The translations under genes were made by a program, and so were the position numbers. Of a DNA stretch of 64,000 bases, positions 1 to 64,000 are shown piece after piece (positions within the stretch are counted from its first letter, which is position 1; each line of letters starts with the position of its first letter). Under the pieces are notes generated by a model that was given only the letters and a program-made list of their open reading frames with translations, searched no databases and was not told where the DNA came from. Origin of the DNA: Marivivens sp. (lineage in GTDB: Bacteria > Pseudomonadota > Alphaproteobacteria > Rhodobacterales > Rhodobacteraceae); the NCBI GenBank assembly GCA_030827165.1, contig JAURFB010000004.1, positions 1 through 64,000 of the forward strand, written 5' to 3'.

Positions 1-546
1 CTGCATCGTCATCCGGCCGATCGAGAGCAGATGATCCGCATCCGCACCAATTTGTCGATGGTGTTCCAGCAGTTCAACCTCTGGGCCCATATGACGATCC
101 TGCAGAACGTGATGGAAGCGCCGCTTCATGTTCTCAAGCGCGACAAGGCCGAGGTCGAGGCCGCGGCGCGGCGCTATCTCGACAAGGTGGGCATCGGCGA
201 CAAGTGCGATGCCTACCCTGCACAGCTCTCGGGCGGCCAGCAACAGCGCGCCGCCATCGCCCGCGCTCTTTGCATGGAGCCCAAGGCGCTTTTGTTTGAC
301 GAGCCGACCTCGGCGCTCGATCCCGAGCTCGAGCAGGAGGTCGTCAAGGTGATCAAGGATCTCGCTTCGGAAGGGCGCACCATGATCCTCGTGACCCATG
401 ACATGCGGCTTGCCAACGACGTCAGCGATCACGTCGTATTCCTGCATCAGGGCAAAATCGAAGAACAGGGCGATCCCAAAACCCTCTTCGGAAACCCGAA
501 AACAGAGCGATTGCAACAGTTCCTGTCGGCCACGGTGTCGGCTTGA
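1..546 (+). CDS. Polar amino-acid ABC transporter ATP-binding protein (5' truncated by window edge)
   Basis: Frame is open to position 1; ABC signature LSGGQQQRAAIARAL, Walker B LLFDEPTSALDPE, H-loop VTHDM; HisP/GlnQ-like. Confidence 0.93.
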   Translation: MHRHPADREQMIRIRTNLSMVFQQFNLWAHMTILQNVMEAPLHVLKRDKAEVEAAARRYLDKVGIGDKCDAYPAQLSGGQQQRAAIARALCMEPKALLFDEPTSALDPELEQEVVKVIKDLASEGRTMILVTHDMRLANDVSDHVVFLHQGKIEEQGDPKTLFGNPKTERLQQFLSATVSA

Positions 547-568
547 TTCTCAACCTATGGAGACCCCA

Positions 569-1291
569 ATGAAGAAACTGATCCTTACAACCGCCGTTCT
601 GGCGCTCACCGCCGGCGCGGCCATGGCCGATGTCGTGCGCATGGGTACCGAGGGCGCCTACCCTCCGTATAATTATATCGACGACAACGGCGAGGTTGCC
701 GGCTTCGAGCGTGAACTGGGCGACGAGCTTTGCGCCCGCGCCGAACTGACCTGCGAGTGGGTCACCAACGACTGGGATTCGATCATTCCGAACCTCGTCT
801 CGGGCAACTACGACACCATCATCGCCGGCATGTCGATCACCGACGAGCGTGATGAAGTTATCGATTTCACCCAAGATTACTATCCGCCGACCGCTTCGGT
901 CTATGTCGCGGCATCCGCTGACGTCGATCTCGCCGGTGGCGTGATCTCTGCCCAGACCGCCACCATTCAGGCTGCCTATATTGCCGAGTCGGGCGCGACC
1001 CTTCTGGAGTTCGCCACTGCGGATGAGACCATCGCCGCCGTTCAGAACGGCGAGGTTGATGCCGTGTTCGCCGACTACGATTTCCTCCTGCCGGTGGTCG
1101 AAGCCTCGGGCGGCGCTCTGATGTTCGTGGGCGAAGAAGTTGCTCTCGGCGGCGGCGTCGGCATGGGCCTGCGCGAGAGCGACAACGAGCTGCGCGACAA
1201 GTTCAACGCCGCAATCGATTCGATGAAGGCGGACGGTTCGCTGAACGCACTTCTCGCCAAATGGTTCGGCGAAGAAGCGCCGGGCTACTGA
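569..1291 (+). CDS. Amino-acid ABC transporter periplasmic substrate-binding protein
   Basis: Signal peptide MKKLILTTAVLALTAGAAMA followed by VRMGTEGAYPPYNYIDDNGEVAGFERELGDELC (SBP family 3); start set at ATG 569 inside ORF 398..1291. Confidence 0.93.
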   Translation: MKKLILTTAVLALTAGAAMADVVRMGTEGAYPPYNYIDDNGEVAGFERELGDELCARAELTCEWVTNDWDSIIPNLVSGNYDTIIAGMSITDERDEVIDFTQDYYPPTASVYVAASADVDLAGGVISAQTATIQAAYIAESGATLLEFATADETIAAVQNGEVDAVFADYDFLLPVVEASGGALMFVGEEVALGGGVGMGLRESDNELRDKFNAAIDSMKADGSLNALLAKWFGEEAPGY

Positions 1292-1348
1292 TCCCAATCG
1301 GCGGCGGCGCCACCTGGCGCCGCCGCTTCCCTTTCTCCTCATGGTCCC

Positions 1349-2254
1349 ATGTTTGAATATTGCGCCGATCCAGCCAGCCTCGCTGGCTTCAAGTGGCTCT
1401 CGTGCTACCTGACAACGGGCAAGCACATGGGCCTCTATTGGGCCGTGGGCACCGTTCTTCTCCTGTTGACGATCACCGCGCCGGCCGCCCTTCTGTTCGG
1501 CTTTGGCGGCGCTGCGGCGGCGCGCTCGCATTTCCGCCCCCTCAGGTGGTTCGGCAAGGGCTATATCGCCATCGTCCGCGGCGTTCCCGACATTGCCTTC
1601 TTCCTCTTCTTTGTGATCGCGCTTGACCAGGGATTCGAATGGATCCGCCATCAGATCAAATGCTCCGACTGGGATCAGCCGATCCGGCAGGGCAACGATT
1701 TCATCGTCTGCGCCGCGGCAAAGCTGCCGCTTTCCTCCTCGCCGCAGGTCTTTCACGAGATCTACGGCTTCTTCCTTGCCGTTCTGACTTTCGCGCTCGT
1801 CTTTGGCGCTTTTGCCGCCAATGTCCTCTATGGCGCAATGCGGGCCGTGCCCCACGCCCAGATCGAAACCGCCGAGGCCTATGGAATGTCGCACCGTCAG
1901 GCCTTCTGGCGGATCATGGTGCCGCAAATGTGGGTCTATGCCCTGCCCGGTCTATCGAACCTGTGGATGGTTCTGATCAAGGCAACGCCGCTTCTGTTCC
2001 TGCTGGGGGTCGAGGATATCGTCTATTGGGCGCGCGAGCTTGGCGGCACGAAGACCCCGCAGTTCACCGACTATCCGCATGGCGACTGGCGTGTCTGGTA
2101 TTTCCTCGCGCTTCTGGTGTTCTACCTCGCGTTCACGCAGGTCTCCGAGGTCGTTCTGGCGAAAATCTCACGCCGCCTCTCGCACGGGCAGGCCACGCTC
2201 GCCGGTGAAAAGCAACGCAAGGGCCCGCGCGGCCGTGGAAAGGCCGCCGCATGA
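1349..2254 (+). CDS. Amino-acid ABC transporter permease (HisQ-like)
   Basis: Polytopic; permease EAA-type loop ETAEAYGMSHRQAFWRIMVPQMW; located in transporter operon. Confidence 0.9.
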   Translation: MFEYCADPASLAGFKWLSCYLTTGKHMGLYWAVGTVLLLLTITAPAALLFGFGGAAAARSHFRPLRWFGKGYIAIVRGVPDIAFFLFFVIALDQGFEWIRHQIKCSDWDQPIRQGNDFIVCAAAKLPLSSSPQVFHEIYGFFLAVLTFALVFGAFAANVLYGAMRAVPHAQIETAEAYGMSHRQAFWRIMVPQMWVYALPGLSNLWMVLIKATPLLFLLGVEDIVYWARELGGTKTPQFTDYPHGDWRVWYFLALLVFYLAFTQVSEVVLAKISRRLSHGQATLAGEKQRKGPRGRGKAAA

Positions 2255-3057
2255 GTTGTTGGGACACGATCGCCGACTATGCGTTGCGCAGCCAAGGGAT
2301 CGGCGAGCGGCTCTTGCCGCGCACCGATTTCACCCTCTGCCAGCAGTTCACGCTGATCGGCTCGGGGATGATCTGGAATATCTATTTCGGGTTTCTGGCG
2401 CTGGTTTCGGGCTTTGTCCTGGCGACGGGGGTGGCGGTCGCCAAAGCGCACCATCAGGTCTGGCTGCGTAAACCGGCGGAATGGTTCATCTTCATTTTCC
2501 GGGGCTCGCCCCTCTTCATCCAGTTCTTCTTCGCCTACTTCCTGTTCCAGAGCCTGAAGTCCGGCTATCCGTTCTTCGGCGCCTTCACCTCCGCATGGCT
2601 TGGGGCGCTTCTGGTCCTGTTTCTCAACACCGCCGCCTATTCGGCCGAGATCTTCTACGGGGCGCTCATGTCGGTGCCGAAGGGCGATGTGGAAGCGGCA
2701 GACGCCTATGGGATGTCGGGTTGGCCCCGGTTCCGGCGGGTCATCTGGCCGACGATGCTGCGGCTTGCATGGCCCGCCTATACCAATGAGGCGATCTTCC
2801 TGTTCCACGCGACAACGCTGGTGTTCTTTTCGGGCTTTCCGGCCTCGCAGCAGAGGGGCGATGCGCTCTATTACGCGAGCTATTTTGCCGACAAGACGTT
2901 CAACCCCTTCATCCCCTATCCGATCCTTGCCTTCTATTTCATTCTCTTGACGCTTTCGATCATCGGCTTGTTTGGCATGGTCAACCGCAAGCTCAACCAT
3001 CACCTGCCAAAAGATCGCCGCGCGAAAATTCGCTTGCGTGTGAACCTCATCCGGTAG
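2251..3057 (+). CDS. Amino-acid ABC transporter permease (HisM-like)
   Basis: EAADAYGMSGWPRFRRVIWPTMLRLAWP permease loop; overlaps the previous stop by 4 nt. Confidence 0.9.
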   Translation: MSCWDTIADYALRSQGIGERLLPRTDFTLCQQFTLIGSGMIWNIYFGFLALVSGFVLATGVAVAKAHHQVWLRKPAEWFIFIFRGSPLFIQFFFAYFLFQSLKSGYPFFGAFTSAWLGALLVLFLNTAAYSAEIFYGALMSVPKGDVEAADAYGMSGWPRFRRVIWPTMLRLAWPAYTNEAIFLFHATTLVFFSGFPASQQRGDALYYASYFADKTFNPFIPYPILAFYFILLTLSIIGLFGMVNRKLNHHLPKDRRAKIRLRVNLIR

Positions 3058-3066
3058 TATTACACA

Positions 3067-3151
3067 TATGATCAAATTTTCAGGGTGCGTCCGGATCAGG
3101 AAAATTCCTCGAATCCTGCTGCTACAACTCCCTACGAGGAATTTGATCATA
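3067..3151. repeat. Nested inverted repeats in intergenic region (possible operator pair or alternative hairpins)
   Basis: TATGATCAAATT (3067-3078) is the exact reverse complement of AATTTGATCATA (3140-3151); AAATTCCTCG (3102-3111) is the exact reverse complement of CGAGGAATTT (3135-3144). Confidence 0.7.
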
Positions 3152-3297
3152 AAAGCATTAGGCCCAAGGGCATGGACCTCAAATGCGGCACCCCGAGCGG
3201 GGGTGGCCACGGATAGGCGACAGCATATCTGAGCGGCGAATCCCCCCGGCTCCGCTTCTGACCGTCCCGGCTTTGGCGCCATTTATCTGGTGACAAA

Positions 3298-4632
3298 ATG
3301 ACGAGCTGGCTCGATGAGCATTCTGAAATCCGCAACGTGCGCGCCGGCGCAGCCGACCTCAATGGTCAGGCCCGTGGGAAACGCGTTCCGATCCGCTTTG
3401 CGCGAAAAATCGAAGAAGAAGGCATGCGCTTTCCCCTTTCGGTCCTCAACCTCGATATCTGGGGCGAAGACGTCGAGGACAGCCCGCTGGTCTTTGAGAT
3501 TGGCGATCCGGACGGCGTCTTGATGCCGACGGAGCGGGGGTATGTGCCCCTGCCCTGGCTCGAGACCCCGTCGGCGCTCTTGCCGCTTTGGATGTATACC
3601 GAAGACGGACAACCCTTTGACGGCGATCCGCGCCACGCCCTGGCACGCGTTGTCGATCAATTCGCGGCGCTGGGCATGACGCCCGTGGTCGCGACCGAGA
3701 TGGAATTCTATCTTGTGGATGATTCCGGGCCGGAGATTCGCCAGCCCAAATCGCCCCGGTCGGGCAAACGCCGCCCCGGCGCCGAGATTCTGAGTCTTCG
3801 GGCCCTGGACGCTTTCGACGCCTTCTTCAACGACCTGTATGACGCCTGCGACGCGATGGACATTCCCACGGAAGCGGCTACGTCCGAGGTTGGTCCAGGC
3901 CAGTTCGAGATCAACCTTGTACATGTGGCCGATGCCCTCAAGGCCGCCGATGACGCCTATCTGTTCAAGATGCTCGTCCGCGGTCTGGCGCGCAAACATG
4001 GCATGGCGGCGAGCTTCATGGCCAAGCCCTATGGCGAACACGCCGGCAACGGGATGCATGTGCATTTTTCGGTCATCAACAAACTGGGCAAGAACCTGTT
4101 TGCCAATGACACCTTTGAAGGAACACAGCTTCTGAAGGAAGCGATCGCCGGATGCCTGAAGGGCATTGCCGATCTCGCGCTCATCTTCGCGCCGCATGGC
4201 AACAGTTATGAACGGCTCGTCCCCGAAAGCCATGCGCCGACGGGTATCTGCTGGGCTTATGAAAACCGCACCGCGAGCGTCCGTGTGCCCGGCGGCAGCT
4301 TCAAGGCACGCCGTGTCGAGCATCGGGTCGCGGGGGGCGATGTGAACCCCTATCTCTTCCTGGCCGCCGTCCTTGGATCTGCATTGATTGGCATCCAGGA
4401 TAAGCTCACCCCGCCCAAACCCATTTCGGGCAACGCCTATGAGCAAGATCTCGACCAGATTCCCGACACTTGGGAAGCCGCGATCGATCGTTTCGAGGCG
4501 AGCGCGCTGGCGAACAGGATCTTAAACCCGACCCTGATCCAGAATCTGGTGCTGACCAAACGGCAGGAATTGCACTATCTCTCGTCGATGAGCGAGAGCG
4601 AAAAGCTCGACCTCTATCTCGATACGGTGTGA
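3298..4632 (+). CDS. Glutamine synthetase family protein (gamma-glutamylpolyamine synthetase/PuuA-like)
   Basis: GS catalytic motifs: VVATEMEFYLVD, GPGQFEINLVH, NGMHVHFSV, ENRTASVRVPGG. Confidence 0.88.
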   Translation: MTSWLDEHSEIRNVRAGAADLNGQARGKRVPIRFARKIEEEGMRFPLSVLNLDIWGEDVEDSPLVFEIGDPDGVLMPTERGYVPLPWLETPSALLPLWMYTEDGQPFDGDPRHALARVVDQFAALGMTPVVATEMEFYLVDDSGPEIRQPKSPRSGKRRPGAEILSLRALDAFDAFFNDLYDACDAMDIPTEAATSEVGPGQFEINLVHVADALKAADDAYLFKMLVRGLARKHGMAASFMAKPYGEHAGNGMHVHFSVINKLGKNLFANDTFEGTQLLKEAIAGCLKGIADLALIFAPHGNSYERLVPESHAPTGICWAYENRTASVRVPGGSFKARRVEHRVAGGDVNPYLFLAAVLGSALIGIQDKLTPPKPISGNAYEQDLDQIPDTWEAAIDRFEASALANRILNPTLIQNLVLTKRQELHYLSSMSESEKLDLYLDTV

Positions 4633-4692
4633 GATAGGTTTCAGTCAAAACAAGCTGCCCGCTCCGGGACAGCCGCCAATCGATGGTGAATC

Positions 4693-5376
4693 ATGAGAAT
4701 CGGCATCCTTCAGACCGGCCACGTCGCAGACAATCTTCAGGCGGCAAACGGCAACTATCCCGAAATCTTCGCGCGCTTTCTTGGCGCCGAAGGCTTCGAG
4801 ACGGTGAACTACGCCGTGGTCGACAATGCATTCCCGCAAAGCGCAGATGTCGCGGACGGTTGGCTCATCACCGGCTCGCGCCACGGCGTCTATGAAGACC
4901 ACGACTGGATCAAGCCGCTCGAGGATCTGATCCGCGAGATCTATGCCAAGGGAATTCCGCTGATCGGCGTCTGCTTCGGCCACCAGATCATCGCCCAGGC
5001 GCTCGGCGGCAAGGTCGAGAAATTCAAGGACGGCTGGGCTGTCGGTGCGACCAAATACAAACTCGGCGACCAGGAACTGACCCTCAACGCCTGGCATCAG
5101 GATCAGGTCGTCGAGGTGCCGCCCGATGCCATTGTCGTCGGCACCAATGATTTTTGCCGGAACGCCGCGCTTCTCTATGGCGACAAGGCTTTCACGGTCC
5201 AACCCCACCCCGAAATAGACAAACGATACATAGGAGACTTGCTCGAGCACCGCGCGCCGGGTGTCGTTCCGGAAGATGTCCGGACCGGCGCCCTTGCCCG
5301 GCTCGACGAAGAGACCGACGCCGCGCACGTCGCGCAGATGTTTGGCAAGTTCTTCAAGGAAAAGAGGATTTCATGA
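4693..5376 (+). CDS. Class I glutamine amidotransferase-like protein
   Basis: GVCFGHQIIAQALGG nucleophile elbow; HxE-type QPHPEID. Confidence 0.88.
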   Translation: MRIGILQTGHVADNLQAANGNYPEIFARFLGAEGFETVNYAVVDNAFPQSADVADGWLITGSRHGVYEDHDWIKPLEDLIREIYAKGIPLIGVCFGHQIIAQALGGKVEKFKDGWAVGATKYKLGDQELTLNAWHQDQVVEVPPDAIVVGTNDFCRNAALLYGDKAFTVQPHPEIDKRYIGDLLEHRAPGVVPEDVRTGALARLDEETDAAHVAQMFGKFFKEKRIS

Positions 5377-6725
5377 GTTCCTGGATTGACAAGATTCCCG
5401 CCGCCGCGCGGACCTATATCGAAAACAACCGCCTCGACGAGGTGGAATGCGTGATCGCCGACTTGCCGGGCATTGCGAGAGGCAAGGCCGTGCCGGCTGC
5501 CAAATGGGAGCGCCAGACTTCGTTTCACCTGCCCAATTCGATCTTCTTCCAGACGATCACCGGTGATTGGGGCGAAGCGGCCGAGGACGGCTTTACCGAG
5601 CCGGACATGATCCTAAAGCCCGACCTTTCGACGACAACCGCTGCCCCTTGGGCCGCCGATGGCACATTGCAGGTGATCCACGATGCCTTTGACATGAAGG
5701 GCAAGCCGATCGGCTGCGCGCCCCGCAATGTCCTCAAGCGTGTGGTCGAGCTCTACAAGAAAGAGGGCTGGACCCCGGTTGTCGCGCCCGAGATGGAATT
5801 CTATCTCGTCGGCCGCAACGTCGACCCTGCCAAGCCGATCGAGCCGATGATGGGCCGCACCGGCCGACCCGCCGCCGCCCGTCAGGCCTATTCCATGGCC
5901 GCGGTCGATGATTACGGCCCGGTCATCGACGACATCTACGAGTATTCGGAAATCCAGGGCATCGAGATCGACGGCATCACCCAGGAAGGCGGCGCCGGCC
6001 AGCTTGAAATCAACCTCCGCCACGGCGATCCGGTCAAGCTTGCCGACGAAGTGTTCTACTTCAAGCGCCTGATCCGCGAGGCGGCCCTCAAGCACGATTG
6101 CTTCGCCACCTTCATGGCCAAGCCGATCGAAGGCGAGCCGGGCTCAGCCATGCACATCCACCATTCGGTGATCGACGAGAAGGGCAAGAACATCTTCGCC
6201 GGCCCGCAAGGTGGCGAGACCGATGCCTTCTTCCACTTTATCGGCGGCCTTCAGGAATACATGCCTGCCGTAATTGCCGTGATCGCGCCGTATGTGAACA
6301 GCTATCGCCGCTATGTGCGCAACCACGCCGCGCCGATCAACCTCGAATGGGGGCGCGACAACCGCACCACCGGCATCCGCATCCCCGTCTCGCCTCCCGA
6401 AGCACGTCGGGTCGAGAACCGGCTCGCGGGCATGGACGGCAATCCCTATCTGGTGATCGCCGCCTCGCTGGCCTGTGGCTATCTCGGCATGAAAAACGAG
6501 ATCTGGCCCGACAAGCGCTATCAGGGCGATGCCTATGAGGCCGAAGACGCGATCCCGCAGGGCCTCAATGCCGCGCTTGATCTTTTTGACGAGGCAAAGG
6601 AAGTCCACGAAGTCCTCGGGCCGGAATTCGCCCGCGTCTATTCGATCGTCAAGCGAACGGAATATGACGAGTTCCTTCAGGTCATCAGCCCGTGGGAACG
6701 TGAGCACCTGCTCTTGAACGTATGA
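5373..6725 (+). CDS. Glutamine synthetase family protein, second copy (PuuA-like)
   Basis: VVAPEMEFYLVG, GAGQLEINLRHGDP, SAMHIHHSV, DNRTTGIRIPVSPPEARRVENRLAG; start ATG 5373 overlaps the GATase stop. Confidence 0.88.
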   Translation: MSSWIDKIPAAARTYIENNRLDEVECVIADLPGIARGKAVPAAKWERQTSFHLPNSIFFQTITGDWGEAAEDGFTEPDMILKPDLSTTTAAPWAADGTLQVIHDAFDMKGKPIGCAPRNVLKRVVELYKKEGWTPVVAPEMEFYLVGRNVDPAKPIEPMMGRTGRPAAARQAYSMAAVDDYGPVIDDIYEYSEIQGIEIDGITQEGGAGQLEINLRHGDPVKLADEVFYFKRLIREAALKHDCFATFMAKPIEGEPGSAMHIHHSVIDEKGKNIFAGPQGGETDAFFHFIGGLQEYMPAVIAVIAPYVNSYRRYVRNHAAPINLEWGRDNRTTGIRIPVSPPEARRVENRLAGMDGNPYLVIAASLACGYLGMKNEIWPDKRYQGDAYEAEDAIPQGLNAALDLFDEAKEVHEVLGPEFARVYSIVKRTEYDEFLQVISPWEREHLLLNV

Positions 6726-8026
6726 ACCCGCTGCACCTCAACGACCGGCCTGGGGAGTTTCCCCCGAGCTGGTATGCGGCGACCGCCAAGCCCCTGCCCC
6801 AGCGCACCGCGCTTGAAGGAGAGGTCACGGCCGATGTCTGTATCGTCGGGGCGGGATATACCGGCCTGACCGCAGCCCTCACGCTTGCGGAAAAGGGTCT
6901 GAAGGTCATTGTCCTTGAAGCGCACCGGATCGGCTGGGGCGCTTCGGGTCGCAACGGCGGGCAAGTCGGATCGGCCTATAACAAGGGTCAGCGCTGGATC
7001 GAAAAGCGGGTGGGCTTTGCCAGGGCCAAGGCCATGTGGGATCTGGCCGAGGAGAGCAAGGCGCTTGTCGCCGATCTATCGGCTCGCCATGCGCCCGAGG
7101 CGCGGCTTTTGCCCGGCATCGCCCACGGCGAATATACGGCGCGCGAACTTTCCGGTGTGACAGCCGAAGCCGAGCACCTTTCGGTCCGGTATGACTATGA
7201 CAAGATCACCGTTCTCGGCCCGCAGGATTTCGCGGGGCTTGTCTGCTCGCCGCTCTACCACGGCGGGATGATCGACCGGGGCGCGGGCCACATTCATCCG
7301 CTGCGCTATGTGATCGGGCTCGGCAAGGCTGCGCTGGCGGCGGGGGCCGAGGTCTTTGAAGGCAGCGAAGTCCTCAAGATTGAGCATGGCGATCCGGCGA
7401 TCCTGACCACCGCCAAGGGACGCGTTCGCGCGGGGCACGTCATCCTTGCCGGCAACGGCTATCTGCCGCACCTTGCCAAGGAAGTGGCGCGCAAGGTGAT
7501 GCCGATCAACAGCTTTATCGGCGCGACCCCGCCACTTGGCGATCTGGCGCGCAAGGTCCTTTCCGAAGACATCGCCGCCTGCGATTCAAGCCATTTGGTC
7601 AACTATTTCCGCACCACCGAGGACGGCCGCCTCCTGTTCGGCGGCCGCGCCAATTACTCGCTGAAATTCCCTGACGACATCGGCACGGCGCTGAACCGGC
7701 GGATGCAGGAGATGTTTCCACAGCTGCGTGGCGTGGGGTTCGATCATGTCTGGGGCGGCACCCTTGGAGTGACCATGACCCGCCTGCCCGCCGTGCTTCG
7801 CATTGCCCCCAATATCGTCTCGGCCTCAGGCTATTCCGGGCACGGCGTGGCGCTTGCCGGGATCGCCGGCAAGGTCATGGCGGAGGCGGTAGCCGGGCAA
7901 GCCAGCCGTTTCGAGACGCTGGCCGCCCTGCCATCGCGCCCCTTCCCGTTCGGCGCGCATCTGCAAGAACCGACCATGACCCTCGCGATGGTCTGGTATC
8001 GCCTGCGCGACAGACTGGGACACTAA
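6722..8026 (+). CDS. FAD-dependent oxidoreductase (DAO family, PuuB-like)
   Basis: ADVCIVGAGYTGLTAALTLAEKGLKVIVLEA Rossmann FAD motif; GWGASGRNGGQVG; overlaps preceding GS gene. Confidence 0.88.
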   Translation: MNPLHLNDRPGEFPPSWYAATAKPLPQRTALEGEVTADVCIVGAGYTGLTAALTLAEKGLKVIVLEAHRIGWGASGRNGGQVGSAYNKGQRWIEKRVGFARAKAMWDLAEESKALVADLSARHAPEARLLPGIAHGEYTARELSGVTAEAEHLSVRYDYDKITVLGPQDFAGLVCSPLYHGGMIDRGAGHIHPLRYVIGLGKAALAAGAEVFEGSEVLKIEHGDPAILTTAKGRVRAGHVILAGNGYLPHLAKEVARKVMPINSFIGATPPLGDLARKVLSEDIAACDSSHLVNYFRTTEDGRLLFGGRANYSLKFPDDIGTALNRRMQEMFPQLRGVGFDHVWGGTLGVTMTRLPAVLRIAPNIVSASGYSGHGVALAGIAGKVMAEAVAGQASRFETLAALPSRPFPFGAHLQEPTMTLAMVWYRLRDRLGH

Positions 8027-8066
8027 ACCGCTTGCGCGACTCGCGGCGGCGGGCCACCCTTCCGCC

Positions 8067-8471
8067 ATGACAGAACACGCCGGACATTGCCTTTGCGGGG
8101 CAACCCGTTTTTCTTTCAAGCCAGACTTCATGACGTGGCAGGCGATCTGCCATTGCCACGACTGTCAACGGGCGACAGGCGCGCCCTTCGTCGGCTGGCT
8201 CGGGGTGAGAAACGGAGGCTGGCGCTGGACCGCGCAAGCGCCGGGGGCCTATCTCTCGTCGCCCGGCGTCACGCGGTATTTCTGCACGACCTGCGGCACC
8301 TCGCTGGCCTATTACGGCGAACGCTGGCCGCACGAGACCCATTTCCTCGCCGCGACGCTTAACGATCCGCAGGACTATCAGCCTTCAGCCCATGTCTATA
8401 CCGCCGACGCGCTGCATTGGGGCGAAGGGCTCGATGACCTGCCCCGCTTCGAGAGATTGCCGGAGGGTTGA
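8067..8471 (+). CDS. GFA family (glutathione-dependent formaldehyde-activating-like) protein
   Basis: GHCLCGATRF...CHCHDCQRATGAPF...YFCTTCGTSL Cys zinc motifs. Confidence 0.88.
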   Translation: MTEHAGHCLCGATRFSFKPDFMTWQAICHCHDCQRATGAPFVGWLGVRNGGWRWTAQAPGAYLSSPGVTRYFCTTCGTSLAYYGERWPHETHFLAATLNDPQDYQPSAHVYTADALHWGEGLDDLPRFERLPEG

Positions 8472-8475
8472 ACGC

Positions 8476-9018
8476 CTAGCGGCCCATGCGCGAGAGTTTC
8501 TCCTGAAGCGCGGCAAGCTCCTTCTTGATGTGGTCAAGATCATCGCCCTTTTCGGCGTCATCCTTGCCGTGCTTGCCGGCCATGATGCCGCCGGTCATGG
8601 CCTTGAAAAAGGCTTCCTGCTGGGCCTGCATGGCTTCAAAGCCGGGCATACGCGCCATCGGGTTGGCCTTGGCCATATTCTCCATCAGCTTCGACTGCCC
8701 GTCGCGGAGCATCTCGAACGAGGCGGCAAGGAACTGCGGCACCACCGAGCTGGCTTGCGTGGTGTAGCTGCGGACAAGATCGGTCAGCACATCGACCGGC
8801 AGGACACTTTCGCCCCGGCTCTCGTGTTCAGCGATGATCTGAAGGAGATATTGGCGGGTCAGGTCATCGCCCGATTTCAGATCGACGATCTGGACCTCGC
8901 GGCCCGCGCGGATGAACGTGGCAATATCTTCGAGGGTTACGTAATCGCTTGTCTCGGTGTTGTAGAGACGGCGGCTGGCGTAGCGCTTGATGAGAAGCGG
9001 TTTATCGGTCTCGGCCAC
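8476..9018 (-). CDS. phaR: Polyhydroxyalkanoate synthesis repressor PhaR
   Basis: KRYASRRLYNTETSDYVTLEDIATFIRAGREVQIVDLKSGDDLTRQYLLQII N-terminal PHB/PHA accumulation regulator domain; adjacent to phaP and phaC. Confidence 0.93.
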   Translation of the reverse strand: MAETDKPLLIKRYASRRLYNTETSDYVTLEDIATFIRAGREVQIVDLKSGDDLTRQYLLQIIAEHESRGESVLPVDVLTDLVRSYTTQASSVVPQFLAASFEMLRDGQSKLMENMAKANPMARMPGFEAMQAQQEAFFKAMTGGIMAGKHGKDDAEKGDDLDHIKKELAALQEKLSRMGR

Positions 9019-9110
9019 GTGTCTCTCCCGAACTGTTGCGGCGATGCAGCAAGCCTATGCCGCGATTGCACGCCTGTGAAGAGGGTAATGCCAAAGCGGC
9101 GAATGGCCGC

Positions 9111-9143
9111 AAATAAAAAAGGCGGGCCGCATTGCAGCCCGCC
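9111..9143 (-). terminator. Rho-independent terminator downstream of phasin gene
   Basis: GGCGGGC...GCCCGCC stem preceded by AAATAAAAAA on + (U-run on minus transcript). Confidence 0.75.
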
Positions 9144-9184
9144 TCAGACATCCGGTCTCAGGGAGAAAAGACCGGGGTATTGGA

Positions 9185-9628
9185 TCAGTTGGTCGCGGCT
9201 TTCTTGGCAGCAGCGGAAACCTCGGCAGTCGCTTTGGTGGCGGCGGCAGTGACTTCCTCCGAGAGGTTCTTGCCAGCGCTGAGCAGAAGCTCGAGGGTCT
9301 CGGTCTGAACTTTCTTCGCAATCTCGGCAAAGGCAGCCATGTTTTCGGCAGCGACTTCGGCCGAAGTGGAGGCGAAGTCAGTCACCGACTTGGCATAGTC
9401 GGCCGGCTCGGCCTTGGCTTTCGAAACGGTCTGCAGCTTGCCGAGCGTGTCAGCGGTCCACTTGGCCGACAGGTCAGTCGACTTGCGGGCGGCGTCGATG
9501 GCGACGGCCGACATCTTCTCGGCGAGAGCCGACTGGCTCTTGAACATGTTTTCTACAACCTTGGTGTCGAACGGAAGCGCACCGAGGAAATCTTTGTAGG
9601 AGGCGGTGAAGTCTTGGGTCTTGGCCAT
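9185..9628 (-). CDS. phaP: Phasin family protein
   Basis: MAKTQDFTASYKDFLGALPFDTKVVENMFKSQSALAEKMSAVAIDAARKS; phasin-like helical protein; start at ATG 9628. Confidence 0.85.
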   Translation of the reverse strand: MAKTQDFTASYKDFLGALPFDTKVVENMFKSQSALAEKMSAVAIDAARKSTDLSAKWTADTLGKLQTVSKAKAEPADYAKSVTDFASTSAEVAAENMAAFAEIAKKVQTETLELLLSAGKNLSEEVTAAATKATAEVSAAAKKAATN

Positions 9629-9697
9629 TGGAGCAACCTTTCGGATCAAATCGCGGGAGGGAGGGCCCGCTGGAAATTTCATGATCCAAATATGCAT

Positions 9698-9739
9698 GCT
9701 GCACCGCAGCATTTCAAGTCTTTTTTCTGCACCGCAGCA
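9698..9739. promoter_or_regulatory. Two identical CTGCACCGCAGC palindromic motifs upstream of phaP (candidate PhaR operators)
   Basis: CTGCACCGCAGC at 9699-9710 and 9727-9738, between phaC stop and phaP start. Confidence 0.6.
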
Positions 9740-9761
9740 AAATTTTTGCCGCAGCGCAATA

Positions 9762-11558
9762 TTATTCGGATTTCGCTGGAATCGCAGTCACATACGTCCC
9801 CGGCGCAGGTGCCAAAGAGGGGTGTTTCGCATCTCCGGGCTCCCGCGCAGAGACCATTTCTCCCGACTTTTTGTCGAGCCACTTCTCCCAGCGGGGCCAC
9901 CAGCTGCCCTCGTGCTTGTCGCCTGTCGCCTGCCAATCCTCGGCCGACAGATCATATTCGGGGTTGGTCCAGTGGCCGTATTTGTTCTTCGACGGCGGGT
10001 TCACGATCCCCGCAATATGGCCCGATTCCGATAGGATGAAGGTCTTGTCCTTCGACCCCATCTGCTGAAACCCCGCAAAGGAGGCTTTCCAAGGGGCGAT
10101 GTGGTCGGTTTCGCAGGCAATGGCGCAAACCGGAACGATCACATCCCTGATCTGAACAGTCTCGCCGCAGATCTCGAACCCGTCTTTCAAGAAACCGTTG
10201 GCTTGACACAGCCCACGCAGATATTCGACCGCCATCTTGGCCGGCAGGTTGGTCCCGTCGCCGTTCCAGTAGAGCAGATCGAAGGCGGGCGGCGTCTGGC
10301 CCATCATGTAGCTGCGGATCGCGGGCGCATAGATCAGGTCGTTCGAGCGCAGGAACGAGAAGGTGCGCGACATGAAATACTTGTCGAGAATGCCTTTCTC
10401 GGTCACTTCCTCCTCGATCCCGTCCACGAAATCGTCGCTCAGGAAAACGCCCACCTCACCCTGATCTTCAAAATTGGTCAGGGTTGTGAAGAAGGTTGCC
10501 GATCGAACCGACTTGTCCTTCCGCTTTTTCATCAGCGCCAGCGTCAGCGAGAGGGTCGTCCCGGCGATGCAATAGCCGACGGCGTTGACCTCCTTGGTGC
10601 CGCAGATGGCCTTGGCCTCGCGGATCGCGGCCAGATAGCCCTCTTCGACATAATCGGACATCCCCACATCGGCATAGCTTGGATCGGGATTGACCCAGCT
10701 CACCACGAACAGCGTATAGCCCTGATCGACGATCCACTTGATCAGCGAGTTCTGGGCCTTGAGATCGAGAATGTAGAACTTGTTGATCCACGGCGGAAAG
10801 ATCACGATCGGGATCTCGTGCACCTGCTTGGTGCTGGGCCGGTATTGGATCAGCTCCATCATCCGGTTGCGATAGACCACCTCGCCCGGCGTGGTGCCAA
10901 GGTTTTCGCCAACTTTGAACGAATCCTTGTCGGCCAATGAAACAACCAGATCGCCATCGCTCGCCTCAAGATCGCGCACCAGGTTTTCAAGGCCGTCGAC
11001 AAGGCTCTGCCCCTGGGTCTCGGCGGCCCGCTCAAGCGCCTCCGGGTTGGTACCCAGGAAATTGGTCGGGCTGAACATGTCGACGATCTGCCGCGAAAAG
11101 AAATCGAGCCGCTTGCGGTCGGCCGCATCGAGCCCGTCGATGTCGGCCACCGTTTGATGCACGGCTTCGGCATTCATCAGGTATTGCTGCTTGAGAAAAT
11201 TGAAATAGGGATTGCTGTCCCAGGCGGGATTGGCAAACCGCTTGTCCTTGGGGCCGGTATCGTCGGGGGCTTCGAACTTGCCCTCGGCCAGCTTCTGTTG
11301 GGCCTCAAGATAATGCTTGAGCGACTTGCCCCAATAGCCGACCTGATGTTCGAGGAGTTTGGCCGGATTTTGCATCATTTCGGCCAGATAGGCCGCGGCC
11401 GCCTTCATATAGAGATCCTGGCCCGGCCCTTCGAGCGAGCTGCGCGGCAGCTTCTTGCGGCCCATCGCGGCAACAAGACGTGCGTTCAATACTTCGAGCC
11501 TGGCAATGTTGGCTTCAAGCTTTTCGAGATTGTCCGAGTTATCTTCGTTCATATTCAT
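9762..11558 (-). CDS. phaC: Class I poly(R)-hydroxyalkanoate synthase
   Basis: Lipase-like box GYCIAGTTL, PPWINKFYILDL, ETDHIAPW, GHIAGIVNPP. Confidence 0.96.
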   Translation of the reverse strand: MNMNEDNSDNLEKLEANIARLEVLNARLVAAMGRKKLPRSSLEGPGQDLYMKAAAAYLAEMMQNPAKLLEHQVGYWGKSLKHYLEAQQKLAEGKFEAPDDTGPKDKRFANPAWDSNPYFNFLKQQYLMNAEAVHQTVADIDGLDAADRKRLDFFSRQIVDMFSPTNFLGTNPEALERAAETQGQSLVDGLENLVRDLEASDGDLVVSLADKDSFKVGENLGTTPGEVVYRNRMMELIQYRPSTKQVHEIPIVIFPPWINKFYILDLKAQNSLIKWIVDQGYTLFVVSWVNPDPSYADVGMSDYVEEGYLAAIREAKAICGTKEVNAVGYCIAGTTLSLTLALMKKRKDKSVRSATFFTTLTNFEDQGEVGVFLSDDFVDGIEEEVTEKGILDKYFMSRTFSFLRSNDLIYAPAIRSYMMGQTPPAFDLLYWNGDGTNLPAKMAVEYLRGLCQANGFLKDGFEICGETVQIRDVIVPVCAIACETDHIAPWKASFAGFQQMGSKDKTFILSESGHIAGIVNPPSKNKYGHWTNPEYDLSAEDWQATGDKHEGSWWPRWEKWLDKKSGEMVSAREPGDAKHPSLAPAPGTYVTAIPAKSE

Positions 11559-11677
11559 TTCTCGAGTTGTAATATAATTTGCATCGGCCTAACTTTGCAC
11601 TTGCAGCATTTCCTGTGCCGCACCCGCAAAGTCAATGTGGCAATCGCACCCCGTCGAGGAGCCTTCAGTTGAAGTAT

Positions 11678-12937
11678 ATGATGACCTACGACCTGATGGA
11701 AACCATGCGCAACACAAACCAGTGGCTTGGTGCGACAGCGCGGGCCTTTGCCGCTTATCCGATGATGGCGCCGGCAGCCAATCCATGGGTCGAATGGCTG
11801 GGTGCTTGGGGCGAGGTTACGGAGCGCAGTTTCGAGCGCATGGTCACCAAGCCCGACTGGGGCATCGGCGCGGTCACGACCGAGGATGGCAAGGATCATA
11901 CCGTTCGCATTGAAACTGTTGTCCGCAAGCCGTTCGGCGATCTCATCCATTTCCTTGTGCCTGGTCGCAAGCCTCGCAAGCGGCGGGTGATGCTGGTTGC
12001 GCCGATGTCTGGCCACTACGCGACACTTCTGCGCAAGACCGTCATCAGCCTCCTGCCCGATTGCGATGTCTATGTCACCGATTGGCACAATGCCCGCGAC
12101 ATCCCGGTGAGCGAAGGCAAGTTCGACGTCGAGGACTATACCCTCTACCTCGTCGAATTCATGCGCCACCTTGGCCCCGATACCCATGTGATCGCCATTT
12201 GCCAGCCCGCGCCGCTGACCCTTGCCGCGACCGCCTATCTCGCCGAGGAGGATCCCGCAGCGCAGCCCCGTTCGCTGACCCTCATTGGCGGGCCGATCGA
12301 CCCCGAGGCCAACCACACCGAGGTCACAGACTTTGGGCGCACCGTCACGATGGGTCAGCTCGAGCAGACGATGATCCAGCGGGTCGGCTTCAAGTTCGAT
12401 GGCGTCGGCCGGATGGTCTATCCGGGGCTCCTGCAGCTTGCTTCTTTCGTGTCGATGAACGCGGCCACGCATAGCCGCGCTTTCTCGGACCAGATCTTCC
12501 GCGTCGCCAAGGGCGAGGCCTCGGATCACGACAAGCACAACACCTTCTATGACGAATATCTGGCCGTGATGGATATGACGGCCGAGTTCTATCTCTCGAC
12601 CGTCGAGCGCGTGTTCAAGAACCGCGAGATCGCCCGCAACGTCTTTACCGTCGGCGGACGCCATGTCGATTTCTCGAAAATCACCACGGTCGCAGTGAAG
12701 ACCGTCGAAGGCGAAGACGACGACATTTCCGCCCCTGGCCAGTGCAAGGCGGCGCTCGATCTTCTGACCGGCCTGCCGGACGCGAAAAAGGCATGGCACC
12801 TAGAGCCCGGCGCCGGTCACTACGGCATTTTCGCAGGGCGCAGCTGGCGCAACAATATCCGCCCCTTGGTCCTTGATTTCATCGACGCCAACTCGGGCGA
12901 GGCCAAACCGCAAAAACCGAAGATCGTCGCCGCCTAA
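11678..12937 (+). CDS. phaZ: Intracellular polyhydroxyalkanoate depolymerase
   Basis: PHB depolymerase family: VLVAPMSGHYATLLR, VYVTDWHNARDIPV, ICQPAPLTLAA; divergent from phaC. Confidence 0.93.
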   Translation: MMTYDLMETMRNTNQWLGATARAFAAYPMMAPAANPWVEWLGAWGEVTERSFERMVTKPDWGIGAVTTEDGKDHTVRIETVVRKPFGDLIHFLVPGRKPRKRRVMLVAPMSGHYATLLRKTVISLLPDCDVYVTDWHNARDIPVSEGKFDVEDYTLYLVEFMRHLGPDTHVIAICQPAPLTLAATAYLAEEDPAAQPRSLTLIGGPIDPEANHTEVTDFGRTVTMGQLEQTMIQRVGFKFDGVGRMVYPGLLQLASFVSMNAATHSRAFSDQIFRVAKGEASDHDKHNTFYDEYLAVMDMTAEFYLSTVERVFKNREIARNVFTVGGRHVDFSKITTVAVKTVEGEDDDISAPGQCKAALDLLTGLPDAKKAWHLEPGAGHYGIFAGRSWRNNIRPLVLDFIDANSGEAKPQKPKIVAA

Positions 12938-13638
12938 AGCGGCGGCAGGTTCAGCCAGCTTCGCAGCGTCGTTGTCACAACGTCGGGCTGTTCAAGCGTG
13001 GGGACCATGCCGGCCCCTTCGATCAGCGCCAGATGCCCCTTCGGCATCAACTCGGCCAGAAATTCGTGCCGCCGCACCGGGATCGTCGGGTCCGACCCGC
13101 CGCAGACAATCAACGCCTGCACCATCGACTTGCGCAGCAACGCCTGCTGATCCTTGCGCTTTTGCATCAGTCGCTCTTGCCGCACATAGGTTTCAGCGCC
13201 AATCGCCCGACCCATCTCTGTCATCTGGACCACAATATCGGTCCGCCGGGGGGAAGGGTGGAAATTGGCCGGGCCGAATTCCTGTTTGACGATCTCGAAA
13301 AAGCGTCCGGACTTGGCCGCCACTATTCGCGGCTCGCGCGCGGCGGCCTCATTGGGGGTGTCGGACTGGGCCGACGTGTTGATCAAGGCGAGACGACCGA
13401 TGCGCTCGGGCGCAAGGCGCAGAATCTCGATGGCGATCACGCCGCCAAGGCCCAAGCCGCAGAGCGAAACCTTGCTTGGCAGCGCCTCGAGAATCTCGGT
13501 CGCGACATCTTCGACAGCGTCGTGCTTGCCGGTGGGCAGGACCATGATCGGCAGGTGCCGAGAAAGGGCGGCGATCTGCGGTGCGAACACCCGCGCATCC
13601 GACAGAAGGCCGGGGAGAAGGACAAGCGGATCGCTCAT
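12934..13638 (-). CDS. Alpha/beta hydrolase
   Basis: MSDPLVLLPGLLSDARVFAPQIAALSR; GLGLGGVIAIEILRLAPERI. Confidence 0.82.
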   Translation of the reverse strand: MSDPLVLLPGLLSDARVFAPQIAALSRHLPIMVLPTGKHDAVEDVATEILEALPSKVSLCGLGLGGVIAIEILRLAPERIGRLALINTSAQSDTPNEAAAREPRIVAAKSGRFFEIVKQEFGPANFHPSPRRTDIVVQMTEMGRAIGAETYVRQERLMQKRKDQQALLRKSMVQALIVCGGSDPTIPVRRHEFLAELMPKGHLALIEGAGMVPTLEQPDVVTTTLRSWLNLPPL

Positions 13639-13740
13639 GGTCGCGGCTCGGGGATGGACAACAGGATCTGCCTCGGAAAATCTGCAGGTCTTCGCCCGCC
13701 TCGCCGCACCATGCCCCAAACCGCCCGCGGCGAGAAGCCC

Positions 13741-14484
13741 TCAAGCGATCCGTTCAGACACATCGGCGATGCTTTGCGCGATCAAGGCGAGGCAATCGGG
13801 GGTCGAGAACCGGTGGTCGGCGTCTTTGACAATGGTCAGGCGGATATCGGGGCCGGCGGCGTGGGCGAGCAGCCGGTGCGCGAAGCCAAGGTCAACGTCG
13901 GTATCGTTGGTGCCATGAAGGAACCGCGCTGGCATGGGCAGTGGCAGGGGGCGGCGAAGAACAAGGCGCTCACGCCCCTCCTCGATCATCCGGCGCGAGA
14001 AGATGTAGGGTTCGCCATAGCCGGACGGCAGGGCTACGAAGCCGTTTTGAGCCAGCTCCACCTTCTGGGCATCGGAAAATTTGGCCCACAAATCATCTTC
14101 GGTGAAATCCGGCGCGGCGGCGATGGTGACGATACCGGCCACCTTTTCGGGGCGCTCACGGGCCAAGAGAAGGGTTTGCCAACCGCCCATCGATGACCCC
14201 ACGAGGATCACCTTGTCTTCCAGCAGGTCGATCGCTGCGCTGGCATCCTCGAACCAGTCCCCGATCGCCCCTTCCTCGAAAGTGCCGCTGCTGAGGCCGT
14301 GGCCGGAATAGTCGAACCGCAAGAACGGGCGCCCCTTGCTCTTCGCCCAGTCCTCGAGAAAGATCGCCTTGGTGCCTTCCATGTCGGATTTGAGCCCGCC
14401 GAGAAATACCACCGGACCCCCCCGCCCCTCGGTCAGGTTATAAGCGATCTTCCGGCCCTGTGGCGTGGTGAGAGTCTCGGTCAT
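13741..14484 (-). CDS. Alpha/beta hydrolase
   Basis: FLGGLKSDMEGTKA; GSSMGGWQTLLLA nucleophile elbow; FLHGTNDTDVDL. Confidence 0.85.
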   Translation of the reverse strand: MTETLTTPQGRKIAYNLTEGRGGPVVFLGGLKSDMEGTKAIFLEDWAKSKGRPFLRFDYSGHGLSSGTFEEGAIGDWFEDASAAIDLLEDKVILVGSSMGGWQTLLLARERPEKVAGIVTIAAAPDFTEDDLWAKFSDAQKVELAQNGFVALPSGYGEPYIFSRRMIEEGRERLVLRRPLPLPMPARFLHGTNDTDVDLGFAHRLLAHAAGPDIRLTIVKDADHRFSTPDCLALIAQSIADVSERIA

Positions 14485-14639
14485 TTCGGCTCCTGTGTCT
14501 TGCCCGCCACCTTCGCGCCGGGGGCGTTGGAAGGCAAGGCGCGGGGCTTGACGCTTGGGGCAAAAAACGGCACCTAGCCGCTACACATAACCCGCAACCG
14601 GGCGTTCCGTGGGCGCCAAACTGACGAGGAGCCAGGCCG

Positions 14640-16586
14640 ATGAGCCAGATTTCCCTGACCTTTCCCGATGGTAATTCGCGTAGCTATGAGGCTGGCGTGA
14701 CTCCTGCCGAGGTCGCCGCCTCGATCGCGACCTCGCTCGCCAAAAAGGCCATTTCCGCGCAGGTGAACGGCAAGCACTGGGATCTCCAGTGGCCGATCAG
14801 CGCAGACGCGACCATTGCGATCAATACGATGAAGGACGAGGCGCCCGCCCTGGAACTCGTACGCCACGACCTTGCGCATATCATGGCCCGCGCCGTGCAA
14901 GAGATCTGGCCCGATGTGAAGGTCACCATCGGCCCCGTCATCGACAACGGCTGGTATTACGATTTCGACCGAGCCGAGCCCTTCACCCCCGAAGACCTTG
15001 GCGCCATCGAGAAAAAGATGCGCGAGATCATCAACCGCCGCGACCCGGTGACCACCGAGGTCTGGGATCGCGCCCGCGCCATTAAGTTCTACGAGGCCAA
15101 TAACGAGCCCTATAAGGTCGAGCTGATCGACGCGATCCCTGGTGACGAGCCGCTCAGGATGTATTGGCACGGCCATTGGCAGGATCTCTGCCGAGGCCCG
15201 CACCTGCAAAACACGGGCCAGGTTCCGGCCGATGCCTTCAAGCTGATGAGCGTGGCCGGCGCCTACTGGCGCGGCGATTCCAATCGCGCCCAACTTCAGC
15301 GCATCTATGGTGCAGCATTCCTCAACAAGGAAGACCTCAAGGCCTATCTCCACCGCCTCGAAGAGGCCGCCAAGCGCGATCACCGCAAGCTTGGCAAGGA
15401 GATGGAACTTTTCCACATGCAAGAAGAAGCGCCCGGTCAGGTCTTCTGGCATCCGAACGGCTGGACGATCTACACCCAGCTTCAAGACTATATGCGCCGC
15501 CAGCAGACGCGCGGCGGCTATGTCGAGGTGAACACGCCGCAGGTCGTCAATCGTCATCTTTGGGAAAAGTCGGGCCACTGGGCCAACTATCAGGAGAATA
15601 TGTTCATCGTCGAAGTCGACGAGGAACACGCCCGCGAAAAGACGATCAATGCATTGAAACCGATGAACTGCCCCTGCCACGTGCAGGTGTTCAACGTCGG
15701 CCTCAAATCCTACCGCGACCTGCCGCTGCGCATGGCCGAGTTCGGCTCTTGCGCCCGCTACGAGCCCTCGGGCGCGCTGCACGGGATCATGCGGGTGCGC
15801 GGCTTTACGCAAGACGATGCGCATATCTTCTGCGAGGAAAGCCAGATCGAGAGCGAAACCAAACGGTTCATCGAGTTTCTGTCAAATATCTATCGCGATC
15901 TCGGCTTTGTGAGCTTCAAGGTCAAGTTCTCGACCCGGCCCGAAAAGCGCGCGGGAAGCGACGAGACCTGGGACCGCGCCGAGGGGGCGCTGGCCAATGC
16001 GACCACAGCGGCGGGCTATGCCTATGAGGTCAACCCCGGCGAGGGCGCCTTTTATGGGCCCAAGCTCGAGTTCGTCCTCACCGACGCCATCGGCCGGGAT
16101 TGGCAGTGCGGCACCCTGCAGGTGGACTTTGTTCTGCCCGAGCGGCTTGACGCCAACTATATCGGCGCGGACGGCGCCAAGCACCGCCCGGTGATGCTTC
16201 ACCGTGCGACGCTGGGTTCATTCGAGCGGTTCATCGGCATCTTGATCGAGGAACACGCTGGCAAGCTGCCCTTCTGGCTCGCGCCACGGCAGGTTGTCGT
16301 GGCCTCGATCGTGTCTGATGCCGACGACTATGTGAGCGAGGTCGTCTCCGCCCTGAGAAAGGCCGGCGTCCGGGCCGAAGCCGATACGCGCAACGAGAAG
16401 ATCAACTACAAGGTCCGCGAGCATTCGCTGGGCAAGGTGCCGGCGATCCTCGCCGTGGGCGCACGCGAGGTTGAGGAACGGACCGTCTCGGTGCGCCGCC
16501 TTGGCGAGACGCAAACTTCGGTCACGAGCCTCGACGAAATCGTGAGCACCCTGTCGAAAGAAGCGACGCCGCCCGACCTTTTCTAA
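14640..16586 (+). CDS. thrS: Threonyl-tRNA synthetase
   Basis: TGS domain, editing [11 protein letters not shown], class II motifs [36 protein letters not shown]; 648 aa. Confidence 0.98.
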
Positions 16587-16612
16587 CAAATCGCTCAGCG
16601 ACAACGCCGATT

Positions 16613-16648
16613 GGCCCGCCGGGGAAAAACCGGCGGGCCTTTTCGTTT
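16613..16648 (+). terminator. Rho-independent terminator after thrS
   Basis: GGCCCGCCGG...CCGGCGGGCC stem followed by TTTTCGTTT. Confidence 0.85.
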
Positions 16649-16819
16649 CAATGCCTTAGCTTCGGGCATTCGGATCTTTCTCACAGTTGGGCCTCACCGG
16701 CGATCACTCACACGCGAGGCACGAGGCCGTGAATTCCCAGTGTGTCCTTGCCCCCCGTAGCCTTTGCCCATCGCCGCAACGTCGCGGCGCTGCTCGAATG
16801 CCCAAAGAAAGGGAGATCA

Positions 16820-17170
16820 ATGTCGAAAACCTCGAAAACCATTTTTGTCGCCTCCGCCGTCGCCACGGCAATTACTTCGCTCGCCCACACCGCCGGCGCC
16901 GCCGGTGAAGAGAAATGCTATGGCGTTTCGCTGGCGGGAGAGAACGATTGCGCCGCGGGCCCCGGCACCTCCTGCGCCGGCTCCTCCACCGTCGATTACC
17001 AGGGCAATGCCTGGAGCCTTGTTCCCGAAGGCACCTGCGAAACGATGATGCTGCCCGATGGCCGCCACGGCGCATTGGCCTCGGCTCTTGAAGAAGAAGG
17101 CTTCTTTGGCCTCGCCCGCGACCTTCCCGAAGGCATGTCGACCGAGGGCCTCAAGTCCGTCGAGATGTAA
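16820..17170 (+). CDS. bufA: DUF2282 family bufferin-like RiPP precursor (BufA1-like)
   Basis: Signal peptide, then [45 protein letters not shown] with four conserved Cys; GGGAG RBS; followed by DUF692 and DUF2063 genes. Confidence 0.88.
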
Positions 17171-17187
17171 GCCGCCACTCAGCGCAT

Positions 17188-17209
17188 GGGGCCGGTGCAA
17201 GCCGGCCCC
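17188..17209 (+). promoter_or_regulatory. GC-rich intercistronic hairpin between precursor and MNIO genes
   Basis: GGGGCCGG (17188-17195) / CCGGCCCC (17202-17209), 6-nt loop, no U-tract. Confidence 0.65.
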
Positions 17210-17230
17210 GACCACGCGAAGGAGACCCAG

Positions 17231-18085
17231 TTGTTTGACATGAGGCCCACCCCCGCTCTGCCGCCCCTGCCCGGCGTCGGTTACAAGCCCCAGCATTTTG
17301 CAGCGATCCTCGCCGATCCCGCCCCCGTGGGCTGGTTCGAAATCCACGCCGAGAATTATGTGGGTGATGGCGGGCGACCTCTGGCGCAACTGCGGGCGCT
17401 GGCCGATCGGTTTCCGATCTCGGTGCATGGCGTCGGCCTGTCGATCGGCGGCGAGGGGCGGCTCGACCGCGATCACCTTGCACGCCTGAAGCGCCTTGTC
17501 GACTGGCTCAGCCCCGCCAGCTTTTCCGAACACCTCGCCTGGTCGAGCCACGGCGGGGCCTATTTCAACGATCTCCTGCCCCTGCCCTATACCGCCGCCA
17601 CACTGGCCCGCGTCGCCGATCATATCGACGAAGTGCAAGAGGCGCTGGGGCGGCAAATGCTCCTTGAGAACCCGTCGTCCTATCTTGCTTTTGCCGAAAG
17701 CGAGATTAGCGAAACAGATTTTCTGCGGGCCGTGTCGAGCCGGACAGGCTGCGGCCTTCTTCTCGATATCAACAACGTCTTTGTCTCGGCCACCAACCTT
17801 CGCAATGATCCCCGCTCCTATATCGACGCCTTCCCGCTGGACCGTGTGAAAGAGATGCACCTCGGCGGGCATGAGGCGGACGCCGATGAGGACGGCACGC
17901 TCCTCTTGATCGACAGCCACGGCGCACCGATGGCCGATCCGGTCTGGGCGCTGCTTGATCATACGCTCGCCCGCTCTGGCCCGCGCCCCTTGCTCATCGA
18001 GTGGGACAATGACGTGCCCGATTGGCCGGCCCTCACCGACGAGGCCCGCAAAGCCGCCGCCGCCCTTGAAAGGATTGCCGCATGA
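17231..18085 (+). CDS. bufB: DUF692 / MNIO-family enzyme (BufB-like multinuclear non-heme iron oxidase)
   Basis: [66 protein letters not shown] start at 17231 best fits the AAGGAG RBS (ATG at 17240 possible). Confidence 0.92.
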
Positions 18086-18825
18086 CCGACGCAGGTTTCA
18101 GCGCAGCTTTGCTCGATCCCGAGCGCCCCGTACCTGCGGGGTTGATCACGCCGGACGGAAAGCCAGCCTCGCGCCGCTATGCGATCTATCGCAACAATGT
18201 CACTGTAGGATTGACCGAAGCCCTGGAGGCGGGCTTTCCGGTGGTCCGCAAGATCGTGGGAGAGAGGTTCTTTCAGGCGATGGCGGTGGTATTTGTCCGC
18301 AACCATCCCCCCGCTTCACCGATCCTTGCTGGCTATGGGGCCGACATGCCCGGGTTCTTGCGCGGTTTGGAGCCGGTGGCGCATCTGAAATACCTCCCCG
18401 ACGTGGCCCGGCTCGAGCTGGCGTTGCGCCGGGCCTATCACGCGGGCGATGCGGCGCCGATCGCCGCCGATGCGCTGGCCGCCCTGCCGCCCGACCGGCT
18501 GATGCGCGCGCGATTGGGGCTTGCGCCGCCGGTGCAGCTTTTGTCGTCTCGCTTTGCGATCCATGACATCTGGACATTCAACATGACCGAAGGCGCCCCC
18601 CGCCCGACGGGTCAGGCCCAGGATGTCTTGATCACCCGGCCCAGTCTGACTCCGATCCCGACCCTGATCGACCGGGCCGGGGCGGAATATGTCGCCGCCC
18701 TCTTGGCTGGCAAGAGCTTCGGCGCAGCCATTGCCGCAGGCGGCGCGGCGCTTGACCTTCCCGGCACGCTTGGCCTTCTTCTTGGACATGCGGCGATCAC
18801 ATCCATCGACAGGGGCCAGCCATGA
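18082..18825 (+). CDS. bufC: DUF2063 / BufC-HvfC-like RiPP partner protein
   Basis: [63 protein letters not shown] overlap with DUF692 gene. Confidence 0.9.
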
Positions 18826-19400
18826 CCGCGCTTCTCAGCTTCTGCTCCCGCACCGCCGGCTGGCTCGACCGCATGGCGCCGATTGTCCTGCCGACGCTGG
18901 CGCGGTTTGTCTTTGCGGCCGTGCTTCTCGTCGATTTCTGGGGCTCTGCGCTGACCAAACTGGGCGATGGCCCCCTCGGCCTCTTCCGGCCCTCGTCGGG
19001 CGCCTATGTCCAGATCTTCCCCAAGGCGATGGAGGCGGCGGGATATGATGCCTCGGCGCTTGGCCTGTGGCATTGGGCGGTCGTCGTCCTTGGCACGGGC
19101 GCGGAGTTCGTGCTGCCCGCCCTTCTCCTCGTCGGCCTCTGCACGCGCCTCGCCGCGCTTGGAATGATCGGCTTTGTCGCGGTGCAGACGCTGACCGACC
19201 TTTACGGCCACGGCGCGATCCATCAGGCGGCGACGCTGGGCGCGTGGTTCGACCGCGCCTCGGGCGCGCTCATCCTCGATCAGCGGGCGTTCTGGGTCTT
19301 GGGGTTGTCGGTTCTGGTCCTGCTTGGCGGCGGGCCTTTGTCTGCCGACCGTCTGATCAGAAATGCGCCTTGGGCTCGTCCGGCTTTCCCGCGGCGATAG
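18822..19400 (+). CDS. DoxX-family membrane protein
   Basis: Four-TM DoxX-like: LARFVFAAVLLVDFWGSALTKL...VLPALLLVGLCTRLAALGMIGFV; overlaps bufC by 4 nt. Confidence 0.88.
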   Translation: MTALLSFCSRTAGWLDRMAPIVLPTLARFVFAAVLLVDFWGSALTKLGDGPLGLFRPSSGAYVQIFPKAMEAAGYDASALGLWHWAVVVLGTGAEFVLPALLLVGLCTRLAALGMIGFVAVQTLTDLYGHGAIHQAATLGAWFDRASGALILDQRAFWVLGLSVLVLLGGGPLSADRLIRNAPWARPAFPRR

Positions 19401-19725
19401 CGAGGATGCCGCCCAGCGCGGCAAAGCCGATGGGGAACATCGTGCCCACGTTGAAACCGAAAGCCTGCCAGAACAGGAACGCTGCCACGAGCATCAGGAC
19501 ACCGCCCCAAAGCGCGCGGACCTTGGCCATGGCACCCCCCGCAAGCGCCAGAAGCGGGCCGAAGAAGCTGGCGAACCGGATCAGCGCGGGGTTGTCGAGA
19601 AAGCCGAAAGCCTGCCCGACCCCCTGATGCGTCTCGGTGATCTCGGCATAGCCATAGCCGAACAGGCCGACGATAATGCCGATCAGCCCGGCGATGATCC
19701 CAAGGATAAGGGCAGCGTTGCGCAT
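19357..19725 (-). CDS. Small conserved membrane protein, unknown function
   Basis: MRNAALILGIIAGLIGIIVGLFGYGYAEI...; several hydrophobic segments. Confidence 0.7.
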   Translation of the reverse strand: MRNAALILGIIAGLIGIIVGLFGYGYAEITETHQGVGQAFGFLDNPALIRFASFFGPLLALAGGAMAKVRALWGGVLMLVAAFLFWQAFGFNVGTMFPIGFAALGGILAIAAGKPDEPKAHF

Positions 19726-19773
19726 CAGTCTCTCCGATATTGCCTTTGCGATCACATAGGCGATCGGGGCGGG

Positions 19774-20100
19774 CTATCCAATAACCTTTGCCTGAACTTC
19801 TGGCTTCCAACCCAAAAACCACGCGCCGCCCGCCTCGATAGCGGGGCGTTTGAGAAGCGTCGGGTGCGCCGCCAACAGCGCCACGGGAGGCAATGCCTTC
19901 TCGGCCTCGGACAGGCCCCGCCATGTGGTCGAGGCGCGGTTGATCGCCCCCTCTCCGTGCGCGGCAAGGATCGCCGCGAGGTCGGCCGCCGCGATGCCAT
20001 CCGCCCGCACATCGCGCAGATCATAGGCGATGCCGGCCGCATCGAGCGCTTTGAGCGCCTTGCGGCAGGTGTCGCAGGTTTTCAGGCAATAGACGCGCAT
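19774..20100 (-). CDS. ArsC/Spx-family (YffB-like) reductase
   Basis: MRVYCLKTCDTCRKALKALDAAGIAYDLRDVRADGI; KRPAIEAGGAWFLG. Confidence 0.88.
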   Translation of the reverse strand: MRVYCLKTCDTCRKALKALDAAGIAYDLRDVRADGIAAADLAAILAAHGEGAINRASTTWRGLSEAEKALPPVALLAAHPTLLKRPAIEAGGAWFLGWKPEVQAKVIG

Positions 20101-20281
20101 GTCCCCTCCGGTTTTGCCCGTATCTGACGCGCCCCGACTGGCCAACACAAGGTTCGGGCTTGTTTTTTTGAAATCCGTGATAAAGTGCCGCGCACAAGGC
20201 TTACGGACGACCGCCTCTGTCGCGGGGCGCTGCAAGACCTGCCCCGGCCCCCTGCGGGCCACCGACAAGGAGGAGAAGGCG

Positions 20282-20488
20282 ATGCCCAAAGGCACCGTAA
20301 AATGGTTTAATACAACAAAGGGTTACGGCTTTATCGCGCCCGAAGACGGCGGCAAGGACATTTTTGTCCATGTCTCGGCGGTCGAACAATCGGGCCTGAC
20401 CGGCCTGGCCGACAACCAGCCGGTCGAGTTCGATTTGATCGAAGGGCGGGATGGACGCCAGATGGCGGGGAATATCAGGAAGGGCTAG
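20282..20488 (+). CDS. Cold-shock domain protein
   Basis: MPKGTVKWFNTTKGYGFIAPEDGGKDIFVHVSAVE (RNP1/RNP2). Confidence 0.96.
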   Translation: MPKGTVKWFNTTKGYGFIAPEDGGKDIFVHVSAVEQSGLTGLADNQPVEFDLIEGRDGRQMAGNIRKG

Positions 20489-20514
20489 GCTCCGCCCCAC
20501 ACGACATTTCGATC

Positions 20515-20587
20515 CCCGTAGGGCGGGGTTCACCCCGCCGTGGGCGCGGGTTTGGCGGTGATGGCGGGGTGAACCCCGCCCTATGGG
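20515..20587. repeat. REP-like double palindrome
   Basis: TAGGGCGGGGTTCACCCCGCC (20519-20539) and exact reverse complement GGCGGGGTGAACCCCGCCCTA (20563-20583); each arm is itself GGCGGGG-TTCA-CCCCGCC. Confidence 0.85.
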
Positions 20588-20639
20588 TTGCTGCCGCGAT
20601 TTGTTGTTGCACTTCTAGGCCCGCCTGCTCCCGGCCCCT

Positions 20640-21407
20640 CTATTTCATCGTAGCTTGATTCAGAAAATCCATGATGAAGCCGCTTTTCAGAAAATAGAGG
20701 TATTCTCTCCCGGACCTCAGCATCATCCCACCGAGATAGACTGTAGGCACTTCGCCAACCAGTTGAACGACATAGACGGGGCCCCCGCTCATACCATTTG
20801 GATCGATATCCAAGGGTGACTGATATCTCGCTTTTAGCAAAGCGTGATCTGTAGGCTGATTTTCAAGTAAGGCAACCGCCGCCCTTATCCTTGTCCTTAA
20901 GTGGTTCTTTTCCCACAGCTCGTATACCTGATCGTCGAAGGGAAAGCCGCAGGCAAGTATTGCAAGAACATGGTCCGAAGATACCGTTGGAGGTACGTAG
21001 TCGAAGTTCCAAAAATGCGATCGAAAGCTAGTGTGCTCCTCCAATGCCTCCGTAAAATCGAATACCGCAATGTCAAACTCATCGGTCTCCCGTCTCACTG
21101 GAGCCTTAAAATAGCGGACCCCTGACGAGGTAATCGCCAAACTGCCATCCGAATACAGGAGGCAGACGTCCTTTGGATCGATATCATCTAGCTGTTGCGC
21201 AGAGCAGACAACCAAGTAGCGATCCCGGAACTTGACCGGTGTGCCACTACCTAGGAGCTGGATTTTGTGGATAGGATCGCGCGTCCATACATTGAGCGAC
21301 TTGCAGAAGGTTGTTAGATGCTTCTCCAGGTTTCGACTTGGAATAAACAGCCCATTCAGAGAAACGCTCGTCTCCATCAAACTTGGAAGGACGAGCGGCG
21401 CTCTCAC
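20640..21407 (-). CDS. Hypothetical protein with trypsin-fold-like signature; putative His->Gln degenerate protease
   Basis: [44 protein letters not shown] resemble H/D/S regions; GTG start overlaps thyX stop (ATG 21377 alternative). Confidence 0.5.
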
Positions 21408-22318
21408 TCCCCAATCACCCCCTCAAACTCCCGCCATTCGCCTTTGCTCATGCCGGAGGTTTCCTGCGTCACCTGCTCACCCTTGAGCATACGCCGCACG
21501 CAATCCAGAGCCTTGCCTGAAAGCGTCGCGCCGCCCATGCGGTAATCCTCGAACGCGCCGTAGGCTGCCGGCACCCAGTCGGCCACGAGCCGGCAGATCT
21601 CTTCGGCATAGACACGGATCTCGTATTGGGCGTGGGCGTCGGCGCGCAGCCGCAGGAAGTGGAAGAGGTTGTGCAGATCGACCTTCCAATACCACTGGGT
21701 ATAGATATTGGCCGGCAGGTTCATCCGCGCCAGCTCGCGCGCGAGGCCCTGCTGCCCCTCTTGGCCGATCATTTCCTCGTAATGGTCATAACAGCGGGCG
21801 GCGTCGCCCTTGAGGTAGTCCAGAACGCGGGCGGCCTCTTCGGCCGAGAGCGTCTCGCCCCGGCCCTGATTGTTGATCACCGATTGCGCGGCAAGATGTT
21901 CGGGCGCAGGGATATAGAATTCGCGATCGAGGATCGAATAGCGGGCCGAATATTCGTTCACGTTGGCGGTGCGGTGGCGGATCCACTGGCGGGCAACAAA
22001 GACCGGCAGCTTTACATGGAGCTTGATCTCGCACATCTCGAAGGGGGTCGAATGCCAGTGGCGCATGAGATAGCGGATCAGCCCCTCGTCGTTCTGCACC
22101 GATTTGGTGCCCTTGCCATAGCTGACGCGGGCCGCCTGACAGATGGCAGCATCATCGCCCATATAATCGATCACCCGGACAAACCCGTGGTCGAGCACCG
22201 GATTGATCTTGTAGAGATGCGCTTCCATCCCGTCGGACACGGCCCGCAGCGTGGGGCGCGGGTTGGCCCGCAGCTCGGCGATTTCGGCCTCTTGTTCTGA
22301 GGTGACGGGCATCTGCAT
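21404..22318 (-). CDS. thyX: FAD-dependent thymidylate synthase
   Basis: ThyX motif [34 protein letters not shown]. Confidence 0.97.
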
Positions 22319-22516
22319 CTCCTTCGGCGCCGGAAAAATATGAGTCGTAAGAAACTATATCTTCGGCTTGCCGGTGGCGGAACCTCTATATCCTGCGGTG
22401 CGAGAAGAATTGCCGCATCCAACGCCTTAGTTATGCCCCGAATGAGGCTTTCGTTGATTTTTGCGCCCAACACGCGGATTCTTCTGGCAAAACAAATCGA
22501 GCGGCAGGTACACAGG

Positions 22517-23566
22517 ATGTTTCGTCACGTTTTTACCGTGAGCGCCCTTGCGCTGGTTATTGGCTGCAACGGCACCAACCCGTTTTTCGACACCGATGCG
22601 TCGACCCCCGACGTGATCGGCGATGTCGAGCTTCCGCCCGAGGTGGAGCAACCGCCCACCGCCACGCCGGGCAGTATCTTGCGCTATGAAGAGCTGAACA
22701 GCTATGGCGGCGGCTACGCCGAGAGCGTGGTCTACAACTCGGGCGACGATACCTTCGAGGTCGATAACATCGCCTTTGACGGTCTGAATGTTTACAACCT
22801 GTCGGCCTTGGCCATGGGCGCCGGCCCGGTCGGCGAAATAGGCGGTTATGTTCTCTTCGACGCCGACGTCACCGTTCCCGATTTCCTGACCGGCAACCCG
22901 GTCAGCCAGATCGTGCCTTATCACGCGATCTATGGCGAAAGCGCGGTTCTGGTGGATGGCGAGCCGCGCTCGCGTTTTGCGATCGTGCGGACTGGCGGCT
23001 ATGCCGACTATGGCTTTGGCGGCTTCATCTACGAACGCAACGGCACCGTCGTTCTGCCTCCGGCCGGCGAAAGCGGACAAGCGGGCTTTTCCGGCCGCTA
23101 TGCCGGGATGCGGGTCTTTAGCGACATGGGTGGCCTCGAGTTCACCGAAGGCGATATGCAAATCGCGATCGATTTCGGCGATTTCAACGAGACCCACGCC
23201 GTCAGCGGCCTTCTTTACAATCGCGTGGCCTATGACAAGTCCGGCACTCCCATCTTGTTGGGCACTGACGGGTCGAGCGGAGAGCTGCCACTGCCCAACC
23301 TGCATTTCGTGATTGAGGCCAACGTCGACACACTTAACTCCAACGGCGAGATCGCCGGCAAGGTCATCAGCACCTACATCGAGACCGATGAGAACGAGGC
23401 GGTCGATCCCTACGAGGAGGGGTTCTACTACGGCATCATATCGGGCGATACGACCGGTGGCGATGGCGGTGAGCTTGTGGGCATCCTTGTCTTTGAATCC
23501 GACGATCCGCGCTATGATAACGTGAGCGTCCAGGAAACCGGTGGCTTCATCCTTCTGCGGAACTAG
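22517..23566 (+). CDS. Lipoprotein with TbpB-like beta-barrel; predicted Slam-dependent surface lipoprotein
   Basis: Lipobox ALALVIGC; VRTGGYADYGFGGFIYERNG and AGFSGRYAGMRVFSDMGGLEFTEGDMQIAIDFGDFN barrel-like repeats; 4 nt upstream of Slam-like gene. Confidence 0.72.
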   Translation: MFRHVFTVSALALVIGCNGTNPFFDTDASTPDVIGDVELPPEVEQPPTATPGSILRYEELNSYGGGYAESVVYNSGDDTFEVDNIAFDGLNVYNLSALAMGAGPVGEIGGYVLFDADVTVPDFLTGNPVSQIVPYHAIYGESAVLVDGEPRSRFAIVRTGGYADYGFGGFIYERNGTVVLPPAGESGQAGFSGRYAGMRVFSDMGGLEFTEGDMQIAIDFGDFNETHAVSGLLYNRVAYDKSGTPILLGTDGSSGELPLPNLHFVIEANVDTLNSNGEIAGKVISTYIETDENEAVDPYEEGFYYGIISGDTTGGDGGELVGILVFESDDPRYDNVSVQETGGFILLRN

Positions 23567-23570
23567 CCCC

Positions 23571-24959
23571 ATGGGCCGAGCGCCCCGCTCTTTGTTTTTC
23601 GGGTTCTTGATGATCCTATTCTGGCTGGCGCTAGCGCCGGCCAGATTAGCGTCGGCCGAAGCCGTCACCCTGATCCCTGGCGAAATGCGGCAAGCAGCGG
23701 CCCTTTCATTCCAGCAAGGCGCGTTCGATCAGGCCGAGGCCCTCGCCCGCGCGCTCTTGCGGCGCGATCCGCGCGACCTTGCCGCCCAGATCGTGATGAT
23801 CGAGGTCGCGTCGGCGCGCGGGGATCACGAGGCTGCCGCCGATATGGCCGCCTATGGCTATGGCATCGCCGAGACCGACATCGCCCGCTATACCCTCGCC
23901 CGCCTTGCCGCCCGCGAACACGTGATCCTTGAACAGGGCACTCGCGGCCAGCTTTGGCTGCGCCGCGCCCGCGAGGCGAGCCCGACCGACGCCGCCGCCC
24001 GCGAGGTGGCCGAGGATTACGCCTTTATCCGCGCCCGTAATCCCTTGTCGGTCTCGGTAAACGGCGGGGTCGCGCCGCGATCGAACGTCAACAACGGCTC
24101 GTCACAGACGACACAGGAAATCCTGATCTTTGGAATGCCTGTCACCCTGCCCCTTTCGGGCGACGCGCAGGCGCTTTCGGGGATTGCCTTTTGCCTTGGC
24201 GGCGATTTGTCCTATCGGCTCGACGACCGGGGCGATGTGCGGACGACCCTCACGCTCGCCGCCTTTGGCGAGACCTATCAGCTCAGCGACGAAGCCAAGG
24301 CGCTTGCCCCGACAGCACATGGCGACGATTTCGCCTATGTGAACGCCGAACTCGCGCTGCGCCAGGAGCGGCGGGTCGGACAAGACGGGGCCATCCTGAG
24401 TTATGGCGGTGCGGCCGGCACCACATGGTCGGGTGGCGCGCCCTATTACTATTTCACCCGCCTGAGCCTCACCTACGGCTGGCAGAACGATGGCGGGATG
24501 CGGCACCGGCTTGATGGCCAGACCGAACGCCAGACCGCCAGAAGCGGCGGCGATCCGCGAGAGATCGCCGAAATCGGCTGGCGCGGCGACTGGACCACGG
24601 ATGCCGGAAGCCAGATGTCGGCCGCGCTGCGCCTGTCGCGGAGCGGCTCGACCAATCCCAACTATGATTACGACGGGATCTCGGCCACTCTCAGCTGGGC
24701 GCCCCAGGCCGCCTTCGCCCGCGGTCATTGGTCGCTCAGCGGCGAGATTGGCGGCCGCGATTTCTCGCCGTCCCTCCTTTCGCCCGAACCGCGCCAAGAC
24801 CGTTCTGTCTCGGCCCGCCTGACCTATCGTCCCGACAGCCTCGAGTTCTACGGTTTCCGCCCCGAGATCGCTGTGACCGGTCGCCTCAACGCCTCGAACG
24901 TCGCCCGTTTCGATACCAACGATCTGGGGCTGGGCCTTCGGATCGTGTCGTCGTTCTAA
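23571..24959 (+). CDS. Surface lipoprotein assembly modifier (Slam/DUF560)-like outer-membrane protein
   Basis: Signal peptide, N-terminal TPR-like helices, then LSVSVNGGVAPRSNVNNGSSQTTQEILIFGMPVTLPLSGDAQALSGIAF (Slam motif) and C-terminal barrel ending in ...GLRIVSSF. Confidence 0.8.
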   Translation: MGRAPRSLFFGFLMILFWLALAPARLASAEAVTLIPGEMRQAAALSFQQGAFDQAEALARALLRRDPRDLAAQIVMIEVASARGDHEAAADMAAYGYGIAETDIARYTLARLAAREHVILEQGTRGQLWLRRAREASPTDAAAREVAEDYAFIRARNPLSVSVNGGVAPRSNVNNGSSQTTQEILIFGMPVTLPLSGDAQALSGIAFCLGGDLSYRLDDRGDVRTTLTLAAFGETYQLSDEAKALAPTAHGDDFAYVNAELALRQERRVGQDGAILSYGGAAGTTWSGGAPYYYFTRLSLTYGWQNDGGMRHRLDGQTERQTARSGGDPREIAEIGWRGDWTTDAGSQMSAALRLSRSGSTNPNYDYDGISATLSWAPQAAFARGHWSLSGEIGGRDFSPSLLSPEPRQDRSVSARLTYRPDSLEFYGFRPEIAVTGRLNASNVARFDTNDLGLGLRIVSSF

Positions 24960-25028
24960 CGCGGCCATGCGTCACTGGCATCCTTCGCCACCCGTGATAG
25001 TCTGCCCGCAAATCCACGGGAGACAACG

Positions 25029-25457
25029 ATGACGATCCGCTATCTGCACACCATGGTCCGCGTGCTGGACCTTGAAAAAGCCATCGCCTTTTACGGGCTG
25101 CTGGGCCTCAAGGAGACCCGCCGCTACGAGAATGAAGGCGGCCGCTTTACCCTGATCTTCATGGCCCCTCCGGGGCAAGAAGACTGCCCTGTCGAGCTTA
25201 CCTACAACTGGGACGGCGACGAGGGCCTGCCCTCGGACAGCCGCCATTTCGGCCACCTCGCCTATGAGGTCGACAACATCTATGAGACCTGCAAGCACCT
25301 GATCGAAAACGGCGTCACCCTCAACCGGCCGCCGCGCGATGGCCGCATGGCCTTTGTCCGCTCGCCCGACAACATCTCGATCGAGCTTCTGCAAAAGGGA
25401 GGTGCGCTCGCTCCGGCCGAGCCGTGGCTTTCGCTTCCCAATATCGGTCACTGGTAG
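25029..25457 (+). CDS. gloA: Lactoylglutathione lyase (glyoxalase I)
   Basis: [41 protein letters not shown]...[30 protein letters not shown]. Confidence 0.94.
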
Positions 25458-25463
25458 GCCGCA

Positions 25464-25988
25464 TCAGTAGATATAGCGGATCCGGTCGGTCCAGTAGCGT
25501 TCGACCCGTTTGAGGGCGCTGCTGATTTCCTCTACCCCGAGAAGATCAAGCGCCCCGCGGGTTTGCAGCCCCTCGGCATGAGTGGCGAACAGCCGCGCAA
25601 CGACCTCGTGAATGCGCCGCCCTTTCTGGGTCAGGCTGACCCGGACCGAGCGGCGATCAACTTCGCTGCGCTGGTGATGCATATAGCCCATCTCAACCAA
25701 TTTCTTGAGATTGTAGCTGACGTTCGAGCCCTGGTAATAGCCGCGGGTTTTCAATTCACCCGCCATCACTTCGTTGTCGCCCACATTGAACAGCAAGAGC
25801 GCCTGAACAGGGTTGATCTCAAGAATCCCCAGCCGCTCGAACTCGTCCTTCACCACGTCGAGAAGCAGGCGGTGCAGCCGCTCGACCAGGGTCAGTGTTT
25901 CCAGATATCGTGCCATAAAGACAGCATCGCCTGTCTTCCCATTGGGAGGCGCCAACTCGGTATGTAGGCTCATCTTCGTCTCCGTCAT
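25464..25988 (-). CDS. MarR-family transcriptional regulator
   Basis: AGELKTRGYYQGSNVSYNLKKLVEMGYMHHQRSEVDRRSVRVSLTQKGR winged helix. Confidence 0.9.
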   Translation of the reverse strand: MTETKMSLHTELAPPNGKTGDAVFMARYLETLTLVERLHRLLLDVVKDEFERLGILEINPVQALLLFNVGDNEVMAGELKTRGYYQGSNVSYNLKKLVEMGYMHHQRSEVDRRSVRVSLTQKGRRIHEVVARLFATHAEGLQTRGALDLLGVEEISSALKRVERYWTDRIRYIY

Positions 25989-26041
25989 CCAGCATTTCCG
26001 CTAGATTTCACCGAAAATGGCCAAAATTCGGTTAAGTGGGA

Positions 26042-26313
26042 TCAACGGGGGCGAGCGATCCCCACCGCACCCGAGGCGATATTGGCGATCAGCCCGGCAA
26101 ACTTGTCAGGCGCATGATCCTGCCCCGAGACCCAGCGATAAAGATCGTGGTCGTTTTCTTCGAGTAGCGCCTCATAGAGGTCGAGTTCGCCATCGTCCAT
26201 CGCGCTCAGACATTCTCCGGCATATGCCGAAAGGATCAGGTCCATTTCCTTGATCCCGCGCCGCATCGACCGCATGGCAAGGCGCTTGGCGCGGATGTCG
26301 CGTCCCTCGCCGG

Positions 26314-26317
<4 letters not shown>
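26042..26317 (-). CDS. sdhE: Succinate dehydrogenase assembly factor 2 (SdhE)
   Basis: RSMRRGIKEMDLILSAYAGECL...LDLYEALLEENDHDLYRWVSG. Confidence 0.9.
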
Positions 26318-27994
<1,677 letters not shown>

Positions 27995-28001
27995 GGAACC
28001 G

Positions 28002-28424
28002 ATGGCGACAGACCTGCCCGATTACTACTTCCGGGTGCGCGATAACGGCGCGACGGTTTTCCGTGTCGATACGGAGAACCGGCAGCGCCGTATCGAGATG
28101 AACCAGATCGCCGTGGTCAATGTCCGCAATGGCGAGATCAAGCCGCAGGGCGACAGGCCACTGACCGAGGCCGATGTCGCGGCGATTCAGGGATGGATGG
28201 CGGATCGCGTCACGCTCTTGGCACAGCGGGATATCGACGACATTCACCGCGCGGTCGACTATCTCAACCAGACAACGCACTGGGCGCAGGCCAAGGCCAG
28301 CGACGAGCAGTTGGAGGACGTGACCGACCGCCTGCTTCTGGCGATGCACGATCTACGATCGGTGCTGGTGCGCAAGAAAGCGGACCGGCTGATGAAACCA
28401 GACCGGCCCGAGGTCGAGGGCTAG
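28002..28424 (+). CDS. Conserved hypothetical protein
   Basis: Closely spaced with upstream aminotransferase gene; 140 aa ORF with no recognised domain. Confidence 0.65.
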   Translation: MATDLPDYYFRVRDNGATVFRVDTENRQRRIEMNQIAVVNVRNGEIKPQGDRPLTEADVAAIQGWMADRVTLLAQRDIDDIHRAVDYLNQTTHWAQAKASDEQLEDVTDRLLLAMHDLRSVLVRKKADRLMKPDRPEVEG

Positions 28425-28428
28425 GCCT

Positions 28429-29889
28429 TCACGCCGCCGGTCTCTGGCGCAGAACGAAATCGTCGCTGGCGGCGTCGAAGCTGTAGAGCGCGGCATAGCG
28501 ATCTGGCTTGAGGGCAATCAGCCGGATCGCGTCGATGATCTTGTCGGCCTTTTCATCATCCATGAGCGCCGAAAGGTTGAAGCGGGTCCAGCCGGGCTTG
28601 AGCATTGCCTCACCTGCCAGAATGCGGCGGCGGATGCCTTCCGAAGCCGCTTCGTCGATCCCCAAGAGCCGATGGCCGTAGGGCCCTGCGCAGGCACAAC
28701 CGCCCCGCGCCTGAATACCGAAGCAATCCGACAAGACCCGCGTCAGCAGAAGCGGATGCAGGCGGTCCTGCCCCTTTTCGTCGACAAGACGGATGGAAAA
28801 GAACGGCAAGGCGCGATCCGCATCGGGATTGCCCATGATCTGAAGCCCCGGCAAGCCATGCCAGGCGTCAAGCGCGCGGTGGCGTAGCTCCTCGTGGCGC
28901 TCGTCCAGAGTGCGTTGGCCGATCGCAGCCTTGACCGCGAGCACCAGCGCCGCGCGGAGATCGCCGACCACGTTGGGGGTCCCTGCCTCTTCCCGTTCGG
29001 TAATATCTTCGAGATAGTCGTGCGCCCTGGGCGAGACAAAACGGACGGTGCCGCCGCCTGTCGTGATCGTCGGCTTCTTGTGCGTCACGGCCGCCTTGCG
29101 GACGATCAGAACGCCAGACGCGCCGGGACCGCCGATGAATTTTTGCGGCGAGAGGGCCACGGCGTCGATTTCGGCATCGGTTCCGGCCGCCATGTCGACC
29201 GTCATGTAGGGGCCACCGCCCGCGTAGTCCCAAACGGCACGTGCGCCGTGACTCTTCAGGAGGCGGGTCACGGCCTTCACATCGGTGATGATGCCACTGA
29301 CGTTCGACGCCGCCGAAAAAGCGCCGATCATCAGACGGCCCTGCCCCGTTTCGAGAGCCGATTCCAAAGCCACCATATCCGGCCCGCCGTTGGCGGCCTC
29401 TTCGATTTCGATCACCTCGGCGCCGCTCTCGCGCCATGGCAGGATGTTGGAATGATGCTCGTAGGGGCCAATCACAACAAGCGGCCTCTCGCCCCGCGCC
29501 ACGGCATCCGTCACACCCAAAAGGCCGACAATCCGGTTGAGCGCCGTGGTCGCGCCCGAGCCGGCAAAGATCACCGCATGCCGCGCATCCGCCCCGCATT
29601 GCCCGGCGATATAGGTCCGCGCCTCGCGCCGCAGGCGGGTCATCGTCGCGCCGCAGAGCGAACCCTCGGTGTGGCTGTTGGCATAGTAGGGCAGGATCTC
29701 GTTGAGCACCGCCCACTCCACCTGCATCAGCGCCCGCCCCGAGGCGATATAGTCAGCATAGATCATTTTCTTGGGGCCGAGCGGGCCCTCGATCACAAGA
29801 CCTTCCCCGACAAGCCCATTGCGGAGCGCCTCGATGGTATCGCGGCGGCCCAGGCTGGTCTGGAAGTCCTCGAAAAAAGTCTTGGGCAT
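28429..29889 (-). CDS. Aminotransferase class V-fold PLP enzyme (cysteine desulfurase/selenocysteine lyase-like)
   Basis: IYADYIASGRAL, YANSHTEGSLCG, VIFAGSGATTALNRI, ALSPQKFIGGPGASGVLIVRK (Lys motif). Confidence 0.9.
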   Translation of the reverse strand: MPKTFFEDFQTSLGRRDTIEALRNGLVGEGLVIEGPLGPKKMIYADYIASGRALMQVEWAVLNEILPYYANSHTEGSLCGATMTRLRREARTYIAGQCGADARHAVIFAGSGATTALNRIVGLLGVTDAVARGERPLVVIGPYEHHSNILPWRESGAEVIEIEEAANGGPDMVALESALETGQGRLMIGAFSAASNVSGIITDVKAVTRLLKSHGARAVWDYAGGGPYMTVDMAAGTDAEIDAVALSPQKFIGGPGASGVLIVRKAAVTHKKPTITTGGGTVRFVSPRAHDYLEDITEREEAGTPNVVGDLRAALVLAVKAAIGQRTLDERHEELRHRALDAWHGLPGLQIMGNPDADRALPFFSIRLVDEKGQDRLHPLLLTRVLSDCFGIQARGGCACAGPYGHRLLGIDEAASEGIRRRILAGEAMLKPGWTRFNLSALMDDEKADKIIDAIRLIALKPDRYAALYSFDAASDDFVLRQRPAA

Positions 29890-29977
29890 GGGGCATCTCC
29901 TGTTTCGCGGAAATTACCAAGCCACAGCGCATAATCCTTACTCAACTTCATTGCCATTTCTTTCAATATTGTGTCAA

Positions 29978-30448
29978 ATGATCGGTATATTCTCTGATTT
30001 TGACAAGATTGATAGATTGATCCTCCGCGCCCTACAGCGCGATTCAAGCCGCTCGCAGCGCGCTCTGGCCGAGGATGTGGGTCTGAGCCAAAACGCCCTC
30101 TGGCGCCGTCTCAAGCGGCTTCAGGACAGCGGCATCATCAAAGGCCAGACGATCCGGCTCAATCCGGCCGACATCGGCCTTGGGCTGACTGTTTTCGTGA
30201 TGATCCGCACCCGCAACCATTCCGCCGGATGGCTGGCCGATTTCCGGCGCGAAGCGCTGGCGATCCCGAACATCATCGACATCTACAGGATCGCCGGCGA
30301 CTATGACTATATGCTCAAGGTGGTTGCTGCCGACATGAACGATTTCGATCGCGTCTATCAGCGGCTGATCGAGAAAGTCTCACTCGAGACCGTGACCTCG
30401 CTTGTCACTATGGAAGCGATTGCCGACAGCCGCGATCTGCCGCTTTAG
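29978..30448 (+). CDS. Lrp/AsnC-family regulator
   Basis: DFDKIDRLILRALQRDSSRSQRALAEDVGLSQNALWRRLKRLQDSGII; RAM-like C-terminus. Confidence 0.93.
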   Translation: MIGIFSDFDKIDRLILRALQRDSSRSQRALAEDVGLSQNALWRRLKRLQDSGIIKGQTIRLNPADIGLGLTVFVMIRTRNHSAGWLADFRREALAIPNIIDIYRIAGDYDYMLKVVAADMNDFDRVYQRLIEKVSLETVTSLVTMEAIADSRDLPL

Positions 30449-31797
30449 GCCAGCCGCCGCACCTCGGACCAGAAACGCAGGGTCAGAAGGATCGCGGCCA
30501 CCGCCAGGCCAAGCGTCAGCCCCAACCATAGCCCGACCGGACCGAAGCCAAGGGTAAAGGCCATCACATAGCTGAACGGAATGGCCAGCACCCAATAACT
30601 GAAGGCAGCGATCCACATGGGCATGGTCATGTCCTGTATCCCCCGCAGAAGCGAGAGCGAGACGATCTGTGTCAGGTCGGCCATCTGGAAGAGAACCGAC
30701 ACAAACAGAAGCGAGGTGCCGATGGCGATCAGGGCATCGCGTTCCGGTTCGGTCGGGTCGATGAAAAGCGAGATGAGCGGGCTTGGGAAAGCCAGAAACA
30801 ATGCAACGACCAGCAGGCCGAAGCCGGCCGAGATGGCATAGGCCATAAGCGCGCCCCGGCGGAGGTTCTCGAAGTTGCGCCTGCCGAAGGCCGCGCCGGT
30901 GCGGATCGTCGCCGCCTGACTCATGCCGATGTGGAACATGAACATCAGCGACACGAGCTGGAGCGCGATTCCATGCGCTGCAAGCTCGATCTCGCCGATC
31001 CAGCCCATCATCGCCGAGGAGGCAACAAACAGCCCGCTTTCGGCCAGCGATGTCAGCCCGATCGGCACCCCAAGGTGGAAGACGTGCCAGAAGATCGACC
31101 AATCGCTCCGCCAGATACGCTGAAACAAATGCAAGTGCGGGAGCTTGATCTGCGCATAGCCGGCAAGAAACAGCATCGTGAAAAGCTGTACCGTGACCGA
31201 CGCAATCGCCGCGCCCTCTATGCCCAACTCGGGCGCGCCCCAGTTGCCGAAGATCAGCGCGTAGTTGATGAAAGCGTTGAGGATCACCCCGAGGATCGTC
31301 ACCCAAAGCTGGACACCCGTCAGGTGCTGGCCGCTGAGATAGGAGCGGAACACCGCGATCAGCAGCGCAGGCGCCATGCCGAAACCGGCGATGCGAAGAT
31401 AATGTTGCCCAAGCGCGGCCACCTCGGGTGTCTGCCCCGCCCAGATCAGGACCGTCTCGGACCACCAGAAAATCGGGATCACGACGGCAAAATAGATAAG
31501 GCTCAGCCACATCGCCATCCGCGTGACGCGGCGCACGCGCACATCGTCGCCCGACGCCCCCGCCTCGGCCACCAGCGGCATCACCGCCTGCCCGAAACCC
31601 GCACCAAGGATGAAGATGATGAACCAGAGTGAACCGGCAATGGTTGATGCGGCGAGACTCGTCACGCTGTACCAGCCCAGCATGATCGTATCGGTCATGT
31701 GGATGGCGAAGCCCGCGACAAAGCTGCCGATCAGGGGAGCCCCCAGCCGAAACAGCCCGCGCGCATGGGCGCCATAGGATAGCTGATCACTCGTCAT
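30445..31797 (-). CDS. MATE-family efflux transporter
   Basis: APLIGSFVAGFAIHMTDTIMLGWYSVTSLAASTIAGSLWFI; 12-TM-like, MATE repeats. Confidence 0.94.
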   Translation of the reverse strand: MTSDQLSYGAHARGLFRLGAPLIGSFVAGFAIHMTDTIMLGWYSVTSLAASTIAGSLWFIIFILGAGFGQAVMPLVAEAGASGDDVRVRRVTRMAMWLSLIYFAVVIPIFWWSETVLIWAGQTPEVAALGQHYLRIAGFGMAPALLIAVFRSYLSGQHLTGVQLWVTILGVILNAFINYALIFGNWGAPELGIEGAAIASVTVQLFTMLFLAGYAQIKLPHLHLFQRIWRSDWSIFWHVFHLGVPIGLTSLAESGLFVASSAMMGWIGEIELAAHGIALQLVSLMFMFHIGMSQAATIRTGAAFGRRNFENLRRGALMAYAISAGFGLLVVALFLAFPSPLISLFIDPTEPERDALIAIGTSLLFVSVLFQMADLTQIVSLSLLRGIQDMTMPMWIAAFSYWVLAIPFSYVMAFTLGFGPVGLWLGLTLGLAVAAILLTLRFWSEVRRLA

Positions 31798-31897
31798 CCG
31801 GGGTCCGTATTTCGACGCGCGAAAGAGGTCCAGAGGTATTGGGCCTGCGACCTCCCGCCGCAGGAACCTGTGGCAAGAAATCCCCGCTGAAAGTGGG

Positions 31898-32803
31898 CTA
31901 CTTTTGACTGCCGTCGTCTTTCAAGACCTCGCGCCAGCTGTGTCTGGGCGCAAAACCAACCATCCGTTTGGCCTTTGCATTGGCAAAGAACGTCTCGTTG
32001 CGGCCCATCTCTCGGCGCTTCTCGACCCCTTGGTAGAACCGTGCGATCACCTCGTCCGAGGCGAGCGAGACGCTCATATCGTCATTCGAGACGTTGAAAA
32101 CCTCATAGCCCAGCCCGTCGGTTTGCAGGCAGCGGTCTACCATATGGCCCAGATCACGCGCGTCGATATAGGCGAATATATTGCGGCGGCGCAGTTCGGG
32201 GTCTTTCATGAAAGGCGGGAATTTAGTTTCATATTCAAGTGGTTCTATAACGTTGTTAATGCTCAGCCCGTAGATGTCGAACCCCGTTCGCTCCTGAAAG
32301 CTCCGCGCCGTGACCTCGTTGACAACCTTCGACATGGCATAGCTGTCTTGCGGCACAGTCGGGTGCTCTTCGTCGATCGGGACATAGGCCGGCTTTTTCA
32401 CGCCATCATAGAAGCAGATACCATAGGTCGTTTCGGACGAGGCAAAGATCACCTTGCGGATCCCAAGTTTAGCTGCGGCATCCAAGATATTGTAAGTGCT
32501 CGAAACATTGACCTGATAGGTTTCGTTGTCAGGGCGCAGCATCAGGCTCGGTACAGCGGCGAAATGGACGATAGCGTCATAGCGCGGGGTGCCGGTTCCG
32601 GCCTCCTGCTCTTCGCCGCGGGCAAAGGCGTGAAGCGCGTTGAACACATGGCCAGCGTCGGTCAGGTCGACCCGCAGGTCAGCAACGCCCGGCATATTGA
32701 GGGGCGCAAGGTCGGCGTTGGTCACGCTGTAGCCGCGCTCGACAAGGTGGGCGATGGCGTGCCGTCCGGCCTTGCCGCTGCCGCCGGTGAAGAAAATGCG
32801 CAT
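31898..32803 (-). CDS. NAD-dependent epimerase/dehydratase
   Basis: MRIFFTGGSGKAGRHAIAHLVERGY; YAMSKVVNE (YxxxK). Confidence 0.92.
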   Translation of the reverse strand: MRIFFTGGSGKAGRHAIAHLVERGYSVTNADLAPLNMPGVADLRVDLTDAGHVFNALHAFARGEEQEAGTGTPRYDAIVHFAAVPSLMLRPDNETYQVNVSSTYNILDAAAKLGIRKVIFASSETTYGICFYDGVKKPAYVPIDEEHPTVPQDSYAMSKVVNEVTARSFQERTGFDIYGLSINNVIEPLEYETKFPPFMKDPELRRRNIFAYIDARDLGHMVDRCLQTDGLGYEVFNVSNDDMSVSLASDEVIARFYQGVEKRREMGRNETFFANAKAKRMVGFAPRHSWREVLKDDGSQK

Positions 32804-32916
32804 GGGGCCTCCTTTGAACTACCATACTCTAGACCGTCCGCCGCGCGATCAACAGGCCCCTTCCCCACGGCACCCTGTCGCGCTAGCGTCGCGCCAAACC
32901 AGACAAGGAGATCCCG

Positions 32917-33579
32917 ATGCCCACCCTCTACGGCGCCTACCGCAGCCGCGCGACCCGCAACTTCTGGCTAGCTCTCGAAGCTGGAAAACACCTCGAGCAC
33001 AAGCCCGTGCTTCAGGCCTATCGCGTGGCCGATCCCAAGGCGGCGAACGCGCCCCTTCACACCCAATCGCCCGAGTTTCTGGCCATCTCGCCCGCCGGTG
33101 CGATCCCGGTGCTGAAGGATGGCGATCTGGTGATCTCAGAATCGCTTGCGATCAACCTCTACCTCGCCAAGAAGTGGGGCGGCCCGCTTGCGCCGAAGGA
33201 TGCCGGCGAAGACGCCCAGATGATGCAATGGGCGCTCTATGGCATGACCGCGATCGAGCCGCACACCCTGCCGATCCTGTATTGCTACGCCGAGAAACGC
33301 GCCGGAACCCCCGAGGGGCAGGCCGAGATCGACGGCGATGTGGCAGCGCTGGAACGCCCCCTAAGGGCGCTCGACACTCACCTTGCCACGCATGGCGGCC
33401 AGCTGGTCGGCGGCCGCTTTACCGTGGCCGACATCAACATGGCCGAAGTCTTGCGCTATGTGCAGCCACATACCTCTGTCTTGCCGCGCTTTCCGGCGGT
33501 GAACGCGTGGCTCTCCGCCTGTCAGGCGCGCACGGCGTTCAAGGAAATGATGGCTCGGCGCGAGGCCGAGCCGGCCTAG
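32917..33579 (+). CDS. Glutathione S-transferase family protein
   Basis: LYGAYRSRATRNFWLALEAG; GAIPVLKDGDLVISESLAINLYLAKK. Confidence 0.92.
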   Translation: MPTLYGAYRSRATRNFWLALEAGKHLEHKPVLQAYRVADPKAANAPLHTQSPEFLAISPAGAIPVLKDGDLVISESLAINLYLAKKWGGPLAPKDAGEDAQMMQWALYGMTAIEPHTLPILYCYAEKRAGTPEGQAEIDGDVAALERPLRALDTHLATHGGQLVGGRFTVADINMAEVLRYVQPHTSVLPRFPAVNAWLSACQARTAFKEMMARREAEPA

Positions 33580-34532
33580 GCGATCACCCGGACCGGGTTG
33601 CCCGCCCGCCAGGCCCGGATCGCCTCGGCGGTCTGGGTGTAAAAGAGGCGGAATGTCGCCTCGGTCGTATAGCCAAGGTGCGGCGTCAGAAGGAGCCGCC
33701 CCTCGGAGATCAGGTCCGCCGCCCTGAGCGGGTCGTCCTTGGGCAGGGGCTCGACATCGAACACATCGAGCCCAGCCTTGGCTGTCGGGTCGCGGCGCAG
33801 CCAGTCGAGGACGGCATCACTGTCGACAATCGGCCCGCGCGAGGTGTTGATCAGCACCATGCCGGGCTTGGCCAAGGCAAGGGCGGTGCGATTGATCAGG
33901 CCGGCGGTTCGCTCCGACAGCGCCATATGGACACTTGCCACATCCGATTTGGCGAGAAGATCTCCAAGGCTCTGGATCAGCCGCACGCCAAGCGCCGCGC
34001 AGCGCTCATCGCTCAGGTTCTGCGACCATGCGACAATCTCCATGCCCAGCGCCTTGCCCAAGACGGCCATTTGCGCCCCGATATTTCCAAGGCCGACAAG
34101 GCCAAGGGTCAGCCCGGCCACATCACGCCCAAGCCCCGCCTGCCAACCGCCGCCATTCAGCAAGGCAACCTCGGGCAAAAGCCGGCGGTTCAGCGCCAGC
34201 AACATCAGGATCGAAAGCTCGGATGTCGTCGTCTTGCGGCTTTCTGTGCCACAGACCGTGATCCCCCGCGCCTTGGCCGCCGCCACGTCGATCGCGGCAT
34301 TCTTCGGCCCGCTGGTGACGATCAGCTTCAGGTTGGGAAGGGCGTCGATCAGGGCGGCGGGCATCGCCGTGCGCTCGCGCATCAGGCAGATCACCTCAAA
34401 GGGCCACAGGCGCGCGGCCAGCGACGCGTGATCCAAGATGGTATCGGAAAAGACGGTGATCTTGCCAACGCCCGACCAGTCGGCCAATCGCAGCGCAGCG
34501 CCCGCGTAATCGTCGAGTATTGCGATTGTCAT
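33576..34532 (-). CDS. D-2-hydroxyacid dehydrogenase
   Basis: GLVGLGNIGAQMAVLGKALGMEIVAW; MVLINTSRGPIVDSDAVL; LLLTPHLGYTTE. Confidence 0.94.
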   Translation of the reverse strand: MTIAILDDYAGAALRLADWSGVGKITVFSDTILDHASLAARLWPFEVICLMRERTAMPAALIDALPNLKLIVTSGPKNAAIDVAAAKARGITVCGTESRKTTTSELSILMLLALNRRLLPEVALLNGGGWQAGLGRDVAGLTLGLVGLGNIGAQMAVLGKALGMEIVAWSQNLSDERCAALGVRLIQSLGDLLAKSDVASVHMALSERTAGLINRTALALAKPGMVLINTSRGPIVDSDAVLDWLRRDPTAKAGLDVFDVEPLPKDDPLRAADLISEGRLLLTPHLGYTTEATFRLFYTQTAEAIRAWRAGNPVRVIA

Positions 34533-34610
34533 TCGCGCCGGTCCCGTCACATGTGCCCTCACGCCAGATCTGCGGCCATCGTGCGGGGGCACGTCAAGGG
34601 GCAATGCCGC

Positions 34611-35336
34611 CTACTGCGCGGCGATCCTCCGATTTGCCGCGATAAGCTTTTGTCCGGCGTCTCGTGCCAGCGCGCTTTCCATGATGATCCGAAACCCGTC
34701 GTCCCGGTTCATCAACCGTTCCAGCGGTGCCGCCCCGATTACGAAATATCGGGAGGTGCTGGTCAGAGCCACAGTCGCGGTTGCCGCGCTGCCGGTCAGA
34801 ACGGTCAATTCCCCCAAGAAGGCGTCGGGCAGGCATTCACCGACGACCTGTTGCCCCAACATGACATCGGCCCGCCCTTCCCCAAGATAGATCAGTTTGG
34901 AATGAACCTCCCCCTCTTTCATGAGAAGCTCGCCCGCGGCGCCGTCGCGCCAGTGGCCGGCATCCAGGAACCGCCGCGCGGCAATTCGGGTTGCGTGCGG
35001 CAGTTTCGAGGTCACGAGCGCCTTTTCTTCCGCGGTGAACCGGATCGTATGGTGCAGATAATAAAAGCGGATCATCCCGATCGCCGAGAGCAGGATCTAG
35101 CTCACCTGGATCAAGGCAGACGAGAGATTGAAACTCTCTGCAAGGCTGATCAAGACCAGAACGGCGGCGAGAATGTTCATCGTCGCATAGGCGTAGCCTG
35201 ATCCCCGTACAAACCCCAATTGCAGGAGCGCATAGCTGCCGAGATAGGTCAGCACCCCCAACAGACCAACGGCCTCGTAAACCCAATCAGACAAACCAAT
35301 ATCCTGCACAATTCCCGTGAAATAACGGGGCTCCAT
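34611..35336 (-). pseudogene. Popeye-like membrane protein with cyclic-nucleotide-binding domain, interrupted by in-frame TAG
   Basis: ORF parts 35097..35336 (3-TM segment) and 34611..35075 (cNMP-like domain GELLMKEGEVHSKLIYLGEGRADVMLGQQVVGECLPDAFLGELTVLTGSAATATV) are in the same frame, separated only by TAG at 35097-35099. Confidence 0.75.
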
Positions 35337-35454
35337 ATCCTTGGAAGACCACCATAGAAGAGCTGCAAGTTCAACGTCTACCTTTGCGCCCGGCCCTGGT
35401 TTCAGATTTCGACGCGCCATTGACAGGACGCAAAGCGCAAGGCGAGGTGATCCC

Positions 35455-36618
35455 ATGAACCATATCGACCAGATCCGCCCCGACGCGCCCGCCCTTGCCC
35501 GCCCTGGGCCACATCCTGTTGGCATCGAGACGGTGGTTTTCACACGCCCCGACCAGCCCGATCTTTCCGATCCCAAGATCACCACGCGTCGCGCCGATCG
35601 GCGGCTGACCGTCACGCTCTGGTTTCCCGCAGCCAAAGGCAGCCCGCAGGGCGGCAGCCATGAGACCCTGATCCGCGACGGGATCACGTGGGCCACGCTG
35701 CACGGCCCAGCCCGCGAGGGGCTGGAGCCTGCCGCCGGCCCCTTCCCGCTTGTCCTTCTCTCGCACGGCTGGCCCGGCAACCGCTGGCTCATGTCGCCCC
35801 ATGCCCTGACGATGGCGAGCCGCGGCTATGTGGTCGCCGCCATCGACCACGAGGGCAGCACCTATGACAATCAGCAGCCCGTCGGCGCGACCTTCTATCA
35901 CCGCCCGCGCGACCAGCGTTTCGTGCTCGATTGCCTCGCCGCGCCAGACGCACCGCTGAAAGGCGTGATCGACACGGATCGCGTGGCGGTCATCGGCTAT
36001 TCGATGGGCGGCTATGGCGCGCTGGTCTTTGGCGGCGCGGGCCTGTCCGAAGCGGCGATGACGCATGAGGCTTCGCCCGCAGACGACCTTCTGCGGCCAT
36101 TGCGTAACGGCACGGCAGAACACGACGCCCTGACCGATTCCCGCGTCAAGGCGCTTGTCACCTTCGGCCCATGGGGCGGCAAGGCGGGGATTTGGGATGC
36201 GGCGGGGCTTGCATCGCTGCGTGCGCCGCTTCTCCTGATCGCCGGATCGGCGGATGATACTTCCGACTACCCCTCGATGCGCCGCATCTGGGAAGAGGCG
36301 ACAGGCGTCGAACGCCACCTTCTGACCTTCGAGATGGCGGGCCACAACGCCGGCGCGCCCATGCCTGCCCCCGCCGAATCCCATGCCCATTCCGACAAGC
36401 TCGGCTGGCCACCCTTCCTGCACTATGCCGACGACGTCTGGGACACGGAGCGGATGAACAACGTCGCCGCCCATTTCTGCGTTGCTTTTCTGGATCGCCA
36501 TATCAAGGGCGAGGGCCAAGCGGCCCGCTTCCTCGCCGCCGGAGGCGATCACTGGCCCGGTTTTTTCGAAAACAGCGCGACCGGCCTCAGATTCGAAACG
36601 CGCCCCGCCGACCGATAG
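35455..36618 (+). CDS. Alpha/beta hydrolase (dienelactone hydrolase / PAF-AH-like)
   Basis: PLVLLSHGWPGNRWLMSPHALTMASRGYVVAAIDHEGS; VIGYSMGGYGALVFGGAG; GHNAGAP. Confidence 0.88.
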   Translation: MNHIDQIRPDAPALARPGPHPVGIETVVFTRPDQPDLSDPKITTRRADRRLTVTLWFPAAKGSPQGGSHETLIRDGITWATLHGPAREGLEPAAGPFPLVLLSHGWPGNRWLMSPHALTMASRGYVVAAIDHEGSTYDNQQPVGATFYHRPRDQRFVLDCLAAPDAPLKGVIDTDRVAVIGYSMGGYGALVFGGAGLSEAAMTHEASPADDLLRPLRNGTAEHDALTDSRVKALVTFGPWGGKAGIWDAAGLASLRAPLLLIAGSADDTSDYPSMRRIWEEATGVERHLLTFEMAGHNAGAPMPAPAESHAHSDKLGWPPFLHYADDVWDTERMNNVAAHFCVAFLDRHIKGEGQAARFLAAGGDHWPGFFENSATGLRFETRPADR

Positions 36619-36687
36619 CCAATCAACCGATTGCCCCTGCCCCGCACTTCGGCCACACTATCGGCCAGAGCAAAAAGAACGAGCGGT

Positions 36688-38646
36688 ATGCCAGACGACC
36701 TCCTCTCCGCGGCGGGAGCCGACGATTACAACGCCTCTTCGATCGAAGTCCTCGAGGGGCTCGAACCTGTCCGCAAGCGGCCGGGGATGTATATTGGTGG
36801 CACCGACGAGCGGGCGCTGCATCACCTCGTGGCGGAAATCCTCGACAACTCGATGGACGAGGCGGTGGCGGGCCACGCCAACCGGATCGAGGTCGAACTG
36901 CACGCCGGTTTCTCGATCACCATCCGCGACAACGGCCGCGGAATGCCCTTTGATCCGCACCCGAAATTTCCCGGAAAATCAGCGCTCGAGGTGATCCTGT
37001 GCACGCTGCACGCGGGGGGGAAATTTTCCGGCAAGGCCTATCAGACCTCGGGCGGCCTGCACGGCGTCGGGGCTTCGGTCGTCAACGCCTTGTCGGATCA
37101 CATGCGCGTCGAGGTGGCGCGCAACCGCGAGTTGGTCGCGCTGGAGTTCTCGCGCGGGGTGCCGACCGGACCCCTGCAGAAGCTTGGCCAGACCTCAAAC
37201 CGGCGCGGAACAACGACAACCTTCCACGCCGATGAAGAGATTTTCGGCCATCACCGGTTCAAACCCGCGCGGCTCTTCAAGTCGATACGCTCCAAGGCCT
37301 ATCTCTTCTCGGGTGTCGAGATTCGCTGGAAATCCGAGATTGACGACTGTGAGACGCCAACAGAAGCGGTCTTTCATTTTCCCGGCGGTCTTTCCGACTA
37401 TTTGCGCGAGACCTTGGGAAAGGCCTCAACCTATGCCGATCGGCCTTTTGCCGGAACGGTCGAGTTTCGGGAGAAATTCAACACCCCCGGCAAGGTCGAA
37501 TGGGCGATCAACTGGACGCCCTCGCGCGATGGCTTCATCCAGTCCTATTGCAACACCGTCCCGACCCCCGAGGGCGGCACCCATGAGGCCGGCTTCTGGG
37601 CCGCGATCCTCAAGGGCATCCGAACCTATGGGGAACTCATCAACAATCGCAAGGCCGCCCAGATCACGCGCGAAGACTTGCTGACCGGCGGCTGTGCGCT
37701 TGTTTCATGTTTTATCAGCGAGCCCGAGTTCGTGGGCCAAACCAAGGACCGCCTCGCCACCGCCGACGCCCAGCGCCTTGTCGAGGGCGCGGTGCGCGAT
37801 CACTTTGACAACTGGCTGGCGGCAGATACCAAATCGGCCGGCGCGATCCTCGATTTCCTTGTCCTGCGCGCGGAAGAGCGGATGCGCCGGCGGCAGGAAA
37901 AGGAAACCGCCCGCAAGACAGCCACCAAACGCCTGCGCCTGCCCGGCAAGCTGGTCGATTGCTCGGCCACCTCGCGGGAGGGAACCGAGCTTTTCATCGT
38001 CGAAGGCGACAGCGCGGGCGGCAGCGCCAAGATGGCCCGCGACCGGCGCACCCAAGCCCTCTTGCCCCTGCGCGGCAAGATCCTCAACGTCCTTGGCGCG
38101 GCCTCGTCGAAACTTGGCACCAATCAGGAAATAAGCGATCTGACTCAAGCGCTTGGCGTAGGTCTGGGCACAAGGTTCAACGTCGATGACCTGCGCTATG
38201 ACAAGATCATCATTATGACCGACGCCGACGTGGACGGCGCGCATATCGCCTCGCTCCTGATGACGTTCTTCTTCACCCAGATGCGCCCGCTGATCGATCA
38301 CGGCCACCTCTACCTTGCCTGTCCGCCGCTCTATCGCCTGACCCAGGGCGCGCGGCGGATCTATGTGGCCGACGACGCCGAGAAAGAGACGATGATGGCC
38401 AAGGGTCTTGGCGGCAAGGGCAAGATTGACGTGCAGCGCTTCAAGGGCCTGGGCGAGATGGACGCCAAGGATTTGAAAGACACCACGATGGATCCCGCCA
38501 GCCGCAAGCTCATCCGCGTGACGATCGACGAGGACGAACCGGGCGAAACCGGCGATCTGGTCGAACGCCTGATGGGCAAGAAGCCCGAGCTGCGGTTCCA
38601 GTATATCCAGGAAAACGCGCGGTTTGTTGAGGAGTTGGATGTGTAG
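36688..38646 (+). CDS. parE: DNA topoisomerase IV subunit B
   Basis: GHKL EVLEGLEPVRKRPGMYIGGTDERALHHLVAEILDNSMDEAVAG; TOPRIM FIVEGDSAGGSAKMARDRRTQALLPLRGKILNV; IIMTDADVDGAHI. Confidence 0.97.
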   Translation: MPDDLLSAAGADDYNASSIEVLEGLEPVRKRPGMYIGGTDERALHHLVAEILDNSMDEAVAGHANRIEVELHAGFSITIRDNGRGMPFDPHPKFPGKSALEVILCTLHAGGKFSGKAYQTSGGLHGVGASVVNALSDHMRVEVARNRELVALEFSRGVPTGPLQKLGQTSNRRGTTTTFHADEEIFGHHRFKPARLFKSIRSKAYLFSGVEIRWKSEIDDCETPTEAVFHFPGGLSDYLRETLGKASTYADRPFAGTVEFREKFNTPGKVEWAINWTPSRDGFIQSYCNTVPTPEGGTHEAGFWAAILKGIRTYGELINNRKAAQITREDLLTGGCALVSCFISEPEFVGQTKDRLATADAQRLVEGAVRDHFDNWLAADTKSAGAILDFLVLRAEERMRRRQEKETARKTATKRLRLPGKLVDCSATSREGTELFIVEGDSAGGSAKMARDRRTQALLPLRGKILNVLGAASSKLGTNQEISDLTQALGVGLGTRFNVDDLRYDKIIIMTDADVDGAHIASLLMTFFFTQMRPLIDHGHLYLACPPLYRLTQGARRIYVADDAEKETMMAKGLGGKGKIDVQRFKGLGEMDAKDLKDTTMDPASRKLIRVTIDEDEPGETGDLVERLMGKKPELRFQYIQENARFVEELDV

Positions 38647-38761
38647 TCCAGCGAACGATCTCGGCACTTGCCACATTTATTGTTTCCAAATGGGCGCTTG
38701 AGCCGCCACGTTTGGGTCACTATTATGACACTGTATTATCCAAGTCGATCGAGACTCTGAT

Positions 38762-39481
38762 TTGCTGAAATGGTTCGCCCTTGTGCTCGCAGGCCTTCTT
38801 GCAGCACCCGCGTCGGCTACGACCGTCGACACGTCCGGACAATGGTCCGGGGCTGTCACCTATGGCTGGTTCGGAAGCGGAACTTCGCTCCTGGCACCCC
38901 CGGGTGCGACCAATCTTGAATCCGTCAGCTTCTTCTTCCAAAGCGATGCCGAAGGAGAGGAATTCGATTTCTGGGTTGCTACGGACTATTATAGCACAAA
39001 CGTCCTTTTCGAGCAGACCTTTACCGCGACCACGGGCAAGAACACGTTCCTGACCGATATCGCGCTGGAACCGGGGGCTCTGCTTTATACGTTTATCGAT
39101 TTTGGCAATTACGCCGGGTATTCGACCAGATACACGCCGTACGATACTTTTCCGGGCGGGATCGGGTTTTTCCTTGATGCGAACGGCTATTGGATATGGG
39201 ATTTTTCTGGCGCGACATGGCAAGGCGGCAACGGCGGTCTGGACGACTACTATTCGCAGTATGACCTCTTTGGCGACGATCTGGCCTATCTTCTGGAAGC
39301 CGCGTCCTATTGGCTTTGGGGGCGTCAGTCTGCCTATACGCCGCCCGAAGAGTTCCTGCTCTCGCCTGATTTGACGTTTGTGGCCGAATTCACAACGCCG
39401 ATCCCCCTGCCCGCGACCGGCCTCCTGCTGCTCTCGGGCCTCGGCGGTCTTGTCGCCTTCCGCCGTCGCAAGGCCGCCTGA
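38762..39481 (+). CDS. Secreted protein with VPLPA-CTERM-like sorting signal
   Basis: TTG start, signal peptide MLKWFALVLAGLLAAPASA, C-terminus PIPLPATGLLLLSGLGGLVAFRRRKAA. Confidence 0.85.
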   Translation: MLKWFALVLAGLLAAPASATTVDTSGQWSGAVTYGWFGSGTSLLAPPGATNLESVSFFFQSDAEGEEFDFWVATDYYSTNVLFEQTFTATTGKNTFLTDIALEPGALLYTFIDFGNYAGYSTRYTPYDTFPGGIGFFLDANGYWIWDFSGATWQGGNGGLDDYYSQYDLFGDDLAYLLEAASYWLWGRQSAYTPPEEFLLSPDLTFVAEFTTPIPLPATGLLLLSGLGGLVAFRRRKAA

Positions 39482-39484
39482 CGG

Positions 39485-39865
39485 TCAGTTCTGCAAGGTT
39501 CCGATGTAATTCGCCAGCGCCAGGAGCCGTGCAGGGATTGGCGTCGCCCCAACCATGACGATCCCGCCCATGTCGCCCGCGCCGAATTCGGGCATCTCGT
39601 AGGAAAAGCCTTCCTGTCGGTGCAGCCCGTCGATCGTGCTCATCACATAGTCGCGGGGATAGGTGCCGTCATGGCGGGCCGCGAGGGTCGTCAAGTCTGC
39701 CGGAGCTCGGGCCAGATCGCGCGCCAGCGGGCCATCGCCCTTGCCGCTTGCGCCATGGCAGGCCGAGCAGTCCTCCAGATAGGCCTGTTTGCCGTCGACG
39801 CCTTCGCTCGCGCAGCCGACAAGCGCTACAAGCCCGACCCCGATTCATCCCAGACGTCTTGTCAT
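39485..39865 (-). pseudogene. Cytochrome c family lipoprotein with in-frame TGA in its signal peptide
   Basis: From ATG 39865: MTRRLG*IGVGLVALVGCASEGVDGKQAYLEDCSACHGASGKGDGPLARDLARAPADLTTLAARHDGTYPRDYV...; CxxCH haem motif; TGA at 39845-39847; GGGAG RBS upstream of ATG. Confidence 0.8.
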
Positions 39866-39928
39866 ACCGCTCTCCCTGCCTTGGCTCATCATCCCGCGTT
39901 TCGCGGCGCATTTCCAGCGTGAAGGCGA

Positions 39929-40615
39929 CTAGGTGGCCGGAATGATCCGACCCGGCTCGAGCCGCACGACCCGATCCATCCGCGCGGCCAATTCGAGGTT
40001 GTGCGTGGCAACAAGCGCCGAAAGGCCGGTTTCCCTCACCACGTCCATCAGTGTCGCGAAAACCCGCTCCGAGGTTTCGGGGTCAAGATTGCCGGTGGGC
40101 TCGTCGGCGAGAAGAAGCCTGGGCTGATTGGCCAGCGCCCGGCAGAAGGCCACGCGCTGCTGCTCGCCGCCCGAAAGGGCCGCGGGGCGGTGTTCGGCGC
40201 GGTCGGCGATCCCGACCCGCGCCAACAAATCAGCGGCGCGCGCGGCGGCGGCGGTCTGCCCGACGCCGTTGGCCAGTTGCGGCAGGATCACGTTCTCGGC
40301 GGCCGAAAACTCAGGAAGAAGGTGGTGGAATTGGTAGATGAACCCGACCTCGGAGCGGCGCACAGCCGTCCTTCGCCGGTCGGACAGGCGCGACATTTCC
40401 TCGCCGGAAATCCTGACCTCGCCGGAATTCGGGGTATCGAGCAGCCCCGCGATATGCAGAAGCGTTGACTTGCCCGCACCCGACGGGGCGACGAGCGCGA
40501 CGACCTCGCCCCGCGCCAGGCTCAGGTCGACCCCGCGCAAGACGCGGACCTCGCCGGGCTTGCCAAGCTTGTAGCCCTTCTCGATCCCCTTCAGCTCCAG
40601 CACCGGCTCATTCAT
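39929..40615 (-). CDS. lolD: Lipoprotein-releasing ABC transporter ATP-binding protein
   Basis: Walker [54 protein letters not shown]. Confidence 0.94.
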
Positions 40616-41891
40616 AGCGCAGCGCCTCCACCGGGTTCATCCGTGCCGCGCGGCGGGCGGGAAAGATCGTCACGACCCAACTGAGAAACAGCGAGAGCGA
40701 AACGGCAGACATCACGTCAGAGAACCGCATTTCCGCCGGAAGATAGTAGATGCCCCGGATCGACGGGTCCCAGACGCCGCCACCCGAGACATAATTGATC
40801 GCCGAGAAAATCGGATCGACATAGGTGGCGAAAAGCGCGCCGAGCGCGACGCCCAGGATCGTCCCGAGCGTGCCAATCGAGGCGCCACAGATAAAGAAGA
40901 CCCGCATCACCGACCCTTCGGTGAGGCCCATGGTTCGCAGGATGCCGATATCGCGGCCCTTGTTCTTCACCAGCATCACAAGGCCCGAGATGATGTTGAG
41001 CGAGGCAATCAGCACGAGGATCGACAGGAGGATGAACATCACGTTGTCCTCGACCGTCAGCGCGCGCAAGAAGGCGCCGGCGCTGTCGCGCCATGTCCAG
41101 ATCAGGGTGTTCTGCCCCGCCGCCTGGATCAAGGCGGGGATCATCGATTCGACGTTGTCGGGGTCTTCGACCATGACCTCGATCTCGTCGGCCACGTCGT
41201 CCTTGTCGAAAAACGTCTGTGCCTGCGCCAGCGGCAGATAGACACGCGTCCGGTCGATATCCCAACGACCGGCCGAGAAGATATAGACCACCTCATAGGC
41301 ATTGACCCGTGGCGAAGTGCCGAAGGCTGTCTTGACGCCATTGGGCGAGATGATCTTGATCTTGTCGCCAAGCCCGACGCCAAGCTGCTGTGCCACGCCC
41401 GAGCCGATGGCGATACCTTCGTCAAACCGCGCCAGATCGCCCATGGCGGTCGCCGGATCGACGATGCGGCGCGACGCGGCCAGATCAGCACCTCGAATAC
41501 CGAAAATCTCGATACCAGAGTTGGCACTGCCGAAATTCGCCATCACCTGCCCGCGGATCAGCGGGGCGGAGTGGGTGACGCCCGGAACCTCGGCCAGCGT
41601 CGCCGCCAGCGCGTCATAATCGGCGATGGTCCGGTCAAGCTGGCCGTTCGCCCCCGTGGTCGCGCTGCGATAGACGGTGACATGGGCGTTGGCGCCGAGG
41701 ATGGTATCGACGAATTCCGACCGGAACCCGGACCGCACGGCAAGCGTCGCCACAAGGGCAAAGACCGCCAGCGTCACGCCGACCAGGCTGATCCAGGTCA
41801 TCACGGAGACGCCGCCCTCGGACCGACGTGCGCGCAGATAGCGCCAGGCGATCATCCATTCGAAACGGGCAAAGGGGGCGGTTTTGGCCAC
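40608..41891 (-). CDS. Lipoprotein-releasing ABC transporter permease (LolC/LolE)
   Basis: [92 protein letters not shown]. Confidence 0.95.
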
Positions 41892-42074
41892 TGCTGCTGT
41901 GCTTTCTTTTGGCAGGGACCTTGCGGTCTCATGGGCCGAAGGTCAAGGCGGATCAGGGGCGCGGCGCGGCGCCCGACCCACACGGGGCACCGCCAAATGT
42001 TTTGTGTTCTTCGCCTTGTCGGGACGCGCTGCGAAAACCATATCAGGCGTCATTCATTTTCAAGGGAGATTTTT

Positions 42075-43052
42075 GTGTCAGCCCCGAAACAGATGCGCCA
42101 AGCTCGGATTCTTGCCTATGGCGCGCCCGAGAACCTGCAAATTGATCTGGTTCCTACCCCCAAGCCCAAGCCGAACGAAGTACTTGTGCCGGTGATTGCC
42201 GCGCCTGTAACGGCGGGCGACGTGCGGATACGGTCGGGCAAGGTACCGCAAGGAATGCAAACCCTCTCGCGGCTGGCCCTTGGCTGGAGCCGGCCACGCA
42301 ACCCGCCGGGATGGTCGTTTGCCGGCGAAATCGTCGCAGTCGGGTCCGAGGCCACCGGATTTGCCTAAGGTCAGAAGGTGTTTGGCATCGCGGGGATCAA
42401 GGGCGGCGCGCATGCCGACTTCATCGCGATCCGGGCCGATGGGCCGCTGTTCCCGCTTCCCGAGGGGCTAAGCACCGCGGAAGGTGCGGCGTTCTTCTTT
42501 GGCGGGCTGACAGCGATGGATTTCCTGATCAACAAGGCCCGTTTGGCGGCTGGCGAGCGTCTTTTGGTCAATGGCGCGACGGGGGCGGTGGGCAGCGCCG
42601 CTCTGCAAATGGCGAAGCATCTGGGCGCCGGAGCTACGGCAATTTGCTCGGAAGCCAACCATCCTCTGGCCCGCCAGCTGGGGGCCGAGGCGACCCACGA
42701 TTACCGGAATGGATCGCCCAAAGGGCAATTTGATGTGGTGATGGACGTGATTGGAACGTTGGGCTGGTCCGAGGCGAAGCCGCTCTTGGCACAGGGGGGC
42801 AGACTTTTGCTCGTCACCGCCGGCCTCTGGCCCATGTTGGGTGCGTTTCTAAGGCCGAGCCGCGCCGGACGCAGGCTGATCGCGGGGACATCCACCGAAG
42901 CAAAGGATCAGATGGCCAAGCTGATCGGATTGTATGAGGCCGGTGCATACCGCCCGGTCGTCAGCCAGATCCTGCCTTTCGATCATCTGGCCGAAGCCCA
43001 CCGCATCGCCGAAACCTTTCACAAGCCCGGCAATCTGGTAGTCGAGATATAA
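42075..43052 (+). pseudogene. Medium-chain quinone oxidoreductase / zinc-type alcohol dehydrogenase-like gene interrupted by in-frame TAA
   Basis: MRQARILAYGAPENLQIDLV...GWSFAGEIVAVGSEATGFA*GQKVFGIAGIKGGAHADFIAI...LLVNGATGAVGSAALQMAKHLGA; TAA at 42366-42368, same frame both sides. Confidence 0.82.
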
Positions 43053-43072
43053 GGCACGCGGCAGCGCCAAGC

Positions 43073-43098
43073 AAAAGGGCCCGAGTATCCGGCCCTTT
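43073..43098. terminator. Hairpin terminator between convergent MDR and proS genes
   Basis: AAAGGGCC...GGCCCTTT. Confidence 0.5.
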
Positions 43099-43120
43099 CC
43101 ATGTTTGGACACTGAAGCGG

Positions 43121-44458
43121 CTAGAGGCCCGCGTAGAACATGGCGATCCGCGCGATGGCTTCCTCGGGGGGGAGCTCGACGCTCTCGCCCGTGCGGCGCG
43201 AGGTCAGTTCGACAACCCCGTTCTTGAGGCCGCGCGGGCCAACCGTGATGCGCCACGGCAGGCCAATGAGGTCCATCGTCGCGAACTTGCCGCCCGCCCG
43301 CTCGTCGCGGTCGTCGTAGAGCGCCTCAAGGCCCAGAGCCGCGACCGACTTGTAGAGAGCGTCGCAAGCGGCATCCGCTTCGGCGTCGCCCTGCTTGAGG
43401 TTGACGATGCCCACATGGAAGGGGGTCACGCCCTCGGGCCAGATGATGCCCTTGTCGTCGTGACTGGCTTCGATGATTGCGCCCAGAAGGCGGCTGACGC
43501 CGATCCCGTGGCTGCCCATCTCGACCGGAACCTTGGTCCCGTCTTTGGTGACAACGGTCGCGCCCATCGCTTCGGAGTATTTGGTGCCGAAGTAGAAGAT
43601 CTGGCCAACCTCGATGCCGCGCCCGACCTTGCGGTGCTCTTCCGGCACGCCGTTGAACACCGCCTCGTCGTGGGTCTCGTCGGTGCGGGCGTAGAGAGTG
43701 GTGAACTCTTCGCAGACCTTCGCCACCTGATCCCGGTTGTCATAGTCGATATCGCGGGCGCCGAGTTTCAAAGCGGTCACGCGGTCGTCGTAGAAGACTT
43801 CGCTCTCGCCGGTCGAGGCCAGCACGAGGAATTCGTGGGTATTGTCGCCGCCGATCGGGCCCGAGGCCGCGCGCATCGGGATTGCCGTGAGGCCCATCCG
43901 TTCGTAGGTGCGCAGATAGCTGACCATGTGGCGGTTGTAGGCGTGCAGAGCGCTCTGGCGGTCTACGTCGAAGTTGTAGCCGTCCTTCATCAGGAATTCG
44001 CGGCCGCGCATGACACCGAAACGCGGGCGGACCTCGTCGCGGAATTTCCACTGGATGTGGTAGAGCGTCATCGGCAGGTCTTTGTAGCTGCCCACATGGG
44101 ACCGGAAGATGTCCGTGATCATCTCCTCGTTGGTGGGCCCGTAGAGCATATCGCGCTCGTGCCGGTCCTTGATGCGCAGCATTTCCTGTCCGTAATCGTC
44201 ATAGCGCCCGCTCTCGCGCCAAAGATCGGCCGGTTGCAGGGTCGGCATCAGAAGCGGGATGTGGCCGGCGCGGACCTGCTCTTCATGAACGATCTGCTCG
44301 ATCCGCTTGAGCACGCGATAGCCCAGCGGCAGCCACGAATAGATGCCCGCTGCCTGCTGCTTGATCATGCCGGCGCGCAGCATATAGCGGTGCGAGACAA
44401 TCTGCGCCTCGGCGGGGTTCTCTTTCAGAACGGGCAGGAAATAGCGGCTGAGGCGCAT
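43121..44458 (-). CDS. proS: Prolyl-tRNA synthetase
   Basis: [88 protein letters not shown]. Confidence 0.97.
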
Positions 44459-44613
44459 CGGATGGGTCCTTGCAGAAAGTCGGGTCGACCTGCGGTTTAA
44501 AGGGGTGCGAGAGGGCAGGCAAGCGCCCAAACGCGATTGGCGTGGGCCATTTCTGTCGCTGCGGGGTTGATCTGGGCGTGATATGTGACGAGATAGACCC
44601 AAGAGGAGAGACG

Positions 44614-45675
44614 ATGGCCCTTCCCGTCAAAGAACAGGCGAAATATTGGGGGATCGCGGCGGCGGTCGTCTTTGTCGTGCTCTACGCGCTTGGCAATGTT
44701 CTCTTGCCCTTCGTTCTCGGCGGGGCGATTGCCTATGTGCTCGATCCCATTGCCGACCGCCTCGAGAAGCTCGGCTTCAGCCGCGTGCTTTCGGTGGCGA
44801 CGATCACCATTATCGCGGCGCTTGGCTTTGTCGTGGCCTTCCTTCTGATCATTCCGACCCTGATCCAGCAGACCGCCTCACTTGTTGAAAGCGCGCCGAC
44901 AATCGTCGCGCAGCTTCAGCACTGGCTGACCGAGAGGTTCCCCTCGCTGATGGACGCCGACAGCACGATCCGCCATCAGCTGACGGCGGTGGGTCAGACG
45001 ATCCAATCCAAGGGCGGCGATCTCTTGAACGGCTTGGTGAGTTCGGCCTTGAGCCTCATCAATATCATCGTCTTGCTGGTCGTCGTGCCGGTCGTGGCCT
45101 TCTACCTCCTTCTCGATTGGGATCGGATGGTGGCGGTGATCGACGATCTGCTGCCCCGCGATCATGCGCTGGCGATCCGACAGGTCGCGGCGGACATCGA
45201 CAAGACACTCGCCTCGTTCATTCGCGGCCAGGGCACCGTATGCCTGATCCTCGGGACGTATTATGGCGTCTCGCTCATGCTTGTCGGGCTCAATTTCGGC
45301 CTCGCGGTGGGCTTTGTCGGGGGGATCATCTCGTTCATTCCCTACGTCGGGGCCCTCGTCGGCGGGGCGCTGGCCATCGGCCTTGCGCTGTTTCAGTTCT
45401 GGGGCGATTGGCTCTGGATCGGCGTTGTCGCCGGCATCTTCGGCCTCGGCCAGCTGATGGAAGGCAACGTCCTGACGCCAAAGCTTGTCGGCGGCTCGGT
45501 CGGGCTTCATCCGGTATGGCTGATCCTCGCGCTCACGGTTTTTGGCTCGCTTTTCGGCTTCGTGGGGATGCTCGTCGCCGTGCCGGTGGCAGCGATGCTT
45601 GGGGTCTTGGCCCGATTTGCCATCGACCAATACAAGGGCGGACGCCTTTACCGCGGATTGACCGGAAAAGACTGA
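44614..45675 (+). CDS. AI-2E (PerM/UPF0118) family transporter
   Basis: Polytopic; [44 protein letters not shown]. Confidence 0.93.
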
Positions 45676-46346
45676 TGGCCGAACAGCTTGCCTTTGATTG
45701 GCCGGTGCGGGTGGCGCTGGGGCGCGAGGATTTCTTCATTTCTGACGCAAACGCCCGCGCCTTTGCGATGATTTCGGCACCCGACAGCTGGCCTGAAGGC
45801 AAACTTGCGATCGTTGGCCCAAAGGGCAGCGGCAAGACCCACCTCGCCCGCGTATTCGCGCAAAACAGCGGGGCCGTCATTCTTCGGGCCGACGAGATCG
45901 GGCCGGATTGCCAAGCCCCGACGGCCTTTCTTGTCGTGATCGAGGACATGGAGGCCCTGCCGCGCGGGGCCGAGGAAGCGGTGTTTCATCTTCACAATCA
46001 CCTGCGCGGGCGCGGGCGGCTTCTCCTGACCTCGGATCGCGCGCCCTCCCGCTGGGATATCGCCCTGCCCGACCTCGCCAGCCGGATGCAGGCGACGACT
46101 GTCAGTGGCATCGACGATCCCGACGACCGACTTCTGGGCGCGGTGATGATGAAGCTCTTTCAGGACCGGCAGATCGCCCCTCCCCCGGCGCTCATCGCCT
46201 TTCTCGTCAGCCGGATCGACCGCTCTTTCGCCGCCGCCGCGCGGATGGTCGCCGATCTTGACGCCGCCGCTCTGGCGCAGGGGCGCGAGATCAATGTGCC
46301 TCTCGCGCGGGCGCTTCTGGACAATCCCCCCCCAAGCGGCGGATAA
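45675..46346 (+). CDS. hda: DnaA-related regulatory ATPase Hda/HdaA
   Basis: QLAFDWPVRVALGREDFFISDANARAFAMI; GPKGSGKTHLARVFA Walker A; SRMQATTVSGIDDPDDRLL. Confidence 0.88.
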   Translation: MAEQLAFDWPVRVALGREDFFISDANARAFAMISAPDSWPEGKLAIVGPKGSGKTHLARVFAQNSGAVILRADEIGPDCQAPTAFLVVIEDMEALPRGAEEAVFHLHNHLRGRGRLLLTSDRAPSRWDIALPDLASRMQATTVSGIDDPDDRLLGAVMMKLFQDRQIAPPPALIAFLVSRIDRSFAAAARMVADLDAAALAQGREINVPLARALLDNPPPSGG

Positions 46347-46355
46347 CCGGTGCCA

Positions 46356-48548
46356 ATGACACAGGATTTCATGCCCGCGATGAGCCACGCCGATTTTCTT
46401 GAAAGCCCGTTTCCCACGCCGGTCGGCATCGACGCCGACCTGAGCGGGCCAAGCCGCTTCTATAACCGCGAGCTGAGCTGGCTCGGCTTCAACTGGCGCG
46501 TCTTGGAAGAATCTGAAAACCCGCGCGTGCCGCTTCTCGAGCGTCTGCGGTTCCTGTCGATATCGGCCACCAACCTCGATGAATTCTATACCGTTCGCGT
46601 CGCCGGCCTTCGGGAACTGGCGCGGGCAGGAAACACGGCGCCCTCGCTTGATGGCCTGACACCTGCCGAACAACTGGCCCTGATCGACGACAACGCCCGC
46701 CGCCTGATGACGCGACAGCAAGACGTGTTCACCCGGCTTACCGCCGAGCTTGCCGATAACGGCATCCAGATCTGCGTCCGCGGCAGTCTGACCGAGCAAG
46801 ACGAGAGTCACCTCGAAGACGTGTTTCTCAACAAGGTCTTTCCGGTTCTCTCGCCCCTCGCCGTCGATCCGGCACACCCCTTCCCCTTCATCCCCAACGA
46901 AGGCTTCGCCCTCGCGCTTCAGTTGGAGCGGACGCTCGACAAGCGCCCCCTGCGCGCGCTCTTGCCGGTTCCTGCCCAGATCGACCGCTTCATTCCCCTG
47001 CCCGCCGAAAGCGGCCACCGCTTCTTGCCGCTCGAAGAGCTGCTGATCTTGCACATCGGCCAGCTTTTCCCCGGCTATGGGGTCAAGGGCCACTGCGCGT
47101 TCCGGGTGCTGCGCGACAGCGATCTCGAGGTCGAGGACGAGGCCGAAGACCTCGTGCGCGAGTTCGAGACCGCGCTCAAAAGGCGTCGCAGGGGCGAGGT
47201 GGTGCGGATGAAAATGTCGGCCGGTGCGCCACCCGCGCTCAAATCGATGATCATGGACGAACTGCACGTCCGCGAGGACGAAGTGGTCGAAGTCGAGGGG
47301 ATGATCGGCATGGCCGACCTTGGCGAACTGGTGCTCGACGCCCGCCCCGATCTTCTCTGGCCGCCCTACAGCCCGCGCGTGCCCGAGCGGGTTCAGGATT
47401 TCGACGGCGATATGTTCGCCGCGATCCGGCAGAAAGATATGCTGCTGCACCACCCCTACGAGACCTTCGACATGGTGGTGCGCTTCTTGCAACAAGCCGC
47501 CCGCGATCCTGACGTGGTGGCGATCAAGCAGACACTCTATCGCACCTCGCGCAATTCCCCGATCGTCGAGGCGCTGTGCGAGGCGGCGGAAGATGGCAAA
47601 TCCGTGACCGCTTTGGTCGAGCTGAAGGCCCGCTTTGACGAGGCCGCCAATATCCGCCAGTCGCGCCGTCTTGAGCGGGCGGGGGCGCACGTGGTTTACG
47701 GCTTTACCAACTACAAGACCCACGCCAAGATCTCGACCGTGGTGCGGCGCGAGGGCGACCAGCTCGTGACCTACACCCATTTCGGGACCGGCAATTATCA
47801 CCCGATCACCGCCCGGATCTATACGGACCTCTCGCTTTTCACCTGCGACAAGGCGCTGGGGCGCGATGCGACGAAAGTGTTCAACTATCTATCGGGCTAT
47901 GCCCAGCCTGAAAGGCTGGAAAACCTCGCCATCTCGCCCATTTCGCTCAAGCCGCGACTTCTGGAGATGATCGAGGCCGAGGCCGAACACGCCCGCGCCG
48001 GCAAGCCGACGGCGATCTGGGTCAAGCTCAACAGCCTCATCGAAGGCGATGTGATCGACGCGCTGTATGCCGCCTCTCAGGCGGGCGTGAAAATCAGCCT
48101 CGTGGTGCGCGGCATCTGTGGCCTGCGCCCCGGCGTGAAGGGCCTGAGCGAGAATATCCGCGTCAAATCCATCATCGGCCGGTTCCTCGAACATTCGCGC
48201 ATCGTCTGTTTCGGCAACGGGCATGGCTTGCCCTCGAAGAAAGCCCGCGTCTTTATCTCATCGGCCGACTGGATGGACCGCAACCTCAACCGCCGGGTCG
48301 AGACGCTTGTCGAGATCACCAACCCCACGGTGAGGGCCCAGATCGTCAGCCAGATCATGACCGCGAACCTGCATGATGTTGCGCAAAGCTGGACCATGGG
48401 CGGCGACGGTTCCTTTACCCGCGCGGCGCTTCCTGAAAGCGGATCGGCCTTCAACTGTCACCGCTTCTTCATGGAAAACCCCTCGCTGTCGGGTCGTGGA
48501 TCGGCGGGCGCCAAGGATGTCCCGGAACTGACCCATACCGACGATTGA
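46356..48548 (+). CDS. ppk: Polyphosphate kinase 1
   Basis: [80 protein letters not shown]. Confidence 0.97.
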
Positions 48549-48597
48549 CAGGCCTCGCCCTGCCGCCAAGACTGCCCAAGGATCCTGGGGGACACGC

Positions 48598-50145
48598 ATG
48601 ATTGAAGCCGAGACGCGCGACACGACCGATTGGGGTGGCTTTGGTCGTCCGATTTTTGACGACCCCAAGGCCCGCGCCCTGTCGCGCGTTGGCGTGGTCG
48701 ATGTGGGCTCCAACTCGGTGCGCCTCGTTGTGTTCGACGGGGCGGCCCGCAGCCCGGCCTATTTCTATAACGAAAAGGTCATGGCCGGCCTCGGTGCGGG
48801 TCTGGCCGAGACCGGGCGGCTCAATCCGGTTGGCCGGGCGCGGGCGATCTCGGCCATCCGACGCTTCGCCGCCCTGGCCGAAGGCATGGGTATCCGCCCG
48901 TTGACGGCAGTCGCCACCGCCGCTGTGCGCGAGGCCGAGGACGGGGAAGACTTCCGCTCCGAGGTCGAACGGGAAACCGGCGTGAAGCTATGGGTGATCG
49001 ACGGGCGGGAAGAGGCCCGGCTTTCAGCCCAGGGCGTGCTGCTTGGCTGGCCCGGCAGCTATGGAATCGTTTGCGATATCGGCGGCTCGTCGATGGAAAT
49101 CGCCGATTTGGATCAGGGCAAGGTCGGCCGGCGGGAAACATCGCCGCTCGGCCCCCTCCGCCTGAGCCGCTTTACCACCAAGAAGGCCCTCAGGGACCAC
49201 ATCAAGGTAGTCGTTCAGGATTTGCACTCCAAGATGGCCCACGAGACCGGCAGGCGGCTCTTTCTCGTAGGCGGGAGCTGGCGCGCCATTGCCCGGATAG
49301 ACATGGAGCGGCGTGATTATCCGCTGACTGTCTTGCATGAATACCGGATGTCCTCGCAGAACGTCGCGCTGACACAAAGCTATATCGAAGCCACCAATCC
49401 CGAAGTGGTCCGAAACCGCGCTGGGATTTCCGCCGACCGCATGGCGTTGGTCCCGATTGCCGTGGTGGTGCTGCGGGAACTGGTCAAGACCTTCAGGCCC
49501 AAGGACATCACGGTCAGCTCCTATGGCATCCGCGAGGGGATGCTCTACGAGCAGATGCCTGCCGATCTGCGTGCTCGCGACCCGCTGATCGAGGCCTGTC
49601 GCTTCGCCGAAGCCAAGGACGCCCGGCTGCCCGGTTTTGGCAAGATCCTCTATGATTTTGTCTTGCCGCTTTTCCCGAAGGCCGACTGGCAGAAAAAGCG
49701 GATCATCAAGGCGGCCTGCCTCTTGCATGACGTGACATGGCGCGCGCATCCCGACTATCGCGACGAGGTCGCCTTCGACAACGCCACCCGCGCCAATCTG
49801 GGCGGCCTCAAGCATCGCGAACGGGTGTTCCTTGGCCTGTCGCTCCTGCACCGCTATTCCAACAAGCGCGAAGGCTCCCGGTTCGAGAAGATTTTCCAGA
49901 TTCTGACCGTGGAAGAGCTTCAACAGGCCGAAGTCTTGGGCAAGGCGATGCGCCTTGGCGCGATGCTCTGGCTCGGGGCCGAAGAGGCGCCGGGCGAGCT
50001 CATCTGGCGGCCGAAGAAGCGCGATCTCGAACTGGTCCTCAGCGCCCATGCGCGACCACTTTTTGGCGAGGTTGCGCAAAACCGGCTCAGTGCCCTTGCC
50101 GCATCGCTGCGGGCGACGGTGAACGTCACGATCCTTGACGCGTGA
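48598..50145 (+). CDS. ppx: Exopolyphosphatase (Ppx/GppA)
   Basis: VGVVDVGSNSVRLVVFDG; VCDIGGSSMEIADL; ISADRMALVPIAVVVL; HD-like C-terminal region. Confidence 0.94.
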   Translation: MIEAETRDTTDWGGFGRPIFDDPKARALSRVGVVDVGSNSVRLVVFDGAARSPAYFYNEKVMAGLGAGLAETGRLNPVGRARAISAIRRFAALAEGMGIRPLTAVATAAVREAEDGEDFRSEVERETGVKLWVIDGREEARLSAQGVLLGWPGSYGIVCDIGGSSMEIADLDQGKVGRRETSPLGPLRLSRFTTKKALRDHIKVVVQDLHSKMAHETGRRLFLVGGSWRAIARIDMERRDYPLTVLHEYRMSSQNVALTQSYIEATNPEVVRNRAGISADRMALVPIAVVVLRELVKTFRPKDITVSSYGIREGMLYEQMPADLRARDPLIEACRFAEAKDARLPGFGKILYDFVLPLFPKADWQKKRIIKAACLLHDVTWRAHPDYRDEVAFDNATRANLGGLKHRERVFLGLSLLHRYSNKREGSRFEKIFQILTVEELQQAEVLGKAMRLGAMLWLGAEEAPGELIWRPKKRDLELVLSAHARPLFGEVAQNRLSALAASLRATVNVTILDA

Positions 50146-51171
50146 TCAAAGGGCGATATCGAGCGATACGGGGAAGTGGTCAGAAGCGGTCAGAAGCGCC
50201 CCGCGCAGCGTCTGGTCGGCATAGATCGCCGGATCATCGAAAGGATGCCAGATGCGCCAGACCGGATCGAGGTCGTGAAGCTTTGGCGAGACCATGATGT
50301 AATCAAGCATGGCCGAAAGATAGCGTCCGTCGGGAGGCAGTCGAAACCGCGAGCTGGTCGGGATCGCGCCGATCCGCTGGCTGAGGGCCAGCCGTGCATG
50401 GGGATCGAAAAGGCGCGTCGCGCCCTCTTCGCCCATGATGATCTCGACGCTCGAGCGCCCGAAGAGCTTTTCATAGTCGTCAAGACCGGGGCCGTCATTG
50501 AGATCGCCGAGCACGATCAGGTCGTCCCCGTCCTCGAGGTGCTGCTCGATCCGCTGGCGCAGCCAGATGCACTGGGCAAGCTGCTTGCGCCGGTTCTCGA
50601 TGGAGATGCGATAGGCCGCGTGCCCCTCTTGCGCTCCGTGCGGCGCTTTCGAATTGGCGTGAACGCCGATCAGCCGGATCTCGCGCCCGCCCTTGGTCTT
50701 AAGCGCCACCTCGAGCGGCGGCTTGGACCAACGGATCAATTCCGGCGCGGCGTCGATATCGAGGTCGAGCCGGAACACGCCGTCGAACCTGGGGGCATCG
50801 CGCGATCCTTTCTTGCCAGTCCCGTCGCCGCGCGGAGCGTGCCGCGCCGAAACCGTATCGGGATCATAGAGCAGAATGATCTCTTGCTGCGTGTCGTTTG
50901 GAAATCCGGCCAGCGCCGTGCGGGCGCGGATACCGGCATAGGCCGCGAAATTCTCGAGCGCGACGCGCCCGTCGCGATGCGGCGAGATGTCGGGGGCTTC
51001 GATGATCAAGATCGCATCGGCGTTAATCGCCCGAAACACCCGCGCCAGCGCCACCGCCTGTTCGGCCTTGGTCACATCCTGACGGCCGGACCAGCTATTG
51101 TTGTCGATCAGCGCTCCGTCATCGTCAAAGAGGTTCGAGAACCATTCGACGTTGTAGGTGGCCAATCTCAT
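50146..51171 (-). CDS. Endonuclease/exonuclease/phosphatase family protein
   Basis: MRLATYNVEWFSNLFDDDG; LIVLGDLNDGPG; TASDHFPVSLDIAL. Confidence 0.92.
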   Translation of the reverse strand: MRLATYNVEWFSNLFDDDGALIDNNSWSGRQDVTKAEQAVALARVFRAINADAILIIEAPDISPHRDGRVALENFAAYAGIRARTALAGFPNDTQQEIILLYDPDTVSARHAPRGDGTGKKGSRDAPRFDGVFRLDLDIDAAPELIRWSKPPLEVALKTKGGREIRLIGVHANSKAPHGAQEGHAAYRISIENRRKQLAQCIWLRQRIEQHLEDGDDLIVLGDLNDGPGLDDYEKLFGRSSVEIIMGEEGATRLFDPHARLALSQRIGAIPTSSRFRLPPDGRYLSAMLDYIMVSPKLHDLDPVWRIWHPFDDPAIYADQTLRGALLTASDHFPVSLDIAL

Positions 51172-51178
51172 GCGTCCC

Positions 51179-51859
51179 TCATGCGGCTTTCCCGCTGATC
51201 TGCTCCCAGGCGCGGTTGATCGAGATGAGCCGTTTCTCGGCCATGCGGATCGCCTCTTCGGGAAGGCCGCGCGCCATCATCTGGTCGGGGTGGCTCTCGC
51301 GGACGCAGGCCCGCCAGGCGGCCTTCACCTCTTCGATCGACGCATCATGCGCGACACCCAAGACGTCATAGGGATCGCGTTCGGCATAGGGGACAAACTG
51401 AGCGCGAATGCGGGCAAAGCGGCGCGGTTCGAAGCCGAAAATCCGGGCGACTTCGGCCAGAAACGCGTTTTCGGCCGGATGGTATTCCCCATCGGCCATC
51501 GCGATATGGAAAAGCCCTTCCATCAGATCGCACAAGGCCTCAACCTCGTCGCCATACATCGCCTTGATGCGGCGGGCGTATTCCTCGAATCCCGCCACGT
51601 CTTGCCGCGCGAGGTTGAACACCTTGGCGGCATTCGCTTCGTCCTCTTGCGCAATGACAAAGACCTCGCGGAAGGCCGAAACCTCGTCACGGGTCACAAG
51701 GCCGTCAGCCTTGGCCATCTTGGCGCCAAGACCGATCACGGCGATGGCGAAAGCGACCGATCGCTCGGGCGGGGTTCGGAGCCTTTCGAAGACGGTTGAA
51801 AGCCCCTCGCCCTTGGCGAGAGAGGAAAGGGCATCGGCAATGCGGGTCCAAATCGACAT
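51179..51859 (-). CDS. TerB-DnaJ (DjlA-like) co-chaperone
   Basis: AKMAKADGLVTRDEV TerB-type region; C-terminal DPYDVLGVAHDASIEEVKAAWRACVRESHPDQMMARGLPEEAI J-domain with HPD. Confidence 0.92.
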   Translation of the reverse strand: MSIWTRIADALSSLAKGEGLSTVFERLRTPPERSVAFAIAVIGLGAKMAKADGLVTRDEVSAFREVFVIAQEDEANAAKVFNLARQDVAGFEEYARRIKAMYGDEVEALCDLMEGLFHIAMADGEYHPAENAFLAEVARIFGFEPRRFARIRAQFVPYAERDPYDVLGVAHDASIEEVKAAWRACVRESHPDQMMARGLPEEAIRMAEKRLISINRAWEQISGKAA

Positions 51860-51891
51860 GGGAGCCAGCCTAACGGTTTGGGACGTGGATG

Positions 51892-52359
51892 TCAGAGGCG
51901 TTTTTGCATCAGCACCAGATCAATCCAGCGGCCGAACTTGAACCCGACCTCGGTAAGGCGGGCGATCTCTTGAAAACCAAGTGCCGCGTGGAAGGAAACG
52001 CCCGCCCTATTTTCTCCGCTGACACCGGCCCACATGGAATGTTTGCCGGCCTGCGCCGCATGAGCCATGAGCGCCTTCATCAACCCGCGGCCATAGCCGC
52101 GCCCGGCAGTGCCGGAGGCGAGAAGGACAGTGTGTTCCACTGTATGAAAATATCCTCTTCCGCCGCGAAACTGGAAATAACGGGCAAAGCCCTGAATCCC
52201 GCCGTCATCGGCCACAAGGCAAACATCTGTGGCGATCATCTTTTCGACATCCTCAACCGATTTCTCGTCGGGCAGGAATGTCACGGTCGTTTCGCGGATA
52301 TAGTGGTTCCAGATCGCGGCAATCGCAGGCGCGTCGGCGGCGGTGGCGGGGCGGATCAT
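51892..52359 (-). CDS. GNAT-family N-acetyltransferase (phosphinothricin acetyltransferase-like)
   Basis: MIRPATAADAPAIAAIWNHYIRETTVTFLPDEKS; SGTAGRGYGRGLMKAL. Confidence 0.9.
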   Translation of the reverse strand: MIRPATAADAPAIAAIWNHYIRETTVTFLPDEKSVEDVEKMIATDVCLVADDGGIQGFARYFQFRGGRGYFHTVEHTVLLASGTAGRGYGRGLMKALMAHAAQAGKHSMWAGVSGENRAGVSFHAALGFQEIARLTEVGFKFGRWIDLVLMQKRL

Positions 52360-52976
52360 GCAAGGTGCCTCTCGTCGCCCTCGGGCGTAAGGAAACAGGC
52401 GGATAGCGAGGGAATCGGGGCCGTTTCAAAGTCGATACGGGGATCTTCCAGTCGCAGGGCAAGCATTGCGGCGATTGTCACCGCGTCTGGATGGTGGATC
52501 GTCAGCCGTTTGAGCCGCAGGCCACTGTCGGCCAGCCGTGTGGCGGGGTGGCGGATGCCGGGGGCCCATTCGATCAGCGTCGGCCAGCCGCCCGCCATCG
52601 GCAGGCTGCCGTCCTTTGGCACAGAGATGCGCCATTTCAGATCGCCGCGTTCGAGGTCGACCGCCTCGCCCGCCCCTTTTGGACTGGCCGCGAGGGCGGC
52701 GTCCAGATCGTCGCAGGCCACGATCCAGTTGCCGAGCCGCGGCGGGCCGGACACCCCATCAAGCCCGAACCAGCGCGGCCCTTGCGAGCCCGCCTCAGGA
52801 TCGGGCGCGATCACCTCCAGATAAAGGTCGGGACCAAGACAAAAGAGCCGGTTGTGGGTGCCATAGCGGGCGTGTTTGCCGCCGTTCTGAAAGGGCAGTC
52901 CCAAGGCGGCTTCGGCCCAGGCCGCACCTTCGGCTAGGTCAGAGCAGACCACAGCGAGATGATCGAGCCGCCACAT
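52356..52976 (-). CDS. VOC-family / glyoxalase-like domain protein
   Basis: LDHLAVVCSDLAEGAAWAEAALGLPFQNGGKHARYGTHNRLFCLGPDLYLEVIAPDP. Confidence 0.88.
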   Translation of the reverse strand: MWRLDHLAVVCSDLAEGAAWAEAALGLPFQNGGKHARYGTHNRLFCLGPDLYLEVIAPDPEAGSQGPRWFGLDGVSGPPRLGNWIVACDDLDAALAASPKGAGEAVDLERGDLKWRISVPKDGSLPMAGGWPTLIEWAPGIRHPATRLADSGLRLKRLTIHHPDAVTIAAMLALRLEDPRIDFETAPIPSLSACFLTPEGDERHLA

Positions 52977-53084
52977 CGGGGAATCCTTGTCACAGTGATC
53001 ACCACTTTCGACTGATCTGTCTTTGATTCAAGCCCGTATCGCCCTAAGTGGGAACAAACATAACGCAAACAGTCAGGTATTTGG

Positions 53085-54266
53085 ATGTCACTCCTCGGCG
53101 CGATCGATCGCTTCTTCAAACACGATGCCTTTGGAGGCATCTTGCTGATGGCCTCGGCCCTTGCTGCGCTGATGGTCGCCAACTCCTCGCTTCAGCCTTT
53201 CTACGACGCCTTTCTCGGCGCCAAGCTTTCCATCACCCTTAATGGCGACGGCCTCGCCAAGCCGTTGATCCTATGGATCAACGATGGCCTGATGGCGGTG
53301 TTCTTCTTCCTGATCGGTCTTGAGCTGAAGCGCGAAATGCTGGAGGGCAAGCTCAAGAACCCGCGCGACGTCGTGCTTCCGGGCATGGCGGCGGTCGGGG
53401 GGATGATCCTGCCTGCGGTCGTTTTCGTGGCGCTCAACTGGACAACCCCCGAAAACATCGGCGGCTGGGCGATCCCTGCGGCGACCGACATTGCCTTTGC
53501 CCTTGGTATCCTTGCCCTGATCGGCACGGGCGCGCCCGCCTCGCTCAAGGTCTTCCTTCTCACGCTGGCCATCCTCGACGATCTTGGCGCCATCGTGATT
53601 ATCGCCCTTTTCTATACCGCAGAACTCAAGGTCGATTACCTGATGCTCGCAGCCATCCCGTTGCTGGGCCTGCTTTGGCTGAACTGGAAAGGCGCCCACC
53701 GGATCGCCCCGGCACTGCTTCTCGGCACGATCATGTGGTTTCTCGTGTTGAAATCGGGCGTCCACGCGACGCTGGCAGGTGTGATCACCGCCTTCACCAT
53801 CCCGCTCACCGACAAATTCGGCAAATCGCCCCTTCATAGCCTTGAACACGGGCTATCCCCCTATGTGCTCTACATGATCGTGCCGATCTTTGCCTTTGCC
53901 AATGCGGGCGTTGTCTTGACAGGCCTGTCGCTGTCCGACCTCTTTGCCCCCCTGCCCCTTGGCATTGCCCTTGGCCTCATCGTTGGCAAGCAGGTCGGCG
54001 TATTCGGGATGACTTGGGCAATGGTCAAGCTCGGCCTTGCCCGTTTGCCGCACGGGGCGAACTGGATGCATATCTATGGCATCGCCTGCCTTGCGGGCAT
54101 CGGCTTTACCATGTCGCTCTTCATCGGCTCGCTGAGCTTTGCCGATCCGGCGCAGATGAACGCGGTGCGGCTCGGCGTCCTGTCCGGCTCGGTGGTCTCG
54201 GCGATCCTGGGCTATGGCGTGTTGATGCTGGCGGCGCGGCGCGAGGCCGCGACGGCCACTGCCTAG
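53085..54266 (+). CDS. nhaA: Na+/H+ antiporter NhaA
   Basis: [62 protein letters not shown]. Confidence 0.96.
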
Positions 54267-56392
54267 GCCCGCGCCTGACGGATCAGGCTCAGGATATTTT
54301 TGGCGGCCTCGGGGATGTTGGTCCCGGGGCCGAAAATCTCCTTCACGCCCGCTTTCTTGAGGAAGTCATAGTCCTGCTGCGGGATCACCCCGCCGCAGAT
54401 CACGATGATATCCTCGGCCCCCTGATCCTTGAGCGCCTGCACGAGTTTCGGCGCGAGAGTCTTGTGGCCCGCCGCCTGTGACGAGATGCCGACGACGTGC
54501 ACGTCATTGTCGATTGCGTCCTGCGCGGCCTCGTCGGGCGTCTGGAAGAGCGGGCCCACGTCAACGTCAAAGCCGATATCGGCGAAGGCCGTGGCGATCA
54601 CCTTGGCGCCTCGGTCATGGCCGTCTTGCCCCATCTTGACGACAAGCATCCGCGGGCGGCGGCCTTCTGCCTTTGCGAAATCTTCGACCGCCGTCTGGAT
54701 CGCGGCAAAGTCCGCGTCGCCCTCGTAGGCCGCGCCATAGACGCCGGCGAGGGTCTTGACCTCGGCCCGGTGCCGCCCGAATTCCTTTTCCATCGCCATG
54801 CTGATTTCTCCCACGGTGGCCCGTTGACGGGCGGCCTCAACAGCCGCTTCGAGAAGATTGCCCCCCTCCTTGGCACGCCGCGACAGCTCGGCCAGAGCGG
54901 CTTCGCAGGCTTCGGCGTCGCGGGTGCCCTTGACCCGCTGGAGGCGGGAAATCTGGTTGGCCCGCACGGCATCATTGTCGATATCGAGAATGTCGATCGG
55001 GTCTTCCTTGGCGAGGCGGTATTTGTTCACCCCGACGATGACCTCTTCGCCACGGTCGATCATCGCCTGCCGTCGCGCGGCGCTTTCCTCGATCCGCAGC
55101 TTCGGCAGGCCCGAGGCCACGGCCTTGGTCATGCCGCCCATGTCCTCGACCTCTTCGATCAGCGCCCAAGCCTTTTCCGCCAGTTCGGCGGTGAGGCTCT
55201 CGACATAGTAAGAGCCCGCCAGCGGATCGACCACGTTGGTGATCCCCGTCTCTTCCTGAAGGATGAGTTGCGTGTTGCGGGCGATGCGGGCCGAAAAATC
55301 GGTCGGCAAGGCGATCGCCTCGTCAAGCGCGTTGGTGTGGAGCGATTGTGTTCCCCCCAGCGCCGCCGCCATCGCCTCATAGGCGGTGCGGACGACGTTG
55401 TTGTAGGGGTCTTGCTCCTGAAGGCTAACGCCCGAGGTCTGGCAATGGGTGCGCAGCATCGAAGAGCCGGGCTTTTGGGGATTGAACTCGGCCATGATCC
55501 GGTGCCAAAGAAGCCGCGCGGCGCGCAGCTTGGCGGCCTCCATGAAGAAATTCATGCCGATGGCGAAGAAGAACGACAGACGCCCCGCGAAATCATCGAC
55601 ATTCATCCCCCGCGCGATAGCGGCGCGAACGTATTCGCGCCCGTCGGCAAGGGTATAGGCCAGCTCCTGCACGAGGTTCGCCCCCGCCTCCTGCATATGG
55701 TAGCCGGAGATCGAGATCGAGTTGAACTTGGGCATCTCTTTGGAGGTGTATTCGATGATGTCGGCCACGATCCGCATCGAAGGCTCGGGCGGATAGACAT
55801 AGGTGTTGCGGACCATGAACTCCTTTAGAATGTCGTTCTGGATCGTCCCCGACAGGACCGCGCGGGAATGCCCCTGCTCTTCGCCGGTGACGATGAAATT
55901 GGCGAGGATCGGGATCACCGCGCCGTTCATCGTCATCGAGACCGACACCTTGTCGAGCGGGATGCCGTCGAAGAGGATCTTCATGTCCTCGACGGAATCG
56001 ATGGCCACGCCGGCTTTACCCACATCGCCCTCGACGCGGGGGTGATCGCTGTCATAGCCGCGGTGGGTGGCGAGGTCGAAGGCGACCGAAACGCCCTGCT
56101 GACCGGCGGCAAGAGCACGGCGGTAGAAGGCGTTCGATTCTTCGGCGGTCGAAAAGCCCGCGTATTGGCGGATGGTCCAGGGGCGGCCCGCATACATCGT
56201 CGCGCGGGGGCCGCGGGTGAAGGGGGCGAGGCCGGGCACGGTCCCGAGGTGATCAAGGCCCCTGATGTCCTCCTCAGTGTAAAGAGGCTTGACCGGAATG
56301 CCCTCGAGCGTGTTCCATGTCAGGCTGTCGGGATCGGCGCCGCGCATCTCCTTGGCCGCCAGGGCCCGCCATTTCTCAATCTTGTCAGCCAT
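54263..56392 (-). CDS. Methylmalonyl-CoA mutase
   Basis: [69 protein letters not shown]12 domain [29 protein letters not shown]. Confidence 0.97.
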
Positions 56393-56429
56393 TTGAAAAG
56401 CCTTTCTCACGTTCGCCGCCGCGGGTCAT

Positions 56430-57953
56430 TCAGTTCACTTCGATCAACGTCGTGCCCTCGGGCATCGACGGGGCGAGCCGCTCGATCACGGCGCGCAGGT
56501 CATCTTCCATGGTCGGGTCGATCGCAAAGATCGAAACCTTCTCGCTGCCGAGAATCCCGATCGGCGCAGGGGTTTCAAGTTCTGCGATCAGTCGCCAGTC
56601 GGCGCCGATGCCATCCTTGAACCAATCGGCATAGACCATCGCATAGCGCGCGCCCCGCGCCTCGGCGAGCGGACCGGCCCAGCCCGGAACAGGACCATAT
56701 TCGGCCTCTTGTCGTGCGCGTCGGGCATCGGCATAGGCCAGCCCCCAGAGATCGACGATCCGCGCCTCCTGCGCCCAGGCGACCCGCCCGATGTCGTTGA
56801 CCGCGACAGGCGCGTCCGGCATCTCGGCCGCGATCCGGGCCATCTGGACGTGCTGGAGATAGACCCCTCGCGCTGTCCAATTGTAAAATTGCCAGTTCAT
56901 CAGACCGTAGTAGGCCGCCGCAACGAGCGCGCCCGAGATGACCAGACCGCGCAAGATCCGCCCTGCTTTGCCAAACACCGCCACGAGAGCAAGAGCAATC
57001 ATCACCACGACATAGTGCTCATATCGCGCAGCCCAGCCGATGCGGCCCGCCAGAAAATGCGCGGTCGCGGCGAGCCAAGCGACCAGAAGGAACAGGCGCA
57101 GGTCGTGGTCGCCTTTCAAGGCGCGATGAAACAATCCGGCGGTCAGCAGCGCCCATCCGGCCAGGAGCGGACCGGCCCCAACCGAAAAGAGATTGCGCAG
57201 CAGACGGGAGAGCAGATCGCTCCCATCGCTTGCGGTGCTGAGCTTGGCCAGAACCGAGCTTGGCAAGGGATCAAGGCCCTGAGAGGTGAGAAACAGCGCA
57301 AAAAGCGCGGCAGGAGCGAGCGCGAGCCCGGCAAGCATGGCCGCTGCCCGCACGCTCCCGCGCAATGCGACGACTGCGCAAACGACCAGGGCCAGCCCGA
57401 TCCCCTCGAAACGCAACATCGGCGCGAGCAAGACACCGGCGATCAGCGACGCACCGACCTCTCCCTTGATCAAGAACCGCCAGAATCCAAGGAGCATCAC
57501 TACCGTCGCCAAGGCGTGCAGCGTGTGCTCCATCCCGAGGCTGGCAACTCCGGCGATGTTGGCCGCGAACGGCAGCACAAGTGCGAGGAAAACGCCCAGA
57601 CGGCGATCAGCGACCCATCGGCCGATCCACGTCCCCATGATTCCGCTCAAAGCCAGCAGCGCCCCGACATTCCAGGCCAGCGGCAAGAGCCGCTGAAGCG
57701 CGGTTCCGGGAAACGGCGTGAGGAGCAGGGGATAAAGGATCGACGATGCCGCCGAGGCGGGCTCGCCGGGGTTTATGCCATAGGTGCCGCCGGTGATGCC
57801 TTCGGCCATCGACAGGTGGATGTAGACGTCGTCGAGCGGGTATTCAAACGTGCCGATTCGGGCCCAGGTGAGGGCAAACCAGATCGCAAACCCAAGCGCC
57901 GCGGACAGGGCAGAAAGGGCCGCGAGGCTGATCCCCCCGCGGGCTGGCATCAT
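56430..57953 (-). CDS. Polytopic membrane protein, GT-C glycosyltransferase-like
   Basis: N-terminal YPLDDVYIHLSMAEGI acidic-loop motif followed by many TM segments; ATGA overlap with pccA stop. Confidence 0.65.
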   Translation of the reverse strand: MMPARGGISLAALSALSAALGFAIWFALTWARIGTFEYPLDDVYIHLSMAEGITGGTYGINPGEPASAASSILYPLLLTPFPGTALQRLLPLAWNVGALLALSGIMGTWIGRWVADRRLGVFLALVLPFAANIAGVASLGMEHTLHALATVVMLLGFWRFLIKGEVGASLIAGVLLAPMLRFEGIGLALVVCAVVALRGSVRAAAMLAGLALAPAALFALFLTSQGLDPLPSSVLAKLSTASDGSDLLSRLLRNLFSVGAGPLLAGWALLTAGLFHRALKGDHDLRLFLLVAWLAATAHFLAGRIGWAARYEHYVVVMIALALVAVFGKAGRILRGLVISGALVAAAYYGLMNWQFYNWTARGVYLQHVQMARIAAEMPDAPVAVNDIGRVAWAQEARIVDLWGLAYADARRARQEAEYGPVPGWAGPLAEARGARYAMVYADWFKDGIGADWRLIAELETPAPIGILGSEKVSIFAIDPTMEDDLRAVIERLAPSMPEGTTLIEVN

Positions 57954-59950
57954 TCGAACTCCATGATCACTTCGTCAACCGCGAGGCTGTCGCCCGGCGT
58001 GGCATTGACCGTCTTGACGACACCCTTGCGCTCGGCGCGCAGGATGTTCTCCATCTTCATTGCCTCAACGGTGCAAAGCGCCTGACCCTCCTGAACTTCG
58101 TCACCCGCCGAGACATTCACCTTCACGATGAGCCCCGGCATCGGGCACAGGAGGAACTTCGACGTATCGGGCGGCAGCTTTTCTGGCATCAGCCGCGCCA
58201 ACTCGGCCTGCCGCGGCGTGCGGATCGTGACTTGAAGATCAGCGCCACGAAAGCGCAGCCTGAACCCTTGGGTCCGCTTGCCGACCTTCAGAACAAGAAG
58301 CGCGCCGCCCACGGTGAGCCGCGCCAGCGGATCGCCTGGCGTCCAGTCGCTTTCGATCCGCAGGGTCTTGCCCGCGATGGTCACATCGGCGCCGGCACGG
58401 TCGGCGGTCATTGTGACGGGGAATTCTTGCCCCTGAAGGGTCACAACCCAATCGGTGCCGACATGGCGCTCGTGATTGTTCATCCGGCCCGAAATGCGCG
58501 AACGGCGGATTTCGGTGACCCGATGCATCGCGGCGGCGGCCGCGGCCACGCGGACAAGCGCCTCTCGCGGCAGCGTGACGCCGCCGAAACCATCCGGATA
58601 TTCCTCGGCGATGAAGGCGGTAGTGATGTCGCCGCTCACAAAGCGCGGGTGATCCATCACGGCAGCGACAAAGGGCAGGTTGTGGCTGATCCCCTCGACC
58701 TCGAACGTATCAAGCGCGACGCGCATCTCTTCGATCGCCGCCGCCCGCGTCGGGGCCCAGGTGCAAAGCTTGGCGATCATCGGGTCGTAATACATCGAGA
58801 TCTCGCCGCCCTCGAAGACGCCGGTATCGTTGCGCACGATCCCGCCGGTTTCGGTCTCGCCTTCGACAGGCGGGCGATAGCGGCTGAGGCGGCCGATGGA
58901 GGGCAGAAAACTCCGATAGGGATCCTCGGCATAGAGGCGGTTCTCGATGGCCCAGCCGTTGATCTTGAGGTCCTCTTGCGTGAACGGCAGTTTCTCGCCG
59001 TTGGCCACGCGGATCATCTGTTCGACCAGATCGACACCGGTGATGAGTTCGGTCACGGGATGCTCCACCTGCAGGCGGGTGTTCATCTCGAGGAAATAGA
59101 AGTTGCGGTTGCCGTCCACGATGAACTCGACCGTCCCGGCGCTGGCGTAACCCACGGCCTTGGCCAAAGCGACAGCCTGCTCGCCCATGGCCTTGCGGGT
59201 CGCTTCATCAAGGAAGGGCGAGGGCGCCTCTTCGACGACCTTCTGGTTGCGGCGCTGGATCGAGCATTCGCGCTCGTGCAGATAAACGCCGTTGCCGTGC
59301 GTGTCGCAGAGCACCTGAATTTCGATATGGCGCGGTTGCGTCACGAACTTTTCGATGAAGATCCGGTCGTCGCCAAAGGAATTGGCCGCCTCGTTCTTGG
59401 ACGATTGGAAGCCCTCGCGCGCCTCCTCGTCATTCCACGCGATGCGCATCCCCTTGCCGCCGCCGCCCGCGGAGGCCTTGATCATCACCGGATAGCCGAT
59501 CTCTTGGCTGATCTTGACCGCCTCGTCAGCGTCACCAATCAGGCCCATATAGCCGGGGACGGTGCTGACGCCCGCACCTTGGGCGATCTTTTTGGAAGTG
59601 ATCTTGTCGCCCATCGCCTCGATGGATTTCACCGGCGGGCCGATGAACTCGACGCCGGCCTTCTCCAAAGCCTCGGCGAATTTGGGGTTTTCCGAGAGGA
59701 AGCCATAGCCCGGATGCACCGCCTCTGCGCCGCTTTCCTTGATCGCTGCCATGATCTTGTCGATCACGATGTAGGATTGGTTGGCGGGCGGCGGACCGAT
59801 GTGGATCGCCTCGTCGGCCATCGACACATGAAGCGCGTTGCGGTCGGCATCGGAATAGACCGCAACCGTCTTGATGCCCATCTTGCGGGCCGTCTTGATG
59901 ACGCGGCAGGCGATTTCGCCCCGGTTGGCGATCAGGATCTTCTTGAACAT
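57950..59950 (-). CDS. pccA: Propionyl-CoA carboxylase alpha (biotin carboxylase/BCCP) subunit
   Basis: MFKKILIANRGEIACRVIKTARKMGIKTVAVYSDAD; biotinylation motif ALCTVEAMKMENIL. Confidence 0.97.
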   Translation of the reverse strand: MFKKILIANRGEIACRVIKTARKMGIKTVAVYSDADRNALHVSMADEAIHIGPPPANQSYIVIDKIMAAIKESGAEAVHPGYGFLSENPKFAEALEKAGVEFIGPPVKSIEAMGDKITSKKIAQGAGVSTVPGYMGLIGDADEAVKISQEIGYPVMIKASAGGGGKGMRIAWNDEEAREGFQSSKNEAANSFGDDRIFIEKFVTQPRHIEIQVLCDTHGNGVYLHERECSIQRRNQKVVEEAPSPFLDEATRKAMGEQAVALAKAVGYASAGTVEFIVDGNRNFYFLEMNTRLQVEHPVTELITGVDLVEQMIRVANGEKLPFTQEDLKINGWAIENRLYAEDPYRSFLPSIGRLSRYRPPVEGETETGGIVRNDTGVFEGGEISMYYDPMIAKLCTWAPTRAAAIEEMRVALDTFEVEGISHNLPFVAAVMDHPRFVSGDITTAFIAEEYPDGFGGVTLPREALVRVAAAAAAMHRVTEIRRSRISGRMNNHERHVGTDWVVTLQGQEFPVTMTADRAGADVTIAGKTLRIESDWTPGDPLARLTVGGALLVLKVGKRTQGFRLRFRGADLQVTIRTPRQAELARLMPEKLPPDTSKFLLCPMPGLIVKVNVSAGDEVQEGQALCTVEAMKMENILRAERKGVVKTVNATPGDSLAVDEVIMEFE

Positions 59951-60043
59951 CAGGCGAGGTCCTTCAAATGCAAAACCGCCACAGGTGCGCGGTGGCGCCC
60001 GTGACGGTCAGGGTAGGTCTTGCGCCCCGAAGGGCGGATCAGG

Positions 60044-60250
60044 TTATTGGCAGGCTTTGGCGCCGAGATCGTCGCAGGTGGCACCAGCCGCACCACCGAT
60101 GAGAGCACCCGTGAAAGCATTGCCGCCGACGGCGTCGGCAAGAAGCGCGCCAGCCGCAGCGCCGGCGAGGCCGCGCTCGAGATCGGTGTCGATACAGCCC
60201 GCAAGGCCGAGAGTCGCGGCTGCGACGAGGGAGAGGAGTGATTTACGCAT
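60044..60250 (-). CDS. Small glycine-rich lipoprotein
   Basis: MRKSLLSLVAAATLGLAGC lipobox; GLAGAAAGALLADAVGGNAFTGALIGGAAGA glycine-zipper-like. Confidence 0.8.
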   Translation of the reverse strand: MRKSLLSLVAAATLGLAGCIDTDLERGLAGAAAGALLADAVGGNAFTGALIGGAAGATCDDLGAKACQ

Positions 60251-60575
60251 AGGATACTGCCCTTTTGTGTGTTTGCCTTGGGCAAATCCTCACCAGACAC
60301 GCTCCGATAGGCAATATCAGCCGCTCCGCTCAGGCATAAACCCGCGCAAAAATCGGCCATCGCGGGAAAAGGGGCCGGTCGGCCCCGCGGGGGGGCAGAC
60401 CGGTCCAGGAAAGGGGAACAATTTGGATGCTGGGACTGCGCCTCGCAAGCGAGAACACCGACCCGAGGACGAGACTTGCACAGGTCAGATATTCCGCCAA
60501 CGGCTTTGATCGGTCGCCGCGCCGGATGCGCGTCTTCCTGCCAAATCCCTGCAACCACAGGCCATTTTCCGCCCA

Positions 60576-60962
60576 TCAGTCCCAATCGTCGTCCCCCTCG
60601 AAGGGCGAGGCCGCGCGATCATCGAAGATCTGCGGAAAGCTGACTTTGGCCTTGGCCACATTGATCTTGAGAAGCGCGTCATAGCTTTGGGGATCGAAGG
60701 GGTCTTCGGCGGGCACGACCTCACGGCCCATAAGCCAGCCTAGCCGCCCCGCGTCGAGATTGCCCCGCACAAAGGGCTCTTCGCCGAAATGCTCCCACAA
60801 GGCCCAAAGGAACAGCTCGTCCGCCTTGCGATCAACCGGACGGCGATCGCGGAACCGTTCGCGCGCGACGATCTTTGTCGCGCCCTCCTTGTTGGCGCGG
60901 CGAATGGTGAATTGATGGTCCGAGCTCGGCATCCGGCCCGGGAAACCACGGTGTTTTTCCAT
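60576..60962 (-). CDS. Conserved hypothetical protein within pcc cluster
   Basis: 128 aa ORF between pccA and pccB, same strand; D/E-rich C-terminus. Confidence 0.65.
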   Translation of the reverse strand: MEKHRGFPGRMPSSDHQFTIRRANKEGATKIVARERFRDRRPVDRKADELFLWALWEHFGEEPFVRGNLDAGRLGWLMGREVVPAEDPFDPQSYDALLKINVAKAKVSFPQIFDDRAASPFEGDDDWD

Positions 60963-61015
60963 CAGCTGTTCTCCCGACTTGCGGCAAGTCTGATCGTCAT
61001 CTCAAAGTCCCTGCC

Positions 61016-62548
<1,533 letters not shown>

Positions 62549-62623
62549 CGGATAGATTGCCCTCGATTGCCGCTGCTACAGTCTAGGGAGGTGGCGCGGC
62601 AGGCAAAAGGCAAAACGAGCAAA

Positions 62624-62671
62624 TTTGCAAATTCAATGCAACATAGTTCGCGCTAATTGCAAAATTGCGTA
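62624..62671. promoter_or_regulatory. PccR/ScfR-like operator motifs upstream of pccB
   Basis: TTTGCAAA-TTCA-ATGCAACA at 62624-62643 and a related ATTGCAAAATTGCG at 62656-62669, between divergent pccB and DMT genes. Confidence 0.6.
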
Positions 62672-62693
62672 ACACCCTCCCCGAAAGCGCCCC

Positions 62694-63053
62694 ATGCCGC
62701 AACTTCCCGTGCCCGTTCTGACCATCGGGCTTCTTCTGATGTCCAATCTTTTCATGACCTTCGCCTGGTATGGGCATCTCAAGTTCAAGGCCGCGCCGCT
62801 GATCGTGGTGATCTTCGTCAGCTGGGGCATCGCGTTTTTCGAGTATGTCTTGCAGGTGCCGGCCAACCGGATCGGCCACGGGCATTTCAGCGCCGCGCAA
62901 CTGAAGACCATTCAGGAGGTTATCACTCTGACGGTTTTCGCCGGCTTCTCGGCGCTCTACCTCGGCGAGCCGATCCGCTGGAATCATGGCGTAGGATTTG
63001 CTCTGATCGCGGCAGGGGCCTGGTTCATCTTCGCCCGCTTCGGGGCCGAATAG
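62694..63053 (+). CDS. DMT-family (DUF486) small membrane protein
   Basis: TIGLLLMSNLFMTFAWYGHLKFKAAPLIVVIFVSWGIAFFEYVLQVPANRIGHGHFSAAQLKTIQEVITL. Confidence 0.92.
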   Translation: MPQLPVPVLTIGLLLMSNLFMTFAWYGHLKFKAAPLIVVIFVSWGIAFFEYVLQVPANRIGHGHFSAAQLKTIQEVITLTVFAGFSALYLGEPIRWNHGVGFALIAAGAWFIFARFGAE

Positions 63054-63090
63054 GCGTGGACATCCTCCGCTCCGAGGCATAGCCAAAGCC

Positions 63091-64000
63091 ATGACCACGC
63101 ACCCCGCCGCCCACTTCTTCGACCGGACAACGCCGCCGCATATGTTCACGCTCGTCATGCTGGCGGGCCTTTCGGCGCTGAATATGTCGCTCTTCCTGCC
63201 CTCGCTGAACGCGATCGCGGCGGAATACGGCGTCGACTACAGCGTTATGCAGTTGGCTGTTTCGGGTTATTTCGCGGCCACAGCGATCATGCAGATCATC
63301 GTCGGACCGATCTCGGACCGTTTCGGTCGGCGGCCCGTCGTGCTTGTCGGGTTTGCGATCTTTACTGCCGCCTCGGCGGGTGCAGCCCTTGCGCCATCCG
63401 GCGCGGCCTTTCTCGGCTTCCGCCTCGTTCAGGCGACGGTGGCAACCGGGATGGTCCTGAGCCGCGCGGTCGTGCGCGACCTTGTGAGCCAGGACAAGGC
63501 CGCCTCGATGATCGGCTATGTGACGCTGGGGATGTCGATCATGCCGATGATCGGCCCCTTCATCGGCGGTGCGGTTGACGAGTTCCTCGGCTGGCGGGCC
63601 AATTTCTGGTTGCTGACGCTGATGGGCTTTCTGATGGTCGTGCTTGTCTGGGCCGATCAGGGTGAGACTGTCCGCGACCGAGGGGTGCCGTTCCGCGAGC
63701 AAGTCAAACAATACCCCGCCCTCCTCACGTCACCGCGATTCTGGGGCTATGTGATGTGCACCGCTTTTGCCGCCGGGGCCTATTACGCACTGCTTGGCGG
63801 CGCTTCCCTTGTTGCAAGCGGCGTCTTTGGCCTCAGCCCCCTGCAAACCGGCCTGGCGCTTGGCTCGCCCACGGTCGGCTATGCGGTCGGCAACTACATC
63901 TCGGGCCGCTATTCGGTGCGGTTCGGCGTGAACCGCATGACCCTAGTTGGCACCGGCATCGCCAGTGCGGGCCTTGCCGTTTCCCTGGCAATCAGCCTCT
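63091..64000 (+). CDS. MFS multidrug transporter, Bcr/CflA-like (3' truncated by window edge)
   Basis: Frame from ATG 63091 open to window end: MTTHPAAHFFDRTTPPHMFTLVMLAGLSALNMSLFLPSLNAIAAEYGVDYS...GPISDRFGRRPVVLVG (MFS motif A). Confidence 0.88.
   Translation, partial: MTTHPAAHFFDRTTPPHMFTLVMLAGLSALNMSLFLPSLNAIAAEYGVDYSVMQLAVSGYFAATAIMQIIVGPISDRFGRRPVVLVGFAIFTAASAGAALAPSGAAFLGFRLVQATVATGMVLSRAVVRDLVSQDKAASMIGYVTLGMSIMPMIGPFIGGAVDEFLGWRANFWLLTLMGFLMVVLVWADQGETVRDRGVPFREQVKQYPALLTSPRFWGYVMCTAFAAGAYYALLGGASLVASGVFGLSPLQTGLALGSPTVGYAVGNYISGRYSVRFGVNRMTLVGTGIASAGLAVSLAISL

Follow-up and report, generated by a model that had tools for sequence, protein, structure and literature searches.

A probable cluster 3 T11SS (Slam/DUF560) channel and its dedicated lipoprotein cargo at a thyX–glyoxalase locus in Rhodobacteraceae

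The two-gene unit described here, which lies in a 64,000-nucleotide stretch of a Rhodobacteraceae genome (the window), very probably encodes a cluster 3 T11SS (Slam/DUF560) channel and its dedicated lipoprotein cargo, a level of confidence that we place in the channel and the cargo and not in any role of the cargo as an adhesin or sensor. The locus type itself is already known; what is new here is a family-wide correction of how often the cargo is present. A 2025 survey left the barrel cargo of marine T11SS channels in doubt, and the profiles used here indicate that it is near-constantly present. The unit thereby offers a clean one-to-one channel and cargo pair for studying Slam-type cargo recognition outside pathogens, in a genus with no detectable DUF1194 proteins or TonB receptors.

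Results

The source genome, a 2.39-Mb Rhodobacteraceae MAG that is 82% complete, holds a single copy of the channel gene (OMP). Its closest named relatives by OMP, at 74-78% identity in that protein, are Marivivens and uncultured Rhodobacteraceae MAGs. The lipobox ALALVIGC and the second gene 4 nt downstream (gap CCCC), from which the original prediction started, lie exactly where it had placed them (Table 1). The OMP stands in synteny with thyX and a glyoxalase gene, and the window locus thus appears to match the published cluster 3 T11SS locus of marine Rhodobacteraceae/Roseobacteraceae (thyX, cargo, OMP, glyoxalase; Grossman et al. 2025, Fig. 8, PMC12282271), an assignment based on synteny and taxonomy rather than on a rebuilt sequence similarity network. 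The wider gene order is retained in many relatives and includes cold-shock, MarR-type regulator, Sdh5/CptB, HigA-like, aminotransferase and thrS genes. Within the genus both ORFs share 75-85% identity, and across the family the lipoprotein shares 23-53%. A promoter scan 5' of the unit found none, and this 5' region aligns with three relatives.

Table 1. Features of the cargo–channel unit and its flanking marker genes (window coordinates)
Feature	Coordinates	Strand	Basis and remarks
thyX, flavin-dependent thymidylate synthase	21404..22318	-	Pfam Thy1 3.6e-56, synteny; marker of published locus
Lipoprotein (predicted T11SS cargo), 349 aa	22517..23566	+	ORF and lipobox, alignment, AF2, Foldseek; ATG 22517, stop 23564-23566
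Predicted SPII signal peptide and lipidated Cys17, ALALVIG-C	22517..22567	+	Sequence; Cys aligned in relatives; Cys codon 22565-22567
NPF tripeptide soon after Cys, variable linker	22577..22585	+	Pattern in cargo alignment
N-terminal handle/pedestal of cargo, residues ~51-185, candidate ligand-binding part	22667..23071	+	AF2; boundary approximate
C-terminal eight-strand-type barrel of cargo, residues ~186-349	23072..23563	+	AF2 strands, Foldseek
T11SS/Slam-type OM translocon (OMP), 462 aa	23571..24959	+	SlipAM in relatives, AF2; ATG 23571, stop 24957-24959
OMP signal peptide, residues 1-29 (approximate)	23571..23657	+	Sequence and model
Periplasmic TPR-like helical domain of OMP, residues 36-156	23676..24038	+	Weak TPR_19/TPR_14 matches, profile to TPR structures, model helices
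C-terminal 14-strand barrel of OMP, residues 159-460	24045..24950	+	AF2
Glyoxalase-family protein	25029..25457	+	Pfam Glyoxalase 3.4e-16, synteny; marker of published locus

The first protein carries a predicted SPII signal peptide whose Cys17 is invariant in 33/33 aligned cargo (the window protein and 32 relatives, rows picked for having a lipobox). Its AF2 model (pLDDT 82, pTM 0.81), in which the linker following the Cys is poorly predicted, consists of a beta-rich N-terminal handle followed by a single C-terminal barrel, so that of the TbpB-like barrel repeats first proposed the TbpB-like barrel stands and the repeats do not. Foldseek searches of the PDB with this model returned TbpB, hemophilin/HphA, HpuA, LbpB and NHBA in all of the best 19 rows (best E 2.2e-4), with low query-normalised TM-scores (0.27-0.36) that limit the likeness to the level of the fold. 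Single-sequence searches with the window lipoprotein gave no Pfam, NCBIfam or PDB match above threshold, TbpB_B_D falling below it, and the cargo profile had no significant match among PDB sequences, with one weak fHbp match at 0.94. Among the 33 cargo proteins, FHBP_C was matched by 14 and TbpB_B_D by 8 (E<1, best about 1e-5). Together the model, the Foldseek matches and the domains found in relatives describe a C-terminal eight-stranded barrel of the TbpB/hemophilin/fHbp kind, in keeping with the expectation of a TbpB-like lipoprotein in an alphaproteobacterium. A second cargo type, unlike that of the window, occupies the same site at other loci (e.g. L040, L053, L054, L055, L061 and L074), and many of its members are extended at the C-terminus by a segment with two Cys (CGT...C).

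The second protein has the signal peptide, TPR and beta-barrel architecture ascribed to it beforehand, and the motif GGVAPRSNVNNGSS was found at residues 165-178 (24063-24104), within the barrel. Its AF2 model (pLDDT 91) shows seven TPR-like helices followed by 14 long strands, and the protein ends at Phe462 in a terminal SxF that is kept in 42/42 aligned members (the window OMP and 41 relatives). Searched as a single sequence against Pfam, NCBIfam and the PDB, the window OMP gave no match to SlipAM (surface lipoprotein assembly modifier, PF04575, DUF560) above threshold and just sub-threshold TPR matches; a PF04575 search of the whole source genome likewise gave no match, but as none was obtained in control genomes either, this search is no evidence that the family is absent. 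Within the OMP alignment, by comparison, SlipAM was matched by 27/42 members (E<0.01, best 4.8e-9). Neither window protein reaches its Pfam threshold (SlipAM for the OMP, TbpB_B_D for the lipoprotein) by itself, and both are assigned to their families through their relatives and folds. The SlipAM, FHBP_C and TbpB_B_D matches in relatives and the Slam-type cargo folds of the lipoprotein model thus argue for a Slam/T11SS channel, with an N-terminal TPR domain and a C-terminal DUF560 barrel, and its cargo, and the proposed Slam/DUF560-type identity of the second gene is borne out by this evidence.

To establish how regularly the cargo accompanies the channel, 249 genomes of the family were searched with profiles, taking E<1e-30 as a strong OMP match. 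The lipoprotein was found in 120 genomes and a strong OMP match in 124; cargo was present in 116/124 OMP-positive genomes versus 4/125 others (Fisher p ~3e-55, a descriptive value because some of these genomes also went into the profiles and because related genomes are not independent). In 114/116 genomes the lipoprotein gene lies directly upstream of the OMP on the same strand, and the conservation of both ORFs and of their order in these 114 genomes places the two-gene unit well beyond chance. The cargo is therefore family-wide, present in roughly half of the family members sampled, and the idea of a substrate private to this organism has to be given up, the more so as the locus type is published (PMC12282271). 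Cluster 3 was reported to be poor in barrel cargo, with 0.21 per OMP, and DUF1194 or novel domains were proposed as alternatives, with sequence divergence also among the options listed by the authors (PMC12282271). Cargo is found here in 94% of OMP-positive genomes, a comparison between different genome sets in that our survey covers 249 family genomes and did not re-search the 145 loci of the earlier study (PMC12282271), and the best explanation of the apparent dearth is that cargo sequences have diverged beyond the reach of search thresholds. In another genome of the genus (G130), two OMP paralogues have no cargo upstream. The second OMP paralogue of that genome is adjoined by a divergently transcribed lipoprotein-like ORF with no Pfam match (L036, 5533-6300 on the minus strand and 6369-7685 on the plus strand), and a copy of this type is absent from the window's genome. 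For the third (L035, 6656-7939, minus strand) no cargo was found, and 3' of it, on the same strand, lie ABC-transporter-like genes (permease, ATPase and substrate-binding protein, read by eye).

Cargo and channel also diverge together beyond neighbouring genes. Across 27 loci cargo distance and OMP distance are correlated (r 0.66), while thyX distance is followed by neither (r 0.04 and 0.07). Removing the thyX background left a partial r of 0.66 (0/5000 permutations), and a background of thyX, glyoxalase, MarR and aminotransferase at 15 loci left a partial r of 0.64, this neighbour-gene background being noisy because two neighbour genes correlate weakly together (0.20). When the cargo were split into types A and B, a division made by eye on their alignment, the partial correlation persisted within type A alone (0.57, 16/5000 permutations) and was not significant within type B (5 loci). 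Since relatives are not independent, the Mantel p-values, like the Fisher value, overstate the strength of these associations. Two cargo types share one site and the neighbouring genes do not separate the organisms that carry them, which suggests that cargo and OMP may have been exchanged as matched pairs.

A further pattern lies close to the predicted lipidation site: counting from the Cys, 25/33 cargo proteins, of both types, have [NQ]P[FLWH] within the first 12 residues, in an otherwise variable linker. The pattern was found in 0/18 other lipoprotein-like ORFs, a small control (12 taken from 20-kb stretches sampled in relatives, plus about six at the same loci) in which some ORFs are doubtful lipoproteins; the 12 passed a relaxed lipoprotein filter, and a stricter one gave 6 controls, 0 with the motif. 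Because the pattern was written after the alignment had been seen, some of the controls are doubtful and the cargo proteins are related, we treat this tag as a lead and not a result.

Discussion

Architectures, family links, conserved gene order, co-occurrence and co-divergence were computed in this work, and from them, by analogy with characterised Slam systems, we infer an export mechanism in which surface exposure of the cargo would depend on the OMP. Translocation by the Slam-Skp-TbpB system is experimentally established, and Skp is required for Slam-dependent display both in Neisseria and in E. coli (PMC9090332); an OmpH/Skp homologue is present in the window's genome. As in the Slam work, the lipoprotein would be lipidated by Lgt/Lsp/Lnt, carried across the periplasm by Lol and kept unfolded by a Skp-type holdase. 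The TPR domain and barrel of the OMP may then recognise the cargo through its C-terminal barrel, and the cargo would use the 14-strand barrel to reach the outer leaflet, where it would remain lipid-anchored on the surface as a display protein. There the N-terminal handle could bind an environmental or cell-surface ligand, with no hand-over to a TonB-dependent receptor. An adhesin or a sensor is our preferred role for the cargo, and this is a guess.

The alternative with the most in its favour is that the cargo binds a nutrient in the manner of TbpB or a hemophore, relaying iron, haem or another metal cofactor to a TonB-dependent receptor. Transferrin, haem or haemoglobin are the ligands of the proteins with the nearest solved folds, and cluster 1 T11SS cargo often act as such nutrient relays (PMC12282271, PMC8406197). 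Against this, TonB is rare at cluster 3 loci (PMC12282271), and the partner receptor of TbpB-type iron acquisition was not found: the TonB-dependent receptor barrel PF00593 was detected in 0/5 genomes of the genus, the window's included, in a search that gave matches in the E. coli, Caulobacter and Bacteroides controls. The initial remark that no TonB receptor lies next door thus extends to the whole genome and to four others of the genus. These five genomes are 82-95% complete, so that single losses could be missed, and absence from all five through incompleteness alone is unlikely. Given that no TonB receptor could be detected, the cargo is unlikely to relay a nutrient, an iron or haem role for it is disfavoured, and we regard this alternative as improbable.

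A second alternative holds that the true partner of the OMP is a DUF1194 (vWA/MIDAS) protein and that the adjoining lipoprotein is incidental. DUF1194 is frequent, not universal, at cluster 3 loci (102/145, PMC12282271) and was present in 25/37 of the family loci that we read, and the published dearth of cargo could suggest such a partner. DUF1194 was, however, found neither in the window's genome nor in four further genomes of the genus (0/5), while the OMP-lipoprotein pair is seen in the window's genome, in G130 and in Marivivens MAG contigs, and the lipoprotein is far more constant beside the OMP. We consider this alternative very unlikely, and members that have DUF1194 could use both partners. 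Least credible of all, and rejected here, is a polysaccharide exporter of the BcsC/PelB/PgaA kind in place of a protein translocon, which would fit the best PDB fold matches of the OMP (BcsC and PelBC, in a list that also holds porins including OmpG) and a weak PgaA match at 0.0086, and is opposed by the SlipAM matches of OMP relatives, the strict pairing with a TbpB-fold lipoprotein and the lack of recognised polysaccharide synthase genes among the neighbours examined, TPR-plus-barrel exporters being the expected nearest folds as no Slam structure is among the 50 fold matches listed.

The channel and dedicated cargo that we favour can be set against three known systems. The cluster 3 locus shares with the window the synteny of thyX, an SPII cargo lipoprotein (282-375 aa, with a C-terminal barrel), OMP and glyoxalase, with cold-shock, HigA/CptB and aminotransferase genes close by; the window locus differs from it in having no DUF1194, which was not detected in the genus either. 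Neisseria Slam1/TbpB and Slam2/HpuA likewise combine a translocon of TPR and DUF560 barrel with a lipobox cargo ending in a C-terminal barrel, whereas the window cargo has one barrel in place of the two lobes of TbpB, its pair has no TonB receptor partner, and the similarity lies below family thresholds. The T11SS-1B systems HrpB/HrpC, with the hemophilin HphA, share a single-barrel cargo fold and an adjoining T11SS OMP, and hemophilin is among the best Foldseek matches of the window cargo; HrpC and hemophilin are both soluble and secreted, and the window cargo instead carries a lipobox. According to the 2025 paper the verified T11SS are cluster 1 systems only (PMC12282271), and our literature search found no experimental study of a cluster 3 system. 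On the original prediction as a whole, the DUF560 and TbpB-fold searches and the AlphaFold model that it had proposed uphold the channel and the cargo, the lack of a TonB neighbour also stands, and the private substrate is the part that fell.

A broader generalisation, which we put forward as tentative and more doubtful than not, is that the cluster 3 T11SS may be a near-universal, TonB-independent cassette of one channel and one lipoprotein in the Rhodobacteraceae that carry it, exchanged as matched pairs at a fixed thyX-glyoxalase site, with an [NQ]P[F/L] tag beside the Cys serving sorting or channel engagement.

Two observations concern genes further upstream in the window. At 20640-21407 on the minus strand, a 254-aa protein beside thyX has a GMSGGP motif resembling that of a trypsin-type protease and gave no Pfam match at 0.01. 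Positions 16817-19400 hold a row of genes for a DUF2282 small protein, an MbnB/TglH/ChrH (DUF692, MNIO) enzyme, DUF2063 and DoxX, which resembles a bufferin-type RiPP locus.
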